Source: Acidovorax sp. (GTDB taxonomy: Bacteria > Pseudomonadota > Gammaproteobacteria > Burkholderiales > Burkholderiaceae_C). Taken from it: a stretch of 64,000 bases of DNA. Every line of letters starts with the position of its first letter. Position 1 is the first letter of the stretch. Made by a program: the position numbers and the translations under genes. Below, piece after piece: positions 1 through 64,000 of this stretch. The stretch covers positions 1 through 64,000 of the forward strand of contig JADMJR010000210.1 of assembly GCA_018780365.1 (NCBI GenBank). Reading direction: 5' to 3'. Below the pieces are notes generated by a model. The model did no database searches and had not been told where the DNA came from. It saw nothing but the letters and a program-made list of their open reading frames with translations.

Positions 1-198
1 GACCCGCGCGATGGCGCGCGGGTGGTGCTGTGGTCCTGCTCGGGCTCGCGCAGCCAGAGCTGGAGCACCCGGGGCGGGCAGATCGTGAGCCAGCTCACCG
101 GCAAATGCCTGGACGTGGAGGCTGGGCAGGTTCGCCCGGGCGCACATACCATGGTCTGGCCTTGCAACCGCAGCCCCAGCCAGCGCTGGTGGTGGTAA
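1..198 (+). CDS. C-terminal fragment of a protein with a ricin-type beta-trefoil lectin domain (partial)
   Basis: Open frame from base 1 to TAA at 196-198; ...GGQIVSQLTGKCLDVEAGQVRPGAHTMVWPCNRSPSQRWWW, QxW-type repeat. Confidence 0.75.
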   Translation, partial: DPRDGARVVLWSCSGSRSQSWSTRGGQIVSQLTGKCLDVEAGQVRPGAHTMVWPCNRSPSQRWWW

Positions 199-205
199 GG
201 AGTGC

Positions 206-724
206 GTGATGATGATGAAAAAGACCGTTCACCGCATCTGCGCAGCCACCTGCGCTCTGGCCTCGCTGGCCTTCCTGGCTGTTGCCCCGGCAGCCCACGC
301 AGCCGATGCCCCCGTGACATCACCCACAGCCCCGGCCCGCCCCGCAAAAGCAGGCCCCCACCAGGCGGCCAGGCCCCTTGCCGACCGCCTCCAGGCCATT
401 TGTTCATCGGCCGACCTCAACCACGATGGAAACGTGTCGCTGGACGAGTTCCACCAGGACATCGTGCAGAGCTGGCACAGCCTGGGGCCCGATGCACAGG
501 GCTATGTGCACTTGGATCAACTGGGCCAGGTGCCCCGCATCGGCAAGGGCGCGCTGCGGCGGCTGGCTGCCGCCGACAAGGACGCAGATGGCAAGCTGTC
601 CTTCTCGGAGGTGGTGCAGGCGCGCATGGCCTACTTCGAGGCGGCTGACGGCAACCAGGACGATGCCTTGTCCCTACAGGAATGCATCGCCTACGAGCGC
701 CAGCGGCGCCGCCAGCCTCAGTAA
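206..724 (+). CDS. Secreted EF-hand domain protein
   Basis: Signal peptide, then DLNHDGNVSLDEF, DKDADGKLSFSEV, DGNQDDALSLQE loops. Confidence 0.85.
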   Translation: MMMMKKTVHRICAATCALASLAFLAVAPAAHAADAPVTSPTAPARPAKAGPHQAARPLADRLQAICSSADLNHDGNVSLDEFHQDIVQSWHSLGPDAQGYVHLDQLGQVPRIGKGALRRLAAADKDADGKLSFSEVVQARMAYFEAADGNQDDALSLQECIAYERQRRRQPQ

Positions 725-947
725 ACCATGGACGATGGGGGTGCACCGAGCCCCGCACTGTCTTGCCTTTTTGGAGGGCATGCTGAGGCAGCGCGGGGTT
801 CTGCTCGCAACGGCGCCCACGCCTTGGATAATCCGTGGGGCCACCGACCAGACTCTCTGCGGGCGGGGCCGGAGGCACCCTTGTGGTCCTAGGCCCTGTA
901 CCGCGCCGCCCTCCTCCGCTGCTTTTGTGATCTTCATCCCCCATTCC

Positions 948-2336
948 ATGTCCCAGGCCTTTCGCAACACCCTGCTTTCCCTGCGCGATCTGATCGTGTC
1001 CGCTGGTCCTCTCGCTTTTCTGGCGGTGGGGCTGCTGGCGCTGGCTTACTGGTGGCTCAACCCCAATCCGCCCAAGACTGTGACCCTGGCCACAGGGCCT
1101 GCGCAAAGCGCCTACGAAGAGTTTGGCAAGCGCTACCAGAAGGCACTCGCAGTGGACGGTATCGAGGTGGTGCTGTTGCCCAGCGAGGGCTCATCGCACA
1201 ACCTTCAACTTCTGCGCGAAGGCAAGGCGGATGTGGCGTTTGTGCAGGGCGGAACCGCCGAACTCCTGCCCGGCGACCCCGACGAACTGCTGTCGCTGGG
1301 CAACCTGTTTGTGGAGCCCGTCTGGCTGTTCTACCGCACGGAGACGGCGCAGCGTATGTACAACATGCCCAGGCTCGATGGCCTGCGGCAGTTGCGTGGC
1401 CTGCACGTGAACGTGGGCTCGCAGGGCAGCGGCGTGCCCACACTGATGGAGCGCCTGCTGGAGGCCAACAAGGTGGAACGTGGCGCGGTGAAGCTCTCGC
1501 GCCTGGACCAGACCCCCGCCACCGTGGACTTCCTGGCGGGCAAGCTCGATGCGCTGGTGTTTGCCTCGGCACCCGAGTCCTTGATGGTGCAAATGCTGCT
1601 GCAAACGCCGGGCGTCCAGTTGCTGGACTTTGCACAGCACGAAGCCTATGCGCGGCGCTTTCCGTTCCTGACACCCGTTACCCTGCCCCGAGGCGTAGTG
1701 GACCTGGCCACCAATGTGCCCACGCGGGACGTGCGGCTGGTGGCATCCACCACCTCGTTGCTGGCGCGCGAAGGTACACACCCGGCCCTGCTGACGCTGT
1801 TTGCGCAGAACGCGCAGAAGCTGCACGGCGGTGCCGGCTGGTTCAACCGCGCGCGCGAGTTCCCCAACGCGCGCAACAGCGAGCTGCCCATTGCCAAGGA
1901 AGGCGACCGCGCGATGAACGAGGCCGTGCCCATGCTGCAGCGCTACCTGCCATTCTGGATCGCCAACCTGATCGAACGCATGTGGCTGGTGCTGGGTATC
2001 TTGTTGGCCATCATGCTGCCGCTGTCACGTATCGTGCCGCCGCTGTACCAGTTCCGCGTGCGCTCGCGCGTGTTCCGCTGGTACGGCCGCCTGCGCGAGG
2101 TCGAGAACGACCTGGAGGCCGGCAAGACCGACACGGCAGAACTGCTCAAGGCCCTGAGCGCGCTAGAGGCACAGGCCGAAAAGGTGAGCGTGCCACTGTC
2201 CTATGCCGATGAGTTGTATGCCCTGCGCAACCACATTCACCTGGTGCGCAAGAAGCTGCTGCGGGCCTCGGAAGGGAATGCTGGCGAGAATGCCGGGGAA
2301 TCACAGCCCGCACCCGAAAGGACTGCAGCGCCCTGA
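948..2336 (+). CDS. TAXI family TRAP-type solute-binding protein with C-terminal membrane segment
   Basis: MSQAFRNTLLSLRDLIVSAGPLAFLAVGLLALAYWWL...VTLATGPAQSAYEEFGKRYQ...GKADVAFVQGG; ATG at 948 inside the longer ORF. Confidence 0.8.
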   Translation: MSQAFRNTLLSLRDLIVSAGPLAFLAVGLLALAYWWLNPNPPKTVTLATGPAQSAYEEFGKRYQKALAVDGIEVVLLPSEGSSHNLQLLREGKADVAFVQGGTAELLPGDPDELLSLGNLFVEPVWLFYRTETAQRMYNMPRLDGLRQLRGLHVNVGSQGSGVPTLMERLLEANKVERGAVKLSRLDQTPATVDFLAGKLDALVFASAPESLMVQMLLQTPGVQLLDFAQHEAYARRFPFLTPVTLPRGVVDLATNVPTRDVRLVASTTSLLAREGTHPALLTLFAQNAQKLHGGAGWFNRAREFPNARNSELPIAKEGDRAMNEAVPMLQRYLPFWIANLIERMWLVLGILLAIMLPLSRIVPPLYQFRVRSRVFRWYGRLREVENDLEAGKTDTAELLKALSALEAQAEKVSVPLSYADELYALRNHIHLVRKKLLRASEGNAGENAGESQPAPERTAAP

Positions 2337-2373
2337 CGCTCACCAAGGCTAAACCCGAGCCCTCAACCAGAAC

Positions 2374-4902
2374 TCAGCGGCCTTTGGATGATTTGGAGCC
2401 CGAGGTGGATGTCAGCGGCGCCGACTTGGACAATGGCGCCACCTTCGAGCTGGAGGATGACCGCACCCCCAAGGCGCGCGCGTCAGAGGCTTTGCGCTCA
2501 GCGCCGCCCACCTCACTGGCTGCATCCCCCGACCGGCTCACCACCTTGGCAGGTCTGGGGGGCTGAGCAGGCACCACGCGCAACGAGCCTTCCCGGGCCA
2601 ACTTGTCGCGCATTCGACGCGTCATGGACTGGGTGCTGGCGTCTGCCGCCGTGAACAGGAACAGCGTGCCGTGGGGGCTGGCCCAGGTGAGCTGCGTACG
2701 CACCACGCGCCCATTGGTCACCAGCTCGACCCAGGCACCCATCACAAAATCGGCATAGGGATCTGGCACCTCTACCGGCGGCGTGGCACTGTCGCCCTCC
2801 GCCCCGGGTACAGAGAGTGGCGCTTGCGCCGACTCGGATTCGGACATGTCCGGCACCACCTCGGCAACATCGACCACCGGTTCGGCCGGCGCAGGCGCAG
2901 GCTTTTCAAAAGCCTCCTGGTGCAAGCCCACCAGACGCTGCAACAAGGCGCTGGTCTGGACGGCCGGATAGTTGATGGTCTTGAGGCCCTTGCGCAACTT
3001 GGCCAGCAGGCCCGGGATGGATTCGTTGAGCCTATCAGGCTCCTGCCGGGTCAGGCTGGGCTGGGCGCTCCAGAGCAACACGGGCACCAGTGCCAGATAG
3101 CCGCCAGGGTCATCCTTGCCATCATCGTCCTTCATCACCTGGGCCAGGGCGATCACGTCAGCCCATGGGCCAGCCGCGAAATCCAGGATGTCGGCAGGTA
3201 CCTGCTCCAGGTCTGGCAGCCTGCGGATATCAGCGGCCACCTTTTCGGCCAACAGTTCACGCTGCTCGGCGTGCAAGCGGGCCTTCTCCTCCGCCTCCTG
3301 CTGCGCCTTGATTTTCTGCTCCTGCGCGTCCCAAGCCGACTGCAAAGCCTTGAGCACAGTGTCGAAGGGACCCGCGTCCTTGATCTCGTTGACGGACAGG
3401 TGTCCCACGGCCTCCGTCACCAGCCGCATGAAGCGGCTGAAGCCCGGTGCGGCCTCGGTGGTAAAGGCCAGGCTGCGCTGCGTCAACTCGTCGAGCAAAC
3501 GGCGGGCAGGATGGGTACCGTCCGTGAAAAACCGTCCGTCGTGGTGTACCAACTGCTTGAGTGCGGGCTCCAGGCTTTTGACTGCCTGCTGCACCGGGGG
3601 CAGCAAACGCGCATCCTGCGCGATGTTCGCCATCATGCGGCCCACCACTTCCACAGCCATGGCTGTGGACTGTGTTGCAGCCTCCATCGGCATGGAGGCA
3701 TATACCACCGGCGCCACTCCCGCCCCTCGCCACCCCGACAACGGCACGGGCAGAGAGCCCGGCTGACTTGCACTGCCACTACCAGCCAGGCGCCCCACCA
3801 AGCGCTCCAGCTGAGCCATGTCTTCAATGGCTTCGGCCACAACACCCGACGGGTAGTAAGCACCGGCCACCGACGACTGGGCGCTGGCCATACCTGCGCG
3901 CGGGTCCACCCCGCCGGGCTGCCCCGCCATGGGTTGCACAGGCATCGACCCGTAAACGGGGGGAGCAAACGGATCACCACCCGCCAGCATCTGGCGCAGG
4001 ATGCCCACCGTCAGCAGCGCCTCTTCGGCGGCATCCGCCGGCACCATGGGCACCATCGGCCCTTGTTGGGAATCGCCACTCCACCCCGTGGATGGGCCCA
4101 CGCCACGGCCATAGCCTGTATTGCCATAGTCGCCCATGGGCGTATTCATCGAATGGCCATAACCTGAATAACCGCTGCCATACCCAGTTCCGGGCCCCCC
4201 ATAGCCCGTGCCCGGACCACCGCTGCGCCCGCCGCCACCCGAGGGCGTCCCCAGCACGGCGTACCCGACGGGCTCCACACCATGCTCCCGCAGGGCCTTG
4301 GCGGTGTTCTTGTATTCCTCCACCAGCAGCTTGCCCAGCAGGTCGCGCATGTGCTGCATCCAGAGTTGCCGGATTTCGGGTGACACGCCGGTGTCACTCA
4401 CCACCTGCTGCAGAGCCCGGATATAGCTTTCAGGCCGCAGTGGGTTGCGCTCGGGCTGCACGCTGCGCAGGCCTTGGGCGGCACTGACCAAGGTATTGAG
4501 TTCAGCCAGCACGGCATCGGTGGCATGCAGGGCCGATTGCTGCGCCTTGGAGAGCTCCACCTGCGCCAGCATTTCGTTTTCGTCCATGAGCGACAGCTCA
4601 CCGAAATCCATGCCGGTGTCATCGGTCGAACTGCGCCCTTTGGCCGTGGAAGGCCCTTCCGCAAAGATCTCCAGCAGTGCCATAGGGTAGCCCTTGACCA
4701 GAGCCGCCTCGTGCTGGTTCAGAAAGCGCAGGCTGTCACTGATCAGGTTGCGCTGCTGGATGTTGCGGCTGCCTGACTCCTCCCCTGTCAAAGCCCCTTG
4801 CGTGACTTTGACCAGTTGCACCATCAGTGCCTCGCCCCCGCGAACGGCGTTGACAACGCAGGCGCGAAACACGGTTCTCAAACGCGATGCGGACAGGGAC
4901 AT
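2374..4902 (-). CDS. DUF1631 family protein
   Basis: 842-aa ORF with DUF1631-like N-terminus (RNIQQRNLISDSLRFLNQHEAALVKGYPMALLEIF). Confidence 0.75.
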   Translation of the reverse strand: MSLSASRLRTVFRACVVNAVRGGEALMVQLVKVTQGALTGEESGSRNIQQRNLISDSLRFLNQHEAALVKGYPMALLEIFAEGPSTAKGRSSTDDTGMDFGELSLMDENEMLAQVELSKAQQSALHATDAVLAELNTLVSAAQGLRSVQPERNPLRPESYIRALQQVVSDTGVSPEIRQLWMQHMRDLLGKLLVEEYKNTAKALREHGVEPVGYAVLGTPSGGGGRSGGPGTGYGGPGTGYGSGYSGYGHSMNTPMGDYGNTGYGRGVGPSTGWSGDSQQGPMVPMVPADAAEEALLTVGILRQMLAGGDPFAPPVYGSMPVQPMAGQPGGVDPRAGMASAQSSVAGAYYPSGVVAEAIEDMAQLERLVGRLAGSGSASQPGSLPVPLSGWRGAGVAPVVYASMPMEAATQSTAMAVEVVGRMMANIAQDARLLPPVQQAVKSLEPALKQLVHHDGRFFTDGTHPARRLLDELTQRSLAFTTEAAPGFSRFMRLVTEAVGHLSVNEIKDAGPFDTVLKALQSAWDAQEQKIKAQQEAEEKARLHAEQRELLAEKVAADIRRLPDLEQVPADILDFAAGPWADVIALAQVMKDDDGKDDPGGYLALVPVLLWSAQPSLTRQEPDRLNESIPGLLAKLRKGLKTINYPAVQTSALLQRLVGLHQEAFEKPAPAPAEPVVDVAEVVPDMSESESAQAPLSVPGAEGDSATPPVEVPDPYADFVMGAWVELVTNGRVVRTQLTWASPHGTLFLFTAADASTQSMTRRMRDKLAREGSLRVVPAQPPRPAKVVSRSGDAASEVGGAERKASDARALGVRSSSSSKVAPLSKSAPLTSTSGSKSSKGR

Positions 4903-4958
4903 GGTGGGGAGGGATCGGACAGCGGGTTTCCAGATGCAATGCTACTTGAGCTGACGCC

Positions 4959-6620
<1,662 letters not shown>

Positions 6621-6870
6621 TTGCTTATGTCTTAAACCTGCGAAAGTGGGCAGAAGAAATTCTGCGTGCAAACCGAGATTATCGGGCCATGCGACAATAC
6701 CCACCGTAGCGGGCTCCAGTTGCCCGTCACATCAGCACACTGCTGGGGACGAAAGAAGCAACGCTTCCGGGCTCCCAATCCTGAACCTCATCAGCCTGAG
6801 ACTGGCTCGACAACCCCCCGGTTGTACGACAGGCCGATACCCAGCGCCCCGGACGGGCGCATCCAAAGAC

Positions 6871-8712
6871 ATGACATTTGACGAACTGAACCTGGCTCCT
6901 GCCATCCTGAAGGCCGTGCACGAAACGGGCTACGAAACCCCCACGCCCATTCAGGCCCAGGCCATTCCCGCCGTGCTCGCAGGCCACGACCTGCTGGCTG
7001 GCGCGCAGACTGGCACCGGCAAGACCGCCGCGTTCACCCTTCCCATGCTGCACCGCCTTTCGCAAAGCGCTGCCCCCAAGAACAAGTTCGGCGGCAAGGG
7101 CATCCGCGCCCTGGTGCTGACCCCCACCCGTGAACTCGCGGCCCAGGTGGAAGAATCCGTACGCGAATACGGCAAATACCTCGACATCAACTCCACCGTC
7201 GTCTTCGGCGGCGTGGGCATGAACCCGCAGATCGACCGCATCAAACGCGGCGTGGACATCCTGGTGGCCACCCCCGGCCGCCTGCTGGACCTGCAGCAAC
7301 AGGGTTTCCTGGACCTGTCCACCGTGCAGGTGCTGGTGCTCGACGAAGCCGACCGCATGCTGGACATGGGCTTCATCCACGACGTGAAGAAGGTGCTGGC
7401 CCTGGTGCCCAAGGACAAGCAGAGCCTGCTGTTCTCGGCCACCTTCAGCGATGAAATCCGCGACCTGGCCAACACCCTGCTCAAGAACCCGCAAAGCATC
7501 CAGGTCACGCCCAGCAACACCACCGTGCAGCGCATCACCCAGGTGATCCACCCTGTGGGCCGCGGTAAGAAGAAACAGGTGCTGCTGCACATCATCCAGC
7601 AGCACAACTGGAGCCAGGTGCTGGTGTTCACCCGCACCAAGTTCGGCGCGAACAACGTGGCCGAGTTCCTGACCAAGAACGGCGTTCAGGCCATGGCCTT
7701 GCACGGCAACAAGAGCCAGAGCGCCCGCACGCAGGCATTGGCCGGTTTCAAGAGCGGTGACATCCGTGCCCTGGTGGCCACCGACATCGCCGCGCGCGGC
7801 ATCGACATCGACGAGCTGCCGCACGTCGTGAACTACGAAATCCCCAACGTCTCGGAAGACTACGTGCACCGCATCGGCCGTACGGGTCGCGCCGGTGCAA
7901 CCGGTGAGGCCGTGAGCCTGGTCTGCATGGACGAAGAAGGCTTCATGATGGACATTGAGCGCTTCACCAAGCAGCAGATTCCCGTGCAGATCATCGAAGG
8001 CTTCGGTCCCGACGCTGGCGAGAAAGCCGAGCCCATTGCCATGGGCCGTCAGACCATCTGGGGCGGCGCAGGCAAGCCCCCAAGCCGTGACGTGATGCAG
8101 GCCGCCGCCAAGGCCGCCCGCAGCGAAATGATGGAGCGCATCCGCACCAACAAGGCCGGCCAAGGTGCTGGCGGTGGTGGCGACCGTGGCCCCCGTCCTG
8201 CTGGCGGTGGCAATGGTGGCGGTGGCGGCCGTGGTGGCCGTGCCGGTGGTGGTGCAGCAGCAGGCGGCGGTGGCGGCAATGGTCCGCGCGGCGGCCGTGC
8301 CGGTGCCGGTGCCGGCGGCGGTGGCGGTGGCGGCCAGGGTGGTGGCGGCGCACGCGCTGGCGGCCAGGCTCCTGCACGCGGCCGCTCCGGTGGCGGTGGA
8401 GGTGGCGGCTACGAAGGCGGCAACCGCTACGATGACTCGCAACCCCCACGCGCCAACGCCCACCTGGGCACGCACATGGGCCACGCCAACCCGGGCAACC
8501 GCAGCTCCGGCCATGCAGGTGGCGGCCAGCCCGACCCAATGCGCACCAGTGTGGACAGCATGGGTGGCGGCGGTCGCCGTGGTGGCGGTGGTTATCGTGG
8601 CGGCAACGGAGGAGGTGGCGGCTATGGCGGTGGATCAGGTGCGGGTGGCGGTGGTGGCCGGGGCAACGGGCCTCGTGGGCCGGGCGGTTCTCGCGGCTCT
8701 TTTAACCGCTGA
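6871..8712 (+). CDS. rhlE: DEAD-box ATP-dependent RNA helicase, RhlE type, with long Gly-rich tail
   Basis: [43 protein letters not shown] and HRIGRTGR motifs; RGG-rich C-terminus. Confidence 0.9.
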
Positions 8713-9370
8713 AGCGACGCCCCCGAAGGACGGTGGGGCATCGGCAGCCACGGTGGCCGCCGCCTCTCCGCCCCTGTCATCAGGCAGCCAGGGCACAGCC
8801 GTCGTTCACGTGCTGCATGCCCGCAATCGCCGGCCTCCCGCGCTGAGCCATCCCCGCCTGCAACTGCATGCGGTCGACTTTGCAGACCTGCCGAACCTGC
8901 CACCGGTGGACGATGTCTACATCACCCTGGGCACCACCATCGCAGCAGCGGGCAGCCAGAGCGCTTTTCGTGCGGTGGACTATGACGCGGTGCTGGCCAC
9001 CGCCCGCGCGGCACGCGCCGCCGGAGCCTCTCGCTGTGGCGTGGTCACGGCCATGGGCGCCAACGCGCAGTCGCGCATCTTCTATAACCGGATCAAAGGC
9101 GAAGTCGAACGCGACCTGCAGGGCCTGGGCTTCGCCACCCTGGTCATTGCCCGCCCATCCCTGATGACTGGCGAACGCCAGGCGTTGCAACAGGCAGCAC
9201 GCCCGGCCGAATCTCTCTCCATCCAACTCTTCAAATGGCTGGACCCGGTCATTCCCGCCAACTACCGCGCCCGCCCCGGCGCTGATGTGGGGCGTGCGCT
9301 GGTGCATGCCGTACAGTCAGGCACGGCCGGACTGCATGTGCTGTCGGGCCACGCGCTGCAACCCTACTGA
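8624..9370 (+). CDS. NAD(P)-binding / nucleoside-diphosphate-sugar epimerase-like protein
   Basis: [27 protein letters not shown]: the Rossmann GATGLVG lies within the overlap with the helicase tail; downstream [12 protein letters not shown]. Confidence 0.8.
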
Positions 9371-9414
9371 ACGGGGGCTGCAGACTTCCTGCCTGAGCCC
9401 ATGTTGCCCGCCCC

Positions 9415-10482
9415 ATGCGCCCCACCGACCTGCCCCAGCCCCTGGCCACCCTGATGGTGGCCACCTGCAATGTGCTGAACCTGGCCAACCCAGGGCGCAT
9501 GTTCTACGAGAACCAGGATCCCTACAGCGCCGCAGAGTTCGAGCGCAAGCTCACTTGGCTGGGGGAACGCTTTCGCATGCTCAACGCCGACGTGCTGGCC
9601 GTGCAGGAGGTCTGGGATGAGGCAGCCTTCAAGGGCGCCCTGGGCCGTGGCGGCCTGCGCTACGACTTTGTGGCCGTTCCAGGTGCCGAAAACGATGCCA
9701 CACGCCACGGCGCCCAGGGAACGCCACGTGTAGGCATCGCCACGCGGCTCAAGGTAGACGCTTTGCAGTCTTTTCCAGACTTCCCCCCGGGTTTTCAGGT
9801 GGACATACCCGGCATCGGCCTGCACACCCGCTTCGAGCGCCCGCCCCTGGTGGCCACGCTGCGCATGAAACATGGGCAGACGCTCAATGTGCTGACCACA
9901 CACCTCAAATCCAAGCGCCCCAAGTTTCTGCAGGATGCGCAGGGCAACCCTGCCGAGGACCGCGACGACCGCAAGGTGATGGCGCTGGCCTCGCTGCGCT
10001 CGCTGATCATGCGGGGTGCTGAGGCCATGGCCCTGCGCTGCCTGGTCATCGACCTGCTGCACCGCACCAACATACCGCTGGTGGTGCTGGGCGATTTCAA
10101 CGACACGCCCGACAGCGTGACCACTCAGCTCATCTGCGCCACCACGGAAATCGCCTACGACCGGTCGGCGCGGGATGTCGCCCTGTTCAACGCCTACGAC
10201 CTTCAGGGCGAGGCCGCGTTGAAGAAGGACGTGGCGTACTCGCACATCCACCAGGGCTCGCCCTCCGTGCTGGACCAGGTCTTGGTCAGCGAGGAGTTCA
10301 TGGCGACCGGACGCAACAGCGTGGGCGACGTGCGCAGGGTGGACTACTTCAACGACCACCTGCACGAAGGCCGCGACCGCACCCGATCAGACCATGGTTT
10401 CGTGCGCGCCTTGCTGCGCCTGAAGATGCAGGCGCCCCCCTCCTCCACAACCCCCTCACCGGCACTGGCGCCATCAACCTGA
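9415..10482 (+). CDS. Endonuclease/exonuclease/phosphatase family protein
   Basis: MVATCNVLNLANPGRMFYENQD...LGDFNDTPDS...SDHGFV motifs. Confidence 0.85.
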   Translation: MRPTDLPQPLATLMVATCNVLNLANPGRMFYENQDPYSAAEFERKLTWLGERFRMLNADVLAVQEVWDEAAFKGALGRGGLRYDFVAVPGAENDATRHGAQGTPRVGIATRLKVDALQSFPDFPPGFQVDIPGIGLHTRFERPPLVATLRMKHGQTLNVLTTHLKSKRPKFLQDAQGNPAEDRDDRKVMALASLRSLIMRGAEAMALRCLVIDLLHRTNIPLVVLGDFNDTPDSVTTQLICATTEIAYDRSARDVALFNAYDLQGEAALKKDVAYSHIHQGSPSVLDQVLVSEEFMATGRNSVGDVRRVDYFNDHLHEGRDRTRSDHGFVRALLRLKMQAPPSSTTPSPALAPST

Positions 10483-10617
10483 AGGGGCTCGCCGCATTCG
10501 TCGCCGCGTCAACCACCGCTTTGCAACGGGATGTACGCCGACACAGACCCACGGGGATGCGCAGGTAACATCAACGTAACAGACGCCCCTGCGAGGCATC
10601 CATTGGCAGAACACACC

Positions 10618-12501
10618 ATGAACATGCACTCTTTCCTCCGCCGCCCTCCCCACGCCACTGCGGCCCTGCCTGCAACCACCTCCCTGCGCTCCTCACTGCG
10701 GCATGCACGCTGGACCGCATCAGCAACCCTTGCGGCCCTGCTGCTGGCGGCCTGCGGCAGCACCCCGCTGCCCCCCTGGCCCTCGACCTCGACCTCGGGC
10801 GCCCCAAGGCCCAACGCGCCCGCCCCGCTGCCGCGCGTGCAGCAAGGCACAGTGGTGCCCACTCCGTTGGGCCAGCAAGCACCGCACCGTGCAGCCGTGG
10901 TGTCCAACCCCCTGCCTCCGCCTGCGCCACTCGTGGTGCAGAACGAAGGCCCGATGGCGCCCCCCTACAGCGCAGCCGTGGCCGCACGCTTCCCAAATCC
11001 GCCCATGTCTTACAGCACCCCGGGGCTGGGATTGGAACGCCGGGCGTTCACCACCAATGCCGAGCTGGGCCTGTGGCTGAAATCGCTGGCCGATGCGGCA
11101 CCCCGCGGAGCCACACGCACCAAGCTGCTGCACGTTGGCACGTCACAACGTGGCGAACCCATTCAGGGGCTGCTGGTGACCCGCGCTGCGGGCACGGACC
11201 CCACCAGCCTGGACACCAGTGGCCGCCCGACCGTGGTGCTGATCGGCCAGCAGCATGGTGATGAGCCCGCAGGCAGCGAAGCCTTGCTGGTCATCAGCAG
11301 CGAACTGGCCCAGGGCCTGCTGGAACCCCTGCTGGACCGCATCAACGTGGTGGTGGTGCCCCGTGCCAATCCCGACGGAGCGGAGGTCAGCACCCGTGTC
11401 ACGGCCAATGGCGTGGACATGAACCGTGACCACCTGCTGCTCAACACCCCCGAGGCCCGCGCGCTGGCCCGGGTCATCAACGACTACCGCCCCATCCTGG
11501 TGGTGGATGCCCACGAGTACACCGTGGTGGGACGCTACCTGCAGAAGTTCAACGCCATCCAGCGCTATGACGCGCTGCTCCAGTACACCACCACGGCCAA
11601 CTACCCCGAGTTCCTGACCAAGGCTTCGCAGGAGTGGTACCACCAGCCCATGGTGGCTGCACTCAAGGCCCAGGGCATCACCAGCGACTGGTACTACACC
11701 ACCTCGACCAACCCGCAGGACAAACGCATCTCCATGGGCGGCACGCAGCCCGACACGGGACGCAATGTCAACGGGCTCAAGAACACCGTCAGCCTGCTCA
11801 TCGAGACACGCGGCGTAGGCATTGGCCGCATGCACATCCAGCGCCGCGTGCATTCGCAGGTCACGGCCATCTCCAGCGCCTTGCGCAGCACGGCCGATCG
11901 GGCCACCAACCTGGAGCAGGTGCGCTCCTTTGTCGCCCGGGACGTGAGCGCCCAGGCCTGCCGCGATCAGGTGGTGGTGGAGGCCGCAGCCACGCCCACC
12001 CAGCGCGACCTGGACTTCCTCGACCCCGACACTGGTGCAGACCGCGCCATCCGCGTGGACTGGAACTCGTCGCTCACCCTGCGCGCCACCAAGTCACGCG
12101 CCCGGCCCTGCGGATACTGGCTGGCGGCGGGCTCCACCGCCGCCGTGGAGCGCTTGCGGCTGCTGGGCCTGCAGGTTATGCGTGTGGCCGAACCTGGCGC
12201 CATGCTGGCAGAAACCTACCGGGAGACCGCGCGTGAAACCGGCGACCGCCAGGACGTGATTGGCACCATCGCTGGCGGCACAGGCATCGTGCGGGTGCAG
12301 GTGTCGGCGGTGCGCAGCGCCATCGACGCCCCCGCCGGGAGTTTCTATGTGCCACTGAACCAGCCCCGCGCCAACCTGGCCGTCGCCGCGCTGGAGCCTG
12401 ACACGCAAAACAGCTATTTCGCCAACCGGCTGATCGAAGACCTCGGCCAGACCGCACGTGTCATGGCCACGCCAGCACTGGTGTTTGAAGAGACAGAGTA
12501 A
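10618..12501 (+). CDS. M14 family zinc carboxypeptidase, lipoprotein
   Basis: Lipobox LAACGS; GQQHGDEPAGSEA, NPDGAEVSTRVTANGVDMNRD and DAHEY motifs. Confidence 0.8.
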   Translation: MNMHSFLRRPPHATAALPATTSLRSSLRHARWTASATLAALLLAACGSTPLPPWPSTSTSGAPRPNAPAPLPRVQQGTVVPTPLGQQAPHRAAVVSNPLPPPAPLVVQNEGPMAPPYSAAVAARFPNPPMSYSTPGLGLERRAFTTNAELGLWLKSLADAAPRGATRTKLLHVGTSQRGEPIQGLLVTRAAGTDPTSLDTSGRPTVVLIGQQHGDEPAGSEALLVISSELAQGLLEPLLDRINVVVVPRANPDGAEVSTRVTANGVDMNRDHLLLNTPEARALARVINDYRPILVVDAHEYTVVGRYLQKFNAIQRYDALLQYTTTANYPEFLTKASQEWYHQPMVAALKAQGITSDWYYTTSTNPQDKRISMGGTQPDTGRNVNGLKNTVSLLIETRGVGIGRMHIQRRVHSQVTAISSALRSTADRATNLEQVRSFVARDVSAQACRDQVVVEAAATPTQRDLDFLDPDTGADRAIRVDWNSSLTLRATKSRARPCGYWLAAGSTAAVERLRLLGLQVMRVAEPGAMLAETYRETARETGDRQDVIGTIAGGTGIVRVQVSAVRSAIDAPAGSFYVPLNQPRANLAVAALEPDTQNSYFANRLIEDLGQTARVMATPALVFEETE

Positions 12502-12864
12502 GTAAACACGCAAGTCAAGCCCCGCGCCCGCGTGGCTCGGGGCTTGCGGGCAGGCTGGCCGATCCCCCTTGGCATGGCCTTCCCACCCACCCATCCATGA
12601 TCGACCTGCACTGTTGGCCCACTGCTGGCCCACGCCGAACAGCTGGAAAACTCCCATCCTGCTGGACGAATGCGGCCTGCCCTGCCGCTGCACCTCCATC
12701 AACACCGGCCAAGGCAGTGCGGACCGGACCTGGCCAAGGGGCTTCACAAGTCCTTCGCAAGTTGATGGCCAACGAGCAGCACAAGGCACTGCACTGTCCG
12801 GCTAGGCCACCGACAGCGTGCGAGCCAGCGCACAACAAGCGCGCTGAATCCCTGGCACACAGTC

Positions 12865-12924
12865 AAAATGCTATTAAATATATAGCTACTACCGCTTACT
12901 GATAGCGCGCAAGAGGCTATTTTC
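12865..12924. repeat. AT-rich palindromic intergenic repeat resembling a Comamonadaceae REP-like element
   Basis: AAAATGCTATTAAATATATAGCTACTACCGCTTACTGATAGCGCGCAAGAGGCTATTTT between convergent genes; recalled as a common Acidovorax-type intergenic sequence. Confidence 0.5.
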
Positions 12925-12931
12925 AATCACA

Positions 12932-14677
12932 TTACACGTGACCAGGCAGCGGTGCAGGGCCCGTGTGCCGCGCCTGGCGGGCCTGGGTCCGCTCCAGCAC
13001 ATGGCGTGACATGGACTGGGCCAGCGCCTCGTCGGCCAGAAACACCACGGTGCTGTCGCACTCTTGCACCAGCCTGCGCGCCTCGTCCTCGCTGTGGCTG
13101 CGCACTACGGTCTCGATGGCGGGGTTCAACGCCAGCGCAGTGCCAATGATCTGCCGCACATTCAGGGAGTCCGGCGTGGCAATCACCAGCATGGCGGCGC
13201 GGGCGATGTGGGCCTGGATCAACACCGCGGGGTCCACCGCATCCCCAAACACCGCAGCGATGCCGTCCACCCGGAGCGACTCCACCAACTCCCGGTTTTG
13301 CTCGGCCACCACAAAAGGGATGTCGTTGGCAGCAAGAGCGCTGGCCACACGGCGCCCCACCCGGCCGTAGCCCACCAGCACCACTTGCCGGGCCAGATAC
13401 CGCGAGTCCGTACTCATCGGCAGCTCTGCCAGCGGGTCATCGCGCTGCTCCAGCCGCCGAGCCAATGCCGAGCGGGCACGCAGCCAGTCCTGCAGCGGAG
13501 CGATGGCATGAAAGAGCAAGGGATTGAGCGCCATCGAAATCAGCGCCCCGGCCAGCACCAGGCTGGCGCCCTCAGGCGGCAGCAACCCCAAAGACGCCCC
13601 CAGGGCCACCAGGATGAAAGAGAACTCACCAATCTGCGCCAGGCTTGCCGACACCGTGAGTGCAGTCTGGAGCGGATAGCGAAACGCCAGCACCAGCGCG
13701 GCAGCAGCCAGCGTCTTGCCCACCATGATGATCGCCACCACCGCCAGCACCTGCAGGGGCCGCTCCCACAGCACGGACGGATTGAACAGCATGCCCACCG
13801 ACACAAAAAACAGCACCGCAAAGGCGTCGCGCAAAGGCAGGGATTCTTGCGCGGCGCGGTGGCTGAACTCCGACTCGCGCATCACCATGCCCGCAAAAAA
13901 AGCACCGAGAGCGAACGACACGCCAAACAACGCGGCCGATCCGAACGCAATCCCCACCGCAGCGGCCACCACACACAGGGTGAACAACTCCCGCGAACCA
14001 GTGCGCGCCACCTGCCACAGCACCCACGGGAACAATCGGCGCCCCACCAGCAGCATCAGGGCCACAAAACCCCCCACCTGAAGCAGCGTCCACCCCAGGG
14101 TGCGCCACAGCTGCGCGGTATCCAGCTCCTCCTGCGCGCCTGCACCGCCCCCCAACCACCCGGCCAGCGGGGGCAAGAGCACCAGCACCAGCACCATGGC
14201 CAGGTCCTCCACCACCAGCCAGCCCACCGCAATGCGGCCGGTGTGGCTGTCCAGAATGCCCAAGGTCTCCAGAGCCCGCAACAACACCACCGTGCTGGCC
14301 ACCGACAGCGACAGGCCAAACACCAGGGCTCCGCCCAGGCTCCATCCCCACCAGGTGGCCAAAGCCATCCCCAGCACCGTGGCCACCATCATCTGGACCA
14401 CCGCCCCAGGGACAGCAATCTTGCGCACCGCCAGCAGATCGCCGAAAGAAAAATGCAGGCCTACGCCAAACATGAGCAGCATCACGCCGATCTCAGCCAG
14501 CTGACTCGCCATGGCTGCATCCGCCACAAATCCCGGCGTGAAAGGCCCGATGACCACGCCCGCTAAAAGATACCCCACCAGCGCAGGCAGGCGCAGGCGC
14601 GTAGCCAGAAAGCCCAGCGCCAACGCAAGCCCAAGGGCTGCGGCAATGGTGTGGATGAGGGTGACGCTGTGCGGCAT
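12932..14677 (-). CDS. CPA2 family monovalent cation:proton antiporter (KefB/YbaL-like) with RCK_N domain
   Basis: MPHSVTLIHTIAAALGLALALGFLATRLRLPALVGYLLAGVVIGPFTPGF; C-terminal VVLVGYGRVGRRVASAL. Confidence 0.9.
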   Translation of the reverse strand: MPHSVTLIHTIAAALGLALALGFLATRLRLPALVGYLLAGVVIGPFTPGFVADAAMASQLAEIGVMLLMFGVGLHFSFGDLLAVRKIAVPGAVVQMMVATVLGMALATWWGWSLGGALVFGLSLSVASTVVLLRALETLGILDSHTGRIAVGWLVVEDLAMVLVLVLLPPLAGWLGGGAGAQEELDTAQLWRTLGWTLLQVGGFVALMLLVGRRLFPWVLWQVARTGSRELFTLCVVAAAVGIAFGSAALFGVSFALGAFFAGMVMRESEFSHRAAQESLPLRDAFAVLFFVSVGMLFNPSVLWERPLQVLAVVAIIMVGKTLAAAALVLAFRYPLQTALTVSASLAQIGEFSFILVALGASLGLLPPEGASLVLAGALISMALNPLLFHAIAPLQDWLRARSALARRLEQRDDPLAELPMSTDSRYLARQVVLVGYGRVGRRVASALAANDIPFVVAEQNRELVESLRVDGIAAVFGDAVDPAVLIQAHIARAAMLVIATPDSLNVRQIIGTALALNPAIETVVRSHSEDEARRLVQECDSTVVFLADEALAQSMSRHVLERTQARQARHTGPAPLPGHV

Positions 14678-14871
14678 GGGCTGAGTGGCTGGTGAGGAGG
14701 CGCCGTGTGCGCCTGCACATGACCTCGTTATAACCGCATCCATGCCCGCACCGCAAAATCACGGGGCTTCTTCCAGGAGGAGATGGCCGTGGCGGGTATG
14801 ATTCGACCACTGCGCCAGCGCAGTGGCGGAACACTCCGCACAGCAAGTACGCATCACCGCCGAAAGCCTTT

Positions 14872-14910
14872 CTGCCCGTAGCTCAACTGGATAGAGCAAT
14901 AGCCTTCTAA
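14872..14910 (+). tRNA. 5' part of tRNA-Arg(TCT), interrupted after the anticodon loop (probable attL)
   Basis: CTGCCCG-TA-GCTCAACTGGATAGAGC-A-ATAGC-CTTCTAA; no T-arm or 3' acceptor strand follows. Confidence 0.75.
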
Positions 14911-15054
14911 GTTGTTCGGCAAACCCAGTATCTATGCGGCCTGCAGGCCGTTTCCTGATACGCAAAGCTGTATGTTCAATCAGCTATCCGGGCCGCATTC
15001 TTCCGTTTCATGGGTGGCGTTTGCGTATCGTTTTGGGGTGGACAATCTCCCGCC

Positions 15055-15375
15055 ATGGCAGCTCCAAACACCGTTGACTTCCCACCCCACCACCCAGGCA
15101 TGGCAGAACTTCACCGCCGGGTGATGAACGCCTTTCGTGTGCACTGGGCCAAGTTCCCCAAGGCCACACCTCAAAAGCTGGTCCTGACCCAGAAGCAGGC
15201 AGACGATCTGCAGCTGACTCGGCTCTATGGCAGCGTCTCAATCGCTGGCTACTCGCCTCCGAAAGGCACTTTCAACGACCGGCCCGTGGAGGTGTCAGCC
15301 ACGACGGCCGGGGTCCTGGTGGCGCATGACGGCACGGAAATGCCACTGGCGGAGTACGACAAGATGCCGACCTGA
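15055..15375 (+). CDS. Hypothetical protein at prophage left end
   Basis: ORF MAAPNTVDFPPHHPGMAELHRRVMNAFRVHWAKFPKATPQKLVLT. Confidence 0.55.
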   Translation: MAAPNTVDFPPHHPGMAELHRRVMNAFRVHWAKFPKATPQKLVLTQKQADDLQLTRLYGSVSIAGYSPPKGTFNDRPVEVSATTAGVLVAHDGTEMPLAEYDKMPT

Positions 15376-15466
15376 CCAACTCGCGTTTCACTTGTAAATC
15401 TGCAAATAGATAATCCCACGATCAAAACAAATCAAATCTCACCCATATATAAAATCAATATTTCAC

Positions 15467-15495
15467 TTGATTATTTGATTAACTTGTGTTATAAT
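15467..15495 (+). promoter_or_regulatory. Sigma70-type promoter of a moron
   Basis: TTGATT - 17 bp - TATAAT in a locally AT-rich stretch. Confidence 0.7.
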
Positions 15496-15550
15496 TGAAT
15501 TTCCATCATGTGATTTTGATGGTTTTCAACTATAACTATAGGGAGATATC

Positions 15551-15790
15551 ATGAAGTTTGAAATTATTAAAAAACTGAGATTTGAGAATTTTGCGAGCAA
15601 AGAGTCTGGATATCAGGTCAAGCATGGACGCTCAACACTTGCCAGTGCGCTTGTGCGATGCCCATGTTGCGGACACGAGTGGGAGGCTAGCGCTGGAGGC
15701 GAGCGAGGTGAGTTTTTACCTGGAGCTGGTTCGCATAGGCCAATTTCGTGCCCCGAATGTCCGTGCGAAGGCACCTTATCGAATAGCTAG
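15551..15790 (+). CDS. Small protein with CPCC...CPEC zinc-binding-like motif (prophage moron)
   Basis: 79-aa ORF directly after a strong promoter and before a terminator. Confidence 0.55.
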   Translation: MKFEIIKKLRFENFASKESGYQVKHGRSTLASALVRCPCCGHEWEASAGGERGEFLPGAGSHRPISCPECPCEGTLSNS

Positions 15791-15803
15791 AAGCTGCAAA
15801 ATG

Positions 15804-15840
15804 AAAAAGCCCCGCCGCAGTGATGCGAGCGGGGCTTTTT
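15804..15840. terminator. Bidirectional intrinsic terminator
   Basis: AAAAAGCCCCGC ... GCGGGGCTTTTT. Confidence 0.8.
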
Positions 15841-15864
15841 CATTAGCGCTGGCGATTCAGCAGA

Positions 15865-16140
15865 TCAGATCGACGGACACATGCGCCAGGAAGGATGCAC
15901 CGTGGGTCGTCGCTTGAGCACGCGCAGCACGAACGCCTTGGCCGCTACCAGCGCCACGCGCGGCTTCTCCTGGCCCGGGGCTTTGGCCTGCAACTGAAAG
16001 GGCTCCACCCAGGCGCTGAGCACGCGGTCAATGCCGTTGCTCACGGCAGAAGCCACGCGGCCAACGGCGACCGACATGGCAGAGGCTGCGGCCATGCAGG
16101 CCAGGGCAATCAGGGAAACGAAGCGGGACGAGCGGTACAT
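15865..16140 (-). CDS. Hypothetical small phage protein with N-terminal hydrophobic segment
   Basis: MYRSSRFVSLIALACMAAASAMSVAVG... Confidence 0.45.
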   Translation of the reverse strand: MYRSSRFVSLIALACMAAASAMSVAVGRVASAVSNGIDRVLSAWVEPFQLQAKAPGQEKPRVALVAAKAFVLRVLKRRPTVHPSWRMCPSI

Positions 16141-16271
16141 GGTGAATCTCCAGATGGGTGATGCCGTGGCTACCGGCGGGGGCCCCTTGCCGTTGCGGGG
16201 AATGGGTGTCGGCCTGGCTGGGCGGGCCACTTGGCCACCCCGGCGCACCGGGGCGGGCCTTGCCGACGAAA

Positions 16272-17024
16272 TCAGAAGTGGGCGATGCGCTCGTCCAAGA
16301 TGCCCGAGTAAGCGGCCATGGCCTTCGATTGGCGCGACAGGCGATCCTGCTCATCGGTAGAGAGCTGCAGGTACAACGGGTTGTCCAGAATGAACGCGTC
16401 CAGTTTGGACAGGCGCTCGTCCAGTTCGCGCTTCTCGTCAACCACGCGCTGCTGGTGGGGCGGAACCAACTTCACGTCGGCCAGATCAGCGGCCGCATCC
16501 GCTTGCTCGTCGCGCAGGCGAAAGCCCAGCAACTGCCAGACCTCTTTTTCTGCGTTGTCGCGCGCAACCTTGCGCCCTATGCCCTCGTCGAAGTTCTCGA
16601 TGAACACCACAGCGGACTCGCCACGCACGGTGAATCCATTCTTGAGAGTCAACTCGCAGACGGTCACACGCCCGCTGGGCAACAGCGTGAACGTTTCACC
16701 AACAATTTCGGCCTTCACATCGGCGGGCGTCACGCGCGGTGCGCGGTTGGCCTTGGCCTGGATCTCGCGCTCCAGGGAGTCGGGGCCGGGGTCCACCACG
16801 GGGAGGGCGACACTGGCGACAGGCTCACGGTGCAAATCCGCAAGCGCATCGGCAGCCAGCGCCTCCACATTCTCTGGCGACAGCACGATGGAGCCAATAT
16901 CGCTCCCGCCATTGCCCTGGCTGCGGACGGTCAGCGTATAGCCCCCGCCGTCGTTGCGCGACAGGTTCACGAAGGGAGGGAAGTTGGAGCCCGGCGGCGT
17001 GTGGGCAAAAACGGTCTTGGTCAT
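16272..17024 (-). CDS. Hypothetical phage protein
   Basis: ORF MTKTVFAHTPPGSNFPPFVNLSRNDGGGYTLTVRSQGNGGSDIG. Confidence 0.6.
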   Translation of the reverse strand: MTKTVFAHTPPGSNFPPFVNLSRNDGGGYTLTVRSQGNGGSDIGSIVLSPENVEALAADALADLHREPVASVALPVVDPGPDSLEREIQAKANRAPRVTPADVKAEIVGETFTLLPSGRVTVCELTLKNGFTVRGESAVVFIENFDEGIGRKVARDNAEKEVWQLLGFRLRDEQADAAADLADVKLVPPHQQRVVDEKRELDERLSKLDAFILDNPLYLQLSTDEQDRLSRQSKAMAAYSGILDERIAHF

Positions 17025-17031
17025 AGCGTTC

Positions 17032-17577
17032 TCAGGGTGTTGACCCGGCAACCGGCCGGGGCGGTTGGGTCAGCGCGTCGTAGTCGCGCTCGCAGGACTG
17101 CCCGGCGATTCGGGCTTTGTCGGCGTACTCAGCCAGGATTCCCGCTCTTTGGTCAGCGCGGCCGAGCACGTCGGCAAGCACTCCAATGGGATCGCCGGTT
17201 GGCGCGACTGCGGGCTCAGTGCCGGGATTCGCGGCTGATCGACGGGCTGCGGCGACAAGGGCATCGATGCGTTGTTGCAGGCGGCCAGAAGCACGGCGAG
17301 CACTGGCAGAATCAGCGTTAGCAGCTTCGATTTTTGTAGCGGTTTCACGGGCGTTCCTTTCTTGGTCAGCGGCCCAGCGGGCTTCCTGCGCACGCACTGC
17401 ACGCAGGGCCTTGGCTGTCAGGTCGGCGATGTGCGCCAAGGTCTGGGCGTTCTTGGTACGGGTGTTTGCGGCGTCGAGCTGGGCGGAGTGCAGGCGCACG
17501 GTCTGAACCACCAGCAGTACGCTCAGCACCAGGGCGGCGGCAATGGCGCCGTATGCTTTGAGCTTGTCGAAGATCAT
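17032..17577 (-). CDS. Rz-like inner-membrane spanin
   Basis: N-terminal TM plus coiled coil (MIFDKLKAYGAIAAALVLSVLLVVQTVRLHSAQLD...), in the lysis cassette. Confidence 0.7.
   Translation of the reverse strand: MIFDKLKAYGAIAAALVLSVLLVVQTVRLHSAQLDAANTRTKNAQTLAHIADLTAKALRAVRAQEARWAADQERNARETATKIEAANADSASARRASGRLQQRIDALVAAARRSAANPGTEPAVAPTGDPIGVLADVLGRADQRAGILAEYADKARIAGQSCERDYDALTQPPRPVAGSTP
17070..17348 (-). CDS. Rz1-like outer-membrane spanin lipoprotein nested in Rz
   Basis: GTG start VKPLQKSKLLTLILPVLAVLLAAC|NN, Pro-rich, embedded in another frame of the Rz-like gene. Confidence 0.65.
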   Translation of the reverse strand: MKPLQKSKLLTLILPVLAVLLAACNNASMPLSPQPVDQPRIPALSPQSRQPAIPLECLPTCSAALTKERESWLSTPTKPESPGSPASATTTR

Positions 17578-17804
17578 TTTTTCGACTCGTGGTAATGGTG
17601 GAAGCCAAGTTCAAGACAGCCGGCCACAAAGCCATAGGCGAAACCACACAGGGCCAGAACGAGGAAGAACACTCCGATCAAGCGCATCAGTAGGAACCAC
17701 TCGCCACGGTGCAGGTGGCCACGGACCCGCTTGAAGAAGTCCCACACCAGGAACAGCAATGTGCCCACCCATTTCAGGGCCCAATCGCGGAGCTTGTTCA
17801 TCAC
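17574..17804 (-). CDS. Small membrane protein in lysis cassette
   Basis: 76 aa with a TM stretch (LLMRLIGVFFLVLALCGFAYGFVAG). Confidence 0.5.
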   Translation of the reverse strand: MMNKLRDWALKWVGTLLFLVWDFFKRVRGHLHRGEWFLLMRLIGVFFLVLALCGFAYGFVAGCLELGFHHYHESKK

Positions 17805-18067
17805 GGCATGTCCTCACATTCCTTGCTGTCGCGGTAGCCGTTGCGGGACTCGGCAAAGCAGGCGCGTGCTGCGGCATCGGCCTTGGCACGATCCTGGCCG
17901 CAGGCCACAAGCACTTCGCCCGCGCGCAGATACCAGGCGGGCGCCAAATCCGCCTCTTGGGATGCCGTGTTCAGCAGTTCGCAGGCACTGTAGGCAGTGC
18001 TGACTGGGATCACCGTGCAGCCGCCCAGCGCAACGGCCAGGCCCATGGCGATGACGGTGGGGCGCAT
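17801..18067 (-). CDS. Small lipoprotein in lysis cassette
   Basis: MRPTVIAMGLAVALGGCTVIPV lipobox. Confidence 0.5.
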   Translation of the reverse strand: MRPTVIAMGLAVALGGCTVIPVSTAYSACELLNTASQEADLAPAWYLRAGEVLVACGQDRAKADAAARACFAESRNGYRDSKECEDMP

Positions 18068-18294
18068 CAGATCGACCCCTTCTGGCGCTGGATGCCAGCC
18101 TTCACGCCAAGGCCGTAGAAGTGCTTGGCAAAGCCTTCAAGCTGTCGTTCCGACCAGGCTGTGCAGCCGACCTCGGCGCACTCCTTTTCGTCCTCGGTGG
18201 ACAACTGCAGGCCCTTGGTGGTGGCGCAGCCCGCGAGCAGCGAAGCTATGACGACGACAGCTAGCGATTTCATAGCAAGTCCTTTCGACTGCAC
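18067..18294 (-). CDS. Small lipoprotein in lysis cassette
   Basis: MKSLAVVVIASLLAGCATTKG lipobox. Confidence 0.5.
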   Translation of the reverse strand: MQSKGLAMKSLAVVVIASLLAGCATTKGLQLSTEDEKECAEVGCTAWSERQLEGFAKHFYGLGVKAGIQRQKGSI

Positions 18295-18812
18295 ATGACC
18301 ATTTCAGCCTTGCGCCGGTTGTGCAGGCCCGGCACGTAGACCGCCTTGCCGTTCTCTGTGACGAACGACCAGTTGGGGGAGCCGCCGGGTGTGAATGCCA
18401 GCGCGCGGCAGCCTTCTTCAAGTCGCCCGGCGTTGATCAGACCCAGAGCCTTGCTGGCGCATGTGTTGCCGACGCCGACGTTGTGCGCGTGGCTGCTCAG
18501 GGCGTCGAAGGTGCTTTGGCTGATTCGTGTTTTGACGCAATCAAGCAGCTTGAGTTGGGTCTTTTCGACCACCATACGGTTGACTTCATCGCAGCGCTCT
18601 TTGCTCCAGACATCACCGACAATGACGGGATATGGACTGGTGGCGTTGGTGATGCCGTCGCAAACGGTTGGGATGCCGCGCGCCAGGCGGTCTGCGTAGA
18701 CCTTGGTGGCCTGCTTCTTGTCGGCTTCCCAGTCATGCAGGAAACCAGCAAGACCCGCGCTGGCCAGCACCAGGGTGGCGCCGAATTTGACGACTGTTTG
18801 CCGGGCGCTCAC
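18270..18812 (-). CDS. GH24-type endolysin (lysozyme) with N-terminal hydrophobic (SAR-like) segment
   Basis: KFGATLVLASAGLAGFLHDWEADKKQATKVYADRLARGIPTVCDGIT...TFDALSSHAHNVGVGNTCASKAL. Confidence 0.8.
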   Translation of the reverse strand: MSARQTVVKFGATLVLASAGLAGFLHDWEADKKQATKVYADRLARGIPTVCDGITNATSPYPVIVGDVWSKERCDEVNRMVVEKTQLKLLDCVKTRISQSTFDALSSHAHNVGVGNTCASKALGLINAGRLEEGCRALAFTPGGSPNWSFVTENGKAVYVPGLHNRRKAEMVMCSRKDLL

Positions 18813-19108
18813 TCGTCGGCTCCCAGTTCGCCCAGGTCGGTATTCCCGGGAAGGACACGCCCAGTGCTGCGCATGATGTCGATGCGGATCTGGCGCTCCT
18901 GCTGGCGCAGGGCGTGCTCAGCGGCCAATCGGCGGTTTGCCTCGCGCTTGTAGTACCAGCTCACCAGAGCGCCAAGCAGCGCGATGCCCACGCCGAAAAG
19001 ACCAATGGCCTGGGATGATGCGAGCCAGCCAAGGAATCCAACGACAGCGCCGCCGCCGGTTGTGCGACTGCCAGCCGTGGCGAGGGTGTCGATGGTTTCT
19101 GTTTTCAT
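18809..19108 (-). CDS. Phage holin
   Basis: TTGGGAVVGFLGWLASSQAIGLFGVGIALLGALVSWYYKREANRR, upstream of and overlapping the endolysin. Confidence 0.75.
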   Translation of the reverse strand: MKTETIDTLATAGSRTTGGGAVVGFLGWLASSQAIGLFGVGIALLGALVSWYYKREANRRLAAEHALRQQERQIRIDIMRSTGRVLPGNTDLGELGADE

Positions 19109-19140
19109 GAGCCCGGATGATTCCGGGCACGAGGCGTAAC

Positions 19141-19159
19141 GTCGAACCCTATACGGGGC
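19141..19159 (-). promoter_or_regulatory. Late-region motif copy 1
   Basis: Minus strand GCCCCGTATAGGGTTCGAC, 32 nt upstream of holin ATG. Confidence 0.65.
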
Positions 19160-19176
19160 CGATCAGCGCCCAGCCC

Positions 19177-20091
19177 TCACGCTGACACGACCACCGTTCG
19201 GTCCTCGGCACCGACCTCCAGCACGCGGCGCTCTTGCGCTACCGCTACAAGGCGGGATTCAGCTCCCACGCGCAGCAGCCTGTTTTCAACGGGAACAACC
19301 AGCGTGCGACTGGGGTCCAGTGGCGGGGCAGATTCAATCGCAACGAAGGTATCTTGCCCAGCCTCTACCGCAGCCAGCATGCCACTCGATGCGATCTGGC
19401 CTGCGATGGCGGCGGTGTCCTGCCCCGCCTCAATGGCGGCCAGGAGAGCGCTGACCAGCGCACCGCCGCTTGCACTTGCGATGTCGCCCCCCGCCTCTGT
19501 GGCTGCGATGGCGCCCACCGATTTCGGTAGGCCGCCCTCGATTGCCGCCATGGCCCCGGCGATCAGCGCGGAAACAGCAATTGCAGCAGCATCAGTCCCA
19601 GATTCGGTCGCAGCGAAGTTCCCCTGCAGATGCGATGCGCCACCAGTTGCCGCAAGCGTGTCGCCCCCAGCCTCTGATGCCGCCAGCATGCCAACTGCGC
19701 GCGGCGTTGTGCCGGTGGCGGAAAGCACGTCGGAACCGGCTTCGGTCACGGCGAGATCGCCTTGACGACCGGTGGCGCTCGTCCCAGTTGCAGCGAACGC
19801 ATCCGCGCCCGATTCGACGGCAGAGATTGCGCCATGTGCCAGCAAGCCACCGATCAGGCTGGCCGTATCGGCACCAGCCTCAGTCGCGCCAAGTGCCCCC
19901 TGGACGGGGACGACACCAGACCCGGCAAAGCTGTCGGTCGCACCCTCTGTCGCCGCAAGCGAGCCAGAAGATGCTCCAGGGTCTGCAGGCTCCCAGGTGA
20001 CGTTTGCCGCATTCCCTGCAGGAGAGGTGTACGAGGCAACCCCTACCCAACTAGCGTCAGCGGCATCTCCTGCCGGCGGGGTGTAGCTCAT
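19177..20091 (-). CDS. Repeat-rich phage tail/fibre-associated protein
   Basis: About ten degenerate 22-24 aa repeats, G-x-L-A-A-T/V-E-A/S-G-x-D-T. Confidence 0.6.
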   Translation of the reverse strand: MSYTPPAGDAADASWVGVASYTSPAGNAANVTWEPADPGASSGSLAATEGATDSFAGSGVVPVQGALGATEAGADTASLIGGLLAHGAISAVESGADAFAATGTSATGRQGDLAVTEAGSDVLSATGTTPRAVGMLAASEAGGDTLAATGGASHLQGNFAATESGTDAAAIAVSALIAGAMAAIEGGLPKSVGAIAATEAGGDIASASGGALVSALLAAIEAGQDTAAIAGQIASSGMLAAVEAGQDTFVAIESAPPLDPSRTLVVPVENRLLRVGAESRLVAVAQERRVLEVGAEDRTVVVSA

Positions 20092-20981
20092 ACAGGGATG
20101 ACCTTGCCCAAGGTGAGCACGGGCAGATCCTCGCCAGACAGTGGGTAAAAGTTCAGCGTGTGCGCCTCGTTTGTCAAAGTGTCAATGGAATAGTCGCCAG
20201 TGGTTGCATTGCTTGTCGTCGCCCCGACAACGACTTCCGATGGCTCTGACAAGGCAATGACACGGCGGGCAGCATTGGCGCCAGATGCATCCTTGACGTT
20301 CCCAGATAGCCTGTAGGCATAGTCGGGGAACGCTTGCGCGTCAGGCGTGTAGTCTGCCACTCGCCTGGCCTGGCCCTTAGTGATGCGCAGTTCGTCTATG
20401 TATCCGTTAAACCACGGGTCAAACCCGCCAAACGAGGTGTGCCCACCGACCTGCAGCCCAAGAGAAGAATCGAAAGACGCCGAAGACGTGGACTCTCCGA
20501 TCCGCACTCCGTCACGGAACACGCGCACGGTAGTCCCAGACCGCGATACAGCCCAGCGCTTCCAGGCAGCCCCCGCCAGAGAGGCGCTTGCTACGCTGAT
20601 GATCAGCGAACTGTTGTTGTATACAACGAAATTGTCACTTGAGAAATTGACCCACCAACCTGCCGTCGCGCTGGCATCAGCGGTGTTGTGCACAACGATG
20701 CAGTCCCCTTTGTTAGATGACCTCCATGTTGAAAATTCAATGCAAAAGTCCCCCGTCCCAAAGCTGAAGTCAGCGCTGTTCGCCAGGTTGAGATAGTCCC
20801 CGCTGCCGTCGAACAGCATGGACGCCCCGCCAAACAAGCTCTGCGCGGTGCTGATCTGTGCGTTACCAAAAGCGGTGACCAACTTCGGCACGTTCGAGCT
20901 GTCGGTGAACGTGGTCGATTCGTTGGCGCCGTCACCATGCAGCAACAAGCCAACGCTTCCATAAAATGCGTCACCGGCCAT
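20088..20981 (-). CDS. LamG/concanavalin-like domain phage protein
   Basis: VGLLLHGDGANESTTFTDSS...SLFGGASMLFDGSGDYLNLANSADFSFGTGDFCIEFS. Confidence 0.75.
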   Translation of the reverse strand: MAGDAFYGSVGLLLHGDGANESTTFTDSSNVPKLVTAFGNAQISTAQSLFGGASMLFDGSGDYLNLANSADFSFGTGDFCIEFSTWRSSNKGDCIVVHNTADASATAGWWVNFSSDNFVVYNNSSLIISVASASLAGAAWKRWAVSRSGTTVRVFRDGVRIGESTSSASFDSSLGLQVGGHTSFGGFDPWFNGYIDELRITKGQARRVADYTPDAQAFPDYAYRLSGNVKDASGANAARRVIALSEPSEVVVGATTSNATTGDYSIDTLTNEAHTLNFYPLSGEDLPVLTLGKVIPV

Positions 20982-20992
20982 GCCACCTACTC

Positions 20993-21376
20993 CTAAGCCG
21001 CGTGCGTGATCGTTGCGGAATTGATCGTGATGGCCTGCCCATTGGCCAGCACATTGTTGTCCAAAACCAGGTCAGTGCCAGAGGTGCCAACCGTCAGGCC
21101 GGTGATGACATCGGCATCACCCGACGTCGTGACACTGGCCTTTGTCGCAGTCCCGGCGGCTGAGGCCATCGTGCTCAGAATGCCATCAGCGCCGCCATTG
21201 GCGTCTGAGAGCGTCAGCACGGCACCCGACACTGTGCCTGCGGTCGCTGCCAATGTGAACGTGGCCAGCAGCACGTCTGCGGCGCTGAACAGCTTGAGCT
21301 TGCCAGAGGTGCCTATGATGGAGACAACCGCCGTCATGCGGGCGGTCTTCGCGGCGGTTGAATAGGTGACGGCCAT
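20993..21376 (-). CDS. Hypothetical phage structural protein
   Basis: 127-aa ORF in the late operon. Confidence 0.6.
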   Translation of the reverse strand: MAVTYSTAAKTARMTAVVSIIGTSGKLKLFSAADVLLATFTLAATAGTVSGAVLTLSDANGGADGILSTMASAAGTATKASVTTSGDADVITGLTVGTSGTDLVLDNNVLANGQAITINSATITHAA

Positions 21377-21385
21377 GGTCAGTCC

Positions 21386-21658
21386 TCAGCGTTGGGTAAT
21401 GGAGAAATAGATGGTCCGGTCGTCAATCCGACCACCGGAGGTGGTGATGCGGCAGGTCACGAATTCATCGGCATCCACCACGCCGCCAGACACGAATGCG
21501 GTGGCGGTGGCGCTGGTGTTGGTGGATGACTCGACCGTGATGCCCGCGCTGGACACCCATTCAACGGACACGATCACGTCGGCCAGTGGGGCGAGCCAGT
21601 CCGACCAATCGACCGTGTAGTCGAGGGTTGCGTCAGGGTCCTTCTTGATTGCAGCCAT
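21386..21658 (-). CDS. Fibre-tail adaptor-like phage protein
   Basis: MAAIKKDPDATLDYTVDWSDWLAPLADVIVSVEWVSSAGITVESS... Confidence 0.6.
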   Translation of the reverse strand: MAAIKKDPDATLDYTVDWSDWLAPLADVIVSVEWVSSAGITVESSTNTSATATAFVSGGVVDADEFVTCRITTSGGRIDDRTIYFSITQR

Positions 21659-21689
21659 GCCCTGAAGTTTTTCAACCACCGGGCAATCC

Positions 21690-21708
21690 GTCGAACCCTA
21701 TACGGGGC
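21690..21708 (-). promoter_or_regulatory. Late-region motif copy 2
   Basis: Minus strand GCCCCGTATAGGGTTCGAC, identical to copy 1. Confidence 0.65.
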
Positions 21709-21714
21709 AGCCCG

Positions 21715-22794
21715 CTACGTGCCGTAGTCCGTCACATCCTGCTCGCTGCCGCTCCACCCGCCGCTGGCCCGGATCTGGTTGTAGAGCTGGGCAGACAGCG
21801 TGCCCAGCATGTCCACCATCTGGCCCGACGTGGCCACCTTGAGCTTTGCGCTGGTCACGGCGTTGTCTCCGATCTGCGCGGCTTTCACGCGGGCGTCGTG
21901 GCGCTTGCGCGCCGTTTCCTGGATCACAGCTTCGATGCGGTTGCGCTCTGCGGCCGTCAGGCGCTCCAGATCGGACTTCTCGCCGATCAGGGCGTTGTGG
22001 TCGGCCACATGCAGGGCGTGGGCGCGCTGCTTGAGGCGGAACAGGTCCACCACCTTCGAGGTGAACTCGCGGATGTTGCGCATTCGAGCATCCGTTGCCG
22101 CTCGGGCCAGCTTGAGCTTTGCGGCCTGCTCTTCCGCCACGCGCGCCTGGTAGGCGGCGGCCACGGCCTGGTCATGCTGACGCACCGTGGCGGCGTGCAG
22201 CCGTGCGATGGCATCGAAGGCGGCCCCGGGGAGGAAGCGATGGCCAGCCGCTGCAGCCGCGTCCACCATCAACCGCTCCTGCGCATAGGCCTCCCGCTGG
22301 TCGAAGGCAAACGCGTTATCGGCGTTGAGTCGGTCCACGCTCTCCGTGTAGGTTACGCCCGTACCACCGTTGAGCCCGGCAATCAGCGCCGCGTCGGCCA
22401 TCTCGCCGGCGGCGGCCACCTCTGGGAACAGCGTTTCAATGGCGTCCAGCATCCGGTCGGCCAGCGTGCCCACGGCGTTGTCCACCGCGTACTCCGGCAT
22501 GGGCAGGATCGCTCCAGCCACCGGCTGCCGCGCCAGGGCCATGGCCCCCACGGCATTCGAGTAGGTACTGGCCCAGCGCACCTGGGTTTCATCCGGGAGC
22601 GCTGGGATGCCGTCGATCACCTGGTCAATCGCGGGCCCCTGCTGGCCCTCTGCATAGACCTCCAGGCTCGTCGCCATGTTGCGGATGATGTTGATGGCCG
22701 TCACCACCACCTGGGCCGCCAGGCCCGGCGATGGAAACGTCAGTGTGGGGTCAATGCCCGGGTCGTAGTTGAATGGTGGGAATGGCTGTGCCAT
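21715..22794 (-). CDS. Hypothetical phage virion-associated protein
   Basis: 359-aa ORF in the late operon. Confidence 0.65.
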   Translation of the reverse strand: MAQPFPPFNYDPGIDPTLTFPSPGLAAQVVVTAINIIRNMATSLEVYAEGQQGPAIDQVIDGIPALPDETQVRWASTYSNAVGAMALARQPVAGAILPMPEYAVDNAVGTLADRMLDAIETLFPEVAAAGEMADAALIAGLNGGTGVTYTESVDRLNADNAFAFDQREAYAQERLMVDAAAAAGHRFLPGAAFDAIARLHAATVRQHDQAVAAAYQARVAEEQAAKLKLARAATDARMRNIREFTSKVVDLFRLKQRAHALHVADHNALIGEKSDLERLTAAERNRIEAVIQETARKRHDARVKAAQIGDNAVTSAKLKVATSGQMVDMLGTLSAQLYNQIRASGGWSGSEQDVTDYGT

Positions 22795-22803
22795 GGCTGC
22801 TCC

Positions 22804-23796
22804 TTACTCGTTGGCGTCCACGGTGTTGCGCTCGCTGCTGCCGGAATTGACCGACACGCCCACGCCGTTGAGCGCAGCGGACGCCTTGCTGGCCTCGCGC
22901 CGGATGCGTTTGAGGTAGTCCTCGATCAGCATCTGCGCCTTGGTGACGGTGCGCTCGTTGGCCGCTGCCACCACGCGCTGGCCATCGGCCGTGCCCAGGC
23001 CCAACTCTGCCACCTGCGTTTCGTAGGCGCCCAGCTTGTTGGCCAGGTTGCCCAGTGCCGTGCGCTGCAGCAGTGCGTCCCGCCGGTACTTGGTCAGGAA
23101 AGTGTTGTTGTCGCCGTAGACCTCGAACATGTGGCTCATCTGGGCAAACACATAGTCGCGGCAGGCGTCCTGCACCTGGTTGCGCAGCGACACCAGATCG
23201 GCGATGGCCTCGATGCGCAGCTTCATGCGGGCGTCGTCATCCGAAGCCCCCAGGCTGGCGGCCAGCCGCGCATGGCTCAGGCCGGTGAGGTCGGCATTGA
23301 TGCGCTGCAGAGCCGCGCCCGCCCCGGCGGGCATGGGCAACAGCACATGCAGCGCCGCCGCACCTTGCAGGGCCTGCTGCCCGACCGCCGTGCTCTGCGC
23401 AAGGCGGTGGTCGCGCCCCACGTACCCCATGGCCTGCTGCCCAGCCACAACCCGGGCATACCAGCGCACCGCCTCGTTGAAGCTCGCGCTCACCGGCGTG
23501 AGGCCGCCCATCAAATCAAAGAACGTGCGGCTCCAGTCATCGTTGAGTTCCCGCAGCTGCGCCGCAACGCCTTGGTCGTAGTCCGCCAGCATGCGCTGCA
23601 GCTCCAGCGAGAACTGAGGCTGCCCCGGATCGAACCGAGGCAGAGAGTACACATCGGCGGTTTTCTGCATCTCCGCGTTGAACTCGGGTTCCGTGAGTTC
23701 AGCCGCCTTATTGATGCGCTCCATCGCGCGCTGCCAGGCGAAGTACAGCAGCGTGTCGAACAGCAGCGTGGTCTGCATGACGTGGCCATTGGGCAT
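22804..23796 (-). CDS. Hypothetical phage virion-associated protein
   Basis: 330-aa ORF in the late operon. Confidence 0.65.
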   Translation of the reverse strand: MPNGHVMQTTLLFDTLLYFAWQRAMERINKAAELTEPEFNAEMQKTADVYSLPRFDPGQPQFSLELQRMLADYDQGVAAQLRELNDDWSRTFFDLMGGLTPVSASFNEAVRWYARVVAGQQAMGYVGRDHRLAQSTAVGQQALQGAAALHVLLPMPAGAGAALQRINADLTGLSHARLAASLGASDDDARMKLRIEAIADLVSLRNQVQDACRDYVFAQMSHMFEVYGDNNTFLTKYRRDALLQRTALGNLANKLGAYETQVAELGLGTADGQRVVAAANERTVTKAQMLIEDYLKRIRREASKASAALNGVGVSVNSGSSERNTVDANE

Positions 23797-23798
23797 AG

Positions 23799-25874
23799 TC
23801 AGATCCTCCGGGACAGGGGCACCACATCGAAGCGGACGGTATCCAGTTCGAAGTCGGCGCCGGTTTCGTTGTAAAGCTCGAAGGTGAAGTAGCTGGCGCG
23901 CAGCCCTTTGCCCAGGTCGAACCGCTGCGTGCGCTGCTCGGGATCGTTGCGGCGCACCTTGTAAATGAAGGCGTCCTTGCCATCGCCTACGCGCAGGAAC
24001 ACCCCGCCAGAAGAGGACACACCGACATACACGTATGGCACATGCTTCAGGTGCTGCGATCCAAAGTCCTGCTTGCCGAAGTTCACGCTGGCGCGGATGG
24101 GCTCGCCGTCATCATCGTCGCCTTCTAGGCGGTAGATTCCGCCTTCTTTTGCGCCATATGCCACGCCATTCAATCGCGCAAAGCTATTAAATCCATAGCG
24201 CTCGTAACGGCTGGAGCCGGAGGTTTCGGTGTTCACCGCCCAGGCTGCGCTGGCGTCCTGGCGCACGCCACCTTTGAACAGCGCAGTGACCGCCGAATCA
24301 CTGATCCAGCACATTTCGCGCAAGATGGCCTCGATCTCGGCGGACAGCTCCATGGTGTCTGCCAGTTGCACCGGCTCCAGGGCTGAGGCCCCCAGTACCG
24401 ACTCCACGACCAGGATGCCGCCCACGGTCATCTGCTCATTGAGGACGACCACCATGGCCTTGGTGGAGTCGTTCAGTTCGGCGGGGATCACCAGCTCCAC
24501 CGCGCTGGCGAAGTTGTTGCCGTACAGGCCATACCCCCAGCCGTCCAGCGGCGCCAGCGTGGCCCGGACTTCGCCGTAGGCATGGTCGGCGCCCAGCAGG
24601 TGAAACCCTGGCGAGATCGGCTGATCCTCCAGGCGGCACACCGTGCCCGATACCACATTGCCGGCCACAAGGATTGGCAGCAAGGACAGGTCCGCCACGC
24701 AGTAGGAAGGCTCCCACATCCCGCCGCCACCCGCCAGGGTGAGGCCCGTCAACGCTGAATCCATGCCCTGGTACGGGCGGTCTGCGGCCAGCAGCTTCAT
24801 GGGCGCCAGGTGCCCGTGCATGTAGGAGCGCGGCGGCGGCATTTCAAACTTGGCCAGCACACCGTTCATGCCCCCGCGGTTGGCCGCGCGGCCTGCAGAC
24901 AGCGTGAGGGCGCGCAGCTTGAGCCCGGCCCAGGCGTAGTCGCCCTCCCCGCCCCCGCCGTCCAGCGGCCAAAGCTCGGCGCTCATGCCGCCGTGCCCGG
25001 CCTCGCCCGCGAACATCGTGAAGCCCTGCAGCGCAAGGTGGGCGCCCGCCGTGGGCGGCAACGCCTCAATGGTGGGGTTGTCCACGGTATCGCCGCCCGC
25101 ATAGAGCGAAGCATCCAGGAACATCACCCCGCTGCTTGCCTCGCCACTGGTGTACTGGCGCACGCCGTTCTTGAGGTATTCGACCGTGAGGCCCGTGCGC
25201 CGGATGGCAAACAGGTCGCTGGCCTCGTAGGCGCCCAGATCCGCCCGCACATTGCCGCTCTCCATCACCGACACCTGCCCGCCATTGAACTGCAGCGCGT
25301 GTGTCATCCCGTAGTAGCTCACACCGTCGGGCGATGTCGCAAGCCCCGTCACCACTCCGATCGCTCCGGCCGGAACATTGAAAGTGACCTGGCCATCCCC
25401 ATCGAAAGAGGCGTTGCTATTCGCTCCGGCATTCCAGCCGAAATTCATGTTGTGGGACACGTACCCGACCTGCGCTGGTGTGGGCGGCGTTGGTGGAACC
25501 GCTGGCGTGCCGGGCACCCACACCGACTCGGTGATTTTCAGGGTGGCGACTGCAGAGCCCAGCTGCTGGCGGTTGGGGGAAAGCGCTGTGTTGGCGTAGG
25601 ACGCAACGCTCACAATGAACCGCTCTGCGTCGGCGCCGTAGGTTTTGCGCACGATCTCGCGGATACGGTCCTGGGCGAAGATCGTCACTTCACGCCCGGG
25701 GTTGGTTCCAGTGGCCGGGATCGTGAGGATCACATCGACCGCGGCGATGGTGATGGTCTTCTCCACCCGGGTCCAGCGCCCGGGTACGGCCGGTTGGCCA
25801 GGGCTGCCTGGCGTTCCAGGGATGCTGGGCACCACCTTGAGCACGGGCTTGAGTTTGGTGAGGGTGTTGCTCAT
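23799..25874 (-). CDS. Large phage tail protein
   Basis: MSNTLTKLKPVLKVVPSIPGTPGSPGQPAVPGRWTRVEKTITIAAVDV... Confidence 0.65.
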   Translation of the reverse strand: MSNTLTKLKPVLKVVPSIPGTPGSPGQPAVPGRWTRVEKTITIAAVDVILTIPATGTNPGREVTIFAQDRIREIVRKTYGADAERFIVSVASYANTALSPNRQQLGSAVATLKITESVWVPGTPAVPPTPPTPAQVGYVSHNMNFGWNAGANSNASFDGDGQVTFNVPAGAIGVVTGLATSPDGVSYYGMTHALQFNGGQVSVMESGNVRADLGAYEASDLFAIRRTGLTVEYLKNGVRQYTSGEASSGVMFLDASLYAGGDTVDNPTIEALPPTAGAHLALQGFTMFAGEAGHGGMSAELWPLDGGGGEGDYAWAGLKLRALTLSAGRAANRGGMNGVLAKFEMPPPRSYMHGHLAPMKLLAADRPYQGMDSALTGLTLAGGGGMWEPSYCVADLSLLPILVAGNVVSGTVCRLEDQPISPGFHLLGADHAYGEVRATLAPLDGWGYGLYGNNFASAVELVIPAELNDSTKAMVVVLNEQMTVGGILVVESVLGASALEPVQLADTMELSAEIEAILREMCWISDSAVTALFKGGVRQDASAAWAVNTETSGSSRYERYGFNSFARLNGVAYGAKEGGIYRLEGDDDDGEPIRASVNFGKQDFGSQHLKHVPYVYVGVSSSGGVFLRVGDGKDAFIYKVRRNDPEQRTQRFDLGKGLRASYFTFELYNETGADFELDTVRFDVVPLSRRI

Positions 25875-27832
25875 GGGGCGGGTTCCTCGATTCGGGCATC
25901 TGCCAGCCACGGGCGGCCGGGGTTCATGGGCACGTCGGCACCGAAGGCATCGCGCACGGGGATCAGCGGCATGGGTTTGGTCACGCCCCACAGCTCCGCT
26001 GGCATGCTGGTGTCGTAGGCGTTGACCAGAGCGACGCGCGCATGCGGGAGGCTGGCGACGAAGCCCATGAACTCTGCGCGGGCGGGGGAGTAGTCACCGC
26101 TGATCCAAGGGGGCGTCGGGAAACCTCCGGTGTACGGCGGCGGCGTGGCACCGACAACATCACCTGCGGGCGCTTTCAGCGAAATGATTTCTTCGGCCAG
26201 CGTCCACTTCAATCCACCGTTGCGCGAGCGGTAGAGCGCCAGCCCGAGGGACGCGCGCCGCTGCACTGGCAGAAGCAGTTCTTTTGGCCCCGCAGGCACC
26301 ACCGCGTTCACGGCCACGCAGTCGTCGCCTGGCAAGCGGTGCCAAGCCCAGGTCGTGCCCTCGTCGGCGCTCACGCAAATCAAAGGTCGCTTGCTGCCCA
26401 TGATGGCGCGAGCGGCGTACACCCGGGCCTGATACCAGAGAGAGTCGGTGCAGCAGCCTCCCGTCAGCATGGGCTCGTAGCGCTCATAGTCAGGGGCCTG
26501 GCGCACTCCATAGATGAAGTCGTCGGTTTCTGCATCGCGTTCGTCGTAGGGGGTCAATGGCACGGTGGCCAGATAGCTCGCGCCACCCGCCGACACCTCC
26601 AGCACCAGGTGGCGCGAGCCCAGCTCCGTGACCGGGCCGCCGCCTTCTGGCTCGCCGTATCGAGCGGCCGTGGCGACCAGCAGGCAGCGATCTCGGCGTG
26701 CGGGGATGACGCCATGCCCCCCATCCACAGCCCCGGGGCGAAACCCCCAGCGTGCAGCATCACCTGCAGCCAGCGCCTGAAACTCGGCCGGCACAGTGCC
26801 TGCGTTCAGCGGGATGTTGCCCCAGGTCGCACCACTGTCTTCGCTCCAGAGCAGCTGGATGTTCGAGAACGGTATGCCCGCCGACACGCCGTCGCCGTAG
26901 GGGTCGCCGCTGGCATCCGGGATGCCGTAGGAGAAGCCATTGAGCGTGTACCACCCGCCCCCGCTGGTGCCGGTGAACTGCCCTCCCACCGTGGCCACGG
27001 CCAGCAGCGTGCTGGGGCCCACGCGGTGCAGGTGCATGTCCAGGTAGCTCCAGGCCGCGCCGATGTCGCCCGGGTGTGGCAGGTTCACCGTCTCCACCTC
27101 GCCCTCCGGGTTCTGGCGCGTGAAGCGCAGAGATGGCGCCTGCAGCGCTCCCACATCACCATAGTGCAGAACCCCGGTGGACAGATAGCCGCCCGAGGCG
27201 AGCGCTGGCGGTGCCACGGCATAGTGGAAGTCCGTTGGGCGGCGCGCGTTGTACGGGGGCACTGGACCACCGCTGTAGTTCACATTCGGCAGGCCGCCAT
27301 AGGGAAGATCGACCTCCAGCAGCACCCGCGTTTTCTTGCGTGTGTCGGCGTTGTAGACCGCCAGGCGTATGGTCTGGGGCACGATGGGCGCGCGAAAGCT
27401 GAACGCGGGCACCACTTCCTCGGCCACCAGGATCTCGGCGCCTTCGAGTTTCCAGGCTCGGCGCCGGAATGCCCCGTCCAGGATCTCATTCCACTTGAGG
27501 GTGAAGGAGTAGTTCTCGTCCTGCTGGCCGCCGTTCAAGCGCGGGGCCTTGAAGTCGAAGGGCTCGAACTTTGCACCACCGCCAGACAGGTCGAAACTGT
27601 AGAGGCGCTTGGTGCGGCCCAACTCTTCGCGCAGCCAGCCCGTCTCGAAGAAACCCAGCACTAGGCCAATATCGACAGGCGTGCGCTCCAGCGTGACGAA
27701 TTCACCAGAGATCTGCACACGGCTGGTGTCGTCCTTGTGGGTCATGAACTCCAGGCCCGCGTTCTGCATGGCGTGCAGTCGAGAGCGCTCCGGGCCGGAG
27801 TCCCCGGGCACCAGGTCTTTGATGATCGTCAC
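25871..27832 (-). CDS. Large phage tail protein
   Basis: 653-aa ORF, overlaps neighbours by 4 nt. Confidence 0.65.
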   Translation of the reverse strand: MTIIKDLVPGDSGPERSRLHAMQNAGLEFMTHKDDTSRVQISGEFVTLERTPVDIGLVLGFFETGWLREELGRTKRLYSFDLSGGGAKFEPFDFKAPRLNGGQQDENYSFTLKWNEILDGAFRRRAWKLEGAEILVAEEVVPAFSFRAPIVPQTIRLAVYNADTRKKTRVLLEVDLPYGGLPNVNYSGGPVPPYNARRPTDFHYAVAPPALASGGYLSTGVLHYGDVGALQAPSLRFTRQNPEGEVETVNLPHPGDIGAAWSYLDMHLHRVGPSTLLAVATVGGQFTGTSGGGWYTLNGFSYGIPDASGDPYGDGVSAGIPFSNIQLLWSEDSGATWGNIPLNAGTVPAEFQALAAGDAARWGFRPGAVDGGHGVIPARRDRCLLVATAARYGEPEGGGPVTELGSRHLVLEVSAGGASYLATVPLTPYDERDAETDDFIYGVRQAPDYERYEPMLTGGCCTDSLWYQARVYAARAIMGSKRPLICVSADEGTTWAWHRLPGDDCVAVNAVVPAGPKELLLPVQRRASLGLALYRSRNGGLKWTLAEEIISLKAPAGDVVGATPPPYTGGFPTPPWISGDYSPARAEFMGFVASLPHARVALVNAYDTSMPAELWGVTKPMPLIPVRDAFGADVPMNPGRPWLADARIEEPAP

Positions 27833-28515
27833 GGCGTCTCCCGGGCGCCAACGATGTTTGTCCAGAAAACGCTTGCGCCACCCTCTGGAATGCCGTTGTA
27901 GAACACGTCCAGCAAGGCCGACTCAGTGTCACCTTCGATGGTGGTTGCGGAGAAAATCCATGGGTAGGTGAATGCCGGGTTGTACGCAACGGGAGAACCC
28001 AGGTATGTGCCTATCATCGCCACTGACGCGTCCGCCCACGGCACATTGGCGAGAACTGTTCCGTCCTCCCGCTTGAGAGTGATGTCACCGCCTTGGGACT
28101 GAATCACCAGCGGTTCACCCAGCGTATGCGAGAAGTTTTCCAGGTAGCTCCCCACACTGTCATCGAAGGAATACCCTGGGGCCCTCTTCCCGATGATTTC
28201 CAGGGCGTTATCACCACCCTCCGTGAGGGTCACAACAACAAACAACTCTGCAACCGAGGTGTTACCGCCGGTTGTGGCGTTCCCAATGAGGCACTTGAAA
28301 CTGGTGGACGCGAGCGCGGCACCTGATGTGCTGATCCGCGCCGACCAGTCAGGAGCGGCGGCCCGGGCGTCAGGTGAGCCATCCTCCCCGCCGTCCGGCT
28401 CACCCCAAATACCTTCAGGCGCACGATGAGTCGCCAGCGTACCCTCAGCGAAAAGAAAGCGCGGCACGGCCTCGCCAGCAAGCGCTCCATTTCGAAAGAT
28501 GTACGAGCCAGCCAT
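27829..28515 (-). CDS. Hypothetical phage structural protein
   Basis: 228-aa ORF in the late operon. Confidence 0.6.
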   Translation of the reverse strand: MAGSYIFRNGALAGEAVPRFLFAEGTLATHRAPEGIWGEPDGGEDGSPDARAAAPDWSARISTSGAALASTSFKCLIGNATTGGNTSVAELFVVVTLTEGGDNALEIIGKRAPGYSFDDSVGSYLENFSHTLGEPLVIQSQGGDITLKREDGTVLANVPWADASVAMIGTYLGSPVAYNPAFTYPWIFSATTIEGDTESALLDVFYNGIPEGGASVFWTNIVGARETP

Positions 28516-28525
28516 GCACCACGCC

Positions 28526-28969
28526 TCAGAACGTAGGCAGCGTCAGGTTGTAGTAGTCCAGCGCCTGCGGGGTGGCAGCGACCAGGGCAGTGGAGCTGAT
28601 GTTCAGATCCGCGCCGCTCACGCCCACCGTGCCCTGCAGGCGCGGTGCCGTGGTGGACGCGGAGCCATCGTCGGCGGCGGCGACATGGCGGAAGAACGTC
28701 GCCGTGCCGCTGGCCACATTGGTGCCGCTCCACGTCTCGCTGCCGGATTTGGCAATCGAACCATCCGAGGCGGCCGCAGCCAGGTTCACGCCAGCGCTCG
28801 TGCCGTCGCTGTAGATCACACACAGCAGCACGGCGCTGCCCAGGGCGGCGTCGGCAGTAGCGGGGACGGTGCCAGCATAGATTTTGACGAAGCCGCCATC
28901 GAGGGCGGACTTGACGGAGCCGGTGGCCAGGACGTGGTTGCGCAGGCCGGTGGATGCTTTTACGGGCAT
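28526..28969 (-). CDS. Hypothetical phage structural protein
   Basis: 147-aa ORF in the late operon. Confidence 0.6.
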   Translation of the reverse strand: MPVKASTGLRNHVLATGSVKSALDGGFVKIYAGTVPATADAALGSAVLLCVIYSDGTSAGVNLAAAASDGSIAKSGSETWSGTNVASGTATFFRHVAAADDGSASTTAPRLQGTVGVSGADLNISSTALVAATPQALDYYNLTLPTF

Positions 28970-28978
28970 GGTGTCACC

Positions 28979-29494
28979 TTAGAGAGAGAGGAACTGAAAT
29001 CCCGCGTGCACACGCAGGACGGTGGAGGCATCCACCTGCTTGGGGGATGGGAAGCGCACAACGGAAATCAAGGAGCCCGTGGTGGCCCCCTTGCTCGCGG
29101 CGCTGGTGATGAAGCAGCCGAACACCTGGGTGCTGGCCGCAAAGCTGAATTCGGCCTTGTTGCTGGTGTTCAGCGCGCTGCCAGCCGTGATCGCGTCGGG
29201 CACGAAGGGAACGCGGGTGGCTTCCTGGTAGCTCGAAATCTCGCTGGCCAGGCCGGGCAGCGTGGCCGCCGTCACGCCGCTGGTGGGCGTGTAGTCGCCT
29301 CCGTACAGGCCGATGTACCAGTTTGGCGGGATGGCGCCGCCCGCAAACAGGGCAGAGGCAATCAGGTCCAGTCCCTGGTCGGGCACCAGGTTCTTGACCA
29401 CTTCGCGCGAGTGCACGAAGCCGGTTTTCTTGTCCACCACCTCGATGACGTAGACAGCCCCCATGCGGGCGCCGTGGCGTGGTTTGCGGTTCAT
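28979..29494 (-). CDS. Hypothetical phage structural protein
   Basis: 171-aa ORF in the late operon. Confidence 0.6.
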   Translation of the reverse strand: MNRKPRHGARMGAVYVIEVVDKKTGFVHSREVVKNLVPDQGLDLIASALFAGGAIPPNWYIGLYGGDYTPTSGVTAATLPGLASEISSYQEATRVPFVPDAITAGSALNTSNKAEFSFAASTQVFGCFITSAASKGATTGSLISVVRFPSPKQVDASTVLRVHAGFQFLSL

Positions 29495-30471
29495 AGGATC
29501 GTTTCCTTGCGCACGACTTCGGCGTCGGCAAAATCACCCACGGCAAAACGGATCTCTCCGGGGTCGGAAAGCGCGGCGATGATCTGGCGCATGCCGTCGC
29601 GCTCGGTGAAGATGGATGCGCCATGGGTGGCGGGCTGCACTGCAACGTGGGCCTCCTGCAGGTTGGCCACAGTTCCGTCGGCTGCGCCCGTGATGACGCC
29701 GCGCGGGCTCATCCAGTGCACGCTCTTGGAGTTCGGCACCAGGCCGCCGCTGCGTTCCAGCGCCCCGTAGGGCAGCACAGCGCGCATGCCCTGCCCGGCA
29801 GGCAATCCGCCGGGGATGAAATAGGTCTGATCGGCCGCCACATATATCCCGCCCTCCACGGGCATGACCAACGTGATGCGGGCCGGAAACTGCATCCAGC
29901 CCTTGGCCTCGTCATACAGGTTGGGCGTGAAGGGCTCGCTGTAGAACAGCGTGCTGCCACTGACCACCAGCAGGCGGTTGATGTGGTGGGCGACGATGCG
30001 CCCGGCCGGCATGGGCATGAGCTGCACGTCGCGCAGCTTCACGGGCTGGGCATCGGCCCACACGGGCGTCGGGCCTGCAACTGGGTGGTACGAGCCGCGT
30101 CGCAGCCCATCCGTGAAATACACAGCCTCGTGCACCTCGCAGAAGCTCACCGGGCTGGTGCGGCCGAAGCCGCTGGCGATCTGGGTGCGGGTCAGCGCTC
30201 CGGTGGCGTTCGGCGCCAGGCGGTAGAGGTCGCCCGCATCGGCATACAGGGCGAAGGCCTCGGACGCTGGGTGCCACAGCGAATGACAATCGAGGCCAGG
30301 GTGGGCCAACGTGGTGCCCGCGCGGCGCTTGAGCGTGCCCTGAGTGGTCACATCCACGTTCACCGCGTCGCGCAGCAGATCCCCCTCCTTGCCATTGCTC
30401 AATGCAAAGTCAGGGCGGCGGTTGTCCATTCCGCCGGGGAATGGGCCGATGCTGGGGCTTTTTGTTGCCAT
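29491..30471 (-). CDS. Phage tail/stabilisation-type protein
   Basis: MATKSPSIGPFPGGMDNRRPDFALSNGKEGDLLRDAVNVDVTTQGTLKRRAGTTLAHPG. Confidence 0.65.
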   Translation of the reverse strand: MATKSPSIGPFPGGMDNRRPDFALSNGKEGDLLRDAVNVDVTTQGTLKRRAGTTLAHPGLDCHSLWHPASEAFALYADAGDLYRLAPNATGALTRTQIASGFGRTSPVSFCEVHEAVYFTDGLRRGSYHPVAGPTPVWADAQPVKLRDVQLMPMPAGRIVAHHINRLLVVSGSTLFYSEPFTPNLYDEAKGWMQFPARITLVMPVEGGIYVAADQTYFIPGGLPAGQGMRAVLPYGALERSGGLVPNSKSVHWMSPRGVITGAADGTVANLQEAHVAVQPATHGASIFTERDGMRQIIAALSDPGEIRFAVGDFADAEVVRKETIL

Positions 30472-30501
30472 GCCCTGAGTTTCCCCAGGGACGGAAATTT
30501 G

Positions 30502-30520
30502 GGCGAACCCTACAGGGGGA
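30502..30520 (-). promoter_or_regulatory. Late-region motif copy 3
   Basis: Minus strand TCCCCCTGTAGGGTTCGCC, 30 nt upstream of ATG at 30471. Confidence 0.65.
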
Positions 30521-30557
30521 GCCCATTGCCTGCTAGAGTGGCTGCGGGAGGCGAAAG

Positions 30558-30890
30558 ATGAAATCCTTGAAGTGCTTTTTTGCGTTTTTGGTTTTGGCTG
30601 TTGCAACCACCACGGCTTCAGCTCAGGACGACTGGCAATCGCGCAAGAACCGAGAGAACGCCGCAACGTCGGCGTCCAGTATTTCCAGAAGTGGCGGTCG
30701 ATGGGACGCAAATGCGGAGGCCCAGCGGAAGGCCGCAGCCCGCCAGCAAACCTTCGCGTTCACACATTGCGATACCGGTTTTTGCTATGACAACCTCGGC
30801 GGAGTCTGGCATCGCAACGGCCCCGACGTTCTGAACGGCCCGAACGGTCGGTTCTGCCAAAGGAACGGCAACGCCTGGAACTGCAACTAA
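30558..30890 (+). CDS. Small secreted protein (moron, antisense to late genes)
   Basis: MKSLKCFFAFLVLAVATTTASAQDDWQSRKNRENAATSASSISRSGGRW... Confidence 0.65.
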   Translation: MKSLKCFFAFLVLAVATTTASAQDDWQSRKNRENAATSASSISRSGGRWDANAEAQRKAAARQQTFAFTHCDTGFCYDNLGGVWHRNGPDVLNGPNGRFCQRNGNAWNCN

Positions 30891-31029
30891 ATGTAGGCGC
30901 CTCGTTGCCGCACAACTTCTGGCATGAAGTCTCGACCACTGAGGTCATGAGCGCTATTCCCCAGGCTAGCTATTGACTGTAAGCGTTGGCGTTGCAGCAA
31001 AAACGTTATTAACGGACAATAGCAGGACC

Positions 31030-31049
31030 GTGATACAGATTGATATCAC
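31030..31049. promoter_or_regulatory. Inverted-repeat operator candidate upstream of toxin-antitoxin pair
   Basis: GTGATA-cagattga-TATCAC just upstream of the ATG at 31068. Confidence 0.5.
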
Positions 31050-31067
31050 AGAGATAGCAACGAGAAC

Positions 31068-31304
31068 ATGTCCACCTCTGCATTGAAACACCAAGTTTCC
31101 CCAGGCACTGCAGCATCGCCTGGCGGTGAAGTGCGCGTGTTTGGCAAGACGAAGGCGGCCAAAAAGGTGATGCGTGTCCGCATTTCGCAGCCGAAAATTT
31201 CGGCCAAGACCCGCAGTACGTTCAAGATGATTTCAGATCCAAAGAACGCCCACCTGTTCACGGTGGATGCTGCACTGAAGGCTTTCGCACACATCAAGAT
31301 CTGA
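31068..31304 (+). CDS. Putative antitoxin paired with YafO-type toxin
   Basis: 78-aa basic protein directly upstream of the toxin-like ORF. Confidence 0.55.
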   Translation: MSTSALKHQVSPGTAASPGGEVRVFGKTKAAKKVMRVRISQPKISAKTRSTFKMISDPKNAHLFTVDAALKAFAHIKI

Positions 31305-31317
31305 GCCGGGGCGCCCT

Positions 31318-31767
31318 TTGGCAACCCGACTCACGACCGCCTTGCGCGCCTTGATGCTGGCGCGAAATGAAGACCCAGACAACTTCGCCGCTGAGTTCGA
31401 CCACTGGAAATCCTTGGGGGACAACGGCGAGTACGCGAGCTTCCTTTTCGGGAAAGACGGTGCTTACAGTTCACCAAAGGTTAACGGAGCGCCCAACACC
31501 CTCCGTCATGTCCACCTTGTACCGCTGTCCGACGCTGGGCAGTTGACTCGGTGGAATCAGGCTTTTCGCCGCAGGTCGCGCAAAACCAGCGATAGAGCAT
31601 TGGTCTATGTTGCCGACCCCTATTACGGCAACCTGCTGATATACATTTTGGATGAGCCTGACGCGCATGAGGTGGCTAGGATGGGAACGCCAAAGCACAA
31701 GACCGCCATGCTCCAATTCGCCGCCATTGCAGACCATTTCATCCAGACAGGTGAAGTGTTAGGTTAG
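31318..31767 (+). CDS. YafO family type II toxin-like protein
   Basis: HWKSLG...FGKDGAY...LRHVHLVPL...SDRALVYVADPYYGNLLIYILDEPDAHEVARM, YafO-like; TTG start. Confidence 0.7.
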   Translation: MATRLTTALRALMLARNEDPDNFAAEFDHWKSLGDNGEYASFLFGKDGAYSSPKVNGAPNTLRHVHLVPLSDAGQLTRWNQAFRRRSRKTSDRALVYVADPYYGNLLIYILDEPDAHEVARMGTPKHKTAMLQFAAIADHFIQTGEVLG

Positions 31768-31797
31768 CCAGCCAACCCCACCGGCTACATTCAAGGC

Positions 31798-32061
31798 ATG
31801 TCCTTCCTCAGCTTCAAGTTCGGCAAACTGATCGTGTTGGCGCTGGTGATGACGGCTGCTGGCGGGGCTGTAGCCAGCACGTTCACTCTGTATCGCAATA
31901 GCCCGCTCGATCCGAGCATGCGACTGCATGTGGCCACGTTCGACGCGGCCGACGGAGAACAGTACAACAGAGAGAACTGCAACCTGGCTGCAGATCTTTT
32001 CTCAAGACAGGGTGGCGTGAAGACTAGGTTCTGGTGCGAGGCCGGGCGCTTCCGCAAATAG
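31798..32061 (+). CDS. Small exported hypothetical protein (moron)
   Basis: N-terminal signal/TM, then FTLYRNSPLDPSMRLHVATFDAADGEQYNRENC. Confidence 0.6.
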   Translation: MSFLSFKFGKLIVLALVMTAAGGAVASTFTLYRNSPLDPSMRLHVATFDAADGEQYNRENCNLAADLFSRQGGVKTRFWCEAGRFRK

Positions 32062-32109
32062 CCAAATAGCCCTACTTCCTGTCCTGCTAGAGTTAGGGCA
32101 GGAGGGACT

Positions 32110-32346
32110 ATGAACATTCGGAGAGGCCTACAGCGCATCAGCGCAATTTTCTGGAGCCTCGTTGCCGCCTTTTGCCTATTCCTTACGGTTGGCACAGCGT
32201 CTGAATATTTCAAAGCCGGGAACCTTGGGAAAGCAGCAGAAGTTGTGCTGATCGGCGTTGCCATAACGCTTGCCCTGGGGTATGGAGGGCACAAGGCCGT
32301 GTGCTGGGTGGTTGCAGGCTTCGCGGACGACAGCACTCGCCGATGA
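32110..32346 (+). CDS. Small membrane protein (moron)
   Basis: Two hydrophobic segments. Confidence 0.5.
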   Translation: MNIRRGLQRISAIFWSLVAAFCLFLTVGTASEYFKAGNLGKAAEVVLIGVAITLALGYGGHKAVCWVVAGFADDSTRR

Positions 32347-32371
32347 GGTGACGTAGTGCTACATTGCGCGA

Positions 32372-32545
32372 ATGTCGTATAAACCACCGAAAAACCTTGC
32401 TGAGAGCGAGGCCCTCTTAAAAGGCGCCGCTGACCACGAGCGGGTGAAAGGCGATTGGGCCTTTCTCGGACATGGCATACTGGCTTTAGGAGGCGTGGCT
32501 ATTGTGATCGTCGCTATCGTTTCAATAGTCGTTGGTTTCTTCTAG
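32372..32545 (+). CDS. 57-aa membrane protein (moron; absent from the ORF track)
   Basis: MSYKPPKNLAESEALLKGAADHERVKGDWAFLGHGILALGGVAIVIVAIVSIVVGFF*. Confidence 0.5.
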   Translation: MSYKPPKNLAESEALLKGAADHERVKGDWAFLGHGILALGGVAIVIVAIVSIVVGFF

Positions 32546-32547
32546 GG

Positions 32548-34698
32548 TCACTTGGAGCGCACGTCGAACCCTCCGGGAACTGGCACGACAACACCGCCAA
32601 TCCTGCGCGCTGCTTCCCCTGCCTGAAGCCGATTCCTGAAAGCCGGTTGCGGCTGATCGTTTTGCGCGCGAGTTCCCGCGCCGATCACTGATGGCACCAA
32701 GGCATCGGACATAACCACCTGCTCACCAAGTTTGCGCACCCGATCTGGGTTGGTCATAAATTTGGCAGCGATAGCAGCACCCGCAGGAACAGCTGTTAGC
32801 TTTGCAAGCAGAGGAATATTCCCGGTCCCCAGGGCGGTGCCAAGGGTTGCGAAGTAGCCAACCAACCCAGCTTGCCGCGCAGTGCCAGAAGGATTGGAGA
32901 AAACTTGGGCGCCTTCCCGCCGATTCGCAGCCATTTTCCCCATCATCATCACCTTCTCTTCCAGCCCTGGAAACCCGGAGTTGGAGAACAGCGCGCGCCG
33001 AGCTGGCATGGACATGGCCGCCAAATTGGTCAGGAATGTCTCGCTGCTGAAGGCGTCGCCCATTTCATTCTGCACCGAGTTCTTGGCACGGCCCAGGCGC
33101 TGCAGCACGGCGGCGGCCACCTCGCGACGGTTTTCCTCCGGCATGGACTTCATCAGCCGGGTGATCTGCGTGCCACCGTCTGCCAGCCCACTGGTGGCGG
33201 CCTTGAAAACCCGCTCCGGGGCCTCCCGATTCACGATGTTCTCCAGCTGGTCCAGGCGCTGGATGCTCGCCTTGGTGTACTGGTTGGCCCGGCTCCATGC
33301 CTGTTGAGCTTGCGGGCCAGCCTGCTCGGCGGCCGTGCCCAGGTCATCGCTCAGAGCGGCGTAGAGCGCGCGCCACTTGCTACGGGGCACGTCAGAGGTC
33401 AGCGAGTTCTCGGAGATCTCCTGGCCCACCAGCGTGCGCAGCTTCTGGATTGCCTGGTATGGCAGCTGGCCGGCAGCAGGCGCGACACCCGTGGACGACA
33501 TGCCTGGGGCGATGTTCGCCAGCGTGGCGCCCTCCACGTCCTTCAGCATCGCGCGCTCGATGCTGCCGATCTTGGCATTGCGGAAGAACTGGGACAGGTT
33601 GGGCGCGCCCTCGATACCTTCGTTCAGCGCCTTCAGGGCCTCCTGCGTGCGGTTCACGCTGACGGGCGTGTTTGATGGAATGAACTCGTCCAGCTTGCCG
33701 TAGAGCTGCTTTTGCGTGGTCTTCACGCTGTCCTTGAAAGCGTTCACGCCCTTCGTGATGGCCTCGCCCGCACCCCAGCCGGTGGCGTCGGGGGCAAGCT
33801 CCTGAGACAAGCGCTGCACGGAGTCTTCCAGGGCCTTCGCCTGGGCCTCGCCACGGCGCGCCATGATCCCAGACCCACCAATGACGTTGGAGAGCCCGGT
33901 TTCAGCCGCCTGCAGCGTGCGCGACTGCGTGGCCTGGCCCATGGTGGGCACCGTGCCAGAGGCTGCCTCAAATGTCTTGATGTTCTCGGCCACGCGCTGA
34001 CGGCCGGCCTCACCACCGCGCAGGGCTCCGCGCACTGCAGTCTGCGCAGCGAACGGAACCACCGACGGCGCCAGAGAGCCAGCGATATTGGCCACGAGCT
34101 GGGCCCCCTCACCTCCGCCGCCCTCGCGCGTGAGAGCTGCAGCGCCCTGCCCGGCCGCACCACTGACCACCTGGGTGAGCGGAGCGGCCGCCATGGTCTT
34201 GCCCACGGCCTGGGTCACAGCTCCGGCAGCATTCGACAGACCTGCTCCCGTGGCGATGCCACCCACCGCAGACGCCCCGCCCCGGTTGATGTCTTGCACC
34301 ACGCGCTCCGAGGCAGTTTCCGCCACCGGCAACCCGGCCTTGGTCAGCAGGTTGCCCGTCGCCTCACCAAGCATCTGCATCCGTGGTCCGTTGTCCTTGC
34401 CGCGCACGGCGTCAAGAACAGCATTGACGGGCTTGGCCACCAAGTTGTCGGTGACGGTCGCCGGTAGGTCCACAAGACCTTGCACCAGGCCGCGCGCGCC
34501 GATCCCGAATCCCCGCGCCGCGCTCTCTGCTGCCGTGCGCTGAGGTGCAGCCGGTGCTGGCGCAGCAGGCGCAGGCGCAGCAGGCGCAGGCGCTGGGTCC
34601 AACTGGCCCGTGAATGGCGTCAGGCCGGGTGGCGCCGGAGCAGCGGCTGGCGAGGGAGACGGAGCATCCAGCTCGCCCGTGAATGGCTTCAGTTCCAT
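32548..34698 (-). CDS. Internal virion / DNA ejection protein
   Basis: 716-aa Ala-rich helical protein between tail and capsid genes, PFTGxLD repeats at N-terminus. Confidence 0.65.
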   Translation of the reverse strand: MELKPFTGELDAPSPSPAAAPAPPGLTPFTGQLDPAPAPAAPAPAAPAPAAPQRTAAESAARGFGIGARGLVQGLVDLPATVTDNLVAKPVNAVLDAVRGKDNGPRMQMLGEATGNLLTKAGLPVAETASERVVQDINRGGASAVGGIATGAGLSNAAGAVTQAVGKTMAAAPLTQVVSGAAGQGAAALTREGGGGEGAQLVANIAGSLAPSVVPFAAQTAVRGALRGGEAGRQRVAENIKTFEAASGTVPTMGQATQSRTLQAAETGLSNVIGGSGIMARRGEAQAKALEDSVQRLSQELAPDATGWGAGEAITKGVNAFKDSVKTTQKQLYGKLDEFIPSNTPVSVNRTQEALKALNEGIEGAPNLSQFFRNAKIGSIERAMLKDVEGATLANIAPGMSSTGVAPAAGQLPYQAIQKLRTLVGQEISENSLTSDVPRSKWRALYAALSDDLGTAAEQAGPQAQQAWSRANQYTKASIQRLDQLENIVNREAPERVFKAATSGLADGGTQITRLMKSMPEENRREVAAAVLQRLGRAKNSVQNEMGDAFSSETFLTNLAAMSMPARRALFSNSGFPGLEEKVMMMGKMAANRREGAQVFSNPSGTARQAGLVGYFATLGTALGTGNIPLLAKLTAVPAGAAIAAKFMTNPDRVRKLGEQVVMSDALVPSVIGAGTRAQNDQPQPAFRNRLQAGEAARRIGGVVVPVPGGFDVRSK

Positions 34699-34701
34699 GC
34701 C

Positions 34702-37164
34702 TCAACCTCCGATGAAACGGTTGCCCTGACCGTCTTCGTAGACCGGCCGCCCGCCCGATGTGCCCACCTGGCGCGTCATGCCGCCGGGCAATGCTGGTGC
34801 ACCAGCGGATGGTGCTGCGCCAGTGCGTGCAGCATTCTTCGCCTGGGCCGCATCCGTCATTGCAGACCCCTTGTCGCCCGCCCGCAGGCGCGCGGTGTCG
34901 ATGAGGCTCTGCAGACGGTTCCCCTTGTCGGCCACGGTCTTGTCGTCGTCGCCCGGCTGGGCGAAGTAGGAGCGACTCAGGCCCTGCAGCTGCTCGCGGG
35001 TGTACGCGGCGCCCGTGTTCAGGGTCAGCGCCGCGTCCAGGGCGTCCAGCTGCGCGGATTCCACGCGCTGGCGCGCCTCGGGCCGGAGCTGATTGGCCAG
35101 GCCTTCGGGGAGTGCGTTGTTGGCGGCAGTAAGGAGGCCCGGGCGGATCGCACCGGGATTGCTCTTGCCAATCTCATCGATCAGTTTGAGCGCGTTGTCC
35201 ATGCGCAAGGCATACCCTGCGGACTTGGCCTGGTCCTCGGTAAGCGGCTTGCCGTCGGCGGCTGGGCCGCCTGGGATCGGCTCCAGCTTGCCGCCCGCCG
35301 CCCAGCGGTAGCCCGCCGGTGGCTTGTTGTCCTGCTGGGCCTTCAGGCGCGCGGCCTCCGTGGCGCCAGTGGCTGCGATCTCGGCCCGCGTGTTGTTCCC
35401 TCGCTCCGTCACCAAAGTGCGATCCATGGCGCCCATGCGGTCGGCCGCCGCGTTGGCGCTGGACGCAGCCACCTGCAGACCCGCGCGCTGGGTGTCACCC
35501 CGCTCGCGCATTGCGGCCACATCCACGCCTGGCTGGGCCTGTTGGAGTGCTGCGTCCGTGGCCAGCGCCTGAGACAGGGCCATGCGGTCCTGCGACTTCT
35601 CGCCAGCCCCACCCCAGCGGCGGTCGTTCGTGATGCTGGACGCGGCCGTGGCAAGGTTTTCCAGGTTCTTGCGGGCAGCCCAGTCGTTGGTGCTGTTGCG
35701 CACAGTCGGCGCGGGCAGCGCCTGGGGGGCGTTGGGCATCAACGCCAGCGCATCCGCAGACTGTCGGCGCTGCAGGCCCTGGGCGGCCGCTTCACTTTGT
35801 GGGCTAGGGTCTGCAGCGGGCAGCGCGCTCAGCGCCGCCACGGCAGGAGCCACCGGGGCAGGCGCAGGTGCCATCGATGCCGCGCGCGACAGTGCGCCAG
35901 CCGGAGCTGCGGGGGCAGCAGGCAGTGGCGCCGGGGCAGCAGCTACTTGAACGGGCGCTAGGGCAGGAACCGCCGGAGCTGAAGCGCCGCCGCCAGTCCA
36001 GCCAGCGGGGCCGCCAGACGGGATCTGCTCCAGCCGCTTGGCCAGGTCGTCCTGCACCATGCCGCCGTCGGCGTAGCGGCGGGACTGAAAGCCCAGGGGC
36101 GCGGCCAGCTTTTCCGCATTGCTGGCTGCGTACGGGTTGGGGTCGTACAGAGAGCTGCGCGGGTCCGAATAGGAGCCCAGCCGCTGCGTGGCCGATTGAT
36201 AACCTATGGGCGCGGGCGGCTGGGTTAGCACGGCCTGCGCCGCACGACGCTCGGGACTGTCCATGATGGAGCTTGCCGTGACCTGGTTGCTGCGCTGCGC
36301 GTTCCGCTCTGCCCAGCCCATGGGGGCTGCAGGTGCGGGCGCAGGAGAAGCTGCAGGTGCAGCAGGTGCCACTGTGTTCGTCGCCACGGTGGTTGGCGCT
36401 GGAGCAGGCGCCGGTGACGGTGCTGGAGATGTCCAGGAAGACGTGCTGACCGTCCCACCGGGGGCCTGGCCATTGATGGACACGCCGCCGCCGACACTGC
36501 CGCCGCTGTAGCTGTTGCCCACGCGGGTGATGCTGTTGTCCACCAGGCCGCCATCGGCAAACATCATGGGCGGCATCTGCGCCATGCGATCTGCAGGGCG
36601 GTAGCCCATGCCTTCCTCTGCGCCATCCTCCATGCCCTCGCCCACCTCGGCATCCGTCTGCCCGCCATCCTCGCCGTTCACTGGCGTGTGTGTCGTGTCT
36701 TTGAGCAGCTTGAGCATGGCGGCGCCCAGGGCCATGACCTGCTCGGGCGGGAATTCGAACTCTCCATTGCTCAGCTTCACCGGCACGGTGCCCAGCTTTT
36801 CAAGCGCGCCCGCGCCAATGGCCTTGGTGCTGTCGGCTGGCATGATGAAGGTGCCGGGCTCGGCCTCGGTTTCGATGGAGTCGCTGGTGCCGGTGCCTGG
36901 CCCGCGCACAACACCACCCCGGGCCAGATGCTGGGGCTGCTGCTTGTAGCCCATGGCCTCCATCTGCGGAATCATGGAACGCAGGCGCGCGGCGCCCGAT
37001 GGTTCTGCCGGGGCGGATTGCTGGTAGCCCATGGCCTGCATCTTGGGGATCAGGTCGCGCACCTGGCTCAGGCCACGAGAGCCGAAACCCACGACGCCGC
37101 CGTCTGCAAAGTGCCCAGGGAGTTGCGCGAGACGGCGCGCTGCCGGTGGCTGGTAGCCGTACAT
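34702..37164 (-). CDS. Large internal virion / ejection-type protein
   Basis: MYGYQPPAARRLAQLPGHFADGGVVGFG...GGVVRGPGTGTSDSIETEAEPGTFIMPAD. Confidence 0.65.
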   Translation of the reverse strand: MYGYQPPAARRLAQLPGHFADGGVVGFGSRGLSQVRDLIPKMQAMGYQQSAPAEPSGAARLRSMIPQMEAMGYKQQPQHLARGGVVRGPGTGTSDSIETEAEPGTFIMPADSTKAIGAGALEKLGTVPVKLSNGEFEFPPEQVMALGAAMLKLLKDTTHTPVNGEDGGQTDAEVGEGMEDGAEEGMGYRPADRMAQMPPMMFADGGLVDNSITRVGNSYSGGSVGGGVSINGQAPGGTVSTSSWTSPAPSPAPAPAPTTVATNTVAPAAPAASPAPAPAAPMGWAERNAQRSNQVTASSIMDSPERRAAQAVLTQPPAPIGYQSATQRLGSYSDPRSSLYDPNPYAASNAEKLAAPLGFQSRRYADGGMVQDDLAKRLEQIPSGGPAGWTGGGASAPAVPALAPVQVAAAPAPLPAAPAAPAGALSRAASMAPAPAPVAPAVAALSALPAADPSPQSEAAAQGLQRRQSADALALMPNAPQALPAPTVRNSTNDWAARKNLENLATAASSITNDRRWGGAGEKSQDRMALSQALATDAALQQAQPGVDVAAMRERGDTQRAGLQVAASSANAAADRMGAMDRTLVTERGNNTRAEIAATGATEAARLKAQQDNKPPAGYRWAAGGKLEPIPGGPAADGKPLTEDQAKSAGYALRMDNALKLIDEIGKSNPGAIRPGLLTAANNALPEGLANQLRPEARQRVESAQLDALDAALTLNTGAAYTREQLQGLSRSYFAQPGDDDKTVADKGNRLQSLIDTARLRAGDKGSAMTDAAQAKNAARTGAAPSAGAPALPGGMTRQVGTSGGRPVYEDGQGNRFIGG

Positions 37165-37217
37165 CGAGATGCCTTTCAGGGTGACTTCCGCAAAGTCTCC
37201 CGCCGGTCCCTGGAAAT

Positions 37218-37235
37218 GGCGAACCCTGCGGGGGA
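37218..37235 (-). promoter_or_regulatory. Late-region motif copy 4
   Basis: Minus strand TCCCCCGCAGGGTTCGCC in the gap between two late genes. Confidence 0.6.
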
Positions 37236-37237
37236 AC

Positions 37238-37912
37238 TCAGGGCCAGAAGACTTTGTTGGTCTGTTGCTCGTCGCCACGCGTGCTGCGCCGCAGGTCGGA
37301 ATCGGGCCGTGGGCCGAAGTACGCGGTGAACTTGGCTTCTTCAGTTGCCGCGCGTGTGGGGTCGAAAGCGTCCGCATCAGGCTTGCTGAATGCGCGATGC
37401 AGGGCCCAGTACACCAGGTGCCGGTGATGAGCCTCGTTGATTTCGGGTTTGTCGTTGTCGTTGGCCAGGGACTTCAATGGCAGTCTGTAGCCTTCAACAA
37501 ACAAGGTGCCTGAAATAGACGGACGGTCCACCAGCGTGATGCGCGTGTCGTCCTGGATGGCGAAGCGCGGGCGGCTGTCGGAGCGGTCGCGCCAGTCGGG
37601 CCGTACGCGGTCCAATTCTTCCCGAGTTTTGAGGTGCACACGGTCAGAAGTAGTGGCGCCCATGGCCTCAAAACGCAGGTGCTCAAGTTCGTAAAGCGAC
37701 TTGTGCAGCGGATAGGTGGACACACCAGCCGTCACAGCGATCTCGCAGATGGCAGGGTCAGCAGCCTCGAACAGCAGTCGGCCACGGACAACAGCCTCTA
37801 TTTGGGCCTCCGTAAGCCACGCGGCGATCCACTCGTCCTCCCACAGTGGAGGGTTGGTCACCAAGTCATCCGCATCAATGCGGAACTGTCCGATCAGCTG
37901 CTCCAGGTTCAT
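37238..37912 (-). CDS. Phage adaptor (DUF6682-like) protein
   Basis: MNLEQLIGQFRIDADDLVTNPPLWEDEWIAAWLTEAQIEAVVRGRLLFE... Confidence 0.7.
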   Translation of the reverse strand: MNLEQLIGQFRIDADDLVTNPPLWEDEWIAAWLTEAQIEAVVRGRLLFEAADPAICEIAVTAGVSTYPLHKSLYELEHLRFEAMGATTSDRVHLKTREELDRVRPDWRDRSDSRPRFAIQDDTRITLVDRPSISGTLFVEGYRLPLKSLANDNDKPEINEAHHRHLVYWALHRAFSKPDADAFDPTRAATEEAKFTAYFGPRPDSDLRRSTRGDEQQTNKVFWP

Positions 37913-38523
37913 GGCGCACCGAACTGGTCAATCATCCGTGCGACTTCTTGGCGCAGCGTATCCACGCTGCGGCGCTTGTCCAGCTCCTGCCTGAAGTGCG
38001 TGCGCGCATAGGCTTCCAGGGCGTCCTTGTCCATAGTCTGGATGGTCAGGTCCAACTCTTGGCGCTGGGTGTCCTGTTCGACGGGGCCCTTCAAAGCCGG
38101 AGCTGGATCGCCCTGGTACTCGCCCAGTCGGTAAACATCGCGGTTGAACTTCAGCATCTTGGCGGCGATGTCCTCGGGCACCAGGCGGACAGCGCCTACG
38201 GAAGCCCATTCGATGCGCGTCCCATATAGGCCATCGATATGCGTGGCGCGGCGGCCGATGTACTCAATGGGGAGAAAACCCGCAGGCACTGCCACCGGAG
38301 CAGGTGCAGAGTCCACGCTGGCCACTGCTTCCGCCACTGGCGCGGCGGGCGCGCTGGCTTCTGGCGTAGGTGCATCGGCAGGAGGTGCAGAGCTGTCCGG
38401 CGCATCAGGCGCTGCGGCATGGCTCGGCTCTACTGACGCTGCAACATCGGTTGCAACTGCGGGTACTGGTGCTGCTTCCGCCACTGGCGCGGCGGGCGCG
38501 CTGGCTTTGTGTCTCTTGGCCAT
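37909..38523 (-). CDS. Hypothetical phage head-region protein, Ala/Pro-rich
   Basis: MAKRHKASAPAAPVAEAAPVP... Confidence 0.6.
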   Translation of the reverse strand: MAKRHKASAPAAPVAEAAPVPAVATDVAASVEPSHAAAPDAPDSSAPPADAPTPEASAPAAPVAEAVASVDSAPAPVAVPAGFLPIEYIGRRATHIDGLYGTRIEWASVGAVRLVPEDIAAKMLKFNRDVYRLGEYQGDPAPALKGPVEQDTQRQELDLTIQTMDKDALEAYARTHFRQELDKRRSVDTLRQEVARMIDQFGAP

Positions 38524-38572
38524 TGGGTTCTCCAAACGAAAGCGGGGGCCGCAGCCCCCACGTTTTCGGCTA

Positions 38573-39055
38573 TCAGGCGACACCGACGTGCGTGACGTTC
38601 ACCAATACGTCGGTTTGCGACGCCTTCGCGTTTGCAGCCACCGCCGTAGTCAGCGTGAGGTACGCATCCTTGGGCAGCACCACAGGACGCACCGCAGTGT
38701 TGGACGCCGCATAGCGTCCAGCAGTGGCGATCGTGATGCCGGTGCCGAAGTAGTCATCGTCCTGGGGGACGTCGGTGCTATCCACGCCATCCACATAGGC
38801 GAAGCCCAGCTTTCCGGTGATGGTCGCAGTCCAGCCGGTCGAAACCAGCGTCTTGGCGTCATCGAGGCGCATGCCAGCAGGCAGGATGCCCAGTCGCACA
38901 ACGTCACCGGAAGCAACGGCGCTAGTGGAATCGGCATTCACAACGGCGCCGGTCGCGTCCGTTGCGACCTGGTAGTGCAGAGTGGTGGCGGTGCCGTAGG
39001 GGGCGGTAGTCGGCAGCTTGTGAGATCCGAGGTTCTTGCGGGTAATGGTGGCCAT
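38573..39055 (-). CDS. Hypothetical capsid-associated protein
   Basis: MATITRKNLGSHKLPTTAPYGTATTLHYQVATD, immediately downstream of the capsid gene, with Shine-Dalgarno. Confidence 0.6.
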   Translation of the reverse strand: MATITRKNLGSHKLPTTAPYGTATTLHYQVATDATGAVVNADSTSAVASGDVVRLGILPAGMRLDDAKTLVSTGWTATITGKLGFAYVDGVDSTDVPQDDDYFGTGITIATAGRYAASNTAVRPVVLPKDAYLTLTTAVAANAKASQTDVLVNVTHVGVA

Positions 39056-39114
39056 GTCTGTTCTCCTGAGTGAGTGAGGTGAAAAGCGGGCTGGATTTCT
39101 CCAGCCCTGCCCTA

Positions 39115-40398
39115 TCAGCCAGCAACGCCCAGCTTGACCGCCGTATCGATGGCGATGATGCCGTGATCGGTGATCTGCTTGCCGTCGCCGTGATCGACTT
39201 CGAAGCGAACCTTCGAACGGCCGTTGATGGCGCCGATCAGCAGTTCCAGCTTGTCGCCGTGGTCCAGCTCTTTCTCGCTCCAGAAGAACGGATTGCCGGT
39301 CGTGCGGTGCTTGCCCCAGGCTTCCGCCAGCGCTTGACCGCCCAGCAGGATGGCGCGGTCCACGGCGTGGGTGGTTCCGAACGATGCGGGCACCAGGTCG
39401 GTCGTGGTTTCCGTTTCGCTGGTGTACGAAGAGCACCAGTTGATGGCCTGTCCCGCATAGAAGCGGATGGGCTTGGGCATCTTGACCAGCAGGATGCCGT
39501 TCCACAGCGCCGTGTCACCGCCCATGAACAGAGGGTGATTGCCAGCCTGCTGGCCGCGCGCAATGGCGTTGGCCAGGTAGGTGCGGTAGCCAGGCGTCTG
39601 GGTGAAGCCGTTGTACTGGTCGGCAGAGCACAGCAGCACACGCAGAGGTGCGTCGGCGGCCAGCTTGTCGCCGTCGAACTCCACGGCGGGCGGAGGCAGC
39701 GCCATCGTGTCCAGGTGCGAGCGCAGCGCATCGACCAGATCGGCGTTGAAAACGTCGGTCGTGGCGATGGTGATCTCATTGCCAGAAGCCGCGATGCGCT
39801 CCAGACCGGCGCCCGTGCTCATCATGTGGCGGTTTTTGGATGGAGCCCGCACTGGGTTCACCAAGATCTCGGCGAAATCCGGGTCAGAAGCCAGAGGAAC
39901 AGCCCATTCCACGTTGGAGTGAAAACCACGCGCGCCCGCCATGTGCACCAGCGACAGCTGATCCTGCAGACGGTTCATGTAGGCCTCGCCCAGCGTGCGA
40001 GCCAGCTTGCGCAGCTCATGCGGGGTGCGCTGCTGCGTCATGGTGTCCCCGGCGCTGATCGGGTAGCGCGCCTGGTTGATGCGCAGCCGATCTTGGGCAA
40101 AGGACATGGCCTTGCCGTAGCCCTCGGCGTTGCGCGAACCCATGATGGGCTTGCCACCGAGGTGGTTCACGAAGTCGAATTCGACTTCATCGCCCGCCAT
40201 CTTCTGCAGGTCCATGCAGCGAACGATGGGCATGTTCGTGCTGGTCTGCTGGCGAAGCATCGCCTCGGTTTGCGCCTGCTGCGGGAATTTGCCCGTCAGG
40301 CGGTTGATGGTGGTATTGCGCTGCATGTTGGCAGCGAAAAGACCGGCGCTCTGCAGCTTGTTGGCAAGCGGCGAGCCATAAGGGATGTTCGTACCCAT
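39115..40398 (-). CDS. N4gp56-family major capsid protein
   Basis: MGTNIPYGSPLANKLQSAGLFAANMQRNTTINRLTGKFP...GDEVEFDFVNHLGGKPIMG. Confidence 0.85.
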   Translation of the reverse strand: MGTNIPYGSPLANKLQSAGLFAANMQRNTTINRLTGKFPQQAQTEAMLRQQTSTNMPIVRCMDLQKMAGDEVEFDFVNHLGGKPIMGSRNAEGYGKAMSFAQDRLRINQARYPISAGDTMTQQRTPHELRKLARTLGEAYMNRLQDQLSLVHMAGARGFHSNVEWAVPLASDPDFAEILVNPVRAPSKNRHMMSTGAGLERIAASGNEITIATTDVFNADLVDALRSHLDTMALPPPAVEFDGDKLAADAPLRVLLCSADQYNGFTQTPGYRTYLANAIARGQQAGNHPLFMGGDTALWNGILLVKMPKPIRFYAGQAINWCSSYTSETETTTDLVPASFGTTHAVDRAILLGGQALAEAWGKHRTTGNPFFWSEKELDHGDKLELLIGAINGRSKVRFEVDHGDGKQITDHGIIAIDTAVKLGVAG

Positions 40399-40462
40399 GA
40401 CCTACTCCTTCGTTGGGATGGGGCTTCGCTTCACAGCGATTCCTCGTTCAAAAACACAGTGC

Positions 40463-41527
40463 TCAGAAAGCCCTGTCCAGCAATGCGCGGATCTGCTCAG
40501 GGGACTTGCCCAAGAAGCTGCCCATCACGTTGCTGTCACTCATTTCCATCAATGCCTGGGCCTCGTCGTGAGGCGCCTTGGAGCCAGCCGGGATTTCCGA
40601 CAGGCTGGTTGGCACCACAGGCTTTGCCTTGGCAAGTGCGGCTTTCGCCGCGTCAGCCACTGCCACCGGGGCGGCCGTGGTTTGCTGGTTCGTCTTCCCG
40701 GTCGCTGCCTTGAACGTGTCGAAGAACTCAATCACTTCTGCGGTCGTGCCTTTTTGCAGGACGGCTTGGAAGCCAGCCCGCGCAAAGCTCGGCTGCGATG
40801 CAATCCATTCGGCCAGCTCCTTGCTTTCCACAATGGAGTCGGCGTCGGGGTGCTTCTGCAGAATCGCACCGTAGTGCGATTGGGTGGTGGTATCAGCGTG
40901 GAGCTTCTGAATTGGTGCCAGGTCGTTTTTCAACTCCCTGCGTACTTCTTCCAGCAACTCGGCTTTCAACTCCTGCCGCAGGGCATCTCTGCTCTGCGTG
41001 TGCAGCTTGTGGATGCCCTCGGCAATCGCCTTGTCGGAGAAGTCACCAAACATGGCGGGGTCCGCACCTTGCTCGATGGCAGCTGCAGCGGTGGCCACGG
41101 CCTGGTCTTGCTTGGTCGGGGCTTGCCCGTTGTCGGCGCGTTGCTGGGCCTGGGCTTCCAGGCTTGCCAACTTCTCTAATGCAGCGGCTGCTTGCGCTTT
41201 CCAGTGCTGCTCACCCTGGCGTGCCTGTTCCAGCTTCTCGTAAGGGATGGTGTGGACACCATCTCTCGCCAGCACCACAGCCTTTGAAGGGTCGGGTTCT
41301 GGTTGACCTGCTGGCGCTTGCGCGCCGTCTACTTCATCCTTCGTTTCGTTCTTGGTCGCCTGTTCGTCCGCCTTGGCTTCTTGCGCAGTTGGCGCGGCAA
41401 CGGGCATGCCGCTTTCCAGTAATGAGCTGGTATCGCCCTCGGGCAGATTCATCATCTGCGCCATCTGCGCATCGGTCAGGTCGCCGTTCACGGCGTGCTC
41501 TCGGAAATACTCTGCTTGAGTCGTCAT
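40463..41527 (-). CDS. Probable scaffolding protein
   Basis: Acidic/Gln-rich coiled coil between portal and capsid. Confidence 0.65.
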   Translation of the reverse strand: MTTQAEYFREHAVNGDLTDAQMAQMMNLPEGDTSSLLESGMPVAAPTAQEAKADEQATKNETKDEVDGAQAPAGQPEPDPSKAVVLARDGVHTIPYEKLEQARQGEQHWKAQAAAALEKLASLEAQAQQRADNGQAPTKQDQAVATAAAAIEQGADPAMFGDFSDKAIAEGIHKLHTQSRDALRQELKAELLEEVRRELKNDLAPIQKLHADTTTQSHYGAILQKHPDADSIVESKELAEWIASQPSFARAGFQAVLQKGTTAEVIEFFDTFKAATGKTNQQTTAAPVAVADAAKAALAKAKPVVPTSLSEIPAGSKAPHDEAQALMEMSDSNVMGSFLGKSPEQIRALLDRAF

Positions 41528-41731
41528 TGCATCCCTGCCACATATCGGAGTGGCGCCATAGGTCTGCATTCGACTGGCCCGCGCAAGCCAAAAGGCCTGC
41601 GCTGGTCAATCTCCAGCTTGGTGTAACGGCAATGCCGCCACCTTGGGAACGCGAGCCTTCACAGGCTTGCGACGTCGCCCGCGCTTCACAGCGCTGGCTT
41701 GAATCACACTTTGCCGAACTACGCAAGAAAT

Positions 41732-41750
41732 GACGAACCCTGCAGGGGAT
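41732..41750 (-). promoter_or_regulatory. Late-region motif copy 5
   Basis: Minus strand ATCCCCTGCAGGGTTCGTC between portal and scaffold genes. Confidence 0.6.
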
Positions 41751-41792
41751 GCCCGCCAATTGCGGTGCAAATGCTGGCGGTAAATGCTGCAC

Positions 41793-44081
41793 CTAAGTCG
41801 GCAGGTTGTCGGCAGGTGTGGGGGTTTCAATCCCGGACAATGGCGAAGCGCCTTGATCAGGAACGGGCGGAAAACTGGGGCTGGTGTTCTCGCGCACAGG
41901 CGGTGGTTGAAACCCGCGACCTTCACCAGCCCGCAGCAACGGGTCAGGAGCGGAGGAGAAACCTTCAGGAACCGGGAAGTTAGGGTCGTCGCCACCAAGC
42001 GTCGGGTACTTGTAATTCGCCCCCTTCATGATCTCGTCGGCAATCGGCGCGATCTCCGGCATCGATGCCACTTGAACGCCGCCTGACATAGCGCTGAACG
42101 AGGCCTGAGTGCCGGTGAGCACTTGTTTGGCCTCGATGAGTCCGATCTCAGCCTCGGTCTTGCGCTCTTTCATGGACAGTTCGCGATCCTTCGCGTCCGC
42201 GCCAGCCTTGGCCAGTGCATCCTTCACAGACTGGTCCACGCGCTCCTGGATTTGCTCGGGGGTCATCTGCTGCGATGCCTCACGCACCGAGCGAATGATC
42301 TCTTCCTTGTCGGGCAGGTCCATCAGAGACAGCATGTGCGGCAGGGCCACGATCTGCATATGCTGCGGCATGGCCTTGAATGCCTCGCTGAGCGCGGAAA
42401 GCTGCTGCACGCGGAAGCTGCCCGAGCTGGGCACATCGTCGAGCGCCACCTTGAGTCGGGTGCGCTGCACATCGTTCGTGCGATATGCCATGCCCGTAAA
42501 GTCGTCCCGCGCCGGCGCATTCAGGATCACAGTGCGATCTTCCCGCACCGCGTTGCCAGGGATCAGTACCGCCTCTTCCTCGGTCATGTCCTCGATGATG
42601 AGCGACAGCAGCAACTCGCCTACCTTCGTGCGGGCAGCCATGAAGTTATCCATCAAGGCGGCCAGCGTCTGGGAGGATTGCTCGATCTGGGTCTGCTCTT
42701 GCACGCCGGAGGTGGCGTTGCCCTGCATGCCCATAAAGCCGGAGGTGATCCCGCTCGCGCGCTCAATGCCCAGGCGGCTGTCCTGCAGCATCTTGTACTG
42801 CTGTTCGGTCAGTTGGAAGTCCCGAAACACCTGGAAGCGAGCGCCTCTGTTCTCATTGAAATGTTTGGCATCAAGAATGATGTCTGCATCAACACGGCTG
42901 ACCTGCTGACGCAGTTGGGCATCAGACATGGCAACAGCGCCCTTGGTGCGCTCCGTGCGTGTCGCGGACAGGCCCCAGCGGATCTTGCTGATAGCGCTGT
43001 TCACGTTGTCCTGCAGATAGACCATGCCACGAACGCGACCGAACGGGATCCCGGTGCGGTCCTCACGGTGGCCCCAGAAAGGCACATAGGGGAATTCGTG
43101 GTGGCTGTACGGCGTTTTCCCGTCGTAGAGTTTGTGCGGTCCTGCCCAGAACGACACATACATGCGCGGCATCGTGGCTTTCATTGCCCGGACAGCGCCA
43201 GTGGCCAGAAGCACATCGTGGGCCGGGTTACGCCGATCGTACTCCACAACGCGGCCGTCCTTGGCCTTGAGCACTGTGACATGCTCCCACTTCCGATACC
43301 ACATCTCGAACAGGCAGACGCGGCCTGTTTCGCAGTCGCGCCATTGCTGCTCTTCAATGCTCCAGCCGCGCTCGTCCAACAGGTTCATCGCGAGACCCGT
43401 GCTAGAACCGCCATCCAGCGACAGCGCCGTCTGATCGGTCCAGCGACCCATAGTCATGCGCAGGAGGTCGGCGTGATCCGGGAACTTGAGCACCGCTTGC
43501 TCCAGATCCGTCCACCGACGACGCAGCAGGTAGCGAGCATCGCTGAGGTCAGGCTCCACGCTCAGGTGGTCCCAGAAGACTTCGTTGCGATGAATGGACC
43601 GGCAGCGATACGGGTACTTGAACGGGTCAGTCTCGCGCGCCACTTCTACCCAGCCGATACCGACGCACACCTGGGGGCGGAAAGCCTCGCTGCACGCGGA
43701 ATCGGCTTTGCTGTTGCGCTCGGCTTGGTTTAGCTTGTAGTTCAAGGCATACGCCACATCATCACCTTGGCCAGCTCGATCAGGAGTGATGCGCCAATCC
43801 CGGCGGGTCTTGGCTTCAAGACCCAGTACCGCCTCAATCGCGGGCCCGATCAGAGGCTCAATGGCTGGAGGCATACCCAGCGCCTTTTGGCGCTGCAGCA
43901 CCTCCGCATCCAGCTGGTTCCCGTCTACATAGTCCATCTCCCTGTCTGCGCGCGAGCGCCAGGAAGGCTGGTTTTGAATTTCGTGCAGGTAGCGGGTATA
44001 GGCTTGGAGCGTGAGCCCGGTATCCGCGCCCTGCTGTCCCGCTGGCTGGTCGGTGGGGGTGGTGTAGGTGGTCATAGTCAT
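41793..44081 (-). CDS. P22-like portal protein
   Basis: SRADREMDYVDGNQLDAEVLQRQKALGMPPAIEPLIGPAIEAVLGLEAKTRRDWRITPD. Confidence 0.85.
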   Translation of the reverse strand: MTMTTYTTPTDQPAGQQGADTGLTLQAYTRYLHEIQNQPSWRSRADREMDYVDGNQLDAEVLQRQKALGMPPAIEPLIGPAIEAVLGLEAKTRRDWRITPDRAGQGDDVAYALNYKLNQAERNSKADSACSEAFRPQVCVGIGWVEVARETDPFKYPYRCRSIHRNEVFWDHLSVEPDLSDARYLLRRRWTDLEQAVLKFPDHADLLRMTMGRWTDQTALSLDGGSSTGLAMNLLDERGWSIEEQQWRDCETGRVCLFEMWYRKWEHVTVLKAKDGRVVEYDRRNPAHDVLLATGAVRAMKATMPRMYVSFWAGPHKLYDGKTPYSHHEFPYVPFWGHREDRTGIPFGRVRGMVYLQDNVNSAISKIRWGLSATRTERTKGAVAMSDAQLRQQVSRVDADIILDAKHFNENRGARFQVFRDFQLTEQQYKMLQDSRLGIERASGITSGFMGMQGNATSGVQEQTQIEQSSQTLAALMDNFMAARTKVGELLLSLIIEDMTEEEAVLIPGNAVREDRTVILNAPARDDFTGMAYRTNDVQRTRLKVALDDVPSSGSFRVQQLSALSEAFKAMPQHMQIVALPHMLSLMDLPDKEEIIRSVREASQQMTPEQIQERVDQSVKDALAKAGADAKDRELSMKERKTEAEIGLIEAKQVLTGTQASFSAMSGGVQVASMPEIAPIADEIMKGANYKYPTLGGDDPNFPVPEGFSSAPDPLLRAGEGRGFQPPPVRENTSPSFPPVPDQGASPLSGIETPTPADNLPT

Positions 44082-45697
44082 GCTCGCCAGTCGGGGTCGT
44101 CGGGTTCTTCGTAGGTGTGCCGTTCTTCACCGATTGCTCCAAGCTCCTTCTGCTGCGCCCACTGGCGCAATGCGTCGGCGCCCTCACTGCATCCGTTGGA
44201 CTTGTCGGGCTCGTCGGTGAAACGGTTGTCGGCGCGGTTGAACCGCTTGCGGTATCCCTCAATGCGGGCAATGCCCTTTTTGCACCGCGTTTTGTCGAAA
44301 TAGGCGGCCTTGAGGTGCTTGCGCGTGGCCTGGATGCCGGTAATGAGCTGCGTAATGACAGGCACAACGTGAAATTTTTCACCTGGCATCAACTCTTCAA
44401 GCTGCTCTTTTGTGCTCTTGTTGTAGTCACTGAGTCGCTTGTGATTGGCGTCATGAGGCAGGTAGTGCCCACCGAACACATACCCCAGCTTGCGCAGCTC
44501 TGCCACGTAGAAACGCAAGTCCTCGTTGTGGGCCTCTAGGTAGTTGATGAAACGATCCTCGCCGCGCAACTCCTGATGGAACCAGATAGCGCATCCATCG
44601 CTGCGGCCAATGTCCCAGAAGGTGTAAACAGGCGCATCCAGCACCAGAACATCGCAGATCCCGCCACGCTTGCGCAGGGCCACCATGTCCTTGGCGTAGT
44701 AGTTGCCCTCGGTGGACAGCTGAAAAGCCTCGTCAGGAGTGGATGGATACTCCTGCCACATCCGTTCTTCTTTGCCCGAGAAGTCAGCCGTTTTGGTTGC
44801 CACATACCACGCGCGCTGGTCTGGATCGATGCGGCATTCCATTGCCACCTCGATCCCGTCGAAGTATTCGTGCTCTTCAGGACTGATAGCCACCGTTTGG
44901 CTGTCCAGGCGGTACTTCGGCTCCTGCCACCACGCGTAGAAGTGGAAACGGTAGTCTTTTGGTGTGAGCTTCTGTCGACTGGCGTGCAGCTTCTGTGACT
45001 GCTCCACCATGTCGAAAAACTCGCCTTCACGGCCCTCGGCGGTGGATTCGATCACCAATACGCCATTGGTCGGAACCGCAGGAATTGAGCCTGTGACTAC
45101 CTCGGCCGCCTTGTCTGGATACTTCGCGCAGATCTTGCCGAACTCGGAAACGTGCAGGCGGTGGATGGTGCCTGAGCGCATGGACGTGGCCACACGCACA
45201 GAGCTGTTGTTGTGCGCGAAAAGAAGTTCGTCCGCGTTGTCTGCCGCCAGCGGAAACCTCTCACGGAGGACTGCTGGGAGGTTGTTGTAGGCGAACTTCA
45301 CCTTGTCTCGGAAGATCACCTTTGCCGCATCGCGATCCTGGGCAATGATCCCGCAGCGCTGGTCATCGTTGAACAACGCATGGTCAAGCCACAACACAGC
45401 AATCAATGTCGTGAATCCAAGCTGCCGCGCCTTGAGAATCAGGTTGCGATGCCACATGCGCGTGATGAAACGGCGCTGAGCCCGATTCGGGCGGAACGGC
45501 ATCACCATGGCCTCTTCAGCGTCGTCATCGCCCTTGACCATGATCTTGTAGAGGCAGCCAGAAAATAGGCGCCACTCTGGATCGGCCAACTTGCGGGCCA
45601 GGTCCTCCGGGCTCGATGGCAGCGGGTCCAGCGGCTCGTCGCGAATGATGCGAACTTCTGGGTCGCCCGGGCCGCGCTCAACGATGGTCGAGGCCAT
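44078..45697 (-). CDS. Terminase large subunit
   Basis: MPFRPNRAQRRFITRMWHRNLILKARQLGFTTLIAVLWLDHALFNDDQRCGIIAQD. Confidence 0.85.
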   Translation of the reverse strand: MASTIVERGPGDPEVRIIRDEPLDPLPSSPEDLARKLADPEWRLFSGCLYKIMVKGDDDAEEAMVMPFRPNRAQRRFITRMWHRNLILKARQLGFTTLIAVLWLDHALFNDDQRCGIIAQDRDAAKVIFRDKVKFAYNNLPAVLRERFPLAADNADELLFAHNNSSVRVATSMRSGTIHRLHVSEFGKICAKYPDKAAEVVTGSIPAVPTNGVLVIESTAEGREGEFFDMVEQSQKLHASRQKLTPKDYRFHFYAWWQEPKYRLDSQTVAISPEEHEYFDGIEVAMECRIDPDQRAWYVATKTADFSGKEERMWQEYPSTPDEAFQLSTEGNYYAKDMVALRKRGGICDVLVLDAPVYTFWDIGRSDGCAIWFHQELRGEDRFINYLEAHNEDLRFYVAELRKLGYVFGGHYLPHDANHKRLSDYNKSTKEQLEELMPGEKFHVVPVITQLITGIQATRKHLKAAYFDKTRCKKGIARIEGYRKRFNRADNRFTDEPDKSNGCSEGADALRQWAQQKELGAIGEERHTYEEPDDPDWRA

Positions 45698-45699
45698 TC

Positions 45700-46380
45700 T
45701 CAACTCCTGCCCTTCTCGTGCTCAGGGTCGTCAGCGACTGGTTTGAAAGAACTGTTCCCGCCGCTGGTGATGGCCTTGAGCAACTCGGCCAGCGGGTCAA
45801 CCTTTTGAGTGTTGTCCTTCTCGTACAGCCCCAGGATCTTCGCGGCCTGGTCGAGCGCCGCGTTCTTGTTGGCGATCTTGTACTTCTTGACGTGCCCGAC
45901 CAGTACCCGGTCTTCACCAGTGCCCGCCCACTCTTCGAGAACGTCCAGGCCAACGATGCACGCGGCGGTGTCATCGTCCAGTTCGGTGACATCCTTCGGG
46001 CGGCCGTCCGCGTGGAACATCTTGCGGGGATCGAAGAAGGCAATGCGCGCGATCTCGCGCTGCACCCGGGCCTGCGTCAGCTCCATCGCGGCGAGGCGTT
46101 CATCCTGCCGCGCGGCGATTTCCGACTGCTTTGCTTCCAAAAGGGAAGCGATCTGTGGTTTTTTGAGGTTCTCCGCCCCGATCTTGTAGGCGGTCTTGGG
46201 GCTGTAACCCGCAGCCAGAGCGGCTTGCGTGGCGTTTCCGGAAATCAGGTATTCCGCTACAAACTTCGCCTGTTTTGGCAGCAAACCATCGACGCGCGCA
46301 GTAGCGGCAGCGGCCTTTTGGGTTGCTGAGGAAGTCTTTTTTGTGGAGCGGGCAGCTTTTGCTACCTTTTTTGGTGCCAT
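45700..46380 (-). CDS. Terminase small subunit
   Basis: LLPKQAKFVAEYLISGNATQAALAAGYSPKTAYKIGAENLKKPQI, next to TerL. Confidence 0.8.
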   Translation of the reverse strand: MAPKKVAKAARSTKKTSSATQKAAAATARVDGLLPKQAKFVAEYLISGNATQAALAAGYSPKTAYKIGAENLKKPQIASLLEAKQSEIAARQDERLAAMELTQARVQREIARIAFFDPRKMFHADGRPKDVTELDDDTAACIVGLDVLEEWAGTGEDRVLVGHVKKYKIANKNAALDQAAKILGLYEKDNTQKVDPLAELLKAITSGGNSSFKPVADDPEHEKGRS

Positions 46381-46411
46381 GCCCGGAATGATTCCGGGCA
46401 TGCGAAAAGCC

Positions 46412-46430
46412 GTCGAACCCTACAGGGGGA
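46412..46430 (-). promoter_or_regulatory. Late-region motif copy 6
   Basis: Minus strand TCCCCCTGTAGGGTTCGAC, 31 nt upstream of the TerS ATG. Confidence 0.65.
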
Positions 46431-46938
46431 GTGCCGCCTGAGCAGTGGCCGACTTGCGCACATCGCGCAGCGCCTGTTTCAGGTTCGCGTTCTCATGCCG
46501 CAGATCAGCGAGGGCGCTTTCGATGGCCTTGATCTTCTCGGACATGCTGAACCTGACCGCATCGCCTGCCAGGTAGCTCCCCATCTCGGCGCTCTCCGCT
46601 GGCGTCACCGCAATAGAGAACTCGTCCCCCACCTCAAGCAACCGCCAGCCATCGGTCAATGTGGAGAGCGAGATCTTCCGCTTTGGCGGGAAGGCCTCTT
46701 CCAGCTCGTAAATGCCCTTGGACCGCCCGATGGCATGGATGCGGCGGGCGTCCTTGAGCGTCTTCAGGGCATCGCCCAGGCGCTGGCGGCTGATCTCGCT
46801 CATCTCGTCGTAGATCGAGTCCACCGTGAAGGTGCGACCGTCGCCCTGGGCGGCCACCGCCTTTCCTACGGCCAGCACACGGTCAGCCAGGCGCTCAATG
46901 CGGTCCTGCGGCGGTGTCGTCGTCTGTTCAGCGGTCAT
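46420..46938 (-). CDS. Hypothetical phage protein
   Basis: MTAEQTTTPPQDRIERLADRVLAVGKAVAAQGDGRTFTVDSIYDEM. Confidence 0.55.
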   Translation of the reverse strand: MTAEQTTTPPQDRIERLADRVLAVGKAVAAQGDGRTFTVDSIYDEMSEISRQRLGDALKTLKDARRIHAIGRSKGIYELEEAFPPKRKISLSTLTDGWRLLEVGDEFSIAVTPAESAEMGSYLAGDAVRFSMSEKIKAIESALADLRHENANLKQALRDVRKSATAQAALPL

Positions 46939-46958
46939 AGAGTCCTCCCTGGTTGCTT

Positions 46959-47291
46959 TCATGCGGCGTGGTTGTTCCAAATCGTGTGCAGCGCTGGCGC
47001 TCTGGCGATGGCCCTGGCCACTGTGGTTTCGGTCGTGGGCCTGGTCTTGCCCGGGCGCGGCTTCGGCTCCAGCCGCTCGCGCCATGTGGGCTTCACCGCG
47101 TAGGTGGGATACCGGTGATCCCGGTCAACGACGATCAGCCCACGCAGGGCCCAGCGGCGCAGCGCCTGGTGCACGGAGTTGTAGGTAAGGCCTGTTGCCT
47201 CCGTGACCTTCCTGGCGGTGGCGGGGCCAATGGCTTCCAGAGCCGTGAAGACGGCGACGGTTTGGTCGCCCAGGTTGCTGCTGGTTGTCAT
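46959..47291 (-). CDS. Winged-helix/HTH protein
   Basis: LEAIGPATARKVTEATGLTYNSVHQALRRWALRGLI. Confidence 0.6.
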   Translation of the reverse strand: MTTSSNLGDQTVAVFTALEAIGPATARKVTEATGLTYNSVHQALRRWALRGLIVVDRDHRYPTYAVKPTWRERLEPKPRPGKTRPTTETTVARAIARAPALHTIWNNHAA

Positions 47292-47824
47292 GGCTGCAGG
47301 GCTCCTGGTGTTGCGTTCAGCCGGTCAAGCGCCCATGCAGCTGCAGCCCGATCGCGCTGTGCACTGCTCCCGTCGAAGGCGATGGCGCGCCACTCAAGCA
47401 CCTGGGCCAGATGGGCGGCCATGAATGCGGCAGCCTTCTGCGCGCGCGGTGCCGGGCCCTGATCCAGCCACTGGTGGCACGCGGCGCAGCCCCACACGCT
47501 GTATTGGTCGTCTGCCTTGCGCGCCCCGGCCTTGCCATGGACGCTCAGGTTGCTGTGGCAGCACACCACCGTGGCGCGGTCCTGGGTGCACACGCCGGGA
47601 ACGCGCAGGAGGCAGGGCATACCCTGGGCCATGTCGCGCAGGTGGGCGTTGCGCTGGGCGGCCGACTTCGGGGCAGCGGCGGGCGCGGCCACCACCGGCT
47701 GCGGCGCGCGGAATGCGCCGGGCGTGACGGTTGGCATGGCTCTCACGCGGTCTGGGTCGCGTGGTTCGCGGCGGGGTGCGCGGGGGCGGAAGCCGGTGCG
47801 CTTGAGTGGGGCGCTGCGGTTCAT
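47288..47824 (-). CDS. DUF1364 family (nuclease-domain, NinG/HNH-like) protein
   Basis: GMPCLLRVPGVCTQDRATVVCCHSNLSVHGKAGARKADDQYSVWGCAACHQWLDQG. Confidence 0.8.
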   Translation of the reverse strand: MNRSAPLKRTGFRPRAPRREPRDPDRVRAMPTVTPGAFRAPQPVVAAPAAAPKSAAQRNAHLRDMAQGMPCLLRVPGVCTQDRATVVCCHSNLSVHGKAGARKADDQYSVWGCAACHQWLDQGPAPRAQKAAAFMAAHLAQVLEWRAIAFDGSSAQRDRAAAAWALDRLNATPGALQP

Positions 47825-48234
47825 CCGTGCGCCTCCAGGTCGTAGAAGGTCACACCCAAGTTCGCGGCGGCGAAGGCCTCCACCTGGTCGGAGAACTCGC
47901 AGAACTCGGCTGTGGTCAGGCTGGTAGAACTCTTTCCGATCACTTCCCCATTGGGCAGCTCCACCACGCCGATGAACTGGCGCTTGAATTGCTCGTGCCA
48001 CGTCTCGGCGCTGTACAGCCGGCCGTTCACCGTGGCCTGCTCCGCGATCTGCTTGAGCACACCGTTGCCCCAGTAGCGGCGGTTTTGGGCCTTCGTGCGC
48101 TTGCGGCGGCTGATGCTTAGAACCCAGCGTCCACCACCCTGCAGCACCCGGGCGAGAAACGGGAACACCTGCCCCTTGATCGCGGCCCATGCCTGCGCCC
48201 GGTTGTGCAGTTCCACGGTGAGAGTGTCATCCAT
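47821..48234 (-). CDS. NinB-like recombination protein
   Basis: SISRRKRTKAQNRRYWGNGVLKQIAEQATVNGRLYSAETWHEQFKRQFIG. Confidence 0.85.
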   Translation of the reverse strand: MDDTLTVELHNRAQAWAAIKGQVFPFLARVLQGGGRWVLSISRRKRTKAQNRRYWGNGVLKQIAEQATVNGRLYSAETWHEQFKRQFIGVVELPNGEVIGKSSTSLTTAEFCEFSDQVEAFAAANLGVTFYDLEAHG

Positions 48235-48577
48235 GGGAGACCTCCACGCGCACAAAACCGCCCACTTCATCGGACTTGATGGGTGTCAGCTCCCAGTGCT
48301 TGTCATCCACACCCAGCACATCGGCCAAACCGTCCAGGCCGGATTTCATGCGTGCGATGCAGTTGTCCAAGTCGTGAGCGCGGCGGTCCGGTGGGACAAA
48401 CGTGATGGTCAGGTGTAGGCGCTCGGCCTCAATGCGCTTGGCGCCCTGCTCTTTTGCTGTCCATGCGCAGGCGTGGCGGTATGCCTTCTTTGCACGCGAC
48501 AGTGCGCCCCAGTGCTGGCGCGCGTTTGGGCTCAGGGCCGTGGGTGGCCACGGGAGGGTGAGGTGCAAGATGGTCAT
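48227..48577 (-). CDS. RusA family crossover junction endodeoxyribonuclease
   Basis: LPWPPTALSPNARQHWGALSRAKKAYR...RRAHDLDNCIARMKSGLDGLADVLGVDD. Confidence 0.88.
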   Translation of the reverse strand: MTILHLTLPWPPTALSPNARQHWGALSRAKKAYRHACAWTAKEQGAKRIEAERLHLTITFVPPDRRAHDLDNCIARMKSGLDGLADVLGVDDKHWELTPIKSDEVGGFVRVEVSHG

Positions 48578-48885
48578 ACCCCATCCTTCTGCCCACGGGC
48601 GCGGATGACGCGAGCGCATCCGCCGTGGCCGAGCGTGGACACCTGGCGTAGCATGACGTTTGACAGTGAGTCCGCTGGCCCTTGTTGAGCTTCGGCGGTT
48701 ATCGCGGCGAACTGGTCACACAGATCAGCACACGCCTCCCGCTCCTTGGTGGCGCCGTCACGCAAGCCGGTCGCATATGCGCGATGGAGTGCCGCAACAA
48801 GGTTTGGCACATCCTCGGCTGCAAGCTGAATGCCCAGCTCGCGCGCAATGTGCGCAGCAGGGAATGATTGTTCAATGCTGCTCAC
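48574..48885 (-). CDS. Hypothetical phage protein (GTG start)
   Basis: VSSIEQSFPAAHIARELGIQLAAEDVPNLVAALHRAYATGLRDGATKEREACADLCD. Confidence 0.5.
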   Translation of the reverse strand: MSSIEQSFPAAHIARELGIQLAAEDVPNLVAALHRAYATGLRDGATKEREACADLCDQFAAITAEAQQGPADSLSNVMLRQVSTLGHGGCARVIRARGQKDGV

Positions 48886-48889
48886 GCGC

Positions 48890-49102
48890 TCACCCTCCAC
48901 TCCTTGGCCGTGAGGCCGACGACTTCCCCACCCAGGCCACGCGCGCGGCCACCACATCCGGCTCCGCCTCCTTGTGCTTCGCGCACAGGTGCTCGGGTCC
49001 AAAGAAAATCCACGGTTTGCCCAGGGCGCACGGACACATGCGGTGCTTTGCCATGTCCTTGGCTTGCTTGGGGGACCAGTGGGTACAGGTTTGACAGGTC
49101 AT
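48890..49102 (-). CDS. Small Cys-containing phage protein
   Basis: MTCQTCTHWSPKQAKDMAKHRMCPCALGKPWIFFGPEHLC. Confidence 0.55.
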   Translation of the reverse strand: MTCQTCTHWSPKQAKDMAKHRMCPCALGKPWIFFGPEHLCAKHKEAEPDVVAARVAWVGKSSASRPRSGG

Positions 49103-49290
49103 GCATGGGCGCCCCCGAACAGATCCAGCGTGCGCGTATCCCGGCAGGCCTCGGATGCTCTGCCCCGGCGCTTGGGCTCGATCAGCCCAGCCTTGCGCGC
49201 GCACACCCTGCCAAAGGGCTGGGCGCCGATGACCACGGCGGGGTGCAGGGTGACTCGGCCGCAGCGGGCGCAGTGGAGTTTCTGCGGCAT
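49099..49290 (-). CDS. Small zinc-ribbon-like phage protein
   Basis: MPQKLHCARCGRVTLHPAVVIGAQPFGRVCARKAGL. Confidence 0.55.
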   Translation of the reverse strand: MPQKLHCARCGRVTLHPAVVIGAQPFGRVCARKAGLIEPKRRGRASEACRDTRTLDLFGGAHA

Positions 49291-49291
49291 G

Positions 49292-50257
49292 TCAGCAGTC
49301 CTCCGGATGGCGGTACATGATCAAAGGCTCGTCGCCCGGGCCGCCCACGTACTGCATGGACTGGCGGTCGAACCACAGGCCAATGGAGCCCTCCCACTCG
49401 CCGTTGCGCTGCTTGTCGCAGATCAGCAGGGCGTCAGGCTCCTTGTCCTCGACGGGCTTGCCTTCGTCGCGCTTCTTTTCCTTGGCCTTGTTGCGCCACA
49501 CGCTGATCACGTTGTCCACCTGATCGGTGATGGCGCCAGTGCCTTTGTAGTCGTACTTGCTGGGCTTGTGGTTCTCGTCGGCTGGCTTGCGGATGTGGTG
49601 CACCAGGTGGATGTGGATGCCGTGGTCGCGCGCAATGGCGGTCAACTCGTCCACGAACATCTTCTGGCCGTTGTAGTCGTCCTCGCTGGCCACGCACTTC
49701 ATGAGGCTGTCCACGAAGAAATGGGTGATGCCCTTCTCCTTCGCACAATAGCGCACCACGGCGGCAACCTGGGTTGCCGTGACGGTGCCCTGCTGGTCGT
49801 ACAGCCACAGGCGGCCATTGGTCCACTCCTTGAAATCCTCGTAGACCTTGATCAGCTCCATCTTCGCGGCCGTGCTGCCAGCGAACGCGGGATCGTCAGC
49901 GTTGAAGCCTGAATACTGGCGGCCCATGCGCTCCAGGGTTTTGGATGGCTTCATCTCGAAGCTGGCAATGCAAACCTTCTCGTCCTGCGCGATCAGGCTC
50001 AGGGCGATCTGGCCGGTAACCAGGCTCTTGCCGTTTCCGTTCGCTCCGCCCCACACGGTCACCTCGCCCTTGCGAAAGGCCACCATGCTGTGGGTCTTGC
50101 GCCATGGCATGACGGCGCGCGGCTCCTTGATCGGGTTGTTGATGCGGTCGATCAGCTCCTGCACCCATTGCGATGCGGGCTTGACCTTCTGCTTTGCGTC
50201 CGTCTCGCGCTCGTACTTCGCGAAGTCGATTTCGTCCTCGTAGATCACCTGGGCCAT
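49292..50257 (-). CDS. DnaB/gp4-like replicative helicase
   Basis: TVWGGANGNGKSLVTGQIALSLIAQDEKVCIASFEMKP...THFFVDSLMKC...IHIHLVHHIRKP. Confidence 0.85.
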   Translation of the reverse strand: MAQVIYEDEIDFAKYERETDAKQKVKPASQWVQELIDRINNPIKEPRAVMPWRKTHSMVAFRKGEVTVWGGANGNGKSLVTGQIALSLIAQDEKVCIASFEMKPSKTLERMGRQYSGFNADDPAFAGSTAAKMELIKVYEDFKEWTNGRLWLYDQQGTVTATQVAAVVRYCAKEKGITHFFVDSLMKCVASEDDYNGQKMFVDELTAIARDHGIHIHLVHHIRKPADENHKPSKYDYKGTGAITDQVDNVISVWRNKAKEKKRDEGKPVEDKEPDALLICDKQRNGEWEGSIGLWFDRQSMQYVGGPGDEPLIMYRHPEDC

Positions 50258-50598
50258 GTCAAAACTCCTTGCGTGTCGGTGATGCGAACAACCGTCGATG
50301 ACGGGCGGCCCAGCCAGTCCATCTTTTCGCGGTTGATCAGGTGGGTGGATGCGATGACGCGCTTCGCGTACTCGGCGCAGGCGGCGGTGATGCGCTCCAC
50401 GCGCCCCGGGTCTTCCCCGGACACCATCACCTGCAGGCCGACCAGAAAGCGCCAGTCCTGCTGCTCCGGAACGTCGCGGGCGGCCAGAGTGACGTGCGTC
50501 CCATCGTTCAGGCAGGTGGCAGCGCAGTCGTCCACCCAGACGTAGCCGGGGGACTTCCCGTTGCGGCGCATGTTGAGGATTGCGTCCTGGCCGGTCAT
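50245..50598 (-). CDS. Hypothetical phage protein
   Basis: MTGQDAILNMRRNGKSPGYVWVDDCAATCLNDGTHVTLAARDVPEQQDWRFLVGL. Confidence 0.55.
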   Translation of the reverse strand: MTGQDAILNMRRNGKSPGYVWVDDCAATCLNDGTHVTLAARDVPEQQDWRFLVGLQVMVSGEDPGRVERITAACAEYAKRVIASTHLINREKMDWLGRPSSTVVRITDTQGVLTWPR

Positions 50599-51311
50599 AC
50601 GAACACTCCAAGGTCCTGCTGATGCGCCCTGCGTGCGCCGCCCTTGCCGCTGTCCTGCTCCTTGCCCAGCCAGCGGACGATGAACGAATTCACACCGCGC
50701 GGCGTCTTGCGGTTGGACGGGTTGGCGATGCTCCAGGCCCGCATCTCGCGAAGCTGCTGCTCCACATCGACGGCGGGGTAGGCCTGCGACCACTCCGCGA
50801 TCATTTCGGCGGTCACCGGATACTCCGAGCTGTCCACCAAGGGGATTGCCACTACCGGCGGGGAAGGTGGCGAAGAGTCGTCGCCGTGCGAGGGCTCGCC
50901 GCTATCCTCTCCCCTCCCTTCCTTTCCCTTCCCTTCCGCAGATGAATCCTCGCGAGCTTTCGCGAGCTTTCGCGACTTGCCGGGAATTTCAGGCAGTTTC
51001 GAGGCGCTGGGCTTGTCAATCTTCTGGTGTTCCAGCCATGCACTGATCTGCAGGTAGCTTGTGCCGTCAACCTCGTAGCGGGCAATGCAGCCCTCACTGG
51101 AAAGTTCGGCAAGCCACCCATCGATCAGGTCTTTGGCATCGTCGTCATATGGGTAAAGAAGGCTCGCGAGCATTCGCGAATTTCCGCGAAGCCTTCCAGC
51201 ATCGTCAGCAAGGGTCCAGAGCAGGATGAAGCAGAGACGCGACTCTCGGGAGACGCGGCCCATGCTCTCGGACTGGGGGAACTCTGGCTTGATAGTGCGA
51301 ATGCGTGCCAT
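50595..51311 (-). CDS. Phage replication initiator-like (winged-helix) protein
   Basis: MARIRTIKPEFPQSESMGRVSRESRLCFILLWTLADDAGRLRGNSRMLASLLYPYD, upstream of the helicase. Confidence 0.7.
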   Translation of the reverse strand: MARIRTIKPEFPQSESMGRVSRESRLCFILLWTLADDAGRLRGNSRMLASLLYPYDDDAKDLIDGWLAELSSEGCIARYEVDGTSYLQISAWLEHQKIDKPSASKLPEIPGKSRKLAKAREDSSAEGKGKEGRGEDSGEPSHGDDSSPPSPPVVAIPLVDSSEYPVTAEMIAEWSQAYPAVDVEQQLREMRAWSIANPSNRKTPRGVNSFIVRWLGKEQDSGKGGARRAHQQDLGVFV

Positions 51312-51314
51312 TGG

Positions 51315-51443
51315 TCAAAGCCCCAGCCGGTCAAGGATTTCACGCATTGCGGCGTCGTACTGCTCTGGGGTGGCGCCTGGGTTGGCAGCCTCCCAAGCGC
51401 GCTTTGCGTCAACGTAGGCTTGCCAGTTCATGCTGCTGTCCAT
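51315..51443 (-). CDS. Small hypothetical phage protein
   Basis: MDSSMNWQAYVDAKRAWEAANPGATPEQYDAAMREILDRLGL. Confidence 0.4.
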   Translation of the reverse strand: MDSSMNWQAYVDAKRAWEAANPGATPEQYDAAMREILDRLGL

Positions 51444-51721
51444 CCTGGTGAAAGCGAGCCATTGCCCATGGATCGCGAGAACAGAACCTCGCTGCGGCGG
51501 ATGTGCCCGTCGCGCGCGGCCTGGGTGAACACGGCGCCCCAAGCGCGCAGGTCGTCTGGCGCAATGCCCTTCTCCTGGGCAGCCAGGGTGACGTGCTCAG
51601 CGCTGAATGCCTGGCCCTTGTGCTTACGCGCATAGGCGATCAGGAAGCCCAATGCGTCCTGATCGAAGTTGCGCGGAGCTGGGGCCGCGCCAAAGAGGTC
51701 GTGCTGGGCGGCTCGCATCAC
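51428..51721 (-). CDS. Hypothetical phage protein
   Basis: MRAAQHDLFGAAPAPRNFDQDALGFLIAYARKHKGQAFSAEHVTLAAQEKG. Confidence 0.55.
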   Translation of the reverse strand: MMRAAQHDLFGAAPAPRNFDQDALGFLIAYARKHKGQAFSAEHVTLAAQEKGIAPDDLRAWGAVFTQAARDGHIRRSEVLFSRSMGNGSLSPGWTAA

Positions 51722-51987
51722 TCGGCACCTCCACCGCTACCCGTGCGCGCCTGCTTTGCCAGGGTGGCGGCGCTGGGGCGGCGGGTGTTGAGCGTGATAC
51801 CGCCCTGTGTGCGCGGCTGGGTCGTCACCGTTGGCCGGCCCAAGCGGTCCAACGCCTTCAAAGTTCCGAAGGAATTGGTTTCGGAAGACTGGGATGCCTT
51901 GCTTTTTGGTGGCTTGGCAGGGATGTCCAGGTCGGGGCCACGGGGGCGCACCGACTGGAAGGCGTTGAGGGGGAGGCTGTGGTTCAT
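51718..51987 (-). CDS. Hypothetical phage protein
   Basis: 89-aa ORF in the leftward early operon. Confidence 0.45.
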   Translation of the reverse strand: MNHSLPLNAFQSVRPRGPDLDIPAKPPKSKASQSSETNSFGTLKALDRLGRPTVTTQPRTQGGITLNTRRPSAATLAKQARTGSGGGAE

Positions 51988-52400
51988 GCCGCAACCCTCC
52001 CGGCCAGCAGCTGGCGCATCAGGCGGTTTTCAGCCTCTGCGGCCTGAGCTCGCATCTCGGCCTGTTCGGCGCGGCGCTCTGCCTCGGTCTTGATCATGAC
52101 CAGCGTGCAGCCGACTTGGAACGCGGCCCACTCGGGGTAGATCGTGTTGCCCACCAGCTCGCAGAACTGGGCCACCAGATCAGCCTGCAGCGTGGCTTTG
52201 CCCTTCTTGATGTTGGAGAAGTACCCGGCGTCGATGCCCAGCGCCAGATAGATTTCCTTGTCTTCCAGGCCGGAGACACTGCAGGCCAGCGTGAAAGCTG
52301 CTGCGGCCGTCTTCTGGGCGCGGATCATTTCGAGCGGCACAGAGGCCCGCTGCGGGGCCCGCGCCAGGGCCAGTTCGTGCTGGTCTTCAATCGAAGTCAT
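51984..52400 (-). CDS. CII-like/HTH regulatory protein
   Basis: KTAAAAFTLACSVSGLEDKEIYLALGIDAGYFSNIKKGKATLQADLVAQFCELVGNTIYPEW. Confidence 0.65.
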   Translation of the reverse strand: MTSIEDQHELALARAPQRASVPLEMIRAQKTAAAAFTLACSVSGLEDKEIYLALGIDAGYFSNIKKGKATLQADLVAQFCELVGNTIYPEWAAFQVGCTLVMIKTEAERRAEQAEMRAQAAEAENRLMRQLLAGRVAA

Positions 52401-52548
52401 GATGTTTGAACCGGGTTGAGTACCCTGTCAGGGCAAAAAAATTGGAGACTTGCTGGCATGAACAGCAAACAAGTCATCGCGATAGGTGCCCGCCCTCTTC
52501 CGGCACAAAATGGCAGCTCTCACACAACCATTGCCAGAAGGGGCAGAC

Positions 52549-52854
52549 ATGAGCGAATTCAGCATCCCTCCACCCCCGCCGCCCCAGAACCCGTTTGGGG
52601 AGATGGAGGAACTACAGATAGAGATGGCCGAAGCGCTGCACGACCTGTTTGCAGAGCAGGCAGCGATGCGCGGCGTGTTGACGGCACTAGCGTCAACGCA
52701 CCCCGAGCCGAAGCTCCTGGCCGACGCGTACCTGACGCACATGGACTCGATTGCCGAGCAAGTGCGGCCCGAGCGGATCGAGAGATACCGGACAGCAGCG
52801 CAACAATGGATGGATCTATTGCTGGATTGCGTGAACCGGCAAACTCCACCCTGA
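52549..52854 (+). CDS. Hypothetical phage protein
   Basis: MSEFSIPPPPPPQNPFGEMEELQIEMAEALHDLFAEQAAMRGVL. Confidence 0.5.
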   Translation: MSEFSIPPPPPPQNPFGEMEELQIEMAEALHDLFAEQAAMRGVLTALASTHPEPKLLADAYLTHMDSIAEQVRPERIERYRTAAQQWMDLLLDCVNRQTPP

Positions 52855-52895
52855 GAGCGCGCACGGCTTGTGACAGCTGGCTGTTGGAAGTCATT

Positions 52896-53132
52896 TCACC
52901 CATGGCTCACCTCCTGGGTGGTGGGTGGGGCCAGCTCGGGCCAGATTCCGGACCAAGTCTTTTGGCAAAGCATTTGTCGCGTGATCTGCCCACTGGTGGC
53001 AGTCTCGATGCGGCGCGCTTCCGTCGGGTTCATGTCGCGGCGCCCGGTCAAGCACTGATACAGGTACTGCTCGTGCACGCCCACTTTGGCGGCAATTTCG
53101 CGTCGGACTTCTGGAGTGATGTGGCTACTCAT
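52896..53132 (-). CDS. Cro/YdaS-like HTH regulator
   Basis: EVRREIAAKVGVHEQYLYQCLTGRRDMNPTEARRIETATSGQITRQML, divergent from the repressor-like gene. Confidence 0.75.
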   Translation of the reverse strand: MSSHITPEVRREIAAKVGVHEQYLYQCLTGRRDMNPTEARRIETATSGQITRQMLCQKTWSGIWPELAPPTTQEVSHG

Positions 53133-53140
53133 AGAGAGCC

Positions 53141-53175
53141 ATTCTGTCGAAACGCTATTTTTAAGTCAAGCGTTA
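53141..53175 (-). promoter_or_regulatory. Leftward early promoter/operator
   Basis: Minus strand TAACGCTTGACTTAAAAATAGCGTTTCGACAGAAT: TTGACT-17-CAGAAT with AACGCT/AGCGTT arms. Confidence 0.7.
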
Positions 53176-53203
53176 TGACATTAGCGGAATGCTAGAAAGC
53201 CAT

Positions 53204-53704
53204 ATGAGTTCGACAGACCCATTTGTTCTGGCCTTGCAGCGGCTTTGTGTCAAGGTCGGCGGGCATGACAAGCTCGCGTCGAAGATCGGGGCCAGCGGCC
53301 AGTCGATCTACCAAATCGTGTCCGAAAGAAAGCTGCCTAGCGGCAATGCAAAGAGTGTTGGGCCAGCTCTACGCGCAAAGATTTCCCAGGCGTACCCGGA
53401 TTGGCTGAAAGACCCCGTAGCCTTAATCGAGCCCGCGGCCCCCTCTACCACCATCGCCCAAGCGCTGGAGGTGGTGGCTGCGGCACTTTCCGCCTCCGAC
53501 GACCTGACGACCGACCAGGTGCGACCCCTACTGTCCCGACTCGTTGATGAGCCAGGCCGCGCTTCCGAGATCGTTCCACGCCTTTCCAAACTGCTGTCAT
53601 CAAAGCCGGGAGCAGCAATGGAAACTGCCGCCTTCGCAGGCAAGCCAAAGAGTGAATCGACACCATCCCCGGTTGTCACAGCAGGAGAATTTGTTAAACG
53701 ATGA
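53204..53704 (+). CDS. HTH repressor-like protein
   Basis: QRLCVKVGGHDKLASKIGASGQSIYQIVSERKLPSGNAKSVGPALRAKISQAYPDWL. Confidence 0.65.
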   Translation: MSSTDPFVLALQRLCVKVGGHDKLASKIGASGQSIYQIVSERKLPSGNAKSVGPALRAKISQAYPDWLKDPVALIEPAAPSTTIAQALEVVAAALSASDDLTTDQVRPLLSRLVDEPGRASEIVPRLSKLLSSKPGAAMETAAFAGKPKSESTPSPVVTAGEFVKR

Positions 53705-54597
53705 GCGCCCCCATCGACTACCAGCCCAACAACATGGCCATAGAGCTATACCAGTCGGGGCAGTTCATCACTTCTCACGATTGGACGCACGGGCGCGATG
53801 GGAATGTCAACCCGGTTCTTCATGGCCAGTTTTCTACTGAAGCTGGCGAGTATTTCGACGGCTACGCCAAGCCGTTCGCCATCGGCAATCACGTCGATGC
53901 GACCGTAATGCTCAATGAGGTGACGGGGTGGCTACTGGCTCGCGCATGCGGCCTTCCAGTGCCACAAAAGGCTTTTTTCATTCCTCTCACGCTTGCCGAA
54001 TTGCCAGCCTATGGCGGGACCGCCTCTCTTCCACCGGCGGACGAAAACGGCCACATTCTGAGCTTCGTCACACAAGCGGTGGCAAACACAGCAATCAGAG
54101 CTGTGTACGACACAGAGTTGCTGGTGAAAGAGCAGTCGCAGTGGTCGCGATGCGACGATACGATCACTTTTGACGAAGGTGTTGCGAACACGGATCGGCA
54201 CGCATTCAACCTGCTGCGAAGAGCGTCTGGAGACTTTGTTCTCATTGACCACGGCTTCCTTCTGCGGCAGCCGAACGTGCCGTATCCATCCCACTGGGAT
54301 GCGAGCTTTCTGGATGAGTATTTGGGGCACTCTTTCAGCAACGTGCTGCACCACAACACCTACACATGGCAGGGTAGAAACGCTCCATCCATCAGGACGG
54401 CCGGTTGCACGGCGAGCACTGCTTTTGCAGAAAAACTGGGGGCCGCCCTGCGGGCAACCCTGTTCGAGATAGCCTTCTGGAGCAGCAAATTGTTGCCAGG
54501 CCGAAGTGCAAGTTGGCTCCAGTTTCTGTACAGTCGCACTCAGCAGCCTCGGATGAATTCCCTCATGGCCAAGCGTTACGGCGTGCTGCCACTCTAA
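53701..54597 (+). CDS. HipA-like protein kinase
   Basis: GYAKPF; NEVTGWLLARACGLPVP; GVANTDRHAFNLLRRASGDFVLIDHG. Confidence 0.7.
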   Translation: MSAPIDYQPNNMAIELYQSGQFITSHDWTHGRDGNVNPVLHGQFSTEAGEYFDGYAKPFAIGNHVDATVMLNEVTGWLLARACGLPVPQKAFFIPLTLAELPAYGGTASLPPADENGHILSFVTQAVANTAIRAVYDTELLVKEQSQWSRCDDTITFDEGVANTDRHAFNLLRRASGDFVLIDHGFLLRQPNVPYPSHWDASFLDEYLGHSFSNVLHHNTYTWQGRNAPSIRTAGCTASTAFAEKLGAALRATLFEIAFWSSKLLPGRSASWLQFLYSRTQQPRMNSLMAKRYGVLPL

Positions 54598-54598
54598 G

Positions 54599-55495
54599 AT
54601 GCTTGAACTATTCGCCACTCGAAAGCCAGCGCAGGCAAATCAGGTCACCGGCCATTGGCGGGCGGTGCGGATATGCCTCGACCTGGCCACTCAAGAGTGG
54701 CTGAATGTTGGGGTTGTCTTGCGCACATCCGGCGGCGAAACGCACCACAGACTTCTCACCAACTTTGCCGGGTTTCGCTGCATCTATGACGACGATGCGG
54801 CGGATGCCGCGCGCTTCCTCTTGGACCAAGCGGAATTTGCAATCGAAGCGGAGAAACCATTTCCTACAGGGTGGAATGTGAGCTTCGGCCCCGAGAAATT
54901 TGTTCGCGGCAACACCATCGATTCAATTCTGACGGGTTTGTTTTCTCGCCTCGTGCCCCTTGGGCGTCACCAACTGGATCCATCGGCAAGAATCGATAGG
55001 GAAGACCACCCTCACGCCACCCAGAATGTGCGCGTGGAAGTCCGCAAGCTTCTCACCAAGCACCTGCAAATCGCCAAAAGCGCTGCACCTGAGTTTTGGT
55101 ATGCCCGCCCCGTCCCAATGCACAGAGATGGGGCTGTAATCAAAATGGATGTTCAGATCGTAGCGAACAACACCCACGGCATCGTCCACGGGGCGATTGC
55201 ATCCGCTTGGTACAAGACAAGCTATCACCGATCGGCATCACTCAATCAAGCGGTGAACGCAGTCACCACGGCGTGCGAAGCCTTCCCCGGCAGTCAGAAC
55301 GTCTTGTACATCCTGCGCCCTCCTGAGAAGGTGAGCTCCTTATCTGATAGCGACTACGAAGCCATTGATCTCGACATCGAATCAAGTCGTTGGCTTCTGC
55401 AGAAGCATGGCGCTGAGCTGAAAATTGCAAAGGAAGTGCCTGACATCGCTCGGACAATCCTGGAAGACTTGGAGTTGATGCCTGACGTGCATTGA
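54599..55495 (+). CDS. DUF3037-like protein coupled to the HipA-like kinase
   Basis: LDLATQEWLNVGVVLRTSGGETHHRLLTNFAGFRCIYDDDAADAARFLL resembles the DUF3037 core. Confidence 0.5.
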   Translation: MLELFATRKPAQANQVTGHWRAVRICLDLATQEWLNVGVVLRTSGGETHHRLLTNFAGFRCIYDDDAADAARFLLDQAEFAIEAEKPFPTGWNVSFGPEKFVRGNTIDSILTGLFSRLVPLGRHQLDPSARIDREDHPHATQNVRVEVRKLLTKHLQIAKSAAPEFWYARPVPMHRDGAVIKMDVQIVANNTHGIVHGAIASAWYKTSYHRSASLNQAVNAVTTACEAFPGSQNVLYILRPPEKVSSLSDSDYEAIDLDIESSRWLLQKHGAELKIAKEVPDIARTILEDLELMPDVH

Positions 55496-55530
55496 ACCAA
55501 CGCGGCATTACGGCCACAATCAAAACTGCC

Positions 55531-55582
55531 CGCAGATGCGGGTTTTTTTTGCCCCACCAGCCACCTCCAGGTGGCTTTTTCA
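55531..55582 (+). terminator. Tandem intrinsic terminators
   Basis: CCCGCAGATGCGGGTTTTTTTT and AGCCACCTCCAGGTGGCTTTTT. Confidence 0.8.
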
Positions 55583-55819
55583 GGGGCGGATGAACGTCGG
55601 TATCCACGTCGGGTCATAGGCCCCGCCTGGCCCGCTGTGCAAGTCCCAGATCGTCGCTCCGATCTTCACCAGCCGCTCCATGTCCCGCTCGTAGCTGTCC
55701 GAGTACACATCCAACTCAGCGATCAGCGCCGCGACATGCGCAATGGCGCTCTCTGGCGGAAGCGCCCCGCCCACCTTCGCCATCTCCACGATCTTCAGCA
55801 TCACATCGGTGTGGTTCAT
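55580..55819 (-). CDS. Hypothetical phage protein
   Basis: MNHTDVMLKIVEMAKVGGALPPESAIAHVAALIAELDVYSDSYERDM. Confidence 0.55.
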   Translation of the reverse strand: MNHTDVMLKIVEMAKVGGALPPESAIAHVAALIAELDVYSDSYERDMERLVKIGATIWDLHSGPGGAYDPTWIPTFIRP

Positions 55820-55946
55820 GCCGCGACTGTGCGCCGACGGCGTGACGGGCGCAAGTCCACCGCGGTGCCCGCCTCGCGCGGTTTTTTTTGGTTTGAAGCG
55901 CCGTTACTGACCAATGGGTCATAAATAAACGACAGAATAACTAGCG

Positions 55947-55980
55947 TAACGCTTGGATAAATATGTCGTTTCGCTAGAAT
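55947..55980 (+). promoter_or_regulatory. Rightward early promoter/operator
   Basis: TAACGCTTGGATAAATATGTCGTTTCGCTAGAAT: TTGGAT-16-TAGAAT flanked by CTAGCG...CGCTAG; similar to 53141-53175. Confidence 0.75.
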
Positions 55981-55984
55981 TCAC

Positions 55985-56376
55985 CCATCGCAGCAAAACG
56001 CAGCGACAGGGTGAGCGGATCGGCGGTCACCACGGAGTTCTTGCAGCAGGCACGGCTGGGTAAACGTAGGGCACCGCAGGCGGTAGCGGGATAGAAAAGA
56101 TCGTCGGTGCGAAGGCTAGTAGCGCTCTGCCCCTGGATGGGATCAGGCAACGCGAACGAGATAGGGCTCATGGGAGGAAACAACCATGTCGCCAATGCAC
56201 CTCGAAGTCCACACCCTGGGGCTAAGTACGGGGTTGAGGCAAACAGGGATGCCAAGAACAGAAAAGCCCAGCGCGCAAGCGCTGACAGGCCGGAAAGCAA
56301 CGGCCAAACGGTGCCCTTCGCAAGAAGGGCAAAACCAGAGCCTTGCGTGCAGGGCTGTGGTTTTCAAGGAGCTCAC
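55985..56376 (+). ncRNA. Candidate structured leader RNA/ncRNA of the rightward early operon
   Basis: No supported CDS; series of perfect hairpins including AGCGC-GCAA-GCGCT (56270-56283), GGCCG/CGGCC (56288-56305), GCCCTTC-GCAA-GAAGGGC (56313-56330), AAAACC...GGTTTT (56331-56364). Confidence 0.55.
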
Positions 56377-56595
56377 ATGAACTTCACCGTCAAGGAAGTG
56401 CGCATCAGCGAGATACGCCCAGGAGACACCGTTGAGCACAACGGCGCGATCTGCACGGTTTGCAGGAACAACATCAAGACAGGGGGCTTCATGGGCCGCA
56501 CGCTTTTTGGCGACTCGTACCGCCTTGGCATGGACCCGGTGCGCAAGCTGCAGATTCTGCAAGCGCGGCCGACCCCACTTCCTGTCTGCGCATAG
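56377..56595 (+). CDS. Small conserved-looking phage protein
   Basis: AAGGAG Shine-Dalgarno; MNFTVKEVRISEIRPGDTVEHNGAICTVCRNNIKTGGFMGRTLFGDSYRLGMDPVRKLQIL. Confidence 0.65.
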   Translation: MNFTVKEVRISEIRPGDTVEHNGAICTVCRNNIKTGGFMGRTLFGDSYRLGMDPVRKLQILQARPTPLPVCA

Positions 56596-56945
56596 ACAGG
56601 GCAACTGCCGTCCCGGCCCAGCGCCGGGGCCATCACATCACCCTACTGTCCAAGCCAAGGCTCACGCACCGCGCGGGACATTTGGCAGCGGGGTGATGTG
56701 ATGGCGACGACAGCAAGCGAGTCAGGCGTCCCTGCCTGTTTCGCCATCAAGAGCGGGTCGGGGGTTCCTGGCCGTGAGCGCAGTCGGTGGAAGCCCGACA
56801 CCATTTCGGGGCGGCAACGCCGAGCGGATCGCCCCCGCGACACCTTGCCAGAGGCCTCGGTGTTCGTTGGCAGAGCCGACTACGGGAACCACCGCACGCC
56901 GGGCTGAGAAAGCCTCGCCGCCCCACCCTCTCCCTCCCCTCCTGC
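56581..56945 (+). ncRNA. Second candidate structured RNA segment
   Basis: CCTGTCT-GCGCAT-AGACAGG; CCCGGC-CCAGC-GCCGGG; 15-bp perfect inverted repeat GCCATCACATCACCC (56629-56643)/GGGTGATGTGATGGC (56691-56705); GGCG-GCAA-CGCC (56810-56821). Confidence 0.45.
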
Positions 56946-56960
56946 CTTGCGCAGGGGTTC

Positions 56961-57018
56961 GCCCACCTCGCGTGGGCTTTTTTATTCCCCACCAGCCCAC
57001 CGCCGCGTGGGCTTTTTC
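56961..57018 (+). terminator. Two tandem intrinsic terminators with identical stems upstream of the next early gene
   Basis: GCCCAC-ctcgc-GTGGGC-TTTTTT and GCCCAC-cgccgc-GTGGGC-TTTTT. Confidence 0.8.
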
Positions 57019-57030
57019 TTTGGAGCAACT

Positions 57031-57678
57031 ATGCCGAACTGGGTCACCAACAAAATCAGCGCTTCGCCCGCCGTCATTACGGCCATGTTGAACACCGATG
57101 GCCGCATCGACTTCAACACAATGGCGCCCTTCCCTGGCGATGACAAATGGGATGGAATTTCAATGGCCGCCGAGGAGGCAGCCCAAATTGTCATCGGTGC
57201 GCCACTTAGCGATCACCCGTTGCTGGCAAGCCTTGAAGCCAGCAACCGCAGCAACTTCGATATCAAGAAGCTGTCCGAAAAATGTTTCGAGCAGTTCGTG
57301 GGCATGCTGCGCAACCATCGCAAATGCGGCTACCTGCACAGCATGGACTTTGCCCGCAAGGTGTGGGGTACAAAGTGGAATGCATGCGATCAGTCCCACG
57401 ACGTGGACCAGGGAACGGCCACTTTCGACACAGCGTGGTCTTGTCCAGAAGGAGTTCTCGTGGAGTTGTCGAAGCGCTTCCCCGATGAATCTATCGCCAT
57501 CGAATTTGCCGACGAAGACATTGGCAGCAACTGCGGCAGCTTCACCTTGAAAAACGGCGTCGCGATCACCTCCGACATTGCGCCCGCATGGCGAAACCAG
57601 ACTGAAGAAATGCGAGCGAAGTGGAAAGCGTTTGCTCACAAGGTCAAGGGCACCGACCCGGCCGACTACGAAGACTGA
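57031..57678 (+). CDS. DUF1281/YubB ferredoxin-like domain protein
   Basis: MPNWVTNKISASPAVITAML...FNTMAPFP... Confidence 0.7.
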   Translation: MPNWVTNKISASPAVITAMLNTDGRIDFNTMAPFPGDDKWDGISMAAEEAAQIVIGAPLSDHPLLASLEASNRSNFDIKKLSEKCFEQFVGMLRNHRKCGYLHSMDFARKVWGTKWNACDQSHDVDQGTATFDTAWSCPEGVLVELSKRFPDESIAIEFADEDIGSNCGSFTLKNGVAITSDIAPAWRNQTEEMRAKWKAFAHKVKGTDPADYED

Positions 57679-57683
57679 ACCCA

Positions 57684-57706
57684 GCCCGCACCACGCGGGC
57701 TTTTTT
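57684..57706 (+). terminator. Intrinsic terminator between co-directional early genes
   Basis: GCCCGCACCACGCGGGCTTTTTT. Confidence 0.8.
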
Positions 57707-57722
57707 ACGCCCAGGAGGCGCA

Positions 57723-57920
57723 ATGCAAAACGTCGACACAACGGTGCAGCAGGTGCTGCGCGTCACTGGCGCACCGCCGCCGATCACCGAACAGGAGCTG
57801 CAGCGCCTGCGCAGACAGGCCTGGGCCGATGTGGCCGCCATCGAGTCCAGCGACAGCCGCTACCACCGCGCGCTGGCCGATCAGGTCCAGCACAACGCGC
57901 ACATGGGGGTGTGGGCATGA
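57723..57920 (+). CDS. Small hypothetical phage protein
   Basis: GGAGG Shine-Dalgarno; MQNVDTTVQQVLRVTGAPPPITEQELQRLRRQAWADVAAIESSDSRY. Confidence 0.55.
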   Translation: MQNVDTTVQQVLRVTGAPPPITEQELQRLRRQAWADVAAIESSDSRYHRALADQVQHNAHMGVWA

Positions 57921-58219
57921 GCACAACGCGCACTCAATGGATGAAGCTGCGTTGCGACGCATCCCTCCAATCACCCACCGCCTACGGCAGCAACGGCTAC
58001 CGCGTTGAGCCACCGCCAGCACCCGAGGGGAAAGTGCGTTGCCCAGTTTGTTGGAAACCCGTGAAGCTGATGCAGCGCAGCGGTTTTGGAGGTCGGCGAA
58101 TACCTACACACAACTATGACCATGACATGGTGCTCCAGAAAGAGGCCGCCATGGAAGCTGCGCGCAAAGCTCTGCAGGTGGAAAGCACAGAGCAAAAAAG
58201 GGAAGGCGGTGCAGCGTGA
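57917..58219 (+). CDS. Small hypothetical phage protein with CPVC motif
   Basis: MSTTRTQWMKLRCDASLQSPTAYGSNGYRVEPPPAPEGKVRCPVCWKPVKLMQRSG. Confidence 0.55.
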   Translation: MSTTRTQWMKLRCDASLQSPTAYGSNGYRVEPPPAPEGKVRCPVCWKPVKLMQRSGFGGRRIPTHNYDHDMVLQKEAAMEAARKALQVESTEQKREGGAA

Positions 58220-58407
58220 CCGACCCCATGACCGCCCCGCACTTCACCACCGCCCGCCGCGATGCCCTGGCTGCATCCATGGCAGCCCAGGCCGAAACCA
58301 AGCGCCGCAACGACGAGGCCGCCCGCTCGGCCGCACTCAGGGCAGAGGCTGCCGCCATTGGCGCGGAACTGGACCCGGACGCACTTGAACAAGGAGACCC
58401 GCTATGA
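58216..58407 (+). CDS. Small hypothetical phage protein (GTG start)
   Basis: 63-aa ORF, 4-nt overlaps with both neighbours. Confidence 0.5.
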   Translation: MTDPMTAPHFTTARRDALAASMAAQAETKRRNDEAARSAALRAEAAAIGAELDPDALEQGDPL

Positions 58408-58937
58408 GCAGAAGCGGATACACCGACGACTACGGCGACGACGATCCCCTGGCCATGGGCCGCTGGCGCGCCGCTGTGAACAGTGCCCTCAACGGCAAGC
58501 GCGGCCAAGCAGCGCTGCGCGAGGTGCTGGCCGCGCTGGATGCCATGCCGGATAAAGCGCTGATTGGCGAGTCCCTGGTTACAGCAGATGGCGACTACTG
58601 CACGCTGGGCGTGTTGGGTGCCAAGCGCGGCCTGGACATGACCACCGTTGACCCGGAGGACTGGGACGCCGTGGCCGCCCTCTTTGGCATTGCTCCCGCG
58701 ATGGTCCGTGAAATCGTCTGGGAGAACGACGAAGGCACCAGTACCTACGAGTACGTGGATGTGGTGATCTGCGGACCAATGCCCCCGGACCACTTCCGAC
58801 CGCCCTACTACAAAGAGCGCCACAACCGCACCGTGCGCGTCGAGATCGACCAAGCCATCGTTGCCCGGCGTCGATGGGAACGCATGCGCAACTGGGTTGC
58901 TTCACATATCAAGCAGCCCGCAGGAGAACCCACATGA
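58404..58937 (+). CDS. Hypothetical phage protein
   Basis: 177-aa ORF in the early operon. Confidence 0.6.
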   Translation: MSRSGYTDDYGDDDPLAMGRWRAAVNSALNGKRGQAALREVLAALDAMPDKALIGESLVTADGDYCTLGVLGAKRGLDMTTVDPEDWDAVAALFGIAPAMVREIVWENDEGTSTYEYVDVVICGPMPPDHFRPPYYKERHNRTVRVEIDQAIVARRRWERMRNWVASHIKQPAGEPT

Positions 58938-59146
58938 AAGTAGTGATCGTTTGGACATTGGGCCCGCTGATCGCCTTCGGCATGGCCGCAGTTGCGGGCA
59001 CCACCTACGAGGACCGCGCAGAGCCCGAAGAGCTGCAGCGGCAGGCACAGCACTCCCGGGACTTCGCCGCCCGCAAGGTTTGCCAAGGGCAGGCCTTCGA
59101 GTGGGCCGACGACAAGACGCTGGTTTGCTTCAAGGAGCGGCCATGA
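58934..59146 (+). CDS. Small membrane/exported phage protein
   Basis: MKVVIVWTLGPLIAFGMAAVAGTTYEDRAEPEELQRQAQHSRDFAARKVCQGQAF. Confidence 0.5.
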   Translation: MKVVIVWTLGPLIAFGMAAVAGTTYEDRAEPEELQRQAQHSRDFAARKVCQGQAFEWADDKTLVCFKERP

Positions 59147-59865
59147 AAGAGCGCCCCATCCTTTTCAGTGGGCCCATGGTCCGCGCGCTGCTGGATGGCA
59201 GCAAGACGCAGACGCGGCGGGTGGTGAAGCCGACGCGCGGCCGTCCTATCGATTTTCTAGGTGGCGGCCCGATTGGGGGCCCCGACTGGAACAACCCTGA
59301 ATGCTGGGGCTACGAGCACCACGACAGCGCAACATGGGTGCTGCTGCGTCCAAGTGGTGAGCCTGATGATGCGCAGTATCCGTGCCCCTACGGCCAGCCC
59401 GGCGACCGGCTTTGGGTGCGTGAGTCCTTTGCACACATGTACCGCGGCAACGCGCAGCCCGAAAAGCGGGCTCCCGAGGATGTCGCATACATGGCCGACA
59501 ACCTGACGCCTGACCCGTACGTCTACGGATCCTGGAAGCCCAGCATCCACATGCCCCGCTGGGCCAGCCGCATCACCCTGGAAATCACCAGCGTGCGCGT
59601 GGAGCGTCTGCAGGACATCAGCGAGGCGGATGCGATGGCCGAAGGGATCACCCGACTGCCGCCGCCACCACCGCCGCAAACATTCAGCGGCCCCAACCGG
59701 TTCACGCTTGGCGGCATGGGCGTCGGCGCTTGCGCCGGAAGTGTCATCTGGAACGCGGCCACAGCGCAGGACCTGTACCGGCGCCTGTGGGAGTCCATCA
59801 ATGGCCCGGGAAGCTGGGACGCCAACCCCTGGGTCTGGGCCATCGAGTTTCGGAGGCTGCAATGA
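59143..59865 (+). CDS. Phage protein, possibly ASCH/PUA-like
   Basis: MKERPILFSGPMVRALLDGSKTQTRRVVKP...YGQPGDRLWVRESFAH. Confidence 0.65.
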   Translation: MKERPILFSGPMVRALLDGSKTQTRRVVKPTRGRPIDFLGGGPIGGPDWNNPECWGYEHHDSATWVLLRPSGEPDDAQYPCPYGQPGDRLWVRESFAHMYRGNAQPEKRAPEDVAYMADNLTPDPYVYGSWKPSIHMPRWASRITLEITSVRVERLQDISEADAMAEGITRLPPPPPPQTFSGPNRFTLGGMGVGACAGSVIWNAATAQDLYRRLWESINGPGSWDANPWVWAIEFRRLQ

Positions 59866-59963
59866 ACCGCCTGCGCGACTTCGCAATGCTGTACCGCATC
59901 TACCGCCAGTGCAACGGGCCCATCCGCGCACTGCGCATGGCGTGGCTGGTGGCGAGGGACTGA
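59862..59963 (+). CDS. 33-aa hypothetical phage peptide
   Basis: ATG overlap with previous gene; MNRLRDFAMLYRIYRQCNGPIRALRMAWLVARD. Confidence 0.4.
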   Translation: MNRLRDFAMLYRIYRQCNGPIRALRMAWLVARD

Positions 59964-60118
59964 TGCCATGGACTGCCCCACCGGAAAGGTGCAGCACCGA
60001 CAAGCCTCTCGTTCCATACCGCTGCGACTTTTGCGGCATGCGGCATGTGGGGCAGAGCAACGGCATGAAACGCCGGATCAAGACCGTCTACGACAACCAC
60101 CAATTGAGGTTCACATGA
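59963..60118 (+). CDS. Small hypothetical phage protein
   Basis: MPWTAPPERCSTDKPLVPYRCDFCGMRHVGQSNGMKRRIKTVYDNHQLRFT. Confidence 0.5.
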   Translation: MPWTAPPERCSTDKPLVPYRCDFCGMRHVGQSNGMKRRIKTVYDNHQLRFT

Positions 60119-61182
60119 ATGAAACGACAGAACTGATTGTTCTCCCGCCGCAGGAGTCCGTGCGCGCGGTGTTCACCACGCCGCTTGGCCTGGAGCCCTA
60201 CCTGCAACAGATCCGGGCTCACCTCGATACCTTCGAGGCTGACGTGTCTACCAAGAAGGGCCGCGATGCCATCGCGTCCATGGCCTACAAGGTCGCCAAG
60301 GGCAAGACCGCTCTGGACAACCTGGGCAAGGCCCTGGTCGATGAAATGAAGCGCGAGCCCGCCATGGTGGACGCAGAGCGCAAACGGATGCGGGACACCA
60401 TGGACCAGTGGAAAGAGGAAGTTCGGGCGCCGCTCACCGCGTGGGAAGAAGCCGAGGAAGCGCGGCAGGCCCGCCACAAGGCCGGGATTGAGTGGTTCCA
60501 GATCCGCGCCAAGGAATACCACGACCTTGACCTGCAGGAACTACGCACCAGCCTTGCGGAGGTGGAAGGCAAGGTGGTTGATGCGGCCTGGGAGGAATTC
60601 GAGGCCGAAGCCCACCGCGCCAAGGCGAAGGCCGTTGAAGCACTGGCCGCTGCAGTCGCTGCCCGTGAGAAGCACGAAGCCGAGCAGGCCGAACTTGCCA
60701 AGCTGCGCGCCGAGGCCGCCGCCCGTGAGCAGAAAGACCGCGAGGAGCGCATTGCCCGCGAGGCTGCAGAGAGGGCCCAGCGCGAAGCCGAAGCCAAGGC
60801 CCAAGCCGAGCGCGAAGCCGCCATCAAGCGTGAGGCAGAAGCCGCAGCCGCTGCAGAGCGCCGCGAGCTGGAATTGAAGCTGGCTGCGGAGCGTGCCGAG
60901 CGCGAGAAGGCCGAGGCAATCCAGCGCGAGCAGCAGGTCAAGGCAGACGCCGAACGCCGCGAAGCCGAAGCGGTCGCAGCCGAGCAGCGCCGCGTGGCCG
61001 CCATCGCCGAGGCCGAGGCCAAGGAGGCCAAGCGCCGCGAGGCCGACAAGGCCCACAAGACCGCCATCAACCGGGCCGCCCTCGACGCCTTCATGGCGGG
61101 AGGCATGACCGAGGAATGCGCAAAGCTTGCAGTCACCCTGATCGCCAAGAAGGCCATTCCGGCAGTTTCCATCACCTACTGA
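60115..61182 (+). CDS. Coiled-coil phage protein upstream of recombination genes
   Basis: Long Ala/Glu/Arg coiled coil following MNETTELIVLPPQESVRAVFTTPLGLEPYLQQIRAHLDTF. Confidence 0.65.
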   Translation: MNETTELIVLPPQESVRAVFTTPLGLEPYLQQIRAHLDTFEADVSTKKGRDAIASMAYKVAKGKTALDNLGKALVDEMKREPAMVDAERKRMRDTMDQWKEEVRAPLTAWEEAEEARQARHKAGIEWFQIRAKEYHDLDLQELRTSLAEVEGKVVDAAWEEFEAEAHRAKAKAVEALAAAVAAREKHEAEQAELAKLRAEAAAREQKDREERIAREAAERAQREAEAKAQAEREAAIKREAEAAAAAERRELELKLAAERAEREKAEAIQREQQVKADAERREAEAVAAEQRRVAAIAEAEAKEAKRREADKAHKTAINRAALDAFMAGGMTEECAKLAVTLIAKKAIPAVSITY

Positions 61183-61190
61183 GGAAGACC

Positions 61191-61973
61191 ATGAACGCAA
61201 CAACTACTGCGGAAGCTGCAGTGCTTGACCTGGAGCCCATTGAGCGAACTGCCCAGCCGCTTGCCTTGCAAGGAACTGGCGCAATCGCGGCGAACTCACC
61301 GGCCGCCATGATGATGCAGGCCATGTCGCAGGGCGCCGACCTGGCCCAGATCGAAAAGATGATGGACCTGCAAGACCGTTGGGAGCGCAAGGAAGCCGAG
61401 AAGGCCTACAACGCGGCTTTCGCCGCCTTCAAGGCCGAGGCCGTGCGCATCGTGAAGGGGCGCAAGGTCACAGACGGCCCGCTGCGCGGCAAGGAATATG
61501 CGGAGCTGCATGACGTGGTGGATGCCGTGACGCCAGCTCTATCCCGCCATGGACTCAGCACTGCCTGGAAGCTGACGCGCGACGAAAAGGATTGGCTGGA
61601 AGTTACCTGCACGCTCAAGCATGTCGGCGGCCATTCCGAGTCGGTCAGCATGGGCGGCCCGCCCGACGCCGGAGGCGCAAAGAACGCCCTGCAGGCACGG
61701 GCCAGCACCAAGAGCTACTTAGAGCGCTACACCCTGAAAGCCATCTGTGGCGTGGCCGAGGGTGGCGATGACACCGATGGCAACCCGCCCGCGCCCAGGG
61801 CTCCGCTTGAACTGATCGCTGCAGCGCGTGATGCAGCAATGGGCGGATGGAAGTCACTCGCGGCCTTCATGAAACAGCGAACTCAAGAAGAGCGCACCCA
61901 ACTCCAGTCGGAGGAACACGCCTTGAAGAAGGCGGCAAAGGCGGCGGATGCCGCGAAGGAGCAACAGCAATGA
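61191..61973 (+). CDS. ERF family single-strand annealing protein
   Basis: MDLQDRWERKEAEKAYNAAFAAFKAEAVRIVKGRKVTDGPLRGKEYAELHDVVDAVTPALSRHGLS. Confidence 0.85.
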   Translation: MNATTTAEAAVLDLEPIERTAQPLALQGTGAIAANSPAAMMMQAMSQGADLAQIEKMMDLQDRWERKEAEKAYNAAFAAFKAEAVRIVKGRKVTDGPLRGKEYAELHDVVDAVTPALSRHGLSTAWKLTRDEKDWLEVTCTLKHVGGHSESVSMGGPPDAGGAKNALQARASTKSYLERYTLKAICGVAEGGDDTDGNPPAPRAPLELIAAARDAAMGGWKSLAAFMKQRTQEERTQLQSEEHALKKAAKAADAAKEQQQ

Positions 61974-62617
61974 TCCACCATAACCACGAACAAGGCAGCG
62001 AAGCCTGGCTGGCCGCGCGCAAGGGATGCATTACCGGCTCGCGTTTCAAGGACTGCCGCGACAAGCTCAAGAGCGGCGGCCCGTCCAAAGCCTGCATTGC
62101 CTACGCGCAGGACACTGCCCGCGAACGTATCGGAGGCTTGGCGCCCGCCAAGTTCCAGAACGCAGCGATGCGCACCGGCACCGAGCAAGAACCGCTGGCC
62201 CGCTTGGCCTACGAGCGCCGCACCGGCAACCTGGTGGAAGAAGTCGGCTTCTTCACCACCGAAGACGGCCTTTTCGGCCTCAGCCCGGATGGCCTGATCG
62301 ATGACGACGGCGTGCTGGAAATCAAAACCATGGTTTCCAGCGACACCCTGTTCACTGCCGTGGCGGATGGCGACCTGTCGGCCTACATGGACCAGTGCCT
62401 GGGCTACCTGTGGCTGCTTGGCCGCCAGTGGGTGGATCTGGTCCTGTGGGCGCCAGACCTTGACCTGATGGTGATCCACCGCATCCACCGGGAGGAAGAC
62501 GCCATCGAGAAGCTGGAGTCGGACCTGATGGCTTTCGCCCGAATGGTGAAGCAGTATGAGACCACGCTGCGCGACGCCATAGCAGCGAACAACGAACAGG
62601 CCCTGCAGGCCGCATAA
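61970..62617 (+). CDS. YqaJ-type viral recombinase/exonuclease
   Basis: EQGSEAWLAARKGCITGSRF...GTEQEPLARLAYERRTGN...FGLSPDGLIDDDGVLEIK. Confidence 0.85.
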   Translation: MIHHNHEQGSEAWLAARKGCITGSRFKDCRDKLKSGGPSKACIAYAQDTARERIGGLAPAKFQNAAMRTGTEQEPLARLAYERRTGNLVEEVGFFTTEDGLFGLSPDGLIDDDGVLEIKTMVSSDTLFTAVADGDLSAYMDQCLGYLWLLGRQWVDLVLWAPDLDLMVIHRIHREEDAIEKLESDLMAFARMVKQYETTLRDAIAANNEQALQAA

Positions 62618-62625
62618 GGACACAC

Positions 62626-63078
62626 ATGCCCAAGATGATCGGAATGATGCGCCTCGGGCGCGATGCCGAGTTGCGCTACACGCCCAACAATGAGCCCGTC
62701 ACCAACCTCTCGCTGGCCTACGCTCACGGCAAGGCCGGCCAGGACGGCAAGCGCCCTACCCAGTGGATTGATGCCACGCTGTGGGGCAAGCGCGCCGAGT
62801 CGTTGACGCAGTACCTCACCAAGGGCGGGCTGCACTGCTTCACCCTGGACGAATTGAACATTCAGACGTTTCAGAAGCAGGACGGCAGCACCGGCACAAA
62901 GCTGGTTGCGCGGGTTCTGGATGTTGAGTTGGGGTCGCGCCAGGATGCGGCCCCTGCCGCCACACCAGCACCAGCCGCCAGACCAGCGCCGCCACCGCAA
63001 CGGCAGGCCCCAGCGCCCGCACCGCGTGGCTCCACGGGGTCTGGGTTTGACGACATGGATGACGACATCCCGTTCTGA
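62626..63078 (+). CDS. ssb: Single-stranded DNA-binding protein
   Basis: MIGMMRLGRDAELRYTPNNEPVTNLSLAY; acidic C-terminal tip DDMDDDIPF. Confidence 0.9.
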   Translation: MPKMIGMMRLGRDAELRYTPNNEPVTNLSLAYAHGKAGQDGKRPTQWIDATLWGKRAESLTQYLTKGGLHCFTLDELNIQTFQKQDGSTGTKLVARVLDVELGSRQDAAPAATPAPAARPAPPPQRQAPAPAPRGSTGSGFDDMDDDIPF

Positions 63079-63100
63079 CCCACCCAGCCCCAACCCCCAA

Positions 63101-63123
63101 GCCACCCGAGAGGTGGCTTTTTT
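63101..63123 (+). terminator. Intrinsic terminator between co-directional early genes
   Basis: GCCACCCGAGAGGTGGCTTTTTT. Confidence 0.8.
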
Positions 63124-63144
63124 ACGACCACCACAGGAATCGAC

Positions 63145-63720
63145 ATGAACATCACGATCAACAACCCCGTCTTCAAATTTCATTCCGCACCGGCCATGAC
63201 CAGCGCTCTGTTTGCATCGCTGCTGCGCGGCAACGATCCGGGCGAGTCAGCTCCAGCCGCAACCGTGGCAGGGCGCCCACAGATCGGCGAGCACTGGGAA
63301 GGCCAGGGCGGCATCTACGCCGGAGACTTCCGCACGGGCGATGGCCCCATCTACGGCCTGATCGTTGCGCCCGAGCAGGACATTGGCCGCGCTACCTGGG
63401 GGGCGAATGGCGAGCGTGACCTGTCCGACTGGGATGGCCTGGAGAACACCCGCCGCCTGGTCAACGAGTGCCCCGCTGCAAAGCTGGCCGCTGGCTACAC
63501 CCGCGACGAGCACACCGACTTCTACCTGCCAGCGCGCCGCGAGCTGCAGCTGGGCGCAGCCAACCTGCACGACACGTTTGGTAAGGAGAGCTGGTACTGG
63601 ACCAGCACGCCACGCGCTGAGCACTACGCGTGGGCGGTCGATTTCGAGCACGGCAGCACGGGCCTCTACACCCGGAGCATCGAGTTCCGTGTCCGCCCCT
63701 TCCGCAGATTCGTCTATTGA
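63145..63720 (+). CDS. DUF1566-like (C-type-lectin-fold-like) phage protein
   Basis: FYLPARRELQLGAANLHDTFGKESWYWTSTPRAEHYAWAVDFEHGSTGLYTRSIEFRVRPFRRF. Confidence 0.6.
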   Translation: MNITINNPVFKFHSAPAMTSALFASLLRGNDPGESAPAATVAGRPQIGEHWEGQGGIYAGDFRTGDGPIYGLIVAPEQDIGRATWGANGERDLSDWDGLENTRRLVNECPAAKLAAGYTRDEHTDFYLPARRELQLGAANLHDTFGKESWYWTSTPRAEHYAWAVDFEHGSTGLYTRSIEFRVRPFRRFVY

Positions 63721-63768
63721 GCCCTTCACCCATTTCTCTCCACCCCATCCACTCCACAGGAGCATCCA

Positions 63769-64000
63769 GTGAACATCAAGACCAAAGCCACCATCCCAGC
63801 CATCAACCAACCCTGGCCCGAACAGGGCGGTATCTACATCGGCTCCCGCCTGATCGACGGCGCCGTGCACCACATCGTCATCGCTGATGGAGGCACGACG
63901 CACGACCTCGAAGACCAGACTGCCAAAGCCGCCCAGGGCGCGCAGTTCGGGGAAATCAACGGCCACAGCGACTGGCACGCTGGCGACCAGGAAGACGTGA
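63769..64000 (+). CDS. N-terminal part of a second DUF1566-like phage protein, truncated by the window
   Basis: GTG start VNIKTKATIPAINQPWPEQGGIYIGSRLIDGAVHHIVIADGG; resembles GQGGIYAGDFRTGDGPIYGLIVAPEQ of the preceding gene. Confidence 0.5.
   Translation, partial: MNIKTKATIPAINQPWPEQGGIYIGSRLIDGAVHHIVIADGGTTHDLEDQTAKAAQGAQFGEINGHSDWHAGDQEDV

Follow-up and report, generated by a model that had tools for sequence, protein, structure and literature searches.

Antitermination elements of rRNA operons are arranged in the order boxB-boxA-boxC, with boxA as the key element, sufficing for factor recruitment (PMC10250234). The Nus complex can also act on genes other than those for rRNA (PMC5725501), and put RNA brings about antitermination without proteins (PMC9378689).

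The leader described here (55981–56376, + strand) belongs to a prophage on a 76.8-kb Acidovorax contig; the stretch of 64,000 nucleotides analysed as a whole is referred to as the window. It is a non-coding structured leader directly after an early promoter, and its 5' part comprises the following elements:

55988–56006, + strand: stem-loop I, UCGC-A-GC / GC-A-GCGA with an A-rich loop, supported by covariation
56010–56031, + strand: stem-loop II, in which GGUGA / UCACC enclose an inner stem and the hexaloop GAUCGG, supported by folds and covariation
56037–56048, + strand: boxA slot, degenerate here (GTTCTTGCAGCA), occupied by a host-rRNA-type boxA in most relatives

The layout resembles that of HK022 putL, which likewise has two stem-loops at the extreme 5' end of the early left transcript and terminators behind them; here, too, no dedicated protein was found. 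The leader follows the promoter of an Erf/exonuclease/SSB operon and thus occupies the early-left-transcript position, as in put. In contrast to putL, the phage module is shorter (45 nt vs ~70 nt) and includes a boxA slot, and no second copy is present at the other early promoter of the window. When HK022 was searched with R1, a covariance model for the 5' module, no similarity to putL/putR emerged, the best hit (E 2.5) falling within the roi coding sequence. The protein-free action of put involves the beta' zinc-binding domain.

As in most leaders of this family, the boxA of the lambdoid nutL/nutR sites lies close to where the early left operon begins, with terminators behind it. The nut sites differ in that the nut boxB hairpin follows boxA, whereas the leader hairpins precede the boxA slot; moreover, no N gene was found and only one copy exists. 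Host rRNA leaders share two stem-loops near the start, one of them with a GAUCG/A-type loop, followed by the same boxA variants as in most of the related leaders. Unlike them, the phage version drives an early operon, its two hairpins stand in a different order, boxA is degenerate in class A leaders (the window and about 14 others), and a candidate boxC, a G-rich stretch pairing with a trailer, was seen in class D leaders only.

Genomic context and conservation of the leader

Leftward genes, transcribed from a promoter at 53169–53141, encode a cro-like repressor, a replication initiation protein and a DnaB-like helicase. Driven from the promoter at 55953–55980, the rightward (pL-like) early operon opens with a gene for 72 aa and goes on to encode an Api92-like protein (57031), Erf, an exonuclease and SSB:

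56366–56595, + strand: Shine-Dalgarno sequence (SD) AAGGAG (56366–56371) and first gene (56377–56595, 72 aa), phrog_3623 with a weak EF-P KOW-like match
60118–63078, + strand: distal early genes (Erf 61191, exonuclease 61964, SSB 62626)

No comparable 5' module was detected in the leftward early operon, and the window holds a single copy.

Re-reading of the sequence confirmed the hairpins and coordinates that a preliminary description had reported for 55981–56376. Its view that this stretch lacks a convincing CDS was likewise borne out: every frame of the homologues is interrupted by stops, which rules out a coding reading. The 396-nt leader folds more stably than shuffled sequences on the + strand (z −2.96, 0/100), with a weaker signal on the − strand (z −1.68).

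Matches to the leader DNA were obtained in 10 other genomes among the relatives searched, all of the same genus (a few of them short or due to chance), and further relatives come from IMG/VR, Pseudorhodoferax and Curvibacter. BLASTN against 50,697 phages and 72,556 plasmids retrieved no relevant match. Of the 48 genomes belonging to the genus, 12 gave a match to the covariance model of the 5' module (10 of them strong); across the order it matched 2 of 399, i.e. the window's own genome and one weak match. Weak matches to this model (about 25–27 bits) were L203, L204, L223, L231 and L232; promoter context is absent from L203 and L204. An Rfam scan of the window and a permissive scan of the region produced nothing credible.

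Promoter and tandem stem-loops at the 5' end

55941–55977, no strand assigned: operator-like inverted repeat CTAGCGTAACG / CGTTTCGCTAG, flanking the early promoter
55953–55986, + strand: early promoter TTGGAT-16-TAGAAT with the 6-nt discriminator TCACCC, delimited by comparison of 27 homologous promoters

The two arms of the operator-like palindrome (55941–55951 and 55967–55977, 11 nt each) are 91 % complementary, and a related motif (AGCGTTTCG) is located at the leftward early promoter. The early promoter proposed previously has a weak −35 element in the window; it was upheld by equivalent promoters at the same site in the homologues, which are of the TTGACA-17-TAATAT type with mostly good −35 elements. 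In total, 31 leaders were anchored on a conserved A preceding stem-loop I, and a promoter was obtained for 27 of these. The discriminator up to this A measures 6–7 nt in 26 of the 27 promoters and 5 nt in the remaining one, for which reason TCACCC (55981–55986) is most likely promoter DNA rather than part of the RNA. From this promoter anatomy, the transcript probably starts near A55987. An outer stem TCACCC/GGGTGA is accordingly unlikely as RNA, and GGGTGA pairs instead with the downstream TCACC; the suspicion voiced in the preliminary description that the outer arm might precede the start site is supported by the 27-promoter comparison.

For stem-loop I, 21 compensatory cells were counted among 30 sequences, and its covariation score was reached in 0/500 shuffles; together with the outer stem the count is 31, in a set that included L203 and L204, both of which were left out of the 30-sequence set. 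Among 13 sequence types, the inner stem of stem-loop II shows 11 compensatory cells (0 of 500 shuffles), while the AU(C/U)G loop is kept. Since the leader sequences are mutually related, these statistical tests are not fully independent. The outer GGUG:CACC pairing of stem-loop II is nearly invariant, its changes amounting to wobble pairs and one mismatch; in seven leaders folded from +1 it was closed or nearly so, and most of these formed two clean tandem stem-loops. Covariation thus shows that two tandem stem-loops are formed by the first ~45 nt of the predicted RNA.

The A-rich loops of stem-loop I recall boxB, and together with boxA and the operon terminators they would fit a lambda-type nut site, at which an N-like protein that escaped recognition binds stem-loop I and acts with boxA and Nus factors. 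This we regard as quite unlikely, given that the hairpins lie upstream of boxA, that the loop of stem-loop I differs in length between leaders, that only one copy exists in the phage and that no small basic ORF is shared downstream of the leaders. The last point also means that a conserved N-like gene was not detected behind the leaders; hypervariable N-like proteins diverge fast and may escape a similarity search.

Host-type boxA and resemblance to rRNA leaders

Because the bin that represents the host genome is incomplete and lacks 16S, host boxA sequences were taken from relatives, from whose 16S leaders and spacers a boxA weight matrix was built. A host-rRNA-like boxA was found in 25 of the 31 leaders, located 51–58 nt from the start of the module and with a score that some 1 % of controls at most attain (enrichment against random stretches, p 8e-19). 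In the window the slot holds a degenerate boxA, whose score is matched by 5.8 % of controls; class A leaders, including the window, carry a GTTCTTGCAGC-like sequence in the boxA slot. Phage boxA variants track the host variants GGTCTTTAAAAA, GTTCATTAAAAA and GATCCTTAAAAA, and L220 and L222 have different 5' hairpins yet retain GGCTCCTTAAAAA. The TTCTT of the window may alternatively pair with AAGAA at the end of the class A domain, a long-range UUCUU:AAGAA closing helix for which one compensatory case was found in class A.

In rRNA leaders of the host family, a near-+1 hairpin with GAUCG/GAUCA loop and covarying stem is mostly followed by a second hairpin and then boxA. A GAUCG-type hairpin with covarying stem thus stands upstream of boxA in phage and host; this comparison was made post hoc, and the likeness of the loops is only suggestive of an rRNA-type plan. 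We know of no other phage operon with the rRNA order of hairpins followed by boxA.

Terminators behind the leader and proposed mechanism

56961–56977, + strand: intrinsic terminator GCCCACCTCGCGTGGGC-TTTTTT
56994–57013, + strand: intrinsic terminator AGCCCACCGCCGCGTGGGCT-TTTTC
57683–57701, + strand: intrinsic terminator AGCCCGCACCACGCGGGCT-TTTTT
63101–63117, + strand: intrinsic terminator GCCACCCGAGAGGTGGC-TTTTTT, in the same operon

The terminator scan that predicted these sites detected overall seven strong intrinsic terminators in the leader's operon (56977, 57012, 57700, 63117, 67620, 71652 and 73905), whereas 0.025 are expected from shuffles of 56.4–64 kb. A further one on the + strand (55543) lies just upstream of the promoter, and the − strand of the 77-kb contig contains one. 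In 125 kb behind 28 leaders, a strict scan counted 60 terminators on the transcribed strand vs 5 on the opposite strand, some of them near-duplicates and with the opposite-strand control biased because terminators follow gene direction. Such a pattern is expected of an operon relying on antitermination. No sigma70-like promoter was detected on the + strand at 51.5–63.9 kb by a scan that also missed the early promoter itself.

Taken together, the leader is probably a cis-acting antitermination element of the host-factor, rRNA type, with a put-like layout and without being a member of the put or nut families. Once repression lifts, transcription would start near A55987, as judged from promoter anatomy, and the first ~45 nt fold into the two covarying stem-loops, the second with its GAUCG-type loop. 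A host-rRNA-like boxA follows at fixed distance, as sequence comparison shows for the family, albeit degenerate in the window. The nascent hairpins together with NusB/S10 and other host Nus factors would modify RNA polymerase without a phage N, and the modified polymerase would read through the leader, which is not translated, and past the intrinsic terminators that lie among the early genes.

Against rRNA-type antitermination speak the degenerate boxA of the window, the leftward operon devoid of the module and the intrinsic nature of the terminators counted, rRNA-type complexes being best known for counteracting Rho-dependent termination. Nevertheless, the earlier proposal of a cis-acting RNA, put-like in role and not by homology, is the best-supported reading: the stem-loops covary, terminators punctuate the operon, no N-like gene was found and the model had no HK022 match, in agreement with the claimed absence of put homology; transcript and antitermination are what we infer from these features. 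The preliminary description had overlooked the host-type boxA, the overlap with the discriminator and the modular leader family.

Class A domain and exchangeable cassettes

56044–56258, + strand: class A structured RNA domain, supported by covariation
56112–56162, + strand: near-invariant core AAGGCTAGTAGCGCTCTGCCCCTGGATGGGATCAGGCAACGCGAACGAGAT, delimited by identity compared with the flanks
56214–56233, + strand: covarying hairpin CCCUG / CGGGG (class A helix 6), with CG to GC in 5 and CG to UA in 3 sequences
56238–56253, + strand: hairpin GGCA / UGCC (class A helix 7), followed by conserved AAGAACAG

Among class A leaders, 34 pairs are predicted for the domain and are formed to 97.5 %, with 19 compensatory cells (0/500 shuffles). 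The core (52 columns) has a mean identity of 97 % vs 48–70 % in the flanking parts. The helix GCACCG/CGGTGC (56071–56110) is present in the window as described previously but was rejected as a conserved element, since it is missing in L002, L003, L004 and L139.

Other leaders harbour different structured cassettes, singly or chained, between similar ends. In class D leaders (L010, L032, L163, L168 and L187), a 20-bp helix joins the sequence behind boxA with a downstream trailer and encloses unrelated inserts; it recalls the leader-trailer helix of rRNA (PMC10250234), and only in this class is a G-rich stretch, a candidate boxC, paired with the trailer. A recurring cassette with a good SD and a 4-codon frame (e.g. 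AAGGAGAACACATGACCCCCAACTGA) resembles a minigene and is found in L006, L125, L148, L168, L170 and L179.

The near-identity of the class A core next to variable flanks, the swapping of middle cassettes between fixed ends, the unrelated first genes and the lack of an implied effect on any one gene would suit an early phage RNA or cassette chain that acts mainly in trans by binding a target of the host or of a defence system; production of this RNA would then be all that the 5' module serves, the mRNA being secondary. We consider this unlikely, as the leader continues into an SD and gene 298–473 nt downstream without a convincing terminator of its own; in addition, an antisense role towards rRNA was dismissed, the longest complement to one host rRNA locus being 10 nt, i.e. 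at chance level. The same core allows for a bolder and rather doubtful extension of the antitermination reading, in which class A leaders constitute a new RNA class, a factor-light antiterminator in which polymerase would be modified by the near-invariant core of 51 nt instead of boxA; a whole group of betaproteobacterial phages would then need nothing but RNA to control their early genes, with interchangeable cassettes between fixed ends.

The blocks are clearly mosaic, being shared in short stretches, and might be regarded as mere recombination joints of mosaic phages without RNA function. Several helices with compensatory changes and loops that are kept while their stems change render this exceedingly improbable.

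Hairpins at the ribosome binding site and second non-coding stretch

56270–56330, + strand: three hairpins in direct succession, two of them capped by GCAA tetraloops; the third hairpin (56313–56330) recurs in relatives
56331–56364, + strand: long hairpin with a 1x1 mismatch, immediately 5' of the first SD, an architecture shared with relatives
56596–56960, + strand: second structured non-coding stretch (z −3.0), a mosaic of pieces also present in other phages

The final stem, noted previously to abut AAGGAG, proved to be one instance of a double hairpin (a small and a long one) directly 5' of the SD; of the 18 leaders with placed first gene, 17 have it (mean z −4.5). Its stem sequences differ between leaders, and the long hairpin usually contains a 1x1 mismatch; in some leaders, namely those of class A that resemble L137 and L211, the folded stretch takes in the long hairpin alone. 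A terminator at the end of the leader was rejected, the U-run not being conserved. SD and start of the first gene are situated 298–473 nt into the leaders for which this gene could be placed. The likely role of the double hairpin is to hold the ribosome site accessible or to shield the end of the mRNA.

This conserved pre-SD structure, the variability of the first genes and their closure by the second non-coding stretch and terminators could point to a post-transcriptional leader that sets translation and stability of a swappable first gene, i.e. an expression cassette for accessory genes. This is improbable, for it leaves the two 5' stem-loops, the fixed distance of boxA from +1 and the downstream terminators unexplained.

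The second stretch (56596–56960) includes a 25-nt inverted repeat (56629–56653/56681–56705). The first gene is private to the window's phage, and pieces of both flanking non-coding stretches are shared with leaders of other phages.

Implications and further observations

If the rRNA-type reading is correct, these phages adopted the antitermination signal of the rRNA operon for early transcription without an N protein, and the leaders would offer a natural system outside enterobacteria for probing the puzzling boxB hairpin of rRNA operons. They would also define a family of structured RNAs in phages that is large and so far unlisted.

The Rfam family RF02917 (Burkholderiales-2) matches a cassette right after boxA in L012 (1576–1649) above the gathering score, but antisense to promoter, boxA and SD. 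Cassettes of this type recur, in the same opposite orientation, in two more boxA leaders (L220 and L222); in the window, the Rfam scan gave no RF02917 match above the gathering score. Burkholderiales-2 may therefore have been modelled on the wrong strand, and would then be a fragment of such leaders.

Additional genes accompany the early region. Between a YdaS-like regulator and the terminator at 55543, two genes (53701–55495) encode one product with a weak kinase-like match and one of 298 aa without Pfam match, possibly accessory or defence genes. Inside the early operon, genes like those of diversity-generating retroelements were found in the window (63145–63720) and in L218 (204–1926), the set comprising a Lcl_C-type target, a bAvd-like protein and a reverse transcriptase.
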